A DNA stretch of 40,528 bases from Bacteroidales bacterium (GTDB lineage Bacteria; Bacteroidota; Bacteroidia; Bacteroidales; JAADJA01), in contig JAGQVF010000125.1 of NCBI GenBank assembly GCA_020438135.1, positions 1 to 40,528 on the forward strand, written 5' to 3'. The notes below the pieces were generated by a model. It had not been told where the DNA came from. It worked only from the letters and a program-made list of their open reading frames with translations, and made no database searches. The position numbers and the translations under genes are program-made. This document shows positions 1-40,528 of this stretch, one piece after another (within the stretch, counting starts at the first letter, position 1; each line of letters begins with the position of its first letter).

Positions 1-1920
1 TGTATTGTCAATCGTTATTTCAAATGAACCTGATGAAACAGGCAGGTTCTCAAGGGAATAATGATGGGCCTGAACATTTTCGAAAACAAGAGAAAAAGTT
101 AGGTCATCCCATGCGCCTCCAAAGGTTTCATTGATCCTGAGATGTAATGATCCCAAAAAACCAAAACCTGAAGTTTGATTATGATCCACACGTGTGATCC
201 CGAAATCTATTCTTCCCTGCGAATCGAAAGTTTTAGAAAGATTCCACACGTCCTCCGAAGAACCTATCCAGTTCCCACTGAAATCTAACCCGGAGGTTGA
301 GGTATTAAAAATTTCAGGATCAAAATGGATGGAAAACCTAAGCCCATAAATATTTTGTACTGGTTCGTTTTCTGTTCCCAGGTAAACCGGTATGGTGAGT
401 TGATCATCTCCATCATATTCAACCTCATCAGGGATTACAAACAGAGAAGGACCAGAAAAAGACGAAAGTGATTTAAAAGATCCCGACTGCAACTTTCCAT
501 AGTTCAGGCTGATCGCCAGAGTATCATTGATTTCTACAAGACCGTTTCCATCGGTATCAGCATGTTTGAAATTAACGCCCGTTACCACCGTGTCTGCCCA
601 ATCGGTTACGTAATGAGGGTACCAACCGATGGATGTATCAACCCGCTGCGGACCGGAAGTTCCGGCAGTAACACCCAGCAACATCAGGTCGTCCATGTTT
701 ACCTCTCCGTCATAATTTACATCGCCGGGCCAAACATAATCGATCACCAGGTTATCGATATTTCCAAGCGAATCGGACTTCAGCACAAACAAATCCTGCT
801 CTCCGACGCTCAGGTATTCATTGATTTCCCCGGCTATCACAAAACCGCCATCCGATGTTCTGCGAATTTGCGTAATGGTTGTGGATGAGTCTGATCCCAT
901 AAGCAAATCTCTTGACAGCAAATTTCCAAGACTATCGATTCGCAAAAGGGCACTCTTATAAAAAGAGGTACCAAACCCGCTGAAACGTTTTTCAGTGATC
1001 ATAAATTCTCCGCTTTCCCATGCGATAACATCTGTACCGTTGGTGTAAATTGAATCAGGATAGTTTTTATACCACATAAAATCTCCATCTGCATTTGCCC
1101 TCAGAGCAGCGGTTGCTGTGCTGTTTGGTGAAGTATAGCCGGTTAAAATAAATCCGTCGTCAGACAATTGTTTGATAGATTGGGCGGACCGCATCCACAT
1201 GTCAGGTCCATCAAAAATCACCGACCAGGAAGAATCGGCATTGGCATCAAATTTCCAGATAAAAGCCCGCGATCCTGAACCTGCTCCGGTTGCCCCTGTC
1301 AAAACAAATCCACCGTCAGTAGTCGTTTCCATGTCGTTTATCACCGTTCCACTATACCAACCCAGGGGAACAAGACTTTCGAGATCACGTTCTTCAAGTA
1401 ATTCACCATTTTCTCCGACAATAAACATATATGGGTCCAGGGCGTAATATCCTTCATGACTCACCACTGCAATTCGTCCATCCGGCAACAATGCCCCCCT
1501 GGCAAGTAAACCTGAATTATTAAAAACACCATCAGTCCACTGCGTTGTCCACAAAGTGTCGCCTTCAGAGGATAATTTTACCAACCAGGGTTTGTTAAAC
1601 CCGGTTGCATTTCCTACCACCACAAATGATCCGTCCTGGCTCTCCAGCACGGAAAAAGCCCTCTCGGAATATGCATCCTTGCTGAGTGTTCGTTCCCACT
1701 GCATACTTCCGAACATGTCGATCTTTACCACATAAAAATCACTGGATCCACCATCACTACCATAGGCAGCAACGATAAATCCCTTGTCGGAAGTTTCTTT
1801 GATATCGTAGGCAAACTCAGCACCTTCATTTCCAAAAAATGCATTCCATGGGAAATTTTGACCAGATACACTAAGTGTCCCGAGCAGTAAAACTGAAAAA
1901 AGCAGAGGTGAAAAGTTCAT
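1..1920 (-). CDS. Secreted repeat protein with dockerin-like and cohesin-like modules, partial (3' end outside window)
   Basis: The minus-strand frame is open from the ATG at 1918-1920 to the window edge: 640 codons, no stop, C-terminus missing. It starts with a clear signal peptide (MNFSPLLFSVLLLGTLSVSG) followed by QNFPW. Residues about 25-395 are repeated units of the form 'S-DGGFIV-G ... VKID--G---W', which suggests a beta-propeller of the kind common in Bacteroidota surface proteins. Residues 399-416 (GDVNYDGEVNMDDLMLLG) and 453-475 (ADTDGNGLVEIND) form a pair of calcium-loop dockerin-type I half-repeats. From about 490 onward the sequence (IPVYLGTENEPVQNIYGL, then a beta-rich stretch) resembles a cohesin fold. 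In this phylum such proteins usually end in a T9SS sorting domain, but that end is outside the window, so surface attachment is inferred. It is divergent from the gene at 2006, with an 85-bp spacer. Exact function unknown. Confidence 0.85.
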   Translation of the reverse strand, partial: MNFSPLLFSVLLLGTLSVSGQNFPWNAFFGNEGAEFAYDIKETSDKGFIVAAYGSDGGSSDFYVVKIDMFGSMQWERTLSKDAYSERAFSVLESQDGSFVVVGNATGFNKPWLVKLSSEGDTLWTTQWTDGVFNNSGLLARGALLPDGRIAVVSHEGYYALDPYMFIVGENGELLEERDLESLVPLGWYSGTVINDMETTTDGGFVLTGATGAGSGSRAFIWKFDANADSSWSVIFDGPDMWMRSAQSIKQLSDDGFILTGYTSPNSTATAALRANADGDFMWYKNYPDSIYTNGTDVIAWESGEFMITEKRFSGFGTSFYKSALLRIDSLGNLLSRDLLMGSDSSTTITQIRRTSDGGFVIAGEINEYLSVGEQDLFVLKSDSLGNIDNLVIDYVWPGDVNYDGEVNMDDLMLLGVTAGTSGPQRVDTSIGWYPHYVTDWADTVVTGVNFKHADTDGNGLVEINDTLAISLNYGKLQSGSFKSLSSFSGPSLFVIPDEVEYDGDDQLTIPVYLGTENEPVQNIYGLRFSIHFDPEIFNTSTSGLDFSGNWIGSSEDVWNLSKTFDSQGRIDFGITRVDHNQTSGFGFLGSLHLRINETFGGAWDDLTFSLVFENVQAHHYSLENLPVSSGSFEITIDNT

Positions 1921-1928
1921 TTTAATGT

Positions 1929-1936
1929 TAAGTTTG
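1929..1936 (+). promoter_or_regulatory. Candidate Bacteroidota -7 element (TAAGTTTG) for the gene at 2006
   Basis: TAAGTTTG matches the TAnnTTTG consensus of the primary sigma factor in this phylum. It would place a transcription start about 65 nt before the ATG at 2006. No good -33 TTTG was seen at the expected distance and the region is AT-rich, so chance is possible. Confidence 0.35.
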
Positions 1937-1995
1937 TTTAATATTTAAACAATCTGAAATCAATCTTTGTTTAACATTTACATAAAACAATAAAA

Positions 1996-2003
1996 CAAAA
2001 ATA
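1996..2003 (-). promoter_or_regulatory. Candidate -7 element (TATTTTTG, minus strand) for the gene ending at 1920
   Basis: The minus strand reads TATTTTTG, which fits TAnnTTTG. It would give a leader of about 70 nt for the divergent gene that starts at 1920. It lies directly against the start codon of the plus-strand gene and has no clear -33 partner, so support is weak. Confidence 0.25.
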
Positions 2004-2005
2004 TT

Positions 2006-4249
2006 ATGAAGCGTCTGTTTACCCTTTTTGTACTTTTTAATTTTACAGTATTTCTCTCAATGGCCCAACTTCCAGAGAGTTTTGGAGATTTAATCAATTC
2101 GGTAGATCTGGGAAGTCAGACACCAACCCCTGACCGCTCAATTACCGGTATTCAATATGCCAATGGTAATCTTTGGGTTACAGGTTTCGATCCGGATGAT
2201 TACTGGCAACATAAGCTGTACAAATTTTCGGGTGATGGAACCGAGCTTCTCGAAACTTTCAGCTATGGTGTTGAAGCCGCCGGATGGCATGACATGGCAT
2301 GGGACGGTGAATTTTTATATGTTGCAGATATGCAGGTCGTTCGACAGATTGATCCGGCCAATGGTCAAAAAACCGGGGTAACCATTCCTGCTCCGTTCTA
2401 TTACAATCGCGGACTAGCTTACAATCCCTTTTCCGATCACTTTTATATAGTCGGAGAAGGTGGATTTAATATTTATGAGATCGACAGAGATGGAAACATT
2501 GTCGGGGCGATTGCAAACCCGGTAGGTCATTATGCTGTTGGCCTTGCTGTGGATACAATATCCCCCGGAGGACCCTTCCTGTGGGCTTATTCAAATATCG
2601 AAGAAGGATATAACCTGGTATTGGTTGCCAAACAATATTCGCTTCAAACCAACCAGTTTACCGGTATTCAATTCAATGGTGCTTCCATTTCGAATATTAT
2701 TGCTGAAAGGGCGGGTGGAGCAACAATCAGGTATAACGAAAATAGCGAAACACTGGAACTGATCACCATTAATATCCGCAATGGAAGCTCACAGGATCAG
2801 TACGAATATGCAATGTTTTATGATATTACAAGGGATGAAATTCCGGGACCTCAAATCCTGGTAAATCCCGGATCGATACAAAACACTGTTCAAACAGGAG
2901 ATTCAATTGATGTAAATGTGGACATTATGAATGATGGTGATGCAACTCTATTTTGGTCGGCATATATTGAGACTCCGGATCAGGATACCATCAACAATCT
3001 GGGTGACCTTTTGTCGTCGGTTAATCTCACACAGCAATCAGGAAATGATGATCGTGGCATAAAAGGGATCACCTACCTGGATAATAAAATCTGGATCAAT
3101 GGCAGGAATTATTCTCAGAATCAACCAACCATTTATGAGTTTGATAACGCCGGCAATTTGCTTGCTTCACATCCTTATTTTAGTTTAAACGGCATTGGAT
3201 TTTTCAGCATAACCTCTGATGGAGAATATTTATACGGAGAGGACACCTACACGATCATGCAGATTGATCCTGTAAACTTTCAGGTTGTGGATAATATCAT
3301 CAAGCCTAGCGGATCTTTCAGCGATATGACTTATGATCCGCAAACCGATCATTTTTGGGGTGGTAATTCAAACGGTCTAATTTACGAATTTGATCGTGAT
3401 GGTGAGGTTGTCAATGAATTTGTAACAAACTTAGCTATCAAGGGGTTGGCCTGGGATCAATGGTCGCCGGGCGGTCCATTCCTTTGGGCCTGGATTGAAG
3501 TGATGGACGGAGATGAAGTAATCGGTATTGATGCGGTACGGTTGAATCCACACACCTGCACACCTGCCGGTAACGGATTTGCCGGTGTTGCATTTAGCAA
3601 TGACACGCTATTTACCGATACACCCAACGGAATTGTTATTACCAGCGCACTTGAAAACAATAATGTATCATTGCTCGGATTGCATAACGCAGGACAAGTA
3701 AATGGTTCGGATACCATTTCCGGTACAGATTTTATGGCGGTTTATGATCTGGATGTTGTACCTCCCCCCGGATGGATCAAATTACTGGATACATCCTATG
3801 GTGAGATCACTGCAGGGCAGTCTGAACAATTCACAGTAAGATTACTCTCTTTAATGGAAGATACAGTAATGACTGCAAATATCCGGATTTCGAACAACGA
3901 CATTGAAAATTCCGAGTGGGTAATACCCGTATCATTCGAAATGACCAACGATTTCATCTCTGCAACTACAGATTTAGACGGATCCAGAAGTGAGGCACTC
4001 GGACAGAATTATCCGAATCCTTTTGTGCAATCAACTGTTATTCCTGTGTATTTGAAAAAATCGATGTATGTTAACCTGTCGGTTTTTGATCAGTACGGAA
4101 GATTGGTTGACCGGACTTTCAGCGGTTACCTTCCCGAAGGAGCTCATCATCTGCAGGCTCAATTGCCTGATTTGCCGGATGGAATCTATTACTATACATT
4201 ACAGTCAGAGAAGGAACAATTCACCAAAAGAATGGTGATCAAAAAATAA
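2006..4249 (+). CDS. T9SS-exported protein with a duplicated propeller-like domain
   Basis: 747 aa. A signal peptide (MKRLFTLFVLFNFTVFLSMAQ) leads into two copies of one domain, at about 27-280 and 326-585. Each copy opens with a related motif (DLINSVDLGSQ against DLLSSVNLTQQ) and then a GI-Y--N-LW--G pattern, and each contains an SPGGPFLWA motif near its end, consistent with beta-propeller blades. Short beta-sandwich-like linkers follow each copy (ILVNPGSIQNTVQTGDSI from about 283; PPPGWIKLLDTSYGEITAG from about 586). The C-terminus from residue 665 (LGQNYPNPF ... DGIYYYTLQSEKE) is a typical type A T9SS sorting domain, so the protein should be exported across the outer membrane and anchored or released. 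No catalytic motif was recognised; a binding or adhesive surface role is possible. The ATG at 2006 gives the complete signal peptide. Confidence 0.85.
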   Translation: MKRLFTLFVLFNFTVFLSMAQLPESFGDLINSVDLGSQTPTPDRSITGIQYANGNLWVTGFDPDDYWQHKLYKFSGDGTELLETFSYGVEAAGWHDMAWDGEFLYVADMQVVRQIDPANGQKTGVTIPAPFYYNRGLAYNPFSDHFYIVGEGGFNIYEIDRDGNIVGAIANPVGHYAVGLAVDTISPGGPFLWAYSNIEEGYNLVLVAKQYSLQTNQFTGIQFNGASISNIIAERAGGATIRYNENSETLELITINIRNGSSQDQYEYAMFYDITRDEIPGPQILVNPGSIQNTVQTGDSIDVNVDIMNDGDATLFWSAYIETPDQDTINNLGDLLSSVNLTQQSGNDDRGIKGITYLDNKIWINGRNYSQNQPTIYEFDNAGNLLASHPYFSLNGIGFFSITSDGEYLYGEDTYTIMQIDPVNFQVVDNIIKPSGSFSDMTYDPQTDHFWGGNSNGLIYEFDRDGEVVNEFVTNLAIKGLAWDQWSPGGPFLWAWIEVMDGDEVIGIDAVRLNPHTCTPAGNGFAGVAFSNDTLFTDTPNGIVITSALENNNVSLLGLHNAGQVNGSDTISGTDFMAVYDLDVVPPPGWIKLLDTSYGEITAGQSEQFTVRLLSLMEDTVMTANIRISNNDIENSEWVIPVSFEMTNDFISATTDLDGSRSEALGQNYPNPFVQSTVIPVYLKKSMYVNLSVFDQYGRLVDRTFSGYLPEGAHHLQAQLPDLPDGIYYYTLQSEKEQFTKRMVIKK

Positions 4250-4297
4250 AATCACTGGCTGGTATTGTCAGCTTTTATACATTTGACCCAAAAAACA

Positions 4298-5308
4298 ATG
4301 CGTCTATTTACTATTGTTCTTTGGGTCATATTTTTTGCTGTTTCCTGTTCTGAACCATCAACTAAAAAAGTTAAAATTCAGGGTGAAACACAGGGCACAT
4401 ATTATGTTGTTACATATTACGATCCTGAAGGAACCAACTTCCAAAATGAAATTGAATTCCAACTGGCTGCTTTCGACACCATTGCCTCCATGTGGGTGAA
4501 ACAGTCACTGATCAGCAGGATCAACCGGAATGAAACCAGCACAACCATCAATCCTGATTTTACGCAATTATATAATCAGTCGAAGGAGATTTATAATGCA
4601 TCGGGTGGAGCTTTCGATCCTACGGTCGGGCCGCTTGTAAATGCCTGGGGATTTGGGTTTACCGACAGGATGAAAGTCGACAGTGCCGTTGTAGATAGTT
4701 TATTACCTCTCGTAGGCTTCAAACGGGTAACCCTCGAAAACGGGCAAATCCAGAAAGAAGATCCCCGGATTCAGTTCGACTTTAATGCGATTGCACAGGG
4801 GTATGCAGTTGACCTGATCGGCAAATTTCTCGAATCGAAAGGCATATCCGATTACCTGATCGACATTGGTGGCGAGGTTCTCGGCAGGGGAAGTAAACCC
4901 AACAACGAAACCTGGAAAGTCGGTATTGAAAAACCGGCTGATAATGCCCAATACGGGGATGCCCTCGAAGCAATCGTATCACTGAAAAACAAAGCACTTG
5001 CAACTTCAGGTAACTACCGAAAATTTTACGAGGAAGACGGAGTGCGATACTCACACACCATTGATCCGGTAACCGGATATCCTGTCACACATTCTATCCT
5101 GAGTGTTTCGGTGCTGGCTTCAGATTGTGCCAGTGCCGACGGCTGGGCCACTGCATGTATGGTTCTCGGATTACAGAAATCTCTTGAACTTATTAAATCC
5201 CGTTCTGAACTGGAAGCTTTTTTTATCTATTCCGACAGTACCGATGGCACCATGAAAACTATTTACAGTGAGGGTTTTGGGCAATATCTTGAGGAGATGC
5301 CTCAATGA
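4298..5308 (+). CDS. apbE: FAD:protein FMN transferase (ApbE family), lipoprotein
   Basis: 336 aa from the ATG at 4298. A longer reading from TTG 4265 is open, but the 4298 start places a lipoprotein signal directly at the N-terminus (MRLFTIVLWVIFFAVSCSE, lipobox Cys17). ApbE enzymes transfer FMN from FAD to Thr or Ser of client proteins such as NqrB, NqrC and RnfG, on the periplasmic side. Family motifs in order are GTYYVVTYY (about 33), GAFDPTVGPL (about 104), DFNAIAQGYAVD (about 161), LIDIGGEVLGRG (about 188), SGNYRKFYE (about 238), HTIDPVTGYP (about 254) and the metal-binding ASADGWATACMVLG (about 280). Length fits the family. It starts 48 nt after the T9SS gene and its last 7 bases overlap the end of the convergent umuC. 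No client flavoprotein gene is adjacent. Confidence 0.93.
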   Translation: MRLFTIVLWVIFFAVSCSEPSTKKVKIQGETQGTYYVVTYYDPEGTNFQNEIEFQLAAFDTIASMWVKQSLISRINRNETSTTINPDFTQLYNQSKEIYNASGGAFDPTVGPLVNAWGFGFTDRMKVDSAVVDSLLPLVGFKRVTLENGQIQKEDPRIQFDFNAIAQGYAVDLIGKFLESKGISDYLIDIGGEVLGRGSKPNNETWKVGIEKPADNAQYGDALEAIVSLKNKALATSGNYRKFYEEDGVRYSHTIDPVTGYPVTHSILSVSVLASDCASADGWATACMVLGLQKSLELIKSRSELEAFFIYSDSTDGTMKTIYSEGFGQYLEEMPQ

Positions 5309-6579
5309 TCATCAAGATTGATCTCGAGAATGTCATTCCAACGGGTAGTATAATGAGGTGATAAATGATGCTGCCTCATTCCCCAGGATGAGTCGGTATC
5401 CTGAACAGCAAATTTTACAACGTCCAGACCGGCATTTTCGTTGATCTTATCAATCACTTTAAGTAATTTTTTGTGTTTCGCTCTGCCTTTCTCATCCCAA
5501 AGTGAAGTTTGTTGACCTGCATCAGGAATAACTTCCGACACAATCGCACCTGACTTTTTATACCTGAAGCCTTCCCTGTATAGCGATTTTAAAGCAATCA
5601 AAGCAAAATGTATCAATTCATGCGACTGATTGGTCGGAACCGGAAGTTTTACAATTTTATAGTTAACATATTTAGGTCCCGTGTCATATTTGTTGGTCAT
5701 GATAAAGATCAGGACAGACTGTGCCAGCGACTTCTGTTTGCGGAGTTTTCGGGCCACTTTATCTACATAATCAGCTGTGGCGGCTTCCAACTCTTCGTAT
5801 TTCGTAAGTGGTCGTCCAAATGACCTTGAAGTACAAATTTCCTTTTTATTTGCCGGATTTTGATTCAGTGGATAACAAACGGTTCCTCGTAATTCCAAAA
5901 CCAGCCGTTGGCCTACAACACCCAGTTTTTCCCTGATCCTGTTCTCATCACAATATTTCAGTTCCCTCGCTGATGCAATGCCTGCGCCTTCAAAAAATGC
6001 TGAATATTTTTCTCCCACCCCCCAAATTTCATTTAACGGAATTTCTTCAAGAACTGAATCGGGATCAGGATGTCCGACAAGTGAGAACACACCATGCCTG
6101 TCGGGATCGGTTTTGGCTATGTGATTGGCAAGTTTTGCCTGTATTTTGGTATATCCGATTCCTATAGAAACCGGTATACCAGTCCATTTCAGAATCTTCG
6201 ACTGCAAAGCTATTGCATGATTTTGAAGTTGATTCAGCGAAATGGCAGACAAATCAAGAAAAGCTTCATCTATTGAGTATATCTCCATGTCAGGGGACGA
6301 TTCTGCCAGGATATTCATCACCCGCTGACTGATATCACCATACAGTGCATAATTGGTAGAAAATACATGCACACCATGTTGTTTAATCAGATCTGAAATT
6401 TCGAAAACAGGCACGGCCATTTTGATGCCTGCCCTTTTAGCCTCTTCAGAACGGGCTATAACACAGCCATCATTGTTGGAAAGTACCACAACAGGCTTGC
6501 CCCCGAGCGAAGGATGAAAAATCCTTTCACAGGATGCATAAAAATTATTACAATCTACCAATGCAAAAATCTTATTCAT
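5302..6579 (-). CDS. umuC: UmuC-like Y-family DNA polymerase (Pol V catalytic subunit)
   Basis: 425 aa, full length for UmuC. The catalytic acidic residues are visible: D9 in FALVDCNNFYASCE and D104-E105 in YSIDEAFLDL; the steric-gate region is F13-Y14. The SNNDGCVIARSEEAK motif (from residue 34) is typical of UmuC rather than DinB. A little-finger domain follows at about 245-345, then a DUF4113-type tail containing SLWDE and SSWGMRQHHLSPHYTTRW. The enzyme performs error-prone translesion synthesis and normally needs a processed UmuD partner. No umuD-like LexA/peptidase S24 gene is next to it: the upstream neighbour is the divergent aminopeptidase gene. A near-consensus -7 element (TACTTTTA, minus strand, 6599-6606) lies about 20 nt upstream. 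No LexA box was recognised. Confidence 0.95.
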   Translation of the reverse strand: MNKIFALVDCNNFYASCERIFHPSLGGKPVVVLSNNDGCVIARSEEAKRAGIKMAVPVFEISDLIKQHGVHVFSTNYALYGDISQRVMNILAESSPDMEIYSIDEAFLDLSAISLNQLQNHAIALQSKILKWTGIPVSIGIGYTKIQAKLANHIAKTDPDRHGVFSLVGHPDPDSVLEEIPLNEIWGVGEKYSAFFEGAGIASARELKYCDENRIREKLGVVGQRLVLELRGTVCYPLNQNPANKKEICTSRSFGRPLTKYEELEAATADYVDKVARKLRKQKSLAQSVLIFIMTNKYDTGPKYVNYKIVKLPVPTNQSHELIHFALIALKSLYREGFRYKKSGAIVSEVIPDAGQQTSLWDEKGRAKHKKLLKVIDKINENAGLDVVKFAVQDTDSSWGMRQHHLSPHYTTRWNDILEINLDDH

Positions 6580-6622
6580 TTTCTATAACCTGGGAAAATA
6601 AAAGTAGGCAATTTTCTTTTAG

Positions 6623-6630
6623 TATCTTTG
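6623..6630 (+). promoter_or_regulatory. Bacteroidota -7 element (TATCTTTG) for the aminopeptidase-pdxA-murF/alr run
   Basis: TATCTTTG is an exact TAnnTTTG match. The implied transcription start is near 6634, which leaves about 30 nt of leader before ATG 6666. An initiation at TTG 6642 would leave almost no leader, so this element supports the ATG. Confidence 0.6.
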
Positions 6631-6665
6631 CCATCCGCTAATTGAAAACTGTTAATTTTACACAC

Positions 6666-8105
6666 ATGCAGACAATCATTCGACTTACAGATAACTACTC
6701 GGATTCTGAAAATATTATTTTTCCGGTAACCGATCTCAAACATGTTAACAAGGAGCTTTTTGATACCGGAGAACTGGAATATATGAAAAGTTTCCTGCGG
6801 GATCATAAACAGAAAAATTTTTCTTTTAACAGATTAGGCACATGGTTGCACGTTCTGTTGATTGAAAGGGAGAGTGAAAAATCTGCCAGACTTGAAACAT
6901 ATCGCGAAACAGGAGCTAAAATAACACCTGCTGTAAATGAGCATAAAATCGATTCAGTGATCGTGGTTGATGCAGAAGACAAACCGGAAGAGATATTGGC
7001 TTTTGCGGAAGGAATGGCCCTCAAAAATTACCAGTTCCTCAAATACAAAAGCAAACCGGATGACGAGCTGAACACCTTGAGCACCATCTACATAGGTTCC
7101 AAAAAAGTAGTTCAGGAAGAAGTGGACCGTTTGAATATCGTTGTGGATGCCGTGAGCCGTGCAAGAAATATGGTAAACGAACCGGTTGCAACCCTGAACG
7201 CAGTTGCCCTGGCCGGTGAAATTGAAAAAATGGGTAAAGAATCCGGAGCCTTGGTGGAGGTTTTTAACAGGAAAAAAATCGAATCGCTGAAAATGGGCGG
7301 TCTGCTCGCTGTGAATCGAGGAAGTGTTGATCCGCCCACTTTTAGTATCATCGAATGGAAACCTGAAAATGCCGTCAACAAAAAACCGGTTGTTCTGGTT
7401 GGAAAGGGAGTGGTTTACGATACCGGTGGAATGAATATCAAAACCGGTAATTTTATGAATGACATGAAGATGGATATGGCAGGTGGTGCTGCAGTTGCTT
7501 CAGCAGTTTATGCAGTAGCCAAAGCCAAAGTACCAATGCATGTGATCGCACTGGTACCGGCCACCGATAACCGTACACATGGCAATGCTTATGTAAGTGG
7601 GGATGTGATCACTATGTACGACGGCACCCGGGTAGAGGTGATCAATACCGATGCCGAGGGCCGGATGTTGCTGGCTGATGCCCTTGGATATGCTAAAAAA
7701 TACGATCCTGAACTGGTGATCGACGTAGCAACCTTAACCGGTAGTGCCATGCGTGCCATCGGAAACTACGGTGTTGTGGGCATGCAATCGAATGCGGGTA
7801 AAGAATTCAATCGCTTAAAACAATGTGGAGAGGAAGTTTATGAAAGATTGGTTGAATTTCCGCTCTGGAAAGAATATGCAGAAGAGCTAAAATCCGATAT
7901 TGCGGATATCAAACACCTTGGTGGCAGCAACGCAGGTGCAATTACAGCCGGAAAATTCCTGGAGCATTTTACTGATTATCCATTTATTCATCTTGATATT
8001 GCCGGACCGGCTTTTATGGAAAAAGCCTATAAATATTATCCCGCCGGAGGATCAGGAATTGTTGTCAGGTTGTTGTTTAAATACCTGCTTGATAAAACAG
8101 TTTAA
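6666..8105 (+). CDS. M17-family leucyl aminopeptidase
   Basis: 479 aa from the ATG at 6666; an in-frame TTG at 6642 is rejected because of promoter position. This is a two-metal M17 aminopeptidase that removes N-terminal residues from peptides in the cytoplasm and forms hexamers in known members. The catalytic C-terminal half is well conserved: VGKGVVYDTGGMNIK (about 246) carries the metal-binding Lys and Asp, MKMDMAGGAA the next Asp, and NTDAEGRM (about 326) the Asp/Glu pair and catalytic Arg. The last motif has Met where Leu is usual. The N-terminal domain (about 1-160) is divergent, as is normal. It is the first gene of a co-directional run; pdxA begins 32 nt after its stop. Confidence 0.93.
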   Translation: MQTIIRLTDNYSDSENIIFPVTDLKHVNKELFDTGELEYMKSFLRDHKQKNFSFNRLGTWLHVLLIERESEKSARLETYRETGAKITPAVNEHKIDSVIVVDAEDKPEEILAFAEGMALKNYQFLKYKSKPDDELNTLSTIYIGSKKVVQEEVDRLNIVVDAVSRARNMVNEPVATLNAVALAGEIEKMGKESGALVEVFNRKKIESLKMGGLLAVNRGSVDPPTFSIIEWKPENAVNKKPVVLVGKGVVYDTGGMNIKTGNFMNDMKMDMAGGAAVASAVYAVAKAKVPMHVIALVPATDNRTHGNAYVSGDVITMYDGTRVEVINTDAEGRMLLADALGYAKKYDPELVIDVATLTGSAMRAIGNYGVVGMQSNAGKEFNRLKQCGEEVYERLVEFPLWKEYAEELKSDIADIKHLGGSNAGAITAGKFLEHFTDYPFIHLDIAGPAFMEKAYKYYPAGGSGIVVRLLFKYLLDKTV

Positions 8106-8137
8106 GCCTGTCATAAAAATTTAAAACCAATTGTTTT

Positions 8138-9235
8138 ATGGTAAATCCAGATAAAAATAATGAAGATATTAAAGTTGGAATAACCCACGGTGATTTCAAC
8201 GGAATCAGTTACGAGATCATTATTAAAACCCTGATGGATAAAAGGATCATTGAATTTTTTACTCCCATCGTTTACGGCTCTTCCAAAGTAGCCTCTTATT
8301 ATAGAAAAACACTTGATCTGAATGATATTCAATTCAATCTGGTAAAGAAAGCTGATTATGCCAATCCGAAACGGATCAATATTATTAATTGCATCAACGA
8401 TGAAGTTAAAATTGAAATAGGCAAACTAACCGAAAAAGCCGGTGAACTTGCATTTCTGGCACTGGAAAAAGCGGTTGAAGATCTAAAATGGAATAAAATA
8501 GATGTATTGGTGACAGCACCAATTAACAAGAGCAACATTCAATCGGATAAATTTAATTTTACCGGACATACCGACTACCTGGCTTCAAAGTTTAATGCCG
8601 ACAACCACCTGATGCTGATGGTGAGCAATGAGCTGCGTATTGGCATGGTCACAGGTCATATTCCGTTGAAAGAGGTTAGCGAGCAATTAACATCCGAACT
8701 GATCCTGAACAAAATCAGAATACTGGATAAAACCCTCCGGATGGATTTCAACATCGACAAACCCAAAATAGCAGTACTGGGACTAAACCCACATGCCGGC
8801 GATGAAGGTTTGATCGGCACCGAAGAAAAAGAGACCATCATTCCTGCCCTCAAAATGGCTGAAGAAGAAAATCGGCTGACTTTCGGTCCTTTTCCGGCCG
8901 ATGGTTTTTTTGCTTCTGAAAAATACAAGAAATTTGACGGAATTCTTGCCATGTATCACGATCAGGGTATGCTACCCTTTAAAACCCTCGCCTTTGATAC
9001 CGGTGTGAATTTTACAGCCGGCTTGCCGATTATCCGAACATCTCCTGCACATGGCACTGCATTCGACATTGCTGGACAAAACATCGCTTCACCAGATTCA
9101 TTCAGGCAGGCTATTTACCTGGCAATTGATATATTTAACAACCGAAGGGAATTTGAGGAGCTAAATAAAAATCCCTTAAAAGTAAGCGATAACCAGAATG
9201 ATAAGCCGCAATTCGATCCCAAAGCAAGACATTAA
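8138..9235 (+). CDS. pdxA: 4-hydroxythreonine-4-phosphate dehydrogenase
   Basis: 365 aa. PdxA oxidises 4-phosphohydroxy-L-threonine with NAD in the DXP-dependent pathway to pyridoxal 5'-phosphate. Motifs seen: TAPINKS (about 129), TGHTDYLAS with metal His about 144, VTGHIPL (about 172), GLNPHAGDEGLIG (about 211), FPADGFF, and YHDQGMLPFKTL with metal His about 273, followed by GVNFTAGLPIIRTSPAHGTA. The N-terminal family signature is altered: GITHGDFNGISYEI where many homologues have G-T-GDPAGIGPE. Bacteroidota PdxA proteins usually vary here too. It lies between the aminopeptidase (32 nt) and murF-alr (44 nt), probably in one transcript. The placement is functionally suggestive because alanine racemase, encoded next, uses the PLP cofactor that PdxA helps make. 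Confidence 0.95.
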   Translation: MVNPDKNNEDIKVGITHGDFNGISYEIIIKTLMDKRIIEFFTPIVYGSSKVASYYRKTLDLNDIQFNLVKKADYANPKRINIINCINDEVKIEIGKLTEKAGELAFLALEKAVEDLKWNKIDVLVTAPINKSNIQSDKFNFTGHTDYLASKFNADNHLMLMVSNELRIGMVTGHIPLKEVSEQLTSELILNKIRILDKTLRMDFNIDKPKIAVLGLNPHAGDEGLIGTEEKETIIPALKMAEEENRLTFGPFPADGFFASEKYKKFDGILAMYHDQGMLPFKTLAFDTGVNFTAGLPIIRTSPAHGTAFDIAGQNIASPDSFRQAIYLAIDIFNNRREFEELNKNPLKVSDNQNDKPQFDPKARH

Positions 9236-9279
9236 TCTTTTTCTAACTATTCAGCAAAAGACAAAAGCAAACCTCTTTC

Positions 9280-11763
9280 ATGTATTTACACACATACACC
9301 CTTGATCAAATTCTGAAAATTACAGGAGGTGAATGGGTTAGCAGGCACCCTCTTGAAAATTCAATCCAGGATATTCTTATCGATTCGAGAAGGCTGATCA
9401 ATGCAGAAAACTGTCTGTTCATAGCACTGGTCACACGAAAGAATGATGGGCACAATTACATCCGGGAACTTCACCAAAAAGGAGTAAACAACTTTGTTAT
9501 TTCCGACCCTGAAGCAGCCATCGAAAACACCAATTGTTTGCTTGTAAACGATACCTTAAATGCTTTACATAAACTAACGGCAGCCCACCGCGCTTCATTT
9601 GAAATTCCGGTTATAGGCATTACAGGAAGCAACGGAAAAACCATCATAAAAGAATGGTTGTTTCAATTGATGTCGCCTGATTATACCATTACCCGCAGTC
9701 CGAAAAGCTACAATTCGCAAATCGGTGTTCCGTTGTCGGTTTGGCAATTACAGCCTGAATCGGAATTGGGCATTTTTGAAGCAGGCATTTCAGAACCTGA
9801 TGAAATGGGTAAACTACAGCCAATTATTCAGCCAACTGTTGGTATTTTCACCAATATCGGGCAGGCGCACAGTGAAAATTTCATCCATATTCAGCAAAAA
9901 GTAGGTGAAAAACTAAAACTATTTACCAGGGTCGGCACCCTGATATATACACCTGACTATTATGACATTCAGGAAACCATGATCAAATCCGGTATTCTTG
10001 AGAACATTGAAACTTTCACCTGGAGCCGTAATCAGGATGCCAAACTGCGAATTACAGATGTAAAAGAAGAAAAAGGGATAAGTATCCTTTCGGCTCTGTA
10101 TAATTCCAAAAATATCTCGATCACCATTCCCTTTACCGATGGTGCCTCCGTTGAAAACGCAATTCATTGCTGGGCCACCATGTTATCTTTCGGTTATAAA
10201 AACGAACATATCGCCGGAAGGATGGCCAATTTGCAGCCCGTTGCGATGCGTCTCGAACAAAAGGAAGGCATCAACCATTGCACCATCATCAATGATTCAT
10301 ATAATTCTGATATCAATTCATTGAAAATTGCACTCGATTTCCTGAATCAGCAAAAACAACACAAAAAAAAGACGGTGATCTTGTCGGACATATTACAAAC
10401 AGGCCTGAACGACAATGACCTGTATTCGGAAATCGCAGAGTTGCTCGAACAAAAAGAAGTGGACCGGATTATTGGAATCGGACCTGCCATAAGTAAGCAG
10501 TCCGGCAGATTTTCCATCGATAAATTGTTTTTTAACTCAACTCAGGAGTTTATTTCAAAATATCCGTTTGCTGAGTTCCAAAATGAAACCATTCTGTTGA
10601 AAGGTGCCAGGATATTTGAATTTGAACAGATCAGTCAGGCCCTACAGCAAAAAGCCCACGAAACGGTGCTGGAGATCAACCTGAATGCCTTGGTAAACAA
10701 CCTGAATTACTTCCGAAAGAACATCCAACCTGCGACAAAGATCATGGCCATGGTTAAGGCATTTTCATATGGAAGTGGAAGTTTTGAGATCGCCAATGTA
10801 CTCGAATTCCACCACATCGACTACCTGGCTGTAGCTTATGCCGACGAAGGTGTGGAACTCAGAAAAGCAGGAATCAAAACTCCTATCATGGTGATGAATC
10901 CTGATGAACAAAGTTTTGATGCGATCATAAAACACAGCCTCGAACCTGAAATTTACAACTTTCGATCGCTGCAGTTGCTTGACGAAGCGACACGGTCGAA
11001 CATCATACCCGATAACAAACCGGTAAAGGTTCATCTGAAGCTTGACACCGGGATGCATCGGCTCGGATTCACAGAAGGTGAGATTGACAAACTGATCGAT
11101 AACCTTAAGAAGATCAGGTTAATTTATGTTCAATCGGTTTTTTCGCACCTCGCTTCAAGTGAAGATCCTGCGGATGATGACTTTTCAAGGCTGCAGATAG
11201 ACCGGTTGCAACGGATGGCAGAAAAAATAAGGGCCGGCACTGACCATTCTATCATGATGCACATCCTGAATTCAGCCGGGATCAACCGCTTTCCTGAAGC
11301 CCAGTTTGATATGGTGCGGTTGGGGATAAGCCTCTACGGAATTGTAAATGCTGCACCCGACCAGGGAAACCTCGAAAACGTTAGCTCGTTAAAATCCACT
11401 ATCTCTCAGATAAAAACAGTGAAAGCGGGTGATACCATTGGATATAACCGAAAATGGAAAGCCGAAAACGAAATGCAGATTGCCATCGTGCCGGTTGGGT
11501 ATGCCGACGGCCTCAACCGGAAGCTGAGCAACGGAGTGGGAAAGGTTTACATTCAAGGAAATCCTGCCATCATTGTTGGAAACATATGCATGGACATGTG
11601 TATGGTTGATGTTACTCATATCGAAGCAAATGAAGGAGACGATGTGATCATTTTCGATAAAGATCATCCCATCTCTGAATTAGCCAAAACACTTAACACC
11701 ATTCCTTACGAAGTTTTGACCAATATTTCCAGAAGGGTGAAACGGGTTTATTATCATGAATAA
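9280..11763 (+). CDS. Bifunctional MurF / alanine racemase fusion
   Basis: 827 aa. Residues 1 to about 455 are a Mur ligase that adds D-Ala-D-Ala to UDP-MurNAc-tripeptide; the ATP P-loop GITGSNGKT begins at about 113, followed by SYNSQIGVPLSVW, and SYNSD of the Mur ligase C-terminal part lies near residue 345. Residues from about 463 (VLEINLNALVNNLNYF) are a fold type III alanine racemase: PLP-binding Lys493 in MAMVKAFSYGSG, the opposite catalytic Tyr722 in TIGYNRKW, and GNICMDMCMVDVT near the end. The PLP motif is AFSYG rather than the common ANAYG. The fusion is characteristic of Bacteroidota and channels L-Ala to D-Ala conversion alongside its use in peptidoglycan. Last gene of the 6666-11763 run; its 3' end faces the exosortase gene. 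Confidence 0.96.
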   Translation: MYLHTYTLDQILKITGGEWVSRHPLENSIQDILIDSRRLINAENCLFIALVTRKNDGHNYIRELHQKGVNNFVISDPEAAIENTNCLLVNDTLNALHKLTAAHRASFEIPVIGITGSNGKTIIKEWLFQLMSPDYTITRSPKSYNSQIGVPLSVWQLQPESELGIFEAGISEPDEMGKLQPIIQPTVGIFTNIGQAHSENFIHIQQKVGEKLKLFTRVGTLIYTPDYYDIQETMIKSGILENIETFTWSRNQDAKLRITDVKEEKGISILSALYNSKNISITIPFTDGASVENAIHCWATMLSFGYKNEHIAGRMANLQPVAMRLEQKEGINHCTIINDSYNSDINSLKIALDFLNQQKQHKKKTVILSDILQTGLNDNDLYSEIAELLEQKEVDRIIGIGPAISKQSGRFSIDKLFFNSTQEFISKYPFAEFQNETILLKGARIFEFEQISQALQQKAHETVLEINLNALVNNLNYFRKNIQPATKIMAMVKAFSYGSGSFEIANVLEFHHIDYLAVAYADEGVELRKAGIKTPIMVMNPDEQSFDAIIKHSLEPEIYNFRSLQLLDEATRSNIIPDNKPVKVHLKLDTGMHRLGFTEGEIDKLIDNLKKIRLIYVQSVFSHLASSEDPADDDFSRLQIDRLQRMAEKIRAGTDHSIMMHILNSAGINRFPEAQFDMVRLGISLYGIVNAAPDQGNLENVSSLKSTISQIKTVKAGDTIGYNRKWKAENEMQIAIVPVGYADGLNRKLSNGVGKVYIQGNPAIIVGNICMDMCMVDVTHIEANEGDDVIIFDKDHPISELAKTLNTIPYEVLTNISRRVKRVYYHE

Positions 11764-11784
11764 AAACCTGCGAATTAAAATTGG

Positions 11785-11802
11785 ATTGAAAACGTTTTCA
11801 AT
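11785..11802. promoter_or_regulatory. 18-bp perfect palindrome resembling a LacI-family operator
   Basis: ATTGAAAACGTTTTCAAT is perfectly self-complementary with a central CG, the pattern of LacI/GalR-family half-site pairs. It sits in the 69-bp spacer between two convergent genes, where an operator is unexpected. As RNA it could only form a loopless hairpin with no U-tract, so a terminator is less likely. Function unproven. Confidence 0.35.
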
Positions 11803-11832
11803 GAAGAAACATCACTTTGCACGAAATATAAT

Positions 11833-12459
11833 TCAGTTGTTGTTGCTCTGTGATTCTGCCGGTACGGTTTTTTTCTTCAGGTAGAATCTTTCGTTCCACC
11901 ACACCCATAAGGCAAACATTACCACATAGAAAAACGGCCTTACGACATAATCATGAACGAAATCCCAATGTTCAGGAAGGTTTATTGTGATCAAAACCAT
12001 GGTAATAATCCGCAGGACATTGACCACATGAATCGTAAATAATCCAAAAGGAATGAACCACAACTTATGTTTCCACGGACCCGGATAAAGTACCATCAAA
12101 AAGAACCATTGGTAAAATTGTTTCATTCCGCTACAACTGCGGTTAACTGAAACATAACCATTGTTTTCGGCATAGTAAAAAACGTTTTGCTTTACCGCTC
12201 CATCAATCGATAAATGTTCAAATGGAGTAACATTTACGTCGAACAAACCCAATAGCCAATTGCTCTGTACATATACCATATTAGCCAGCCAATAGGCAGA
12301 GTTGCTGATGGCAGCCACACTAAAAAAATCACCGACAAATTGTTTCCATAAAAAATGGAAAATCACCAGAATAATCATAAAAATGGCAACATCTTTAAAA
12401 GCATCAAGGTGATATTTTTTGATGAATGAATTGATGGAGTTTACCAATTTGCCCGGCAT
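11833..12459 (-). CDS. Exosortase/archaeosortase-family membrane transpeptidase
   Basis: 208 aa with several hydrophobic segments (about 22-40, 112-126, 133-160, 174-190). The three residues defining the family are all present in order and spacing: Cys109 in VNRSCSGMKQF, Arg150 in VVNVLRI and His169 in WDFVHDYVVRP. Exosortases cut C-terminal sorting signals of the PEP-CTERM type and pass the protein on for anchoring or polymer attachment. The short length without an EpsI-like tail fits the compact Bacteroidota types such as XrtF, but the subtype cannot be fixed by eye. No protein with an obvious PEP-CTERM-like tail and no exopolysaccharide gene is in the window. The neighbouring membrane protein at 12571 is transcribed divergently from a 111-bp spacer. 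Confidence 0.85.
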   Translation of the reverse strand: MPGKLVNSINSFIKKYHLDAFKDVAIFMIILVIFHFLWKQFVGDFFSVAAISNSAYWLANMVYVQSNWLLGLFDVNVTPFEHLSIDGAVKQNVFYYAENNGYVSVNRSCSGMKQFYQWFFLMVLYPGPWKHKLWFIPFGLFTIHVVNVLRIITMVLITINLPEHWDFVHDYVVRPFFYVVMFALWVWWNERFYLKKKTVPAESQSNNN

Positions 12460-12534
12460 ATGAATGGCTGTTTAATTGTGTTTCAAACGGGTTAATTAAT
12501 TTTTTAAGAAGTGGCTAAAATATAAAAAAGTTAA

Positions 12535-12542
12535 TAACTTTG
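12535..12542 (+). promoter_or_regulatory. Bacteroidota -7 element (TAACTTTG) for the basic membrane protein
   Basis: An exact TAnnTTTG match. It implies a transcription start near 12546 and about 25 nt of leader before TTG 12571, which supports that unusual start codon because no in-frame ATG occurs until about 100 codons later. Confidence 0.6.
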
Positions 12543-12570
12543 CGCGCTAACTTAAAAATTTATCCCAGGC

Positions 12571-13863
12571 TTGGACCGATCACACAGAGACAGCCACAGG
12601 CGAAGCAGAAAAAAGGGTGGACGGATTTTCCGCCGGTTGAAACGTTTCTTCAAGCAACTTTTTGTTGGTGATTCAGCTCCAAAAGAATACAGGCCGTACC
12701 TGGGTCCCTCTGCTGACCAAAAAGAAATAGAGGAAAAAACTTACGAGAATACCCGCGTTAGCCCTAAAAAATACACCAGGAGAAAACCCAAATCAACGGA
12801 TGCTAATAAAGTTAGCCTGGGTGATCGCTGGACCCGTTACCTTGAAAAAAGGAAAAAAAGAAAACACAAAAACAAAATGAAGCGCAAATACCGCAAAAAA
12901 CAGCGGAGACGCGCTCGCATCGAATTCATCAGAAGGTTTATACCGCAATACAAAAAAAGCGAATTCGTCAATCCTGAAATTACCCAGATTGAAAACATCG
13001 ATGAAAAGGAAAAGGTAAAACCCAGAAGCAACCTGGTTTATACCGTCAACTCAACCATCGTTTTTATCATTGCCTATCTTCTTGTTTATATTATTTATCA
13101 GTTGACGGTTCTGGTCGTTGCCTCGCACTGGAAACTCGATTCGGTATTGTTCTATTACGATTTGGCCTTTAATGACTATTCACCCCTGTGGAACCGGATG
13201 AATATCATTGCCACTACTTTATCGGGCCCACTGGTAAGCCTGTTGATCGGTATAATTTTAATGCGGTTGGTTGTACCCCGGATCGTTGAGCACAAAACAA
13301 CCAAATTACTAATGATATGGATCGCCATTCACGGCTATAACTTTTTCCTGGGTGCATTCGCTACCGGGGTATCGTTTGACGAGGGATTTGGATATGTTCC
13401 GGCCTGGTTGTTCATGAACACCTTCTGGAAAATACTTTTGTCGATGATATTCCTTTTTATTCTCGGTTTGATCGGATATTATTCGGCCCCCAGGTTTTTA
13501 GAAACGTCTTATTCGCTTTCAAGGATCAGACAACCCAATAAAATCAAGTTTTTATTTTTCCAGGTAGCTTTACCCTGGCTGATCGGGATCACAATTATCT
13601 TCCTGGTGAAGATTCCGAACAACATGAATTATGATACTGCCAACCTGATTACACTTGTATTTGTGGTGGCCCCGGTTTTGTTTAACCGGAATGCCAAACC
13701 GCAAAAAGATTTCAAATCACTTAAAAAGCCTAACCGTCTGAAATGGGTTTACCTGGCTGTTTTGATCATATTATTGCTTGCATTCAGAATTGGTTTGAAT
13801 GATGGCCTCCATTTCAAACTGTTCTACAAGTTTATTTTCTCGCTTGAAGTAATTCCATTATAG
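12571..13863 (+). CDS. Unrecognised 7-TM membrane protein with a highly basic N-terminal region
   Basis: 430 aa, starting at TTG 12571; the next in-frame ATG is near 12878 and would delete most of the N-terminal region. Residues 1-145 are hydrophilic and extremely rich in Lys and Arg, for example KKGGRIFRRLKRFFKQ and a dense cluster at about 89-120. This part is probably disordered and cytoplasmic by the positive-inside rule. Residues from about 155 contain roughly seven membrane segments (about 157-181, 210-233, 243-265, 280-303, 325-348, 353-368, 389-407). The segment TLSGPLVSLLIGIILMRL loosely recalls the NPDG/GP region of integral-membrane metalloproteases, but no HExxH is present, so no enzymatic call is made. 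It is divergent from the exosortase and convergent with rnr. Function unknown. Confidence 0.8.
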   Translation: MDRSHRDSHRRSRKKGGRIFRRLKRFFKQLFVGDSAPKEYRPYLGPSADQKEIEEKTYENTRVSPKKYTRRKPKSTDANKVSLGDRWTRYLEKRKKRKHKNKMKRKYRKKQRRRARIEFIRRFIPQYKKSEFVNPEITQIENIDEKEKVKPRSNLVYTVNSTIVFIIAYLLVYIIYQLTVLVVASHWKLDSVLFYYDLAFNDYSPLWNRMNIIATTLSGPLVSLLIGIILMRLVVPRIVEHKTTKLLMIWIAIHGYNFFLGAFATGVSFDEGFGYVPAWLFMNTFWKILLSMIFLFILGLIGYYSAPRFLETSYSLSRIRQPNKIKFLFFQVALPWLIGITIIFLVKIPNNMNYDTANLITLVFVVAPVLFNRNAKPQKDFKSLKKPNRLKWVYLAVLIILLLAFRIGLNDGLHFKLFYKFIFSLEVIPL

Positions 13864-13873
13864 AGAATAACCA

Positions 13874-16033
13874 CTATTCAACCAGTTCAAAATCCATTTG
13901 TTTTTTGGCAAGATTGATCTTTTTAACCCTTATTCTGATCGGATCTCCAAGTTTATATTCTTTTCCGAATTGTGCGCCCATCACCTTGTAATTATCCTCA
14001 TCGAGGTAATAAAAATCATCGTCAAGATAACGTAGCGAAATCATCCCCTCACATTTATTACCGTCCAGTTCAACAAAAATGCCGTACTTACTAACTCCCG
14101 AAATCAATCCATTGAATTCCTGCCCAACCTTATCCAGCAAATATTCTGCCTGCTTGTATTTGATACTGGCCCGCTCAGCTTCCAGCGCTTTGCGTTCCAT
14201 TTCGCTGGAATGTTTACATTTTTCTTCATACTCCAATTTATTTGCAGCAGATCCCCCGTGCAAATAATGATCGAGCAAACGGTGTACCATCAGGTCGGGA
14301 TAACGACGGATGGGCGAAGTAAAATGGGTATAATAAGGGAAAGCGAGTCCGTAATGCCCAATGTTATCGGTTGAATATTCAGCTTTTGCCATAGTTCTTA
14401 CGGCGATGGCCTCTATCATGTTTTCCTCTCCTTTTCCCTGAATTTGTTTAAAAAGATCGTTGAGCGACCTCGAAATCGATCTGGCAGAACCGGTTTGAAT
14501 TTTATAGCCCAATTTGGAAACAAACTCAGCAAAGGTTTGCAGTTTATCGGGGTTGGGAACATCATGGATTCGATACACAAAAGTTTTGGGGTCTTCTTTC
14601 CCTTTTTTCTTTCCAATATGCTCAGCAACCTTTCTGTTCGCCAATAACATAAAATCCTCGATCAACCTGTTCGAATCCTTTTGTTCCTTGATATAAGCCT
14701 CAATAGGTTTGCCGTTTTCATCCAGGCGGAATTTCACTTCCTGACTGGTAAAGGCAATGGCTCCTTTTTCGAAACGCACCTTACGGATTTTTTTAGCAAG
14801 CCCATGCAGGGTCATAATTTCATCCCTGAACTGGTGCTTACCTCCCTCTATGATCTCCTGTACCTGCTCATAGTTAAACCTGAAATCAGAATGGATTACC
14901 GTACGGCCAAACCATTCATGAAGCACATTGGCATCCTCATCCAGTTCGAATACTGCCGAATAGCAAAGTTTGTCCGTATCCGGTTTTAACGAACAGAGAT
15001 CATTTGACAGTGTTTCGGGAAGCATCGGAATAACCCGGTCAACCAGATAAACTGATGTTCCGCGAGTAAGAGCTTCGTCATCTATGTCTGAACCCTGTTC
15101 AACATAAAACGAAACATCAGCAATATGCACCCCGACTTCCCAATTTCCATTTTTCAATTTTTTAAGCGACAAGGCATCATCAAAGTCTTTTGCATCTTCA
15201 GGATCGACGGTGCAGGTGAAGACAGACCTGAAATCTTTCCGGTTTTTAATTTCAGAAGCTGTAATTCCGGGTTTTATTTGTCCTGCTTCCCGCTCAACCT
15301 GTTTTGGGAATTTAACGGGATAATCTACATCGGCAAGAATCGATTGCATTTCTACATCATGTTCGCCGGGTTTGCCCAGCACCTGAATGATCTCCCCGAA
15401 CGGATTTCGTGAATTTCGAGGCCAGTCGGTGATTCGCGCTACTGCTTTCTCGCCGTTCTTAACGCCTTTCAGATGATTCTCCGGAATATAAATATCTACC
15501 GGAACATTGTTGTCATCCGGAATGAGAAAGGCATATTTCCCTGATAATTCAACCACCCCTGCAAACTGCTTTCTTTTTCTTTCCACCACTTCAATAATTT
15601 TACCCTCCATTTTGTGGCCTTTCCGTTTGGGCAGTAATCGTACTTTTACGATATCCCCATTCAACGAATTGAGTGTGTTGTTAGAGGCAATAAAAATATC
15701 TTCCGACAGTTCGTCTGTGATGATGTATGCCTTTCCGGTCGATTTCATATCAACTGTACCGGTCACAATATTTTTTTCAATATCTGTTTGGATGAGTTTA
15801 GGGTTAAGCTTAAACTTGCCCCGTTTCACAGTTTCGATGTCCCGGTTTGTTTCAAGCACAGTCAATATATCTTTTATCATTTGTTTACCCTGAGTATCGG
15901 TAATTTCCAATTCAGCGGCAAGCTGCCTGAAGTTGTATGATTTAAATGGATTGGACTTAAAAACTTCGAGGACAGTCTTCGTGAAAGTATTGTATTTGGG
16001 CTTTTTATTTTGTTTTTTCCTTTTTTTACGCAT
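13874..16033 (-). CDS. rnr: Ribonuclease R (3'-5' exoribonuclease, RNB family)
   Basis: 719 aa. Domains in order: an N-terminal Lys/Arg-rich stretch (MRKKRKKQNKKPKYN), a winged-helix domain (about 15-80), two cold-shock OB folds (about 85-235), the RNB catalytic domain (about 260-590) and an S1 domain (about 635-718, GLISGVSKYGIFVELDG). The metal-binding signature is DPEDAKDFDDALSL, and HIADVSFYVEQGS and HFTSPIRRYPDL are also present. RNase R degrades structured RNA processively. The protein ends directly after S1, so the Lys-rich tail of the enterobacterial enzyme is missing and the basic cluster is at the N-terminus instead. Its stop is 11 nt from that of the convergent membrane-protein gene. 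Confidence 0.96.
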   Translation of the reverse strand: MRKKRKKQNKKPKYNTFTKTVLEVFKSNPFKSYNFRQLAAELEITDTQGKQMIKDILTVLETNRDIETVKRGKFKLNPKLIQTDIEKNIVTGTVDMKSTGKAYIITDELSEDIFIASNNTLNSLNGDIVKVRLLPKRKGHKMEGKIIEVVERKRKQFAGVVELSGKYAFLIPDDNNVPVDIYIPENHLKGVKNGEKAVARITDWPRNSRNPFGEIIQVLGKPGEHDVEMQSILADVDYPVKFPKQVEREAGQIKPGITASEIKNRKDFRSVFTCTVDPEDAKDFDDALSLKKLKNGNWEVGVHIADVSFYVEQGSDIDDEALTRGTSVYLVDRVIPMLPETLSNDLCSLKPDTDKLCYSAVFELDEDANVLHEWFGRTVIHSDFRFNYEQVQEIIEGGKHQFRDEIMTLHGLAKKIRKVRFEKGAIAFTSQEVKFRLDENGKPIEAYIKEQKDSNRLIEDFMLLANRKVAEHIGKKKGKEDPKTFVYRIHDVPNPDKLQTFAEFVSKLGYKIQTGSARSISRSLNDLFKQIQGKGEENMIEAIAVRTMAKAEYSTDNIGHYGLAFPYYTHFTSPIRRYPDLMVHRLLDHYLHGGSAANKLEYEEKCKHSSEMERKALEAERASIKYKQAEYLLDKVGQEFNGLISGVSKYGIFVELDGNKCEGMISLRYLDDDFYYLDEDNYKVMGAQFGKEYKLGDPIRIRVKKINLAKKQMDFELVE

Positions 16034-16104
16034 ATGTATGAATAATGGATGTAATCAATTTGGATCAATCAATTTGAAGTTTTTGGTTGTCCAGTGAATT
16101 ATTT

Positions 16105-16112
16105 CAAAGGTA
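16105..16112 (-). promoter_or_regulatory. -7 element (TACCTTTG, minus strand) for rnr
   Basis: The minus strand reads TACCTTTG, an exact TAnnTTTG match. The implied start is near 16101, giving rnr a leader of about 67 nt. It lies back to back with the comF element 23 bp away. Confidence 0.55.
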
Positions 16113-16135
16113 GTATATAATTTTCAGATTATACT

Positions 16136-16143
16136 TATCTTTG
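16136..16143 (+). promoter_or_regulatory. -7 element (TATCTTTG) for comF, implying a near-leaderless mRNA
   Basis: An exact TAnnTTTG match ending only 7 nt before the ATG at 16151. With usual -7 geometry the transcript would begin about 4 nt before the start codon. No alternative upstream element was seen. Confidence 0.55.
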
Positions 16144-16150
16144 GTTCAGG

Positions 16151-16840
16151 ATGAGCCTGATCTCTGATTTTATATCGTTGTTTTTTCCACGGAGTTGTTA
16201 TGTATGTGGTAACAGCCTCTATAAAAATGAGGAGGTACTGTGCACACGATGCAATCTGCATTTGCCCGAAACCAACTACCACAAAATGCCTGACAATCCG
16301 ATCCACAAGATTTTCTGGGGTAAAATACCGGTTGTGAATGCCTCAGCTATGTATTTCTTCAAAAAGGGTGGATCGGTACAACGATTGGTCCACCAGTTGA
16401 AATACAAAGGTCATCTTGAAATCGGGACGTTACTGGGTCAAAATTACGGACACAAACTCAAACAGGAAGAGCGATACAAAGATATCGGGTTAATCATCCC
16501 GATACCACTTCATCCAAAAAAACTAAGGATAAGAGGTTTTAACCAGGCAGAGGTATTTGCCGGCGGAATTGCAGGGTCAATGCATGTTCAACTTAACAGC
16601 TCTGCGATAAAGCGCGTAGTGGCAACCAGTACACAAACCAAAAAATCGCGCTATAAACGATGGGAAAATGTTAGTGGTATTTTTGAAATTACAGATAGTG
16701 CTGTTCTCGAAAATAAACATATCCTGCTGGTGGATGATGTAATCACAACCGGATCAACGATGGAAGCATGTCTCACGCAACTCAATACAATACCTGGGAT
16801 CAGGCTGAGTGTAGCTGCAATCGCCTGTGCCGTTCGGTGA
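16151..16840 (+). CDS. ComF-family phosphoribosyltransferase-like protein
   Basis: 229 aa. The N-terminus carries a four-cysteine zinc-binding pattern (CYVCG at about 16-20 and CTRCN at about 31-35). The C-terminal half is a type I PRTase fold, with IIPIPLHPKKLRIRGFNQAE in the middle and the PRPP-binding motif ILLVDDVITTGSTMEAC near residue 195. ComF proteins are needed for DNA transformation in some bacteria, apparently acting with the ComFA helicase or PriA during single-strand uptake; in others the role is unknown. No comFA is nearby. It is convergent with the outer-membrane operon (8-nt gap) and divergent from rnr. Confidence 0.9.
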   Translation: MSLISDFISLFFPRSCYVCGNSLYKNEEVLCTRCNLHLPETNYHKMPDNPIHKIFWGKIPVVNASAMYFFKKGGSVQRLVHQLKYKGHLEIGTLLGQNYGHKLKQEERYKDIGLIIPIPLHPKKLRIRGFNQAEVFAGGIAGSMHVQLNSSAIKRVVATSTQTKKSRYKRWENVSGIFEITDSAVLENKHILLVDDVITTGSTMEACLTQLNTIPGIRLSVAAIACAVR

Positions 16841-16848
16841 CAATTACA

Positions 16849-19176
16849 TCATCGTACAACCGAAAAAGAGGTTTTACTGTAAATCTTTTCTCCTTCATTT
16901 GTTTCTCCGGTTAAGATAACATCATATTCGCAGAGGTCATCAGATACATAAAACCCAGCCCTTTGCAGCTCTTGCGGGGTGGTGTAATCCCTGAAAAAGA
17001 GCAGGTTAGAAAACCAGGGCACATGTGAAGGCTGCAGTTGTAAGGTAGCACTATCGGGAGGTATAAATTCAGCAGGAAGTGTTCTATGTTTGTAATTCAC
17101 AAAAATGGCATTTTCCGGCAAAGGAATGTTCCCGAAATTATCCGTTTTTGTTTGTATAAAGATCAATCCCCTGATGGTGTAATCTCCTAACAGGTAGGTT
17201 TTGTTAAAAACGCTGATCCGGTCAATCTGTGCAGGAAACAATCCAATCAATGCAGAGGGATCGGTAACCGGAATTCCATCAACCAGAACCAGGGGATCGT
17301 TGTATGTGATCTGTGAAATGTTATCAAAAACCGTTAATTGATAACGTCCTCCTCTTTTCCTGAATTTTACCCAGGTGACTATTTCATTAAAAACTTCCTG
17401 AATTGACGACATGGCTATATAATCGGAAAGGACAAATGTTTCGACATTTCCGCCAAACCAGTCAGGAATAGCCCTCAATGGGCTTGTTTCAATTTTTACC
17501 GGCGATGCAAAGTGATCCGAAGCAGTGCTACCGAGCAGTATACTTTCCAACAACTGACGGTCGGAGGTGTCGAAACGCTGAGGTTGATCAACAAGCGGGA
17601 TAAAATCAGGCGAAAAATCATTTTGAAGCAGAATATTATAATTCTGCAAGGTATCGGTTTTAGTACACACAAATAGATCATGATTACCCTTTAAATGAGG
17701 CAGGCTGAAGAAAAATGTTCCATCAGGTCCTGTAGTACTGGTATGCAATTGCAATTTATCACTTAATACGGAAACATAAATCCTTACATTCCCCGCAGGC
17801 TGTCCGGTTCTGCCATTGTTCACCAAACCTACAAGAGAAACATCGCGTATATCAGGCAGATACCCTAAACTTTTGTTTTCTTTTAATCCTGATGCTTTAT
17901 TCGTTGAATTTAATGCATGGGATGCCATGTTCATCACGGCATCCACCTGCCTGGTGATATCTTTGGTAACATGTTCCTTAATTGCATCTCTCAGCAGAAA
18001 AGGATTTTTAATCAATTGAGCCGGCAATCCTGATGAAAGCCAGTTTACACTTCCCGCTTTCACTACCTTTAGTTGCAGATTTTTAATTTCGCTGAGATCA
18101 ACCGTTGCCGTATCAAAATCGATAAAAAGCTTATCCCCGGGTTTACAACTATTCTGTGAAACAGCTATTTCAGGCCCACTGGCTTCCTGTGCAAAAACAA
18201 AGAAAGTGGTTTTAGCAAGTATCGGGTTGCCTGGTGCTTCAACATGGAGTGTCAGCATTCCTTCGGGTAGAGACTTACCGCTGATACGAATGCCATTTAG
18301 TAACGACTCACTTTCCCATTTTTGGGTAAAAACAAGGTCTCTGTCCTGCGACCATATCAAAACTGATAATGGTCCATCAAACTCAACTGATTGAATATTA
18401 CCATACAGTTTTATCAAATATTCCTGACCCAAATCTGAAGCTGTTACTGCCACTCCGGATTCCGATGCAGGAAATGCTAGCGAAATGCTGTCACCTGAGC
18501 CATTAATTGCTTCTAAAAAATAGACCGTGGTATCAACAGGAGTAAAAACTGAAGAAGCCAGGTAAGAGCTCAGCACATGAACATCACTGTACTTTATGCC
18601 TGCTGAACCGGTAATGGCTATTCGCTGAAAATCTTTCGCATCACCTTTCGGAAAGAAAAAAGTAACCGGGTTGGGGATGTTTTGCATAAGTTTTCCAAAA
18701 CCGGTAAAGATTTCAATATCATTTATAATTTTTGACTGTGTACCGGGCAATTCAGGATTAATGACCGTAATAACCGAATACGCATATGAATGGGGATCAA
18801 AGTTGCGCATATACCTGGTATAAGCTCTGATAAAATAGGAAGAAGTGGGCAATTCATCAGGAATCTGGATGAACCCGGTCACGATTCCATTATGAAGGTA
18901 AAATTTTTCCTGTGAAATAATTTTATTATCTGCCTGAAATAGTTCAACATACAGGATATTGCTAAACCTCTGGTTATTGTGGTTTTCAATTTCACATCCA
19001 GCAGAAAACCAGATCGTTTCTCCGGCGAAATAAAGATCCCTGTCGACAGAAATTGTTACGGATTCTTTTGGCAGATCATTTTCCCCACTATTTAATCCGG
19101 CGGCAAAGAGGTTTATGTTCATTGCTCCTGCAAGAAGCAAGATCCAAAACTTTTTATTTATTCGATTTAATTCCAT
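16849..19176 (-). CDS. Exported MG2-like / TonB-plug-like domain protein
   Basis: 775 aa with a signal peptide (MELNRINKKFWILLLAGA, cleavage near AAG). Residues about 40-135 resemble a macroglobulin MG2 domain (VTISVDRDLYFAGETIWFSA ... SYFIRAYTRYMRN). About 450-515 looks like a carboxypeptidase-regulatory beta-sandwich (VSLVGLVNNGRTGQPAGNVR). About 590-690 resembles a TonB receptor plug (YNDPLVLVDGIPVTDP ... RISVFNKTYLLGDYTIRGLI), but no outer-membrane barrel follows. This MG2-plug arrangement recurs in Bacteroidota proteins of unknown role, often beside TonB receptors and DUF4249 proteins. It starts 3 nt after the preceding DUF4249 gene and is last in a five-gene operon. A periplasmic or surface accessory role in uptake is inferred. 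Confidence 0.8.
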   Translation of the reverse strand: MELNRINKKFWILLLAGAMNINLFAAGLNSGENDLPKESVTISVDRDLYFAGETIWFSAGCEIENHNNQRFSNILYVELFQADNKIISQEKFYLHNGIVTGFIQIPDELPTSSYFIRAYTRYMRNFDPHSYAYSVITVINPELPGTQSKIINDIEIFTGFGKLMQNIPNPVTFFFPKGDAKDFQRIAITGSAGIKYSDVHVLSSYLASSVFTPVDTTVYFLEAINGSGDSISLAFPASESGVAVTASDLGQEYLIKLYGNIQSVEFDGPLSVLIWSQDRDLVFTQKWESESLLNGIRISGKSLPEGMLTLHVEAPGNPILAKTTFFVFAQEASGPEIAVSQNSCKPGDKLFIDFDTATVDLSEIKNLQLKVVKAGSVNWLSSGLPAQLIKNPFLLRDAIKEHVTKDITRQVDAVMNMASHALNSTNKASGLKENKSLGYLPDIRDVSLVGLVNNGRTGQPAGNVRIYVSVLSDKLQLHTSTTGPDGTFFFSLPHLKGNHDLFVCTKTDTLQNYNILLQNDFSPDFIPLVDQPQRFDTSDRQLLESILLGSTASDHFASPVKIETSPLRAIPDWFGGNVETFVLSDYIAMSSIQEVFNEIVTWVKFRKRGGRYQLTVFDNISQITYNDPLVLVDGIPVTDPSALIGLFPAQIDRISVFNKTYLLGDYTIRGLIFIQTKTDNFGNIPLPENAIFVNYKHRTLPAEFIPPDSATLQLQPSHVPWFSNLLFFRDYTTPQELQRAGFYVSDDLCEYDVILTGETNEGEKIYSKTSFSVVR

Positions 19177-19179
19177 ACA

Positions 19180-20379
19180 TTAATCCTCCCAGAAAGCTGG
19201 CTTTTCGGTTTTTCCACCTCCCGTTCTGCAATCGATACAATATGTATTCGGAACAGCCCTGGCCCCTCCCGGGCCTGTGGTAACATACTTAGGCCATTCC
19301 CTCGGGTCATTTGTCCTGAACATCATCCCGTATTCCTCATAATCCAACTGTTGTAACATACAGTTTGAATAATACATGGGTACAATTGGTGGAGGTCTGT
19401 TTACAAATATCCTGAGGGAATCAATTCCGGCGGTGTGAAAATATCCCAGCACTGGTTCTGTATTATCTTTTATGTTGTGCACATTCCCCCGAATTTGATA
19501 TGGCAGATGGGTATACAAACTTCCACCTTCGGTATTTTGCTCCTTTACGTCCTCCCAGAATTCGAGAGCTGCATCAGATATAGTGAGCTGCCTGACAAGC
19601 AAACTATATTTTTTTGAAAATATCCTGTTATCAAACTGAATATAATGAAGGGGATAATTTTCGATTAACGGCTGACTGAGCTCATGGGTACCTGCAACAA
19701 AAACAGATGGCACTGATTCGGTTTTCCAGCAGGTTTTTAATGAATCGGGATCTGGAAAATCATGCAATGAGCCATTATAGAAATAATAAATCAAAAAATC
19801 GACATCGTATTCCCATGTTTGTTCCATGAGCCAGCGTAGGTTAAAATCTGAGCCATCCGATTCTTCAGAACTAATGTAAAATTGATAACCCGGAATATCA
19901 AAGGGGAAACTGCCGTTACTACCATATTCCACCTGTGCATAAACGGTATCGATCCCCACCGGGTCTGGAATGGTGCCGAATTCAGATTCATAAGTGTTGC
20001 CATCGGGTTTGCGGATCCTCAGTTTGTAAGCCTTACCGACTTCCCCTATGAGTTCTCCCGGCACTGACCGGTAGTTTCCGATTTCCGATTCAAACAGTTG
20101 ATATTCATTGCCATTTTCATCCAAAATAAAAACTGTACAGCCAGGTAACGGAGAATAGACAGCATTCTCAAATCCGGTTGAATTTGATAATTTCACTTCA
20201 AACGGCCCGTTTCCATTTGTGATCATACCTTCAACCGTTAAAAGGTTTTGATAACTGTTGTCGAGCTCAGGCCAGTAGGGATCTTCACACGAGGTGACAA
20301 GGACTATTAAAATGCCTGTGAAAACAGCATAAAGAAATCCAGGCCCGTGTGAATTTATTATGTTCATTTGATTATTCAT
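19180..20379 (-). CDS. DUF4249 lipoprotein, copy 2
   Basis: 399 aa. The N-terminal hydrophobic segment ends in a lipobox-like LVTSC (Cys31), so the protein should be a lipoprotein. The mature part begins with a beta-sandwich motif (NLLTVEGMITNGNGPFEVKLS), as in DUF4249, and ends with the family's Cys motif CIDCRTGGG and PAFW. It is clearly paralogous to the next gene upstream: both share DSLKTCW, similar Y-IRGNV and Y-VRGNV segments and the C-terminal CxDCR-GG block. DUF4249 proteins are regularly encoded with TonB receptors and are thought to be accessory surface lipoproteins, without an established biochemical role. The start overlaps the stop of copy 1 by 8 nt (ATGAATAA). An internal ATG at 20367 is also possible. 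Confidence 0.88.
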   Translation of the reverse strand: MNNQMNIINSHGPGFLYAVFTGILIVLVTSCEDPYWPELDNSYQNLLTVEGMITNGNGPFEVKLSNSTGFENAVYSPLPGCTVFILDENGNEYQLFESEIGNYRSVPGELIGEVGKAYKLRIRKPDGNTYESEFGTIPDPVGIDTVYAQVEYGSNGSFPFDIPGYQFYISSEESDGSDFNLRWLMEQTWEYDVDFLIYYFYNGSLHDFPDPDSLKTCWKTESVPSVFVAGTHELSQPLIENYPLHYIQFDNRIFSKKYSLLVRQLTISDAALEFWEDVKEQNTEGGSLYTHLPYQIRGNVHNIKDNTEPVLGYFHTAGIDSLRIFVNRPPPIVPMYYSNCMLQQLDYEEYGMMFRTNDPREWPKYVTTGPGGARAVPNTYCIDCRTGGGKTEKPAFWED

Positions 20380-21538
20380 CGATCCAGAATTCAGGTTTCA
20401 CAATAGTTCCACCACTTTGCCTGCAATCCATACATTCCTGTGGTGGAAGAGCTCCAGCACCTCCAGAAGTGGAAGTGGCATAAACGGGCCAGGTATTGGG
20501 TGGCGAAAGCGAGATCATTCCGAAATTTTCAACATCTACTTCGGTAATTTCGCATACCGGAAAATGGAACTGCACCGAAAAAGGTGGCCTGTCAACAAAA
20601 ATCCTTTTCTCAGTAATACCTGCAACAGTAAATTCTCCGAGAACAATTTCATCGGGATTGGAAACGCATACAACATTACCACGAACCTGGTACGGTTGCC
20701 GGGTAAATAATCCGTCCTGGTTTTCCTGCAATTCCCTGAGTTTATCCCAATATTCCCAGTTCTGTTTGCTTAGCGTGAACATGCTTACCTGCAAGCTGTA
20801 TCGAATAAATAATTCGCGGGTTTCCGTATCTACAAAATGCAATGGGAAGCGCTCCAGATTTTGTGTATTCAATTCCTCTGTTGAAGCCGTGAAAATATTT
20901 TGAACCGTATATGTTCGCCAGCAGGTTTTTAATGAATCAGGATTTGGAAATTGCCTAAGGTTGCCATTGTAGTAAAACCGAACTTTAAAATCAGCCTGAT
21001 ACTCATAAGTGGCCGACAAAAGCATCATAAAATATCGGCTTTCCCCCTCAGACTCTTTGGTATTCATATAAAACTGATAGCCTCTCAGGTCATAGATTTC
21101 ATCCTCCGCCGGCACCGATTCCAATTCAGCATAAACCCTGTCGATTTCAACGGAAGGCATTAACATCGCAAAATCAGAAACATACAAACTACCGTTGGTT
21201 GTTTTAATTTCAATCCTGTATTTTTTCCCCGGCACACCTCTGAAACCGGCTGACTCAGGTGTCAGGTAAATACCATCTTCCTGTTCGGCTAAGTACACCT
21301 CATTACCCTGCTTATCAGAAATCTTAACTTCTGCATCTGTTTCCGGAATAAACCCTGAACTGCCCGGCCTGACCGATCTCGATAGAGTAACTGTATATGG
21401 CCCAGGCTGATCGGAAATAAAACCATCCACTACAAGCAGGTTGTCGTATCCCTTTAGCTCTGGAGAATATTCATCTATACAGGTAGAACAGCCTAGCCAC
21501 ACACATAAAAACAATATGATATGCAACGTTTTATTCAT
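20372..21538 (-). CDS. DUF4249 lipoprotein, copy 1
   Basis: 388 aa. A short signal (MNKTLHIILFLCVWLGCSTC) leaves two candidate lipid-bearing cysteines (Cys17 or Cys20). The mature part follows the DUF4249 pattern: NLLVVDGFISDQPGPYTVTLS near residue 33, Y-FYNGNLRQFPNPDSLKTCW in the middle and CMDCRQSGGTIVKPEFW at the C-terminus. The paired cysteines at the end are typical of the family and may bind metal or form a disulfide, which is inference. It overlaps both neighbours by the same 8 nt, ATGAATAA, so translation of receptor, copy 1 and copy 2 is probably coupled. Substrate unknown. Confidence 0.88.
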   Translation of the reverse strand: MNKTLHIILFLCVWLGCSTCIDEYSPELKGYDNLLVVDGFISDQPGPYTVTLSRSVRPGSSGFIPETDAEVKISDKQGNEVYLAEQEDGIYLTPESAGFRGVPGKKYRIEIKTTNGSLYVSDFAMLMPSVEIDRVYAELESVPAEDEIYDLRGYQFYMNTKESEGESRYFMMLLSATYEYQADFKVRFYYNGNLRQFPNPDSLKTCWRTYTVQNIFTASTEELNTQNLERFPLHFVDTETRELFIRYSLQVSMFTLSKQNWEYWDKLRELQENQDGLFTRQPYQVRGNVVCVSNPDEIVLGEFTVAGITEKRIFVDRPPFSVQFHFPVCEITEVDVENFGMISLSPPNTWPVYATSTSGGAGALPPQECMDCRQSGGTIVKPEFWIDE

Positions 21539-24332
21539 TGTAATTCCCGAGTTTCAGGTTATATGTAACTGAAAAAATGGCTGTTCCGAAAATTGAAAGC
21601 CGGTATCCTTTTATGTTACCTTCTTCGGAACGAAAATAAACCGAATAGGCATTTCTGCGGGCGGTAAGATTATAAACCGAAACATTCCACGAACCGTGTG
21701 CAAACTTTTTAGATTTCAGGTTTCCTTCGATGTTAAATGACACATCCACCCTGAAATAATCGGGTAAACGGTATTCATTTCTTCTGGAATAATTTACCAA
21801 CTTGATGTCGTTCTGATAATAAATAGCCGTAGGGTATGTTACGGGTCTTCCGGTTGCATACACCAGGTTTCCTGAAAAACTTAACCGTTTTGAGATCTTA
21901 TAATTGGCAACCAGGTTTAAAGCGTGTGGTTTATCATAATTTGCCGGATAAGGATCTCCAAAATTATTTTGTTCGCCGGTTTCTTTATTATCAACCAAAA
22001 CCGTAGCTTTCGAAAAGGTATAATTAATCCATCCATTCAAACGGCCGGCGGGCTTTTTAATCATAGCTTCGAGTCCCCAGGCAGTGAGTTTACCCTGCAC
22101 AATTTCAGTTTCAGGAAGTTCATTGGCCAGCAACCGGGCACCATCTTTAAATTCAACCAGGTTGTTAACTTTTTTGTAATATCCTTCCAAAGAAACTTCG
22201 AAAATATCAGCCAGCACATTACCATAAATCCCGCCACTGATCTGGTTGCCTGTCATTGGCTGAATGTTGTAATCAGCCATTTTCCATGAATCTGTGGGTG
22301 AAATAGCTATGGTATTTGAAAGCATAAAAATATATTGATGAAGCCGGTTATAGCTTGCCTTTACCGAAAGGTTTTCAGCCAGTATATACCTGGCAGAAAT
22401 TCTGTAGTCAAGTCCGTTGTAAGTTTTAATTCTTTCATTATTCCCAAAACTTAAAGTATCTGAAATTCCGGTAATCCGGCGGGGTGAGCCTTCCTGATAA
22501 GTATAAATTGTTTTCGGGCCGAGATAGTTAAAAAGATTAAATCGCAAGCCACCCGACAACATCACATTTGGATTGATTTCCCATTCATCTCCAACAAATA
22601 CGCCGCTTTCGACACCCTGTTCAGGTTCAAATTTCTTTTCACTGACTTCAGAGGCTTCATTTAAAGGAAGGTAATCACCTGTGTGAGACTCGTATAAAAC
22701 AGAATTTAAACCTACAGTAAGGGTATGTGAGGCGGCAGGATTTATAATTATTCCACCTTTTATTTCGGTATGCTGCAAATCATAGGAAAGTTTATAAGCA
22801 AACTGGTCATATTCCATATTACGATCCGTATATCCGAAATTACCGCGAATCAGAGAAACTTCAAGCGACTTATCATTTCGCATATAATGGTTCCAGGTAA
22901 CTGCACCACCTGCATTGTGGTACTCATTTTCAGTAAGTCCTGCAATGTTGGCCTGATCATAACTATAATAACCGAATAACCTGATCTCATTGCTGCGATT
23001 CAGCTTCACCGCGAAATTCGCCAGCCCATCACCAAAATATGCTTTACTGTTTCGCAGGTCCAAATTTTTCACCGATCGCAATATCCAATTCGAATAGGTT
23101 GATCTCAAACCGATCATATAGCTGCTTTGATCTTTTATAACCGGTCCTTCGACCATAAGCCGTGTGGTTACCGGGCTAATACCTCCGCTTGCCCTAAAAG
23201 ATTCGAAACTCCCTGTTTTTGCAGTGATGTCAAAAACTGACGACAACCGGCCTCCGTATTCAACCGGTATACTCCCTTTATAAAGTTTAAAATCATTTAC
23301 TGTTTCAGGATTAAAAGCAGAGAAAAAACCAAATAAATGTGACGAATTATATACCGGTACCCGGTTGATATAAAACTGATTTTGGTCGGCCGGACTACCG
23401 CGCACATTAAACCCGGAAGCGCCTTCGCCCACTGTTTGAACACCCGGCAACAGCAAGGCAACCTTGATGATATCCCGCTCTCCGAGAACTACCGGTATTT
23501 CGTTCACGGTTTTGATCGAGATTTTTTCAAAGCCGGTTTGGGCATCCCGAACATTCCTGTCTTTATCGGAACTTACTACAAATTCCTCAAGCGTAAATAA
23601 TTTGGGGACGAGTGAAACATTCAGTGTTCCGTTTGATAAAATTTCGAGGCGATACTTTTCTGTTTCACTCTCCAAACTGCTAACCACCAGGGTAAATGTT
23701 CCTTTGGGCAGTGTAAATGAATAATTTCCATTTTCATCGGTGGTTGTTCCTCTTTCTGTTTCTTCGATGTAAAGATTTCCGTTTACAATGGGCGCTCCAT
23801 CAGTTGCAGAAGTTACACGGCCCGTCACAACAGCCTTACGGGATTTAATTCCGTTTTTCCTGTCGCCGATCACCACCCTTTTAGCTACCAGTTCTTTTCT
23901 GGTTTTCAAAAAATTTGTCCGTTCTTTCACCTGGCTGGTTGTATCGTATGCCACCATTATCTTTTCAGGATGATAAAAGAAATCATCCGGCAAGGTTGTT
24001 TCTAGCTTGTTCCCGGATATGAAATAGTCATTTTGCGAAGTTTTGGAGATCTTCAACCCAAGCGGTGAAAGATTTTTCTGAAGTATATCAAACAAAACCG
24101 ATGTATCGTTTTCAATGCGCACATTAAATTCGGGGATGCTGTCAGGATGATAAAAAATCCGCACATTGTATTTCGATTCGGCTTTCTGCACAAACTTTGC
24201 AAATGACAATCCGTCCATCAAGCTGTCGATCCGCTGGTTCATCTGCTGGGCATGTATGTTTTGAACAAACAACAGCGCAGCAAGGATGGCCGGCAAGATT
24301 TTAATGTGATATTTCAGATAACTTTTGCTCAC
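21531..24332 (-). CDS. TonB-dependent outer-membrane receptor with N-terminal STN domain
   Basis: 933 aa with a signal peptide ending near HAQQ. Domains: a secretin/TonB short N-terminal (STN) domain (about 35-110), a carboxypeptidase-regulatory-like domain (about 168-245, VVTGRVTSATDGAPIVNG), a plug (about 265-375, LPGVQTVGEGASGFNVRG and YGGRLSSVFDITAK), then a long beta-barrel ending in SVTYNLKLG. It is not SusC-like in the plug and has DUF4249 partners rather than SusD. STN domains usually signal to an anti-sigma factor, yet no FecI/FecR-type pair is in the window. Its start overlaps the upstream gene by 32 nt; no later Met would keep the signal peptide. Transported ligand unknown. Confidence 0.93.
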   Translation of the reverse strand: MSKSYLKYHIKILPAILAALLFVQNIHAQQMNQRIDSLMDGLSFAKFVQKAESKYNVRIFYHPDSIPEFNVRIENDTSVLFDILQKNLSPLGLKISKTSQNDYFISGNKLETTLPDDFFYHPEKIMVAYDTTSQVKERTNFLKTRKELVAKRVVIGDRKNGIKSRKAVVTGRVTSATDGAPIVNGNLYIEETERGTTTDENGNYSFTLPKGTFTLVVSSLESETEKYRLEILSNGTLNVSLVPKLFTLEEFVVSSDKDRNVRDAQTGFEKISIKTVNEIPVVLGERDIIKVALLLPGVQTVGEGASGFNVRGSPADQNQFYINRVPVYNSSHLFGFFSAFNPETVNDFKLYKGSIPVEYGGRLSSVFDITAKTGSFESFRASGGISPVTTRLMVEGPVIKDQSSYMIGLRSTYSNWILRSVKNLDLRNSKAYFGDGLANFAVKLNRSNEIRLFGYYSYDQANIAGLTENEYHNAGGAVTWNHYMRNDKSLEVSLIRGNFGYTDRNMEYDQFAYKLSYDLQHTEIKGGIIINPAASHTLTVGLNSVLYESHTGDYLPLNEASEVSEKKFEPEQGVESGVFVGDEWEINPNVMLSGGLRFNLFNYLGPKTIYTYQEGSPRRITGISDTLSFGNNERIKTYNGLDYRISARYILAENLSVKASYNRLHQYIFMLSNTIAISPTDSWKMADYNIQPMTGNQISGGIYGNVLADIFEVSLEGYYKKVNNLVEFKDGARLLANELPETEIVQGKLTAWGLEAMIKKPAGRLNGWINYTFSKATVLVDNKETGEQNNFGDPYPANYDKPHALNLVANYKISKRLSFSGNLVYATGRPVTYPTAIYYQNDIKLVNYSRRNEYRLPDYFRVDVSFNIEGNLKSKKFAHGSWNVSVYNLTARRNAYSVYFRSEEGNIKGYRLSIFGTAIFSVTYNLKLGNYNE

Positions 24333-25086
24333 AATATCGGATCAGTGCATTTAGTTCATCGTCCTGTGCTTTTTTGTATTGCAGATTCTGTTGTCGAAAA
24401 TATTTCTTCAGTTGTTTTCGGATGGGACCGAAAAATCTGAGAAACGACCTTTTGCTATTCACCCTTTCCAGTTGTTTCCCCGAAAAAATAAAATAATCGT
24501 TCATCAAACGTGAATAGGCCCCATAAGGATTTGACTGGGAATATCTTCTTACAAAATCTTTATGGTAAACCTCAAAAAACAACATGTCGCTACTTCTGTA
24601 TATAATCCTTCCAAAACCCGATACATTACCGGTTGTATCAGCTTGAGCCAGATTTTCGAAAACAAGATTTTGAATGGTAAAGGCATCAATGATTTCCGGG
24701 TCAGGAAGAAATGCCCTGGTGATGTTTTTGTCCGGTTCCGGCTTACCAATGATCAACCGATCGCTGTTTACATTGTATTTTAATTTCAGATTTATAAACC
24801 GGTCTCCTGCAATGACGGCATTTCCATAGTTCCAATCGTTTTCGGTAAGATAGGGATGGTTTTTTGCAAGGGGATGTTCAGGAATATAAACCAAACCTTT
24901 GAATAGCATGTCATCGGGGCCATATGCCTTTTCAGCCAATGCTTTCAATGAATCTACTGAAATGGTCTCCAAACCTTTTTGAACATCCTGCGTGTAGCCT
25001 GTAACAGCGATGAAAGCACAAACCAGGAATATCAGTTTCAGGCAGTGAATGAGACAATTCCGGTGGCCAAAACAGAAAGTAAACAT
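24301..25086 (-). CDS. Unrecognised exported protein, first gene of the TonB/DUF4249 operon
   Basis: 261 aa. The N-terminus has a signal-like segment (CLKLIFLVCAFIAVTGYTQ). The rest is soluble and hydrophilic, with no motif I recognise. The C-terminal third is basic and predicted helical (FLRFFGPIRKQLKKYFRQQN, then KKAQDDELNALIRYC). Position as operon leader and the 32-nt overlap with the receptor gene argue for a role linked to the receptor, for example a periplasmic partner, but that is inference only. Upstream lies an 11-bp inverted repeat (25124-25156) and then the terminator of the next operon, so this gene probably begins the transcript. The ATG at 25086 is the only start that keeps the hydrophobic N-terminus together with upstream charged residues. 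Confidence 0.75.
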   Translation of the reverse strand: MFTFCFGHRNCLIHCLKLIFLVCAFIAVTGYTQDVQKGLETISVDSLKALAEKAYGPDDMLFKGLVYIPEHPLAKNHPYLTENDWNYGNAVIAGDRFINLKLKYNVNSDRLIIGKPEPDKNITRAFLPDPEIIDAFTIQNLVFENLAQADTTGNVSGFGRIIYRSSDMLFFEVYHKDFVRRYSQSNPYGAYSRLMNDYFIFSGKQLERVNSKRSFLRFFGPIRKQLKKYFRQQNLQYKKAQDDELNALIRYCEQKLSEISH

Positions 25087-25123
25087 TTCGCAGATAAAGT
25101 TAGGAAATACATTTTCCGGATGT

Positions 25124-25156
25124 TTTCAGATCAAAAACATACATGTTGATCTGAAA
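25124..25156. promoter_or_regulatory. 11-bp perfect inverted repeat upstream of the TonB/DUF4249 operon
   Basis: Arms TTTCAGATCAA (25124-25134) and TTGATCTGAAA (25146-25156) are exactly complementary around an 11-nt AT-rich centre. The element begins 38 bp before the ATG at 25086. On neither strand is it followed by a T-tract, so it fits an operator or leader hairpin better than a terminator. A separate, typical terminator already lies at 25171-25202. Confidence 0.5.
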
Positions 25157-25170
25157 TAAAAAGGGAAAAT

Positions 25171-25202
25171 AAAAGAGGCTGCCCGTTCGAACAGCCTCTT
25201 TT
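25171..25202 (-). terminator. Rho-independent terminator of the SusC/SusD operon
   Basis: AAAAGAGGCTG (25171-25181) and CAGCCTCTTTT (25192-25202) form an 11-bp stem with a 10-nt loop, with T-runs on both strands. It lies 18 bp beyond the stop of the last gene in the minus-strand SusCD operon. It could also act on the plus strand, but no plus-strand gene reads into it. Confidence 0.85.
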
Positions 25203-25220
25203 ATTACTCCGGGAAAACGA

Positions 25221-26330
25221 TTAATATTTAAATTCGATTTCCATATATGAATCTTCAAGAACACCCTGCGGTTTTTCAACGGCAGTGATTTTCAGAACAC
25301 CGTAGAACCAATCGGTATCGCTACGTTTGGTCCTGAAGAAATAAACTTCACCACCAGCTACATTGTCATTCATCATAACCGGATTTGAAAAATCCATGTT
25401 ATAGATGGTCAATATGTCGGCATTGGCAAAGTCAGCAGAAGTTCCCATCACGAATTCGGCATTGTTCATTACCTTAAATCCGATTTTTGCAGGACCACTG
25501 CTAGGATATTCACCGGTGATCTTCATATCTACATTAACACCTGCTGTAGTATCAACCACCTCCATATGAATAAAATCGTAAGCGAGTTTATCCATCATGT
25601 TCAAAGTGAATGATTCTGAATTTTCGACCATAATCGGTAATATTACTACTTCCGATTCAAGCGATTCGGTTCTGCCTGCATCACTGGAAGCAATAATATT
25701 TACAAAAAGTGTATCATCTACATTATAGTCAGCACCTGTAATTTCGAAAGATCCCGTTGCACCCCAATCACCGGTTTTATCGGTATAATCAGAAAGTGCT
25801 CCGACTTTTGTTTGGATAGTTACATCCGTTACAGTAGCAACGGCAGGAGTCACCTTGTATTCAAAGGTGAATGTAGTGTCGTTACGATGGGTAACATCCG
25901 GATAATCGGCATGAATAGGAAAGTCGACTGCAAGGCTATAAAACCTGGTGATTGATTTTCCGCTAAAACTTGAATTCATTTCAAGATCTACATAAGCCCC
26001 CGGTTGTTGGTCTTCAAGGCCAATTGTGGCGTCGTCATACGTTGTAGACCCATCGCCCCCCGAAAGGGAGATACTTCCAAGGTCGGCTGCTGGAGCTTCG
26101 ATTTCTGTTTCTTCATCGGCTTCCATACCACCAAGGTTGGTAACCGAAACCGACGAGAGATTACTCTGCTGATTATCGATCTCAATGATGGCTACCCCAT
26201 CAAGCGTAGTGTAGCCTCCTGAGACCAGGAACTCGGTACCCAGATCATTTGTTTTAATAACATCTTCCTTTTCACAGGCAGCGATAAAAATGATCAGGGT
26301 TGACAATATGATTAATTTTATATTTTTCAT
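25221..26330 (-). CDS. SusCD-associated surface lipoprotein
   Basis: 369 aa with a lipoprotein signal (MKNIKLIILSTLIIFIAACE, Cys19). The mature protein is acidic and beta-rich, with Ser/Thr/Gly-rich low-complexity near residues 80-105 and immunoglobulin-like segments later (TFTFEYKVTPAVATVTDV, VVILPIMVENSESFTLNMMD). It begins 21 nt after susD and ends the operon. Position and signal fit the third-gene surface lipoproteins of SusCD loci (SusE/F or SGBP type) that help capture ligand. No specific family was recognised and no sugar-binding residues can be assigned. Confidence 0.82.
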   Translation of the reverse strand: MKNIKLIILSTLIIFIAACEKEDVIKTNDLGTEFLVSGGYTTLDGVAIIEIDNQQSNLSSVSVTNLGGMEADEETEIEAPAADLGSISLSGGDGSTTYDDATIGLEDQQPGAYVDLEMNSSFSGKSITRFYSLAVDFPIHADYPDVTHRNDTTFTFEYKVTPAVATVTDVTIQTKVGALSDYTDKTGDWGATGSFEITGADYNVDDTLFVNIIASSDAGRTESLESEVVILPIMVENSESFTLNMMDKLAYDFIHMEVVDTTAGVNVDMKITGEYPSSGPAKIGFKVMNNAEFVMGTSADFANADILTIYNMDFSNPVMMNDNVAGGEVYFFRTKRSDTDWFYGVLKITAVEKPQGVLEDSYMEIEFKY

Positions 26331-26351
26331 GTCTCAACATTATTAAGTTAA

Positions 26352-27794
26352 TTAATTTTTATCCCAAAATACTTTCGTTATCATTTTATCCTCTGCGGGA
26401 GAAAGCAACTGGATTGCGGCCTGATAGTTGGCTGCATTCAAAGTTTGCTCGTTGATCGGATAGGTAAACCTCCGGGGCACATCGCCATCTTCTGTTTGAC
26501 CGGCAGGCGGAATATTAAGGGCAGGAGCATCCAGTCTCCTGTAGGAAGTCCATGCTACCAGTCCACGGAGATAAAAGGCTATCCAGGCCTGTTCACCGAT
26601 ACTTTGCTGCCAGTTGGCTGCATCATAAGCAACAGCAGGTTTGGCTGCATAAGCAGCAGCCTGATCTGCGTTCAGTCCCCAGTATAAAAATGATGCGGTG
26701 ATGGCACTGTTGTAATAACCTTCAGCGCTTCCGCTAACACCATATCCACGTGCAGCAGCTTCTGCCAGGTAAAATTGAACTTCTATTCCGTCGAGGAGTG
26801 TCATCGGGAAGTCTGCTTCCTGGATGGGATCAGCAATATGGGTATAATTTGCGAACGGGCTGCTTTCGCCATAAACACCACCATCAAAAACACCACTACC
26901 GAGGTTTTCTGCAAAATAAGCAGTCCTTCTCGGATCTTCCAGGTCATTCATCTTATCCACGAGGGTATTGGCAGCCACAAAGTCATGACGTCCGCTTTGC
27001 ACCAGGTCAACATATAAAGGGTTGGAGTTAGATCCACCGAGGTAAACCAATTCACACCTTTCGGTTGGAGCAAAAGCGCCTTGATAGGCACCTTCGACAA
27101 CACTTGCTGCAAAAGCTCCGTCGACGTCAGCCATGGTGATACCCATTTTTACAAGTAATGAATTTCCGAATTTGATCCACATGGCTACATCACCACCAAA
27201 ATAAAGGTCGTTTGCACCGAAACTGCCATAATCGGGGTTCAGCCCATCAACAGCAGCCTGTGTTTTAGAGATCAGATCACGGTAGATATCATTACCATTG
27301 TCATACGAAGGTAAAATGTTATCAATGTCGAGTGCATCATTATAAGGTACATTCCCGAAAATGTTAACCAACCTTTGATAACAATAAGCATTACACATAT
27401 CAATGATCAGCAGTTTGTTGGCTTTTGCATTCACCGCCTCATCACCTGCGGCAGGTTCTCCACTGATCACTTCTTTGGCATTTTTGAAATCCGCCAGAAT
27501 ATCACGATAGTATGTTCTGAAAACAATATCCGGGATGGTCCGGTTAACGATATCGTAGTTGGCTTCATCCGTATAGGTTGTTTCAGTCCAGTACTGAGCT
27601 ATAAGTTTCCAAATGTTTTCATTAACATTGGTACTGGCTACCTGGTCGGCCAGAGCTTTCTGCGCATTCGCAAAAACGAAGTCGCCAGGCACTTCCACAG
27701 GATTCTTTTCATCCGTATTGTATTCCTCGAACTTGTCTGTACAGGATATTGAAATCCCGATCAGCAGCATTACGATTAAATATATTTTTTTCAT
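26352..27794 (-). CDS. SusD/RagB-family outer-membrane lipoprotein
   Basis: 480 aa. Lipobox ISISC (Cys18) follows a short hydrophobic signal. The sequence fits the SusD-like group: DKFEEYNTDEKNPVEVP at the N-terminus, repeated helical TPR-like segments (for example ANKLLIIDMCNAYCYQRLVNIFGNVPYND), and the C-terminal RRFTYPINEQTLNAANYQAA ending. The motif FGNVPY is typical of the SusD-like_2 subgroup often linked to peptide or other non-starch substrates. SusD proteins form a lid over the SusC pore and bind substrate at the cell surface. The gene starts 14 nt after susC. Confidence 0.93.
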   Translation of the reverse strand: MKKIYLIVMLLIGISISCTDKFEEYNTDEKNPVEVPGDFVFANAQKALADQVASTNVNENIWKLIAQYWTETTYTDEANYDIVNRTIPDIVFRTYYRDILADFKNAKEVISGEPAAGDEAVNAKANKLLIIDMCNAYCYQRLVNIFGNVPYNDALDIDNILPSYDNGNDIYRDLISKTQAAVDGLNPDYGSFGANDLYFGGDVAMWIKFGNSLLVKMGITMADVDGAFAASVVEGAYQGAFAPTERCELVYLGGSNSNPLYVDLVQSGRHDFVAANTLVDKMNDLEDPRRTAYFAENLGSGVFDGGVYGESSPFANYTHIADPIQEADFPMTLLDGIEVQFYLAEAAARGYGVSGSAEGYYNSAITASFLYWGLNADQAAAYAAKPAVAYDAANWQQSIGEQAWIAFYLRGLVAWTSYRRLDAPALNIPPAGQTEDGDVPRRFTYPINEQTLNAANYQAAIQLLSPAEDKMITKVFWDKN

Positions 27795-27808
27795 AGTAAT
27801 TTAATTTT

Positions 27809-30800
27809 TTAGAATTGAAGATTTACAGTAAAACCGACATTTCGTACCGAAGGCATCACACCACTTTGCCATCCCTGAACATTACCGGCACCCTGACTGG
27901 CTTCAGGATCAGCATGTGGAAGCTCTTTGTAGAGGATCCAGAGGTTCGAACCTACGAGACTGAAAGAAACACCCTGAAAGAAGGATTTTTCCAGCATACT
28001 CGAAGGTAACGAATAGGTTAACGTCGCTTCACGTAATTTGATGTAGGTAGCATCGTAAACAAAGGCTGCATTCGGATTTCTTGACCAGCCAAATACACGG
28101 TAGTCATCACCTGCAACTCTGATATCGTTTTGTGATCCGTCTTCCTTAACACCTTCCAGAATAAGTCCTCCACCTTCGTCGATGGGATTCCTGACCGGAT
28201 TACCCAAATCGTTGGTAAATACGGTTTCTTCATACAATCCTGTACCCAGTCCGTAGTAGAGGTCGAGAGAGAAAATGCTTCCACCCTGTTGCATATCTAC
28301 CAGGAAGCTGAAAGCCCAGTTTTTATAAGTAAAACGGTTGTTGATACCGCCTGTCCAATCCGGGTTAATATTTCCGAGTACAATATCGGAAGTTCCTGTT
28401 CTTTTGTAATAACCGTCATCACCGACTACTTTGTTTCCATTGCCATCATACACAAAGTCAGTACCCTGGATGGTTCCGTAAGGTTCTCCAACCCTGGCAT
28501 TGATGGTTACACCACCTTGCAATGATGCAAGCTGAAGGTTTTCAACACCTTCTTCCAACGAAACAACTTCATTGGCATTGGTTGCCCAGTTGGCTGTGAT
28601 ATCCCACCTGAAATTTTCGGTTACAACAGGTGCCCCGAAAATCATCAGTTCTATACCTTTGTTTTCAACTTCACCGGCATTTACATATTTCTGTGAATAA
28701 CCGGTTGCATAAGAAACGGCTACCGGAATAATCTGGTCAACTGTATTCATTTGGTAAACAGCAAAGTCGAATCCCAAACGTTTTTCAAGGAAGTACATTT
28801 CAAGACCTGCTTCCATACTGTTTGTCCTTTCAGGTTTCAGATCAGAATTGTTTTTCCTGTTGGGTAATGAATACAAGGGAACTCCGCCATACACAGGATT
28901 TCCATCATAGGTATCCAATATACTTCCCCAGGGAGCATCGTTACCAACCTGGGCATAACCAACACGTACTTTACCGAGTTGGATCCAGTCAACATCCAGG
29001 ACATTAGAGAAAAGGAAACTTCCTGAAACCGAAGGATAGAAATAAGCATTGTTATCTTCCGGTAGAGTTGAGGACTGGTCGCGACGGATGGTTGCATCCA
29101 GGAAGAGATAATCTCTGAAACCAAGTGAAGCACTGGCATAGATACCATTTACACCGATCCTTTCAAAACGCTCCTCAGGAGCCAGCATTTGATTTACACT
29201 GTTTCCGAGTGAGTAAAGATCGGGAACAACCAATCCACCATCGGTTGAAGCAAACACCTGGTCGAGCTTTGACCTACGAATATTGGTACCAAGTAAAGCA
29301 TTCAGGTTGAAATCTTCATTGAGGTTTTTGTGGAAACGAAGCATCAGATCGAAGTTATCTTCGCGGAATTGTTTATTGAGTCTGGAATAACCGGAAGTAA
29401 CATCAGAACGGCCGGCCGTGGTACCAACTCCAAATTCGCCTGAGGCAGAACCGATCGCTTTGCGTTCTTCCTGAATTTCGGAATAAGAATCGGTAGAAAA
29501 ACGAGCCATCAATCCAAGATAATCTGTAATTTCCCAATCGGCCTGTACGTATCCGATCAACCTGTCGCGTTCGTCAGTTGTATAATTCTGATATCTTACC
29601 CAGTATGGATTGTCCCAATATGCAGGAGCCAGATTTCCGGGTCCTACAGGATTCCAGGTAATGTTTTCTTCTGTTGCTTCATACAGATCTTTTTGTTGTT
29701 GATAGTCAACATTCATTTGATTCCACTGACGGAATGAAGACAAAATATTGTCGCTGTAACCGGTTGCATTTCTTCCTTTCCCATCGGTATTTACATAGTT
29801 GATCTGGGCCGACACAGAAAGGTTTTCCAGAATCTGGTATGAACCGTTAAACAACACATTGTTTTTAACAAGATGGCTGTTAGGCATGATACCGGTCCGA
29901 TCCTGATTGGTATAAGATAACCTGAAGGTAGTTTTTTCACCTCCACCTGTAACATCTACTGAATTGGTAAACGACCATGGAGTTTCAAAGAATGAAATAG
30001 GGCCGTTATCACCGGCAGCTACATAAGGAGTTGCCCTGTTGTAGTTCGGTGATTCAGGGAAAAATGCGTCATATTGATAAACCATCAGGTTTGGATCGAA
30101 CTTCTGTCCGAATGATGCATCTTCGTATGTAGGAACAACCAGATCATCCTCTCCATCCCCATCGAAATCGTATTGCTCAAGTCCGGTGTAAGGAGGATCT
30201 CCGTAATAAGGTCCGTATCCTCCACCGTATTCCTGCTGGTATTTGGGGAAAGTGCTTTTGTCGATAAAACCGGTGGTTACATTCGAGCTAACAGTAACGC
30301 CGTAAATCTTTTTACGTCCGGTTACTTTTTTACCTTTTTTGGTAGTGATAATGATCACACCGTTTGCAGCACGCGAACCATAAAGTGCTGTTGCAGCAGC
30401 ACCTTTCAGGATGTTCATCGATTCAATGTCGGCGGGGTTAATATCAGCAGCAGCATTACCGAAGTCATAACCATGGCGGCCACGCACCTGATCACGGGTG
30501 TTGCTGATATCGTTGTTGACCGGAACACCGTCAACCACGATTAATGCCTGGTTGTTACCGGTAATTGAAGAGAATCCCCTGATTAAGATATTGGAGGATC
30601 CACCGAGGTTACCGGTATTCTTTACCTGCACCCCAGCCGCTTTACCCGACAGGGTATTGATAAAGTTATCGGTTTTAACCCTGTTGACTTCATCGCCGGA
30701 AAGCTCCTGGGTGGCATAACCCAGTGATTTCTTTTCACGGCTGATACCCAGGGCGGTTACTACCACCCCTTCCAGATTCAGTACGTCAGGTTCAAGCGCC

Positions 30801-31078
30801 ACATCAATCACCGATTGTGATCCAATCTCGATTTCCTGTGGAGACATACCTACATACCGAAACACCAGGACTTTGGCGGTTTCAGGAACCATTATGGAAT
30901 ACTTTCCATCCAGATCAGTAACAGTACCTGTGGTGGTTCCTTTTAAAAGAACCTGTACACCAGGAATCGGCTGACCGTCATCGACACTGGTGACGGTTCC
31001 CGTAATTTCCCTGTCCTGAGCATGTAGAATTTGCATTCCTATGAATATGAATGCAAGAAATAGGGTAAATTTTCTCAT
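27809..31078 (-). CDS. SusC/RagA-family TonB-linked outer-membrane transporter
   Basis: 1089 aa. A signal peptide (to about residue 20, LHAQ) is followed by a carboxypeptidase-regulatory-like domain (about 24-100, ITGTVTSVDDGQPIPGVQV). Then comes the SusC signature region (VVTALGISREKKSLGYATQ) and plug (about 120-240, GSSNILIRGFSSITGNNQAL, IVVDGVPVNND, ALYGSRAANGVIIITTKKGK). A long beta-barrel ends in VGFTVNLQF. It takes up oligomers together with the SusD encoded 14 nt downstream. No STN domain is present, so FecR-type signalling is not expected. No glycoside hydrolase, peptidase or sulfatase is adjacent, so substrate class is open. First gene of the operon. Confidence 0.95.
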   Translation of the reverse strand: MRKFTLFLAFIFIGMQILHAQDREITGTVTSVDDGQPIPGVQVLLKGTTTGTVTDLDGKYSIMVPETAKVLVFRYVGMSPQEIEIGSQSVIDVALEPDVLNLEGVVVTALGISREKKSLGYATQELSGDEVNRVKTDNFINTLSGKAAGVQVKNTGNLGGSSNILIRGFSSITGNNQALIVVDGVPVNNDISNTRDQVRGRHGYDFGNAAADINPADIESMNILKGAAATALYGSRAANGVIIITTKKGKKVTGRKKIYGVTVSSNVTTGFIDKSTFPKYQQEYGGGYGPYYGDPPYTGLEQYDFDGDGEDDLVVPTYEDASFGQKFDPNLMVYQYDAFFPESPNYNRATPYVAAGDNGPISFFETPWSFTNSVDVTGGGEKTTFRLSYTNQDRTGIMPNSHLVKNNVLFNGSYQILENLSVSAQINYVNTDGKGRNATGYSDNILSSFRQWNQMNVDYQQQKDLYEATEENITWNPVGPGNLAPAYWDNPYWVRYQNYTTDERDRLIGYVQADWEITDYLGLMARFSTDSYSEIQEERKAIGSASGEFGVGTTAGRSDVTSGYSRLNKQFREDNFDLMLRFHKNLNEDFNLNALLGTNIRRSKLDQVFASTDGGLVVPDLYSLGNSVNQMLAPEERFERIGVNGIYASASLGFRDYLFLDATIRRDQSSTLPEDNNAYFYPSVSGSFLFSNVLDVDWIQLGKVRVGYAQVGNDAPWGSILDTYDGNPVYGGVPLYSLPNRKNNSDLKPERTNSMEAGLEMYFLEKRLGFDFAVYQMNTVDQIIPVAVSYATGYSQKYVNAGEVENKGIELMIFGAPVVTENFRWDITANWATNANEVVSLEEGVENLQLASLQGGVTINARVGEPYGTIQGTDFVYDGNGNKVVGDDGYYKRTGTSDIVLGNINPDWTGGINNRFTYKNWAFSFLVDMQQGGSIFSLDLYYGLGTGLYEETVFTNDLGNPVRNPIDEGGGLILEGVKEDGSQNDIRVAGDDYRVFGWSRNPNAAFVYDATYIKLREATLTYSLPSSMLEKSFFQGVSFSLVGSNLWILYKELPHADPEASQGAGNVQGWQSGVMPSVRNVGFTVNLQF

Positions 31079-31392
31079 AACATAAGAATTTAGATTAGTA
31101 AATATGATTAGTAAGATTTATAAAAAATGAATTCATAAATTCTCTCTTTAAAAAGGCCAATTTTTAGTATGGCCTGTTCTTTGTTAAAGGGCTAAACCCT
31201 CAAAATTCTCTGCAAAATACGGATAAGATAGACGCGGCGCAAGAAAAAAATAATTTTAAATTAACATTTATTTTTTAATAAGTTCAGATTCAATATGTAA
31301 GAAAACTCGCCGACAGGTCAATTTTCAGACTCTTTTTTGGCTGTCAGCCAAAGATCGGCCGAAAAGAAATCCAAAAAACATCTTATTAGCAA
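31079..31392. other. Intergenic leader region of the SusC operon
   Basis: 314 bp without a gene, AT-rich. It contains a small inverted repeat AGGCC / GGCCT (31154-31158 and 31171-31175) and an AGGG-CTAAA-CCCT element near 31195. The part nearest susC is probably 5' untranslated leader. The part nearest 31393 would be the 3' side of the upstream minus-strand genes, where no strong terminator was seen. Confidence 0.5.
31213..31219 (-). promoter_or_regulatory. Imperfect -7 element (TATTTTG, minus strand) for susC
   Basis: The minus strand reads CCGTATTTTGCAG, one base shorter than TAnnTTTG. It would give a leader of about 130 nt. It is the best candidate in the region, but the spacing is off consensus. 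Confidence 0.3.
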
Positions 31393-31809
31393 TCAAGAAA
31401 ATATCCGATAGTAAACAGAAAACAATAAAATTGCCAGTACATATATTAAAGTACTAAACCAACTTCCGACTCCAAAAATGAAAGGCATAATGATTAACAG
31501 AATAAAAACCGCCAGGGTAAGAAAGTAACCGAGTCGCTTTAAACGCCACATTAACCATGAGCCCGACAGCAGCACAATATGCATTACCAGTCCGAATAGT
31601 CCGATAAGCAATATTCGTTGACCCGATGATCCAGGCGTATTGAAATAATCAGTTACTACTTCGCGCAACCACTGATTATAAACCAGTGAAAGCACAAATA
31701 ACAGGGTCATGAAAGCGGCATAAACAAACAAAGCCACACACAAAATGGAAAGGAAAAAGGGTCTGGCAGTCCTGACCTCGCTATCTGGTTGTTTGTTTTC
31801 CTGATTCAT
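31393..31809 (-). CDS. Small 4-TM membrane protein (b)
   Basis: 138 aa. A hydrophilic N-terminus (about 1-15) is followed by four hydrophobic segments (about 18-43, 67-85, 90-112, 116-135). No conserved polar motif was recognised. It starts with an ATGA overlap on the preceding gene, whose protein has the same topology and length, so the two may be diverged paralogues forming a heteromer (inference). Both follow the ammonia-lyase gene in one probable transcript. Function unknown. Confidence 0.75.
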   Translation of the reverse strand: MNQENKQPDSEVRTARPFFLSILCVALFVYAAFMTLLFVLSLVYNQWLREVVTDYFNTPGSSGQRILLIGLFGLVMHIVLLSGSWLMWRLKRLGYFLTLAVFILLIIMPFIFGVGSWFSTLIYVLAILLFSVYYRIFS

Positions 31810-32234
31810 TGTTTCATAAATTTTAACTGACTGGCATAGCCTAATATAAAGGTGGCTGTAAGCAACAGGTTGAACACGGAAAATTGCGCTGATTTAATGA
31901 AAACGAACGGCAGCAGGAGGATACAGACCTGCGCTGCTGTGTAAAAATGAAAACCTGTTTTATACAAGTTCCACATCCTGAAGGCACCAAAAAGCGATAA
32001 TACGTAAAAAACGAAGCCGGCGGCAAAAAACCGTTTGCCACCGGCAAGCATAACTTCAAATTCAGAATAATCGAATGCTTCCTGATCAAAAAAAACTTTC
32101 AACTCGTCATAGGAAATGAAAACAACCAGGTTCGAGAAAGCCGCGATCCCGCTTCCAATAAAGGTTAGCACGCACAACCACGTAAGCAGTTCGGGGCGCT
32201 TCTTATTGTTACCTGATAGATCAGTAGAATCCAT
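31806..32234 (-). CDS. Small 4-TM membrane protein (a)
   Basis: 142 aa. The N-terminus is polar (DLSGNNKKRPE), then about four membrane segments (about 15-38, 68-88, 92-115, 118-136). A stretch between segments one and two is acidic and aromatic (YDELKVFFDQEAFDYSEFE). It starts 16 nt after the ammonia-lyase stop and overlaps the next gene by 4 nt (ATGA), so translation is likely coupled. Topology resembles small Bacteroidota membrane proteins of unknown function; no transporter signature was recognised. Confidence 0.75.
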   Translation of the reverse strand: MDSTDLSGNNKKRPELLTWLCVLTFIGSGIAAFSNLVVFISYDELKVFFDQEAFDYSEFEVMLAGGKRFFAAGFVFYVLSLFGAFRMWNLYKTGFHFYTAAQVCILLLPFVFIKSAQFSVFNLLLTATFILGYASQLKFMKQ

Positions 32235-32250
32235 ACGTATACCTATTCAA

Positions 32251-33777
32251 TTATTCACCAAGGCTGCCTATAAGGGATTCAACCGCTTCAAGAATTTCGC
32301 ACGATTTTACAAGGGTTTTCATTTTATTATGATCATCGTAAAGCGGGCGGTCAATATCGAGAAATTCCACATGCTTTCTTACCACCTCTTTGGCTTTTGT
32401 TACTCCTTTACCAAAATTATATTCCCTGAAATCGAGTGCCTGTGCGGCCGCCATAATTTCTATACCCAGGATACCATAGGCATTGTCGAGGATCTGAAAA
32501 TTCTTGAGAGCAGTATTCATGCCCATCGAAACAAAATCCTCCTGATCAGCTGCTGCCGGAATACTTTGAATAGAAGCCGGGGTTGAAAGGATACGTTGTT
32601 CCACGATTTGCATATCAGCGGTATACTGACTCAGCATCAGCCCTGAGAACATACCTGCACCTTTTGTAAGAAAAGCCGGAAGACCAACACTGAGTGCAGG
32701 ATTATTTAACCTATTCATACGGCGTTCCGACATTACGCTCACCATGGTGATGGCTGCACCGGCCATATCCATCGGCAATGAAACGGGAGTTCCCTGGAAA
32801 TTGGCTCCCGACAACTGCATATTTTCTTCCGGGAAAAAGATCGGGTTGTCTCCTACCCCATTCAGTTCAATTTCTACCTGCGACTTAGCGTAGGCCAGGG
32901 CATCATGTGCAGCACCGACCACCTGTGGAGTAGAGCGCATCGAATAGGCATCCTGTACCTTGCATTTTATTTTGCCTTCTTTCAGATCTCCTCCTGATAC
33001 CATCTTATTAATGGCATTAGCGCTTCTTACGGCTCCTTTAAAACCGCGAACCTCATGCAATCTGGAAGTATAAGGTTTCATGTTGGCCTTAAGTGCCTCG
33101 AGCGACATCGATGCGGCAATCTCAGCCTGTTTCAGCCAACGGTCGGCATCATACAGGAAAATGGCACTCATGGCTGTCAACACATTGGAACCATTGATGG
33201 TGGCCAGTCCGTCGCGGGCCTGAAGACCAGGAATTGGAATACCAGCTTTTTCGAAAGCCTCTTTACCACTCATGATTTCTCCCTTGTAAAAAGCCTTGCC
33301 TTCGCCCATCATCAACAGTGCGATTTGCGACATTGGGGCCAAATCACCTGAAGCCCCTACCGATCCTTTCGTGCAAACCCATGGAGTTACCCCTTTATTA
33401 AGCATATCAACAAGGGTTTGGGTGATCTCGGGCCGAACACCCGAATTGCCGTGTGCATGCACATTGGCCCTGCCCAGCATGGCTCCCCTCACCCACTCTT
33501 CAGGCATGGGATCACCAATACCGGCAGCATGGTTATAAATTAAATATTTTTGAAAATCCTTCACCTGATCGTCGGTGAGAACAACTTCAGAAAATTCACC
33601 AATGCCGGTATTTACACCATACATGATCTCATGTGCTTCGATCTTTTTTTCGAGCATGGCACGGCATTTTTTAATCCTTTCAATCGCCTGCGGATCGAGT
33701 TCAACTTTTTGGTGATGCCGTGCTACATTCACAACATCCCCGATGGTCAGGTCCTTACCTTTTATTATATAAGTCAT
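32251..33777 (-). CDS. hutH: MIO-dependent aromatic amino acid ammonia-lyase, probably histidine ammonia-lyase
   Basis: 508 aa, the usual length. The Ala-Ser-Gly triad that cyclises to the MIO cofactor is at 142-144 (GSVGASGDLAPMSQIAL). Active-site Tyr53 is in MYGVNTGIG, and LATINGSN and SMRSTPQVVG are also present. Substrate clues: residues 82-83 are Asn-His (LIYNHAAG), keeping the His found at position 83 of classical HutH, and Glu413 in DQEDFVSMG matches the QED of histidine lyases, where many Tyr/Phe lyases have NQD. This favours L-histidine to urocanate, but Asn82 in place of Ser is atypical. No hutU, hutI or hutG is in the window. It is followed by two small membrane proteins and is divergent from the thioredoxin gene. 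Confidence 0.87.
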   Translation of the reverse strand: MTYIIKGKDLTIGDVVNVARHHQKVELDPQAIERIKKCRAMLEKKIEAHEIMYGVNTGIGEFSEVVLTDDQVKDFQKYLIYNHAAGIGDPMPEEWVRGAMLGRANVHAHGNSGVRPEITQTLVDMLNKGVTPWVCTKGSVGASGDLAPMSQIALLMMGEGKAFYKGEIMSGKEAFEKAGIPIPGLQARDGLATINGSNVLTAMSAIFLYDADRWLKQAEIAASMSLEALKANMKPYTSRLHEVRGFKGAVRSANAINKMVSGGDLKEGKIKCKVQDAYSMRSTPQVVGAAHDALAYAKSQVEIELNGVGDNPIFFPEENMQLSGANFQGTPVSLPMDMAGAAITMVSVMSERRMNRLNNPALSVGLPAFLTKGAGMFSGLMLSQYTADMQIVEQRILSTPASIQSIPAAADQEDFVSMGMNTALKNFQILDNAYGILGIEIMAAAQALDFREYNFGKGVTKAKEVVRKHVEFLDIDRPLYDDHNKMKTLVKSCEILEAVESLIGSLGE

Positions 33778-33912
33778 TGTATTGAAAATTTAAATGTGGG
33801 TAAAAAATAAAAAACATAATCACAAATAAGTGCATAGGCTAAAAGCCATTTTACCCGTGAAGTGAGGTGCGGTTGATCTTAATTTTGAACATCAGATTCC
33901 AGTGAATTATCA

Positions 33913-33920
33913 TAATTTTG
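33913..33920 (+). promoter_or_regulatory. -7 element (TAATTTTG) for the thioredoxin-like gene
   Basis: An exact TAnnTTTG match; the predicted start near 33924 gives about 47 nt of leader before the ATG at 33971. It lies in the 193-bp spacer divergent to hutH. No equivalent element was seen for hutH. Confidence 0.5.
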
Positions 33921-33970
33921 CCTCGCTATTTAGCAGCTAAAGTATAAATTTTTAAAGCAAAAGAAAAAGG

Positions 33971-34318
33971 ATGTTAAATAATTCACAAAAGTTCGAAAAA
34001 GCCGATGATCTCTCACAGGTAAAGCAAACCATAGGAAATAATACCGGGGTGCTGGTCTATTTCTACAACGATGACTGTCCGCCTTGCATCAGCTTGCGTC
34101 CGAAGGTAAATGAATTGCTTGAGAATCAATTTCCATTGATGAAAATGGTTTTTGCGGATTCGAAACAACATCCCGATATTCCTGCTGCCTACCAGGTATT
34201 TTCAAATCCCACTATCCTGGTATTTTTTGAGGGGAAGGAATTTAAACGTTTCAGCAAATATATATCCATTCCTGAATTGTCACTATCAATTGAACGTATT
34301 TACAAGTTGGCCTTTTAA
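33971..34318 (+). CDS. Thioredoxin-fold protein with CPPC active site
   Basis: 115 aa, thioredoxin-sized, with no signal peptide, so probably cytoplasmic. The redox motif is Cys36-Pro-Pro-Cys39 in VYFYNDDCPPCISL, and the cis-proline follows in FSNPTILVFFEGKEF (about 77-91). Classical thioredoxin has WCGPC; here the Trp is Asp and the second position is Pro, which should shift redox potential and partner choice. Related CPPC proteins occur in Bacteroidota. No dedicated reductase is adjacent. The next gene, 132 nt downstream, may share the transcript that ends at 34862. Confidence 0.85.
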   Translation: MLNNSQKFEKADDLSQVKQTIGNNTGVLVYFYNDDCPPCISLRPKVNELLENQFPLMKMVFADSKQHPDIPAAYQVFSNPTILVFFEGKEFKRFSKYISIPELSLSIERIYKLAF

Positions 34319-34450
34319 AAAGTTCAAGTCCGACTGTTTCATTTTTCCGACCGATCATAAAATCAAAAGACACATTGGTGTAATCACTCACCCTACTTCC
34401 GGTCTATCGAACTATATTAGCCATCAATCTAACCACAAAAGGTTTTTACC

Positions 34451-34846
34451 ATGAAGACACTGTGCGTCAATATCGGGTCGGGACTGCTGATTACATGCAT
34501 CCTGACCCTATTGATTTTCGCAGTGAATTTGGGTGAAGTTCGCTACCTCGAAGAAAAAATACTGAATGAATACATTCCGTCGCTCACGCATAAAACATTA
34601 CATATCATTTTTGGAGTGCAGGATGAAACAACAAATAAAAGCATTAAAGATCAACAAACGAACGCTACAAAAAACAAGCAGGGAAATCTTCTCACAAAGG
34701 CCACGGTAACGGATGCTCCAGCCATGGAATCGGTGATCCGTGGGTTCCGGAATTTTTTCATAACATTCCCACTCTTACTATTCATGATCATTTTTATTTT
34801 CGGATACGTCGATGTGAGGAAGATCGCGAACCGGCCCCTTCTCTGA
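34451..34846 (+). CDS. Unrecognised small 2-TM protein
   Basis: 131 aa. Two hydrophobic segments (about 8-28 and 98-118) flank a polar loop rich in Asn, Lys, Thr and Gln (for example KSIKDQQTNATKNKQGN). With both ends short, a helical hairpin with the loop on the periplasmic side is plausible. No family recognised. Its last codons (ANRPLL, stop) form the left arm and loop of the transcription terminator at 34829-34862, which argues that the reading frame and its end are real. Confidence 0.65.
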   Translation: MKTLCVNIGSGLLITCILTLLIFAVNLGEVRYLEEKILNEYIPSLTHKTLHIIFGVQDETTNKSIKDQQTNATKNKQGNLLTKATVTDAPAMESVIRGFRNFFITFPLLLFMIIFIFGYVDVRKIANRPLL

Positions 34847-34862
34847 TCGGGGGCCGGTTTTT
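34829..34862 (+). terminator. Strong Rho-independent terminator overlapping a stop codon
   Basis: AACCGGCCCC (34829-34838) pairs with GGGGCCGGTT (34850-34859), followed by a run of T to 34862. The stem is GC-rich. The TGA stop of the preceding gene (34844-34846) lies in the loop. Confidence 0.9.
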
Positions 34863-34981
34863 GTGATCTTTTTATCATATCACTCTACAGGCCAATAAGG
34901 CGGCAAAAGGAAAACATTTGGCATAGACTAAAAAGTCACAATTCGCAAAGCCACACTTCGTACTAAACAAAATAAATTTCC

Positions 34982-35007
34982 TACCTTTATCGCATTCAAC
35001 CAATGCG
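34982..35007 (+). promoter_or_regulatory. Near-consensus -7 element and hairpin directly before the kinase start
   Basis: TACCTTTA (34982-34989) differs from TAnnTTTG by the last base. Immediately after it CGCATT-CAACC-AATGCG (34991-35007) is an inverted repeat ending two bases before the ATG at 35010. Depending on the true transcription start, it could act as an operator at the start site or as an RNA hairpin masking initiation. Confidence 0.35.
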
Positions 35008-35009
35008 TT

Positions 35010-38000
35010 ATGAATACTCCTTCAGAAACCATTTCAATTATTGCTTCGAAAAAGACCGGCAGGTTGTTAAAAAAACACCTGGAAGATGTGCAACATCACT
35101 CCCGGGTATTGATAAAAAACCATGCTGATACAGGGAATTTAGGCGACCCTGATTTATTGATCATTGAATTAAAACAGGGCGTAAATGATATGATGGACCT
35201 TTTAAAAACAATTCATGATCAACTGAATGGCACCCCGGTATTGTTCATTGCTGACAAAACATCCATCCCTTCTTTTCCTGATGGGTCGGCAAACAGGCTG
35301 ATCTGCGATTTCCTGGATCTTTCCACAGAAAAACACTTGCTAACGAACAGAATTAAGAACCTGCTCATTGCAGGATCATTTAACCAGCAACGGAAAGATC
35401 AAGGTATTCCACACAATCAAAATGAGATCGACCGGCTGAGTGAAACCCTCAGGGAACGCACAGAGCAATTGGGGCACGAACTTAAAGATCACCTGCATAC
35501 AAGGTTCGCCCTTCAGGATAAAATAAAAAAGATAGACGAAGACAACCGTTTTCTTGAAGTGCTGATCGATACGATTCCAAATCCCGTTTTTATTAAGAAC
35601 AATGAACTTCAATATATTAAATGTAACAGCGCATTCAGAGAATTTCTGGAATTACCCATGGACAGGATTCTCGGGAAATCGGCATACGACCTGCTCGAAC
35701 CTGATCTGGCAGCCAACCTCAATAAAATAGATGAAGAAGTATTAGCAGACCAGCAGCCCAAAATTGTTGAAGGCTCCTATACGAAAAAGGACGGGTCGGT
35801 TATGTTTTACATGCTGTATAAAAATGTATTCAGAGATGAGAACTCCGGAGACCTTAAGTTGCTTGGCACTTTGGTAGATATTACCAGTATCAGAAGTACA
35901 CAAAAGCTGATCAAAGTTCAGCATACGATCGATTACCTCTCTTCTCTTAAAAAAGATATAAAACATGTATATGAAATTATCCTGAAGCAAATCGTTGAAT
36001 TTGACTGGGTCAGCGCCGGAGGTCTGTACATTCTGGATCATGAAAAAAATGTTCTTGAACTCCAGATGCAGGTAGGTTTACCGCAAACGTTTACTGAGAA
36101 AGCCCAAAAATATCATGCGGGCATGCCTCAATATGAATTTGTTATGAGCCGGAAAAAATATTTCGGATCTTACAAGGGTTTGCTTAGCGAGATGAACCAG
36201 CCAAATGTAAAACAACCCTTTGAGAAAGTGGCCATCATCCCGCTGATCGACAGCGATTCCGATTCGGTTTTGGGATGCCTGAACCTGGCATCAAATGAAA
36301 AGGTTAAAATGACACCGGAAGACAGGTTGCTTGTGGAATCACTCAGCAGCAGGCTGGCGGTTTTGCTTTCTTATGCACGTACACAGAAGGAACTCCGTGA
36401 ACTCACCAACCACCTTGAATCACGCGTTGAAAAACGCACACAGGAAGTTAAGGAGACAAATGAACAGTTGCTCAAAGAAATATCCTATCATACCGAAACC
36501 AGGAAAGCACTCGAGTTTTCGGAAACACTTTACAGGGGAATTTTTGAAAATGCCCAGGATGGTATCGTATTGTTTAACGCCGAAACCTTCGAACTGGTTG
36601 AAGCCAATCACAGAACCTATACCGAACTTGAATATACATTCGAAGAAATCGCCAATCTCAGTTATGCCGACTATGTGTTTTACGGTTCAGGACTTGATCC
36701 GGCTAAAATGATCAAAAAGCTTTTCGCTGAAGGTGCCATCTCCTTTGAAGCGAAGCACATGACCAAATCAGGGCAGGTTAAATACAGGATCATCAATGCC
36801 AAACTGATCGAAATGAGCGGAACCAGGTATATCCTTGGAAACGTTCACGACATCACTGAACTTACCCTCAAAGCTAACGAATTGCTTGATAGCCGTGAAA
36901 AGTACACACATTTGCAGGATAATTTACCCGTGGGCATTTTTATCACGCGACCCGGAGGCGAAATCGAATATGTAAATAAGGCAACTCTCAATATGTTTGG
37001 ATATGATACCTTTGAAGAATTCAAATCGAGGGAGGCGAGAGATCATTTCTTTAATAGTCGTGACAGGGATCAAATGGTTATAACCCTTGAAAAAGAAGGA
37101 AAGATTTCAAACTTTGAGTTCAAATTCAAAAAAAAGGGCAAGGGACATTTTTGGGGCTCTGTCAGCTTGATTGCCAGTTATGATAATGCCGGGAAATTGC
37201 TTCAGATTGAAGGAACGGTTGAAGACATTAGCATTCGTAAACTTGCTGAAAGAGAACTCAGGAAGAAAAACAGAGAGATCATCGACATCAATAAAACACT
37301 CGAAAAAAGAATTGCTGAAGCAATAAAAGATCAGCAGAAAAACCAAAACTATTTGTTGAATAAATCAAAACTCGAATCGCTGGGTGAACTGGCAGCCGGC
37401 ATTGCACATGAAATCAACCAGCCGCTGGGGATCATGTCGCTCACTTTCGAAAACCTGCAGAAAAAATTCAATGCAAACACGATCGACAGCGCATACCTTG
37501 AAGAAAAGGTCAGTTCCATTCTCGGCAACATCGACAGAATACGCGATATCATCAATCACATCCGTATCTTTTCGCGCGAACAGGATGCCATCATTCTGCA
37601 AAAGGTAAATATCAATGCGGTGATACATGATGTTACCAAACTCATCAAAACCCAGTATCAAAATCATAACATAACCCTTTCACTCGATCTTTATGAAAAA
37701 ATCGGATTCACCATCGGCAGCAAACTAAAATTTGAACAGGTGCTTTTAAACCTTCTGTCGAACGCTAAATTTGCAGTGGATGAAAACGAATTTTTTCTTT
37801 CAGAAACCGACTTCAAAAAAAATATCTGGATCAGAACATACATTCAAAACAACAAGATCAAACTCGAAGTGGAAGATAACGGTATCGGGATACCACCATC
37901 GAAACTCGACAAAATATTCGATCCGTTTTATACCACAAAACCGGAATGGGTCGGAACCGGATTGGGATTATCAATCGTATATGGTATTGTTAAAGAAATG

Positions 38001-38084
38001 CACGGAGATATAAAAGTGCACAGTGAAGAAAAAAAATATACACGATTTGAAATAATTTTTCCCAGATTTCCTGAAAATGAGTAA
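35010..38084 (+). CDS. Cytoplasmic multi-sensor histidine kinase (receiver-like, PAS, GAF, PAS, PAS, HisKA, HATPase)
   Basis: 1024 aa without membrane segments. N-terminal region about 1-115 has receiver-like pattern (PDLLIIELKQ, TPVLFIADKT, DFLDLSTEKHL) but the acceptor Asp is Glu and no KP motif remains, so it looks degenerate. Then a coiled coil (about 130-175), PAS 1 (about 178-300), GAF (about 305-455), coiled coil, PAS 2 (about 505-620), PAS 3 (about 635-750), coiled coil and kinase core. The phosphoacceptor is His800 in GIAHEINQP. ATP-binding motifs: Asn918 in LLSNAKFAVDE, DNGIGIPPS, and GTGLGLSIVYG. It should autophosphorylate and pass phosphate to Asp54 of the regulator encoded 35 nt downstream. 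PAS/GAF ligands cannot be predicted. Confidence 0.93.
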   Translation: MNTPSETISIIASKKTGRLLKKHLEDVQHHSRVLIKNHADTGNLGDPDLLIIELKQGVNDMMDLLKTIHDQLNGTPVLFIADKTSIPSFPDGSANRLICDFLDLSTEKHLLTNRIKNLLIAGSFNQQRKDQGIPHNQNEIDRLSETLRERTEQLGHELKDHLHTRFALQDKIKKIDEDNRFLEVLIDTIPNPVFIKNNELQYIKCNSAFREFLELPMDRILGKSAYDLLEPDLAANLNKIDEEVLADQQPKIVEGSYTKKDGSVMFYMLYKNVFRDENSGDLKLLGTLVDITSIRSTQKLIKVQHTIDYLSSLKKDIKHVYEIILKQIVEFDWVSAGGLYILDHEKNVLELQMQVGLPQTFTEKAQKYHAGMPQYEFVMSRKKYFGSYKGLLSEMNQPNVKQPFEKVAIIPLIDSDSDSVLGCLNLASNEKVKMTPEDRLLVESLSSRLAVLLSYARTQKELRELTNHLESRVEKRTQEVKETNEQLLKEISYHTETRKALEFSETLYRGIFENAQDGIVLFNAETFELVEANHRTYTELEYTFEEIANLSYADYVFYGSGLDPAKMIKKLFAEGAISFEAKHMTKSGQVKYRIINAKLIEMSGTRYILGNVHDITELTLKANELLDSREKYTHLQDNLPVGIFITRPGGEIEYVNKATLNMFGYDTFEEFKSREARDHFFNSRDRDQMVITLEKEGKISNFEFKFKKKGKGHFWGSVSLIASYDNAGKLLQIEGTVEDISIRKLAERELRKKNREIIDINKTLEKRIAEAIKDQQKNQNYLLNKSKLESLGELAAGIAHEINQPLGIMSLTFENLQKKFNANTIDSAYLEEKVSSILGNIDRIRDIINHIRIFSREQDAIILQKVNINAVIHDVTKLIKTQYQNHNITLSLDLYEKIGFTIGSKLKFEQVLLNLLSNAKFAVDENEFFLSETDFKKNIWIRTYIQNNKIKLEVEDNGIGIPPSKLDKIFDPFYTTKPEWVGTGLGLSIVYGIVKEMHGDIKVHSEEKKYTRFEIIFPRFPENE

Positions 38085-38119
38085 ATTTGTCTGTCAAACC
38101 ATAATACCAAAAGGATAAA

Positions 38120-39472
38120 ATGCGAAGCCAAAATGTACTTATTTTAGATGATGAGAAAGGGTTCAGGGATGAGATCGGTGATTTTCTATCGGATGAAGGT
38201 TTTCATGTAGTTTCCGCAGGCATGCCTTCGGAGGCTGTAAAACTTATGGAAACCGATAAAATTGATATCGGGCTCTTCGATGTGCGACTTCCGGAGCGAG
38301 ATGGCATCGATCTGCTCGGAGAAGTAAAAAAGAAATATCCCAACATGGAGATCATCGTCATGACCGGATTCGGTGATATGGCCACGGTGATCAGAGCAAT
38401 GCGATCGGGGGCTTCTGATTTTCTGAGCAAACCTTTCAAACTCAATGAAATCAAAGAAACCATCGAGAGGGTATCCAAATACCAGCGCATTAAATCATAT
38501 CATCATCTTAACGATAGCACCAACCAATCCCCTGTAGAAGGATTGATCGGTTCGAGCGATGCCATTAAAAATGTTTACAAACAACTTTCGCAGGTCGCCA
38601 AAGCCGATGATGCAACTGTTTTGTTCACAGGCGAAAGCGGAACCGGTAAAGAACTGATGGCACGCATCCTGCACAGCTTAAGTAAACGAAGTGGTAAAAC
38701 TTTCCTGCCGGTTAACTGCTCTACCATTCCGGATGAATTGTTTGAAAACGAATTTTTTGGCCACACAAAGGGCTCCTTTACCGACGCTAAAACCGACCAG
38801 GTAGGGATTTTTGAAGCAGCCGACAACGGGACTCTTTTCCTGGATGAAATCGGTGAAATGAAATACACCATTCAGGCAAAACTGCTCCGCGTGATCGAAG
38901 ATAAAAGCGTGAGCCGGATAGGAACACACAAGGATAAAAAAATCAATGTTCGGATACTGGCAGCCACCAACCAGGATCTGCAAAAGATGATCGAAAACAA
39001 AACCTTCAGGGCCGACCTGTTTCACAGGCTCAATATCCTGAATATACAGATGCCTCCCCTGCGCGAACACAAGGAAGATATTCCCGAACTATTTGACCAC
39101 TTCACACAGTTTTACATTAAAAAACTTGACAAGGAGATCAAAAGGATAGACAGGAATATTTTGCCAGCACTGCAGAAATATAATTTCCCGGGTAATGTAA
39201 GAGAGTTGAAAAACATGATTGAAAGAGCTGTGATCATGTGCGACTCGGAAATCCTCACCATGGATTGTTTCAATAACCTCGATCTGTTGATCAATGAAAA
39301 CAAATATGCAGATTCTACCATCGGAAATTACCTGAGTTTGCCGGCCATCGAAAGAGAGGCCATCGTCAAAGCACTCCACCGTTCGAAAAATAATAAATCC
39401 AAAGCTGCAAAAATGTTGAGCATCTCCAGGCAGGCGCTTGACCGTAAAATGCAGAAATACGGAATTAATTAG
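38120..39472 (+). CDS. NtrC-family sigma-54-dependent response regulator
   Basis: 450 aa. The receiver (about 4-118) has acidic pair Asp10-Asp11, phosphoacceptor Asp54 (LFDVRLPERDG), Thr in VMTGFG and Lys104 in LSKPF. The AAA+ domain (about 140-375) has Walker A GESGTGKE at 171-178, Walker B TLFLDEIG (about 238), and R-finger region FRADLFHRL. The sigma-54 contact loop, normally GAFTGA, reads GSFTDA at 218-223. The C-terminal Fis-type helix-turn-helix is SKAAKMLSISRQALDRKM (about 427-444). A purine-rich AAGGA lies 4 nt before the ATG, unusual in this phylum. Located 35 nt after the kinase gene, so they form a two-component pair. Its targets are unknown; it activates RNA polymerase with RpoN if the altered loop is functional. 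Confidence 0.94.
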   Translation: MRSQNVLILDDEKGFRDEIGDFLSDEGFHVVSAGMPSEAVKLMETDKIDIGLFDVRLPERDGIDLLGEVKKKYPNMEIIVMTGFGDMATVIRAMRSGASDFLSKPFKLNEIKETIERVSKYQRIKSYHHLNDSTNQSPVEGLIGSSDAIKNVYKQLSQVAKADDATVLFTGESGTGKELMARILHSLSKRSGKTFLPVNCSTIPDELFENEFFGHTKGSFTDAKTDQVGIFEAADNGTLFLDEIGEMKYTIQAKLLRVIEDKSVSRIGTHKDKKINVRILAATNQDLQKMIENKTFRADLFHRLNILNIQMPPLREHKEDIPELFDHFTQFYIKKLDKEIKRIDRNILPALQKYNFPGNVRELKNMIERAVIMCDSEILTMDCFNNLDLLINENKYADSTIGNYLSLPAIEREAIVKALHRSKNNKSKAAKMLSISRQALDRKMQKYGIN

Positions 39473-39800
39473 AGCAATACTGCATCTTACAATTTTTCAT
39501 ATATACCATTTTAGTATATTTACACTGCACACAATGCACATTATATAAGCATTTCATAAATCCTGAATTTCGCCTTGCCCGGAAACGGGCAAATGACCAT
39601 TTTCGGTCGTTATTTACATAACAACCCTATACACCTGTTTACAAGCCTTTTATAAAATACAAATAAAAGAGGCCTGTTTTATTCCATAACACATACGGGT
39701 TCCATCCATACTAATACATATCACTCTCTATCTGATAGTTACAAATATGGCAAAGGTCTTGCATAAGGAATGATCGCCCAAGCGCCAACTCTTAACCATC
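39473..39800. other. Structured intergenic region between the regulator and the degenerate receiver
   Basis: 328 bp without a credible gene. It holds two adjacent hairpins (39575-39611), an AT-rich element AATAAAA-gaggcctg-TTTTATT (39662-39683), and TATATTTA (39515-39522), a poor match to a -7 element. The region could be a regulator 3' end plus a long leader for the gene at 39801. A short open frame at 39770-39967 lies in another frame and is not credible. Confidence 0.5.
39575..39611 (+). other. Two tandem hairpins, the first with a GAAA tetraloop
   Basis: TTGCCCG-GAAA-CGGGCAA (39575-39592) is a perfect 7-bp stem closed by a GNRA tetraloop. Sharing one base, AATGACC-attttc-GGTCGTT (39592-39611) forms a second 7-bp stem with one G-T pair. 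No strong T-tract follows either. It may be an RNA structural element, a weak terminator or a small RNA. Confidence 0.45.
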
Positions 39801-40151
39801 ATGAACATCTTAATACAAATCAGAGAACAATCAGCGGATCGGGAAATCCGCGAGTTCACAGAAGCCGATGGAAACCAGGTTTTCATCTCACACTCAACCG
39901 CAGAATCTATCGGTTATCTCAGTGCAGAGATGATCGATCAGGCAGTGATCAGCTTAAAGCATATTAATGATGCTGCCATACTGAAATACCTCAGCGAATA
40001 CTACCCCGACATAAAAATTGTGGTGATAGCCGATAAAAAAGTAACTGACATTCTCTCTCTTTTTCAACAGGTTGAATTTACCGTTATTCATGAGCCTTTA
40101 AGGTTATCCGATTTAAAAAAGCAGCTTGAAAAAAAACTGACGCTTCAGTAA
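39801..40151 (+). CDS. Stand-alone degenerate receiver-domain protein
   Basis: 116 aa. It aligns over its length to the receiver of the regulator encoded at 38120: gapless through the first 53 or so residues (NILIQIREQSADREIREF against NVLILDDEKGFRDEIGDF), then with a 2-residue shorter beta3-alpha3 loop. The phosphorylation machinery is gone: the acidic pair Asp10-Asp11 corresponds to Ile7-Arg8, the acceptor Asp54 to Ser51, the Thr of VMTG to Ala77 (VVIADKK), and Lys104 to Glu98 (HEPL). Fold-determining hydrophobic positions and the helix ahead of the C-terminus are kept. It probably cannot be phosphorylated and could bind the kinase, the regulator or the kinase's own degenerate N-terminal receiver (inference). 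It starts 328 nt after the regulator, on the same strand. No DNA-binding or output domain. Confidence 0.78.
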   Translation: MNILIQIREQSADREIREFTEADGNQVFISHSTAESIGYLSAEMIDQAVISLKHINDAAILKYLSEYYPDIKIVVIADKKVTDILSLFQQVEFTVIHEPLRLSDLKKQLEKKLTLQ

Positions 40152-40511
40152 CAACCAACCGGAAAAACAAATGCTGATTTATCCATTACATATTACAATA
40201 TCAACCTTTTATACAAAACCTTATTTCTGTAAGATTAACGGAATCCGGGCTACGGAATTCCCGGATGTGATATTCTCTTTTATTATAAACTACTATCTGC
40301 ATCACATCCTTTATATCACCAACCCGGATACCTGTTCCCTATCCGTACTACCTGAATGTTTAAAGGGAATGTCCGGGCCCGGTTCCGTTTATTCAAATGT
40401 GCGACCACCACCCTGAAAATATATATCCACCAACTGATATCAAAGAACAACCCCCCTCCATACGCTTCTGAAAACTAAAACAAAACCAGTATTAATAAAA
40501 AATTAGTTATC
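40152..40511. other. Intergenic region with several CCGGG inverted repeats
   Basis: 360 bp without a convincing gene. ATCCGGG (40243-40249) pairs with CCCGGAT (40260-40266); a further CCCGGAT occurs at 40323-40329, and CCGGGCCCGG (40373-40382) is palindromic. An 81-codon open frame at 40171-40416 has atypical composition and was not accepted as a gene. Part of this region is probably the leader of the gene starting at 40512. Confidence 0.45.
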
Positions 40512-40528
40512 ATGAAAAAGCAAATTTT
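40512..40528 (+). CDS. Start of a further gene, cut by the window end
   Basis: ATG at 40512 opens a frame reading MKKQI before the window ends. An AT-rich leader precedes it, and MKK-type beginnings often introduce signal peptides in this phylum. Only five full codons are visible, so identity cannot be given and the start itself is tentative. Confidence 0.4.

Follow-up and report, generated by a model that had tools for sequence, protein, structure and literature searches.

What does a receiver domain do once it has lost the residues for phosphorylation, when it is encoded beside a histidine kinase and an NtrC-type response regulator? The question arises from a 40,528-nt stretch of Bacteroidales DNA, the window, whose initial annotation described such a protein of 116 residues. 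That annotation thought it plausibly a locally duplicated copy of the neighboring regulator's receiver, turned into an adaptor, decoy or phosphate-independent modulator of the same phosphorelay.

A stand-alone receiver stripped of its active site

The open reading frame is present at 39801-40151 on the plus strand, begins with ATG and encodes the 116-residue protein, here called SM; the frame itself, a family profile, a structural model and an alignment all identify it as a stand-alone pseudo-receiver. Aligned to the receiver of the regulator that starts at 38120, SM has Ile7-Arg8 in place of the acidic pair Asp10-Asp11, Ser51 at the acceptor Asp54, Ala77 at Thr82 and Glu98 at Lys104, in agreement with the substitutions first noted. 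All five residues of a phosphorylatable receiver (DD, D, T/S and K) are gone from the window's copy. The near absence of gaps claimed for this alignment is mostly borne out, the exceptions being loops in which SM is shorter by two residues (beta3-alpha3) and by one (beta4-alpha4), losses common to all 13 SM homologues that we collected.

The same loss runs through the family. The acceptor position is occupied by S, N, R or Y and in none of the 13 homologues by D, the acidic pair is missing in every one, the Thr/Ser is gone in 11, and the Lys is substituted throughout, mostly by Glu; the 13 partner regulators all retain the acidic pair, the Asp and the Lys. By residue content SM is an aspartate-less receiver, or pseudo-receiver: a receiver homologue without the active-site residues.

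Pfam Response_reg does not match SM, and Pfam and NCBIfam scans assigned it to no class. Searched against the Protein Data Bank, the family profile matches receivers of known structure, the best being Aquifex NtrC1 (1zy2, E 1.6e-10). An AlphaFold2 model of the protein alone, with the 13 homologues as input, has five strands and five helices that follow one another as in receivers (pLDDT 85, pTM 0.79), and it matches receivers with Foldseek TM-scores of 0.74-0.85 and Z values of 15-17. The predicted fold of SM is that of a receiver.

SM accompanies one kind of kinase-regulator pair

Upstream of SM lie a cytoplasmic-type sensor histidine kinase of 1024 residues (35010-38084, plus strand; Pfam PAS, GAF_2, HisKA and HATPase_c), orthologues of which are found upstream of every SM, and an NtrC-type response regulator (38120-39472, plus strand; Pfam Response_reg, Sigma54_activat and HTH_8). 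The regulator combines a canonical receiver (DD, Asp54, Thr82, Lys104) with a sigma54-interaction AAA+ domain and a Fis-type helix-turn-helix, and by this Pfam domain content it is an NtrC-family sigma54 activator. The kinase consists of a degenerate receiver-like N-terminus, PAS and GAF domains, a HisKA domain with the motif HEINQP, which recurs in the kinases where the motif was read, and a HATPase domain.

That the kinase begins with a degenerate receiver-like domain had also been proposed, and the prediction for this segment (35010-35409, plus strand; AlphaFold2 pLDDT 68, Foldseek matches mostly receivers) agrees. Its acceptor position, aligned by eye, holds Glu in the window, Tyr in genomes G008 and G014, and Gln in G005, and only the G008 copy is a Pfam-detectable receiver. 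Comparable, fast-evolving segments were seen at L028 5681-6100, L029 6066-6479 and L030 1-420. The kinases of G171 and G284, however, are shorter, their first PAS domain beginning within about 55 residues, so the N-terminal domain of about 130 residues is not a constant partner of SM.

The suggested partnership of SM with the pair itself is supported. In all 13 loci, spread over five families, a kinase gene and an NtrC-type regulator gene precede SM on the same strand; additional reading frames intervene between regulator and SM in G284 and G350 and leave the gene order unchanged. A homologue search for joint retention returned no SM that keeps the acceptor Asp and, where neighbors were readable, none away from such a pair. 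Within the genus, SM adjoins every regulator at least 54% identical to the window's except that of G012, where the contig stops 346 nt beyond the regulator. A full-length regulator tree places 12 of the 13 partners in one clade (SH-aLRT 97), with G350, on a long branch, outside it. SM and receiver distances are correlated (r 0.89), a value equaled or exceeded in 0 of 5000 permutations. On this evidence, SM is co-inherited with one kind of kinase-regulator pair.

Paralogous kinase-NtrC pairs (for example, contig C271 of G000 and C41 of G005) have neither SM alongside nor the palindrome described below nearby. One such second pair of the genus (L101 7936-10664, L102 7282-10014, L103 7662-10379, L106 7250-10000) has a short kinase and a regulator 46-48% identical to the window's, and its conserved flanks carry a ribosomal-protein-like reading frame (MSKHELLQFVED...) and a secreted protein of about 570 residues. 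It offers a natural control for SM function.

Further upstream in the window are an ammonia-lyase-like gene (32251-33777, minus strand; ASGDLAP motif read by eye), a thioredoxin-like gene (33971-34318, plus strand; Pfam) and a gene for a small unclassified protein (34451-34846, plus strand). None of the three shows signs of belonging to the SM module.

An old and fast-evolving family

Six further genomes of the genus contain SM orthologues with 41-63% identity, making seven with the window's own. When 393 genomes of the order were searched with a profile, further copies came from G062 and G171 (family f47), G254 (f32), G125 (f110), and G284 and G350 (f75), bringing the total to 13 homologues in five Bacteroidales families; the G254 copy, truncated at its C-terminus by a contig end, is counted among them. 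Outside the 13, G099 has, at the edge of a contig, a frame resembling SM that is broken by an in-frame TAA (L077 1-360); after it comes a secreted-protein-like start that also contains a stop, whether by decay or by sequencing error. Applied at E 1e-10 to 395 genomes from across the phylum, the profile retrieved, besides the window's SM, NtrC-type regulators alone, so the family is apparently confined to Bacteroidales at present sampling. The named records found by a close-homologue search of a public genome collection are Bacteroidales/Bacteroidetes metagenome-assembled genomes.

In every pair of SM genes, pN is far below pS (0.25 and 0.90 for the window against G001). This ratio and the existence of orthologues indicate a real gene rather than a chance frame, and in view of the purifying selection we reject a pseudogene.

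The origin first proposed for SM is not supported. In the tree, SM forms a single clade (bootstrap 99, SH-aLRT 98) outside all 63 sampled NtrC-type receivers, although its branches are long and the precise root is uncertain. Mean identity is 20.3% to the neighbor's receiver, 20.2% to the receivers of other SM partners and 20.9% to unlinked NtrC-type receivers. Neither the tree nor the identity matrix supports local duplication of the adjacent regulator, the apparent parent in the initial annotation. As judged from these comparisons, SM is one old, fast-evolving clade; its ancient descent from an NtrC-type receiver is possible.

A putative operator and promoter precede SM

The initial annotation did not mention what surrounds SM: an operator-like palindrome and a sigma54-type element before it and, after it, a giant secreted protein. 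The window's regulator-SM gap contains the palindrome TGCCCGGAAACGGGCA (39576-39591), a putative enhancer site of the regulator, and a second palindrome, GACCATTTTCGGTC (39595-39608), 18 bp away center to center. A match to TGCCCG-N4-CGGGCA with at most two mismatches occurs in all 13 regulator-SM gaps; for 12 gaps, 200 dinucleotide shuffles gave no match as good. The palindrome stands 125-263 bp from SM (432 bp in G350) and, in G284 and G350, where extra reading frames intervene, on the SM side of the gap. Tandem copies with the 18-bp center-to-center spacing occur in nine loci (the seven of the genus, G254 and G350), one of the two copies in G014 being weak.

In the window's genome, the exact palindrome and the tandem pattern within two mismatches each occur once, at SM. 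The exact palindrome is likewise found only at SM in G125 and G171, and G015 has one elsewhere, inside a gene. Considering a wider regulon, we examined seven other palindrome matches in four genomes; all lie inside unrelated genes.

The stretch from palindrome to SM contains a sigma54-type promoter element (TGGCAAAGGTCTTGCA, -24/-12; 39748-39763, plus strand), identified by scanning and compared with shuffles. Such elements occur 35-61 bp from the SM start codon in 11 of 13 loci; several are imperfect, with GA for GC at -12, and taken singly not every match is significant against shuffles. A sigma54 gene is present in the window's genome, and the Bacteroidetes vegetative -7 motif TAnnTTTG is absent from all regulator-SM gaps searched. 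Because the palindrome and the sigma54-type element precede SM and a giant gene follows it, SM appears to belong to the regulator's predicted target operon and not to the kinase-regulator operon. We infer that the regulator uses the palindrome as its enhancer and that SM is the first gene of its target transcript.

Other repeats were seen near SM genes. The G350 gap has four near-identical short inverted repeats (AATCCCACGACTAAAGTCGTGGGCTATTT) upstream of the palindrome (L075, about 3660-3890), and short-repeat runs (ACGGTAGG, CGACCAT units) lie on both sides of SM in G062 (L033 1-225 and 546-803).

A giant secreted protein follows SM in most loci

Of the 10 loci whose contigs permit judgement, 9 encode a large secreted protein after SM. 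These very large proteins, each with what looks like a signal peptide, occur in G001, G005, G008, G013, G014, G015, G171, G284 and G350, in some cases separated from SM by a short reading frame. G125 has the pair, the palindrome and SM, and no giant gene after SM. The contigs of G062 and G254 end too early to judge, and the window is cut 17 nt into a probable next gene (40512-40528, plus strand; ATGAAAAAGCAAATTTT, MKKQI...), which may, by comparison with the orthologous loci, be the same giant secreted gene. The gap from SM to the next secreted reading frame is 20-50 nt in G013, G014, G015 and G171, which suggests that SM and the giant form an operon.

The giants contain PKD-like, YDG/MBG, right-handed beta-helix, DUF1349 and DUF2341 domains and SprB repeats, and within the genus their N-terminal domain occurs only downstream of SM. 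Each of two complete giants, from L029 and L073, has a type IX sorting tail (Por_Secre_tail) at its C-terminus; the others scanned are incomplete at contig or stretch ends.

Examples of the giants span L027 3962-6995, L028 10859-16019, L029 11862-18488, L073 8799-18001 and L074 9453-19001, and L073 has two in succession. Their domain content differs strongly among close species, as if surface proteins were swapped under one promoter.

SM as a predicted feedback inhibitor of the kinase

Of the roles first suggested for SM, phosphate-independent modulator is the best remaining idea. A receiver bound to a histidine kinase turns alpha1, alpha5 and the loop between beta5 and alpha5 toward the kinase. 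When we compared conservation region by region between the 13 SM and their 13 partner regulators, SM had lost it in the catalytic loops (20 versus 95% in beta1-alpha1, 15 versus 78% in beta3-alpha3) and also in alpha4 (37 versus 58%), alpha4-beta5 (32 versus 75%) and beta5 (39 versus 64%). SM is somewhat less conserved in alpha1 (37 versus 48%) and equally or more conserved in alpha5 (47 versus 34%) and alpha3 (47 versus 42%); within the genus, its beta2 and alpha2 equal or exceed those of the regulators. Because conservation was lost at alpha4-beta5 and not in alpha3 and alpha5, this pattern, an indirect guide drawn from 13 sequences, leans toward docking on the kinase over docking on the regulator.

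We propose, and put the chances at about even, that SM provides the feedback in a sigma54 switch dedicated to essentially one target, as a stoichiometric antikinase that caps output of the giant protein. The PAS/GAF kinase would phosphorylate the NtrC-type regulator, which would bind the palindrome or palindromes about 200 bp upstream of SM and drive RNA polymerase-sigma54 at the -24/-12 promoter. SM would be transcribed first, followed in most species by the giant secreted surface protein on what is presumed to be the same transcript. Retaining the receiver fold and the kinase-facing side (alpha1, beta5-alpha5 loop, alpha5) without accepting phosphate, accumulating SM would most likely dock on the transmitter domain of its cognate kinase and block autophosphorylation, and the loop would limit synthesis of a costly giant protein. 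SM is probably a built-in brake on its pathway: the predicted topology supports a feedback role, and the sign of the effect could be positive instead of inhibitory.

Feedback might also act downstream of phosphorylation, were SM to pair with the regulator's receiver and block or stabilize the active AAA+ assembly. The linkage and the promoter evidence fit such an arrangement too, and the nearest relatives of SM in fold and profile are NtrC-type receivers; NtrC-family receivers, however, dimerize via alpha4-beta5 (PMC12632262), the face that has lost most conservation in SM outside the catalytic loops, and we consider this alternative unlikely. We give no greater weight to a role in service of the cargo, in which SM would be a cytoplasmic partner in synthesis, export or quality control of the giant, co-expressed from joint need. 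The frequent and sometimes close succession of the two genes would be expected of such a partner, as would the restriction of the giant's N-terminal domain to sites downstream of SM, but the giants vary widely between species while SM and the pair are constant, and the G125 locus has SM without a giant gene, which argues that SM serves the signaling pair rather than the cargo. That SM is merely a decaying, functionless receiver is very improbable and largely refuted: fast evolution, the missing active site and the interrupted G099 copy would suit decay, but every pair shows pN well under pS, the promoter region is conserved, and the family, of one old origin, has kept its reading frame open in 13 genomes across five families.

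Comparison with known receiver-like regulators

The antikinase that we propose has two precedents. FixT of Sinorhizobium meliloti and Caulobacter is a single-domain receiver-like protein that lacks the acidic pair and is not phosphorylated; it is upregulated by FixLJ and inhibits FixL autophosphorylation in a negative feedback loop (PMC7078487). Osp of Rhodobacter sphaeroides is an inhibitor of CckA whose activation depends on CtrA; it is functional in the unphosphorylated state, and like FixT it is missing the two acidic residues (PMC9430884). Compared by description, SM resembles FixT in stand-alone anatomy, absence of the acidic pair and predicted circuit topology, and Osp in its single receiver-like domain without the two acidic residues. 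FixT, however, belongs to the FixLJ system of Alphaproteobacteria, and the Caulobacter protein has a four-Cys motif, whereas the window's SM contains no Cys and the family is tied to a sigma54 activator and giant secreted proteins. Osp differs in keeping an Asp (D51) at the acceptor position, in targeting the hybrid kinase of the CtrA phosphorelay, and in being transcribed alone, away from its kinase, whereas SM lies beside its kinase-regulator pair. In logic SM would be like both, a predicted negative-feedback antikinase in a sigma54 system.

Among pseudo-receivers more broadly (PMC4395418, PMC12632262), SM shares constraint in alpha2 and alpha3, regions highlighted by the 2025 review. Those proteins are mostly fused to output domains, whereas SM stands alone, is paired with a constant kinase and regulator, and is encoded behind what is predicted to be that regulator's promoter. 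With NtrC-type systems such as NtrBC, ZraSR and the PEP-CTERM system PrsK/PrsR, the SM system shares the regulator's domain architecture, a putative -24/-12 element and palindromic sites, here mostly 125-263 bp before the predicted target gene; it differs in that the first of its predicted target genes encodes a dead receiver and its regulon, as predicted, amounts in essence to a single operon. The open-access literature yielded FixT, Osp and the pseudo-receiver reviews, and no description there of the SM locus.

Stated as a whole, this would be a Bacteroidales module that combines a PAS/GAF kinase, an NtrC-type regulator, a pseudo-receiver acting as antikinase and a variable giant surface protein. 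SM, of single origin, would be both the earliest product of a sigma54 promoter with one target and the inhibitor of the kinase that fires this promoter, an independent reinvention of FixT/Osp logic within an NtrC-type system. We rate that full statement a little short of an even bet.

The control and action of pseudo-receivers have been called a major unknown (2025 review, PMC12632262). The SM family offers a clean test case: it is stand-alone, has one fixed partner pair and many natural variants, and its predicted regulon is very compact. Should SM prove to be an antikinase, feedback inhibitors of the receiver type would have arisen outside Alphaproteobacteria, the home of both precedents found. 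The proposed circuit, if true, would also connect control by sigma54 with giant and probably adhesive surface proteins of uncultured Bacteroidales.
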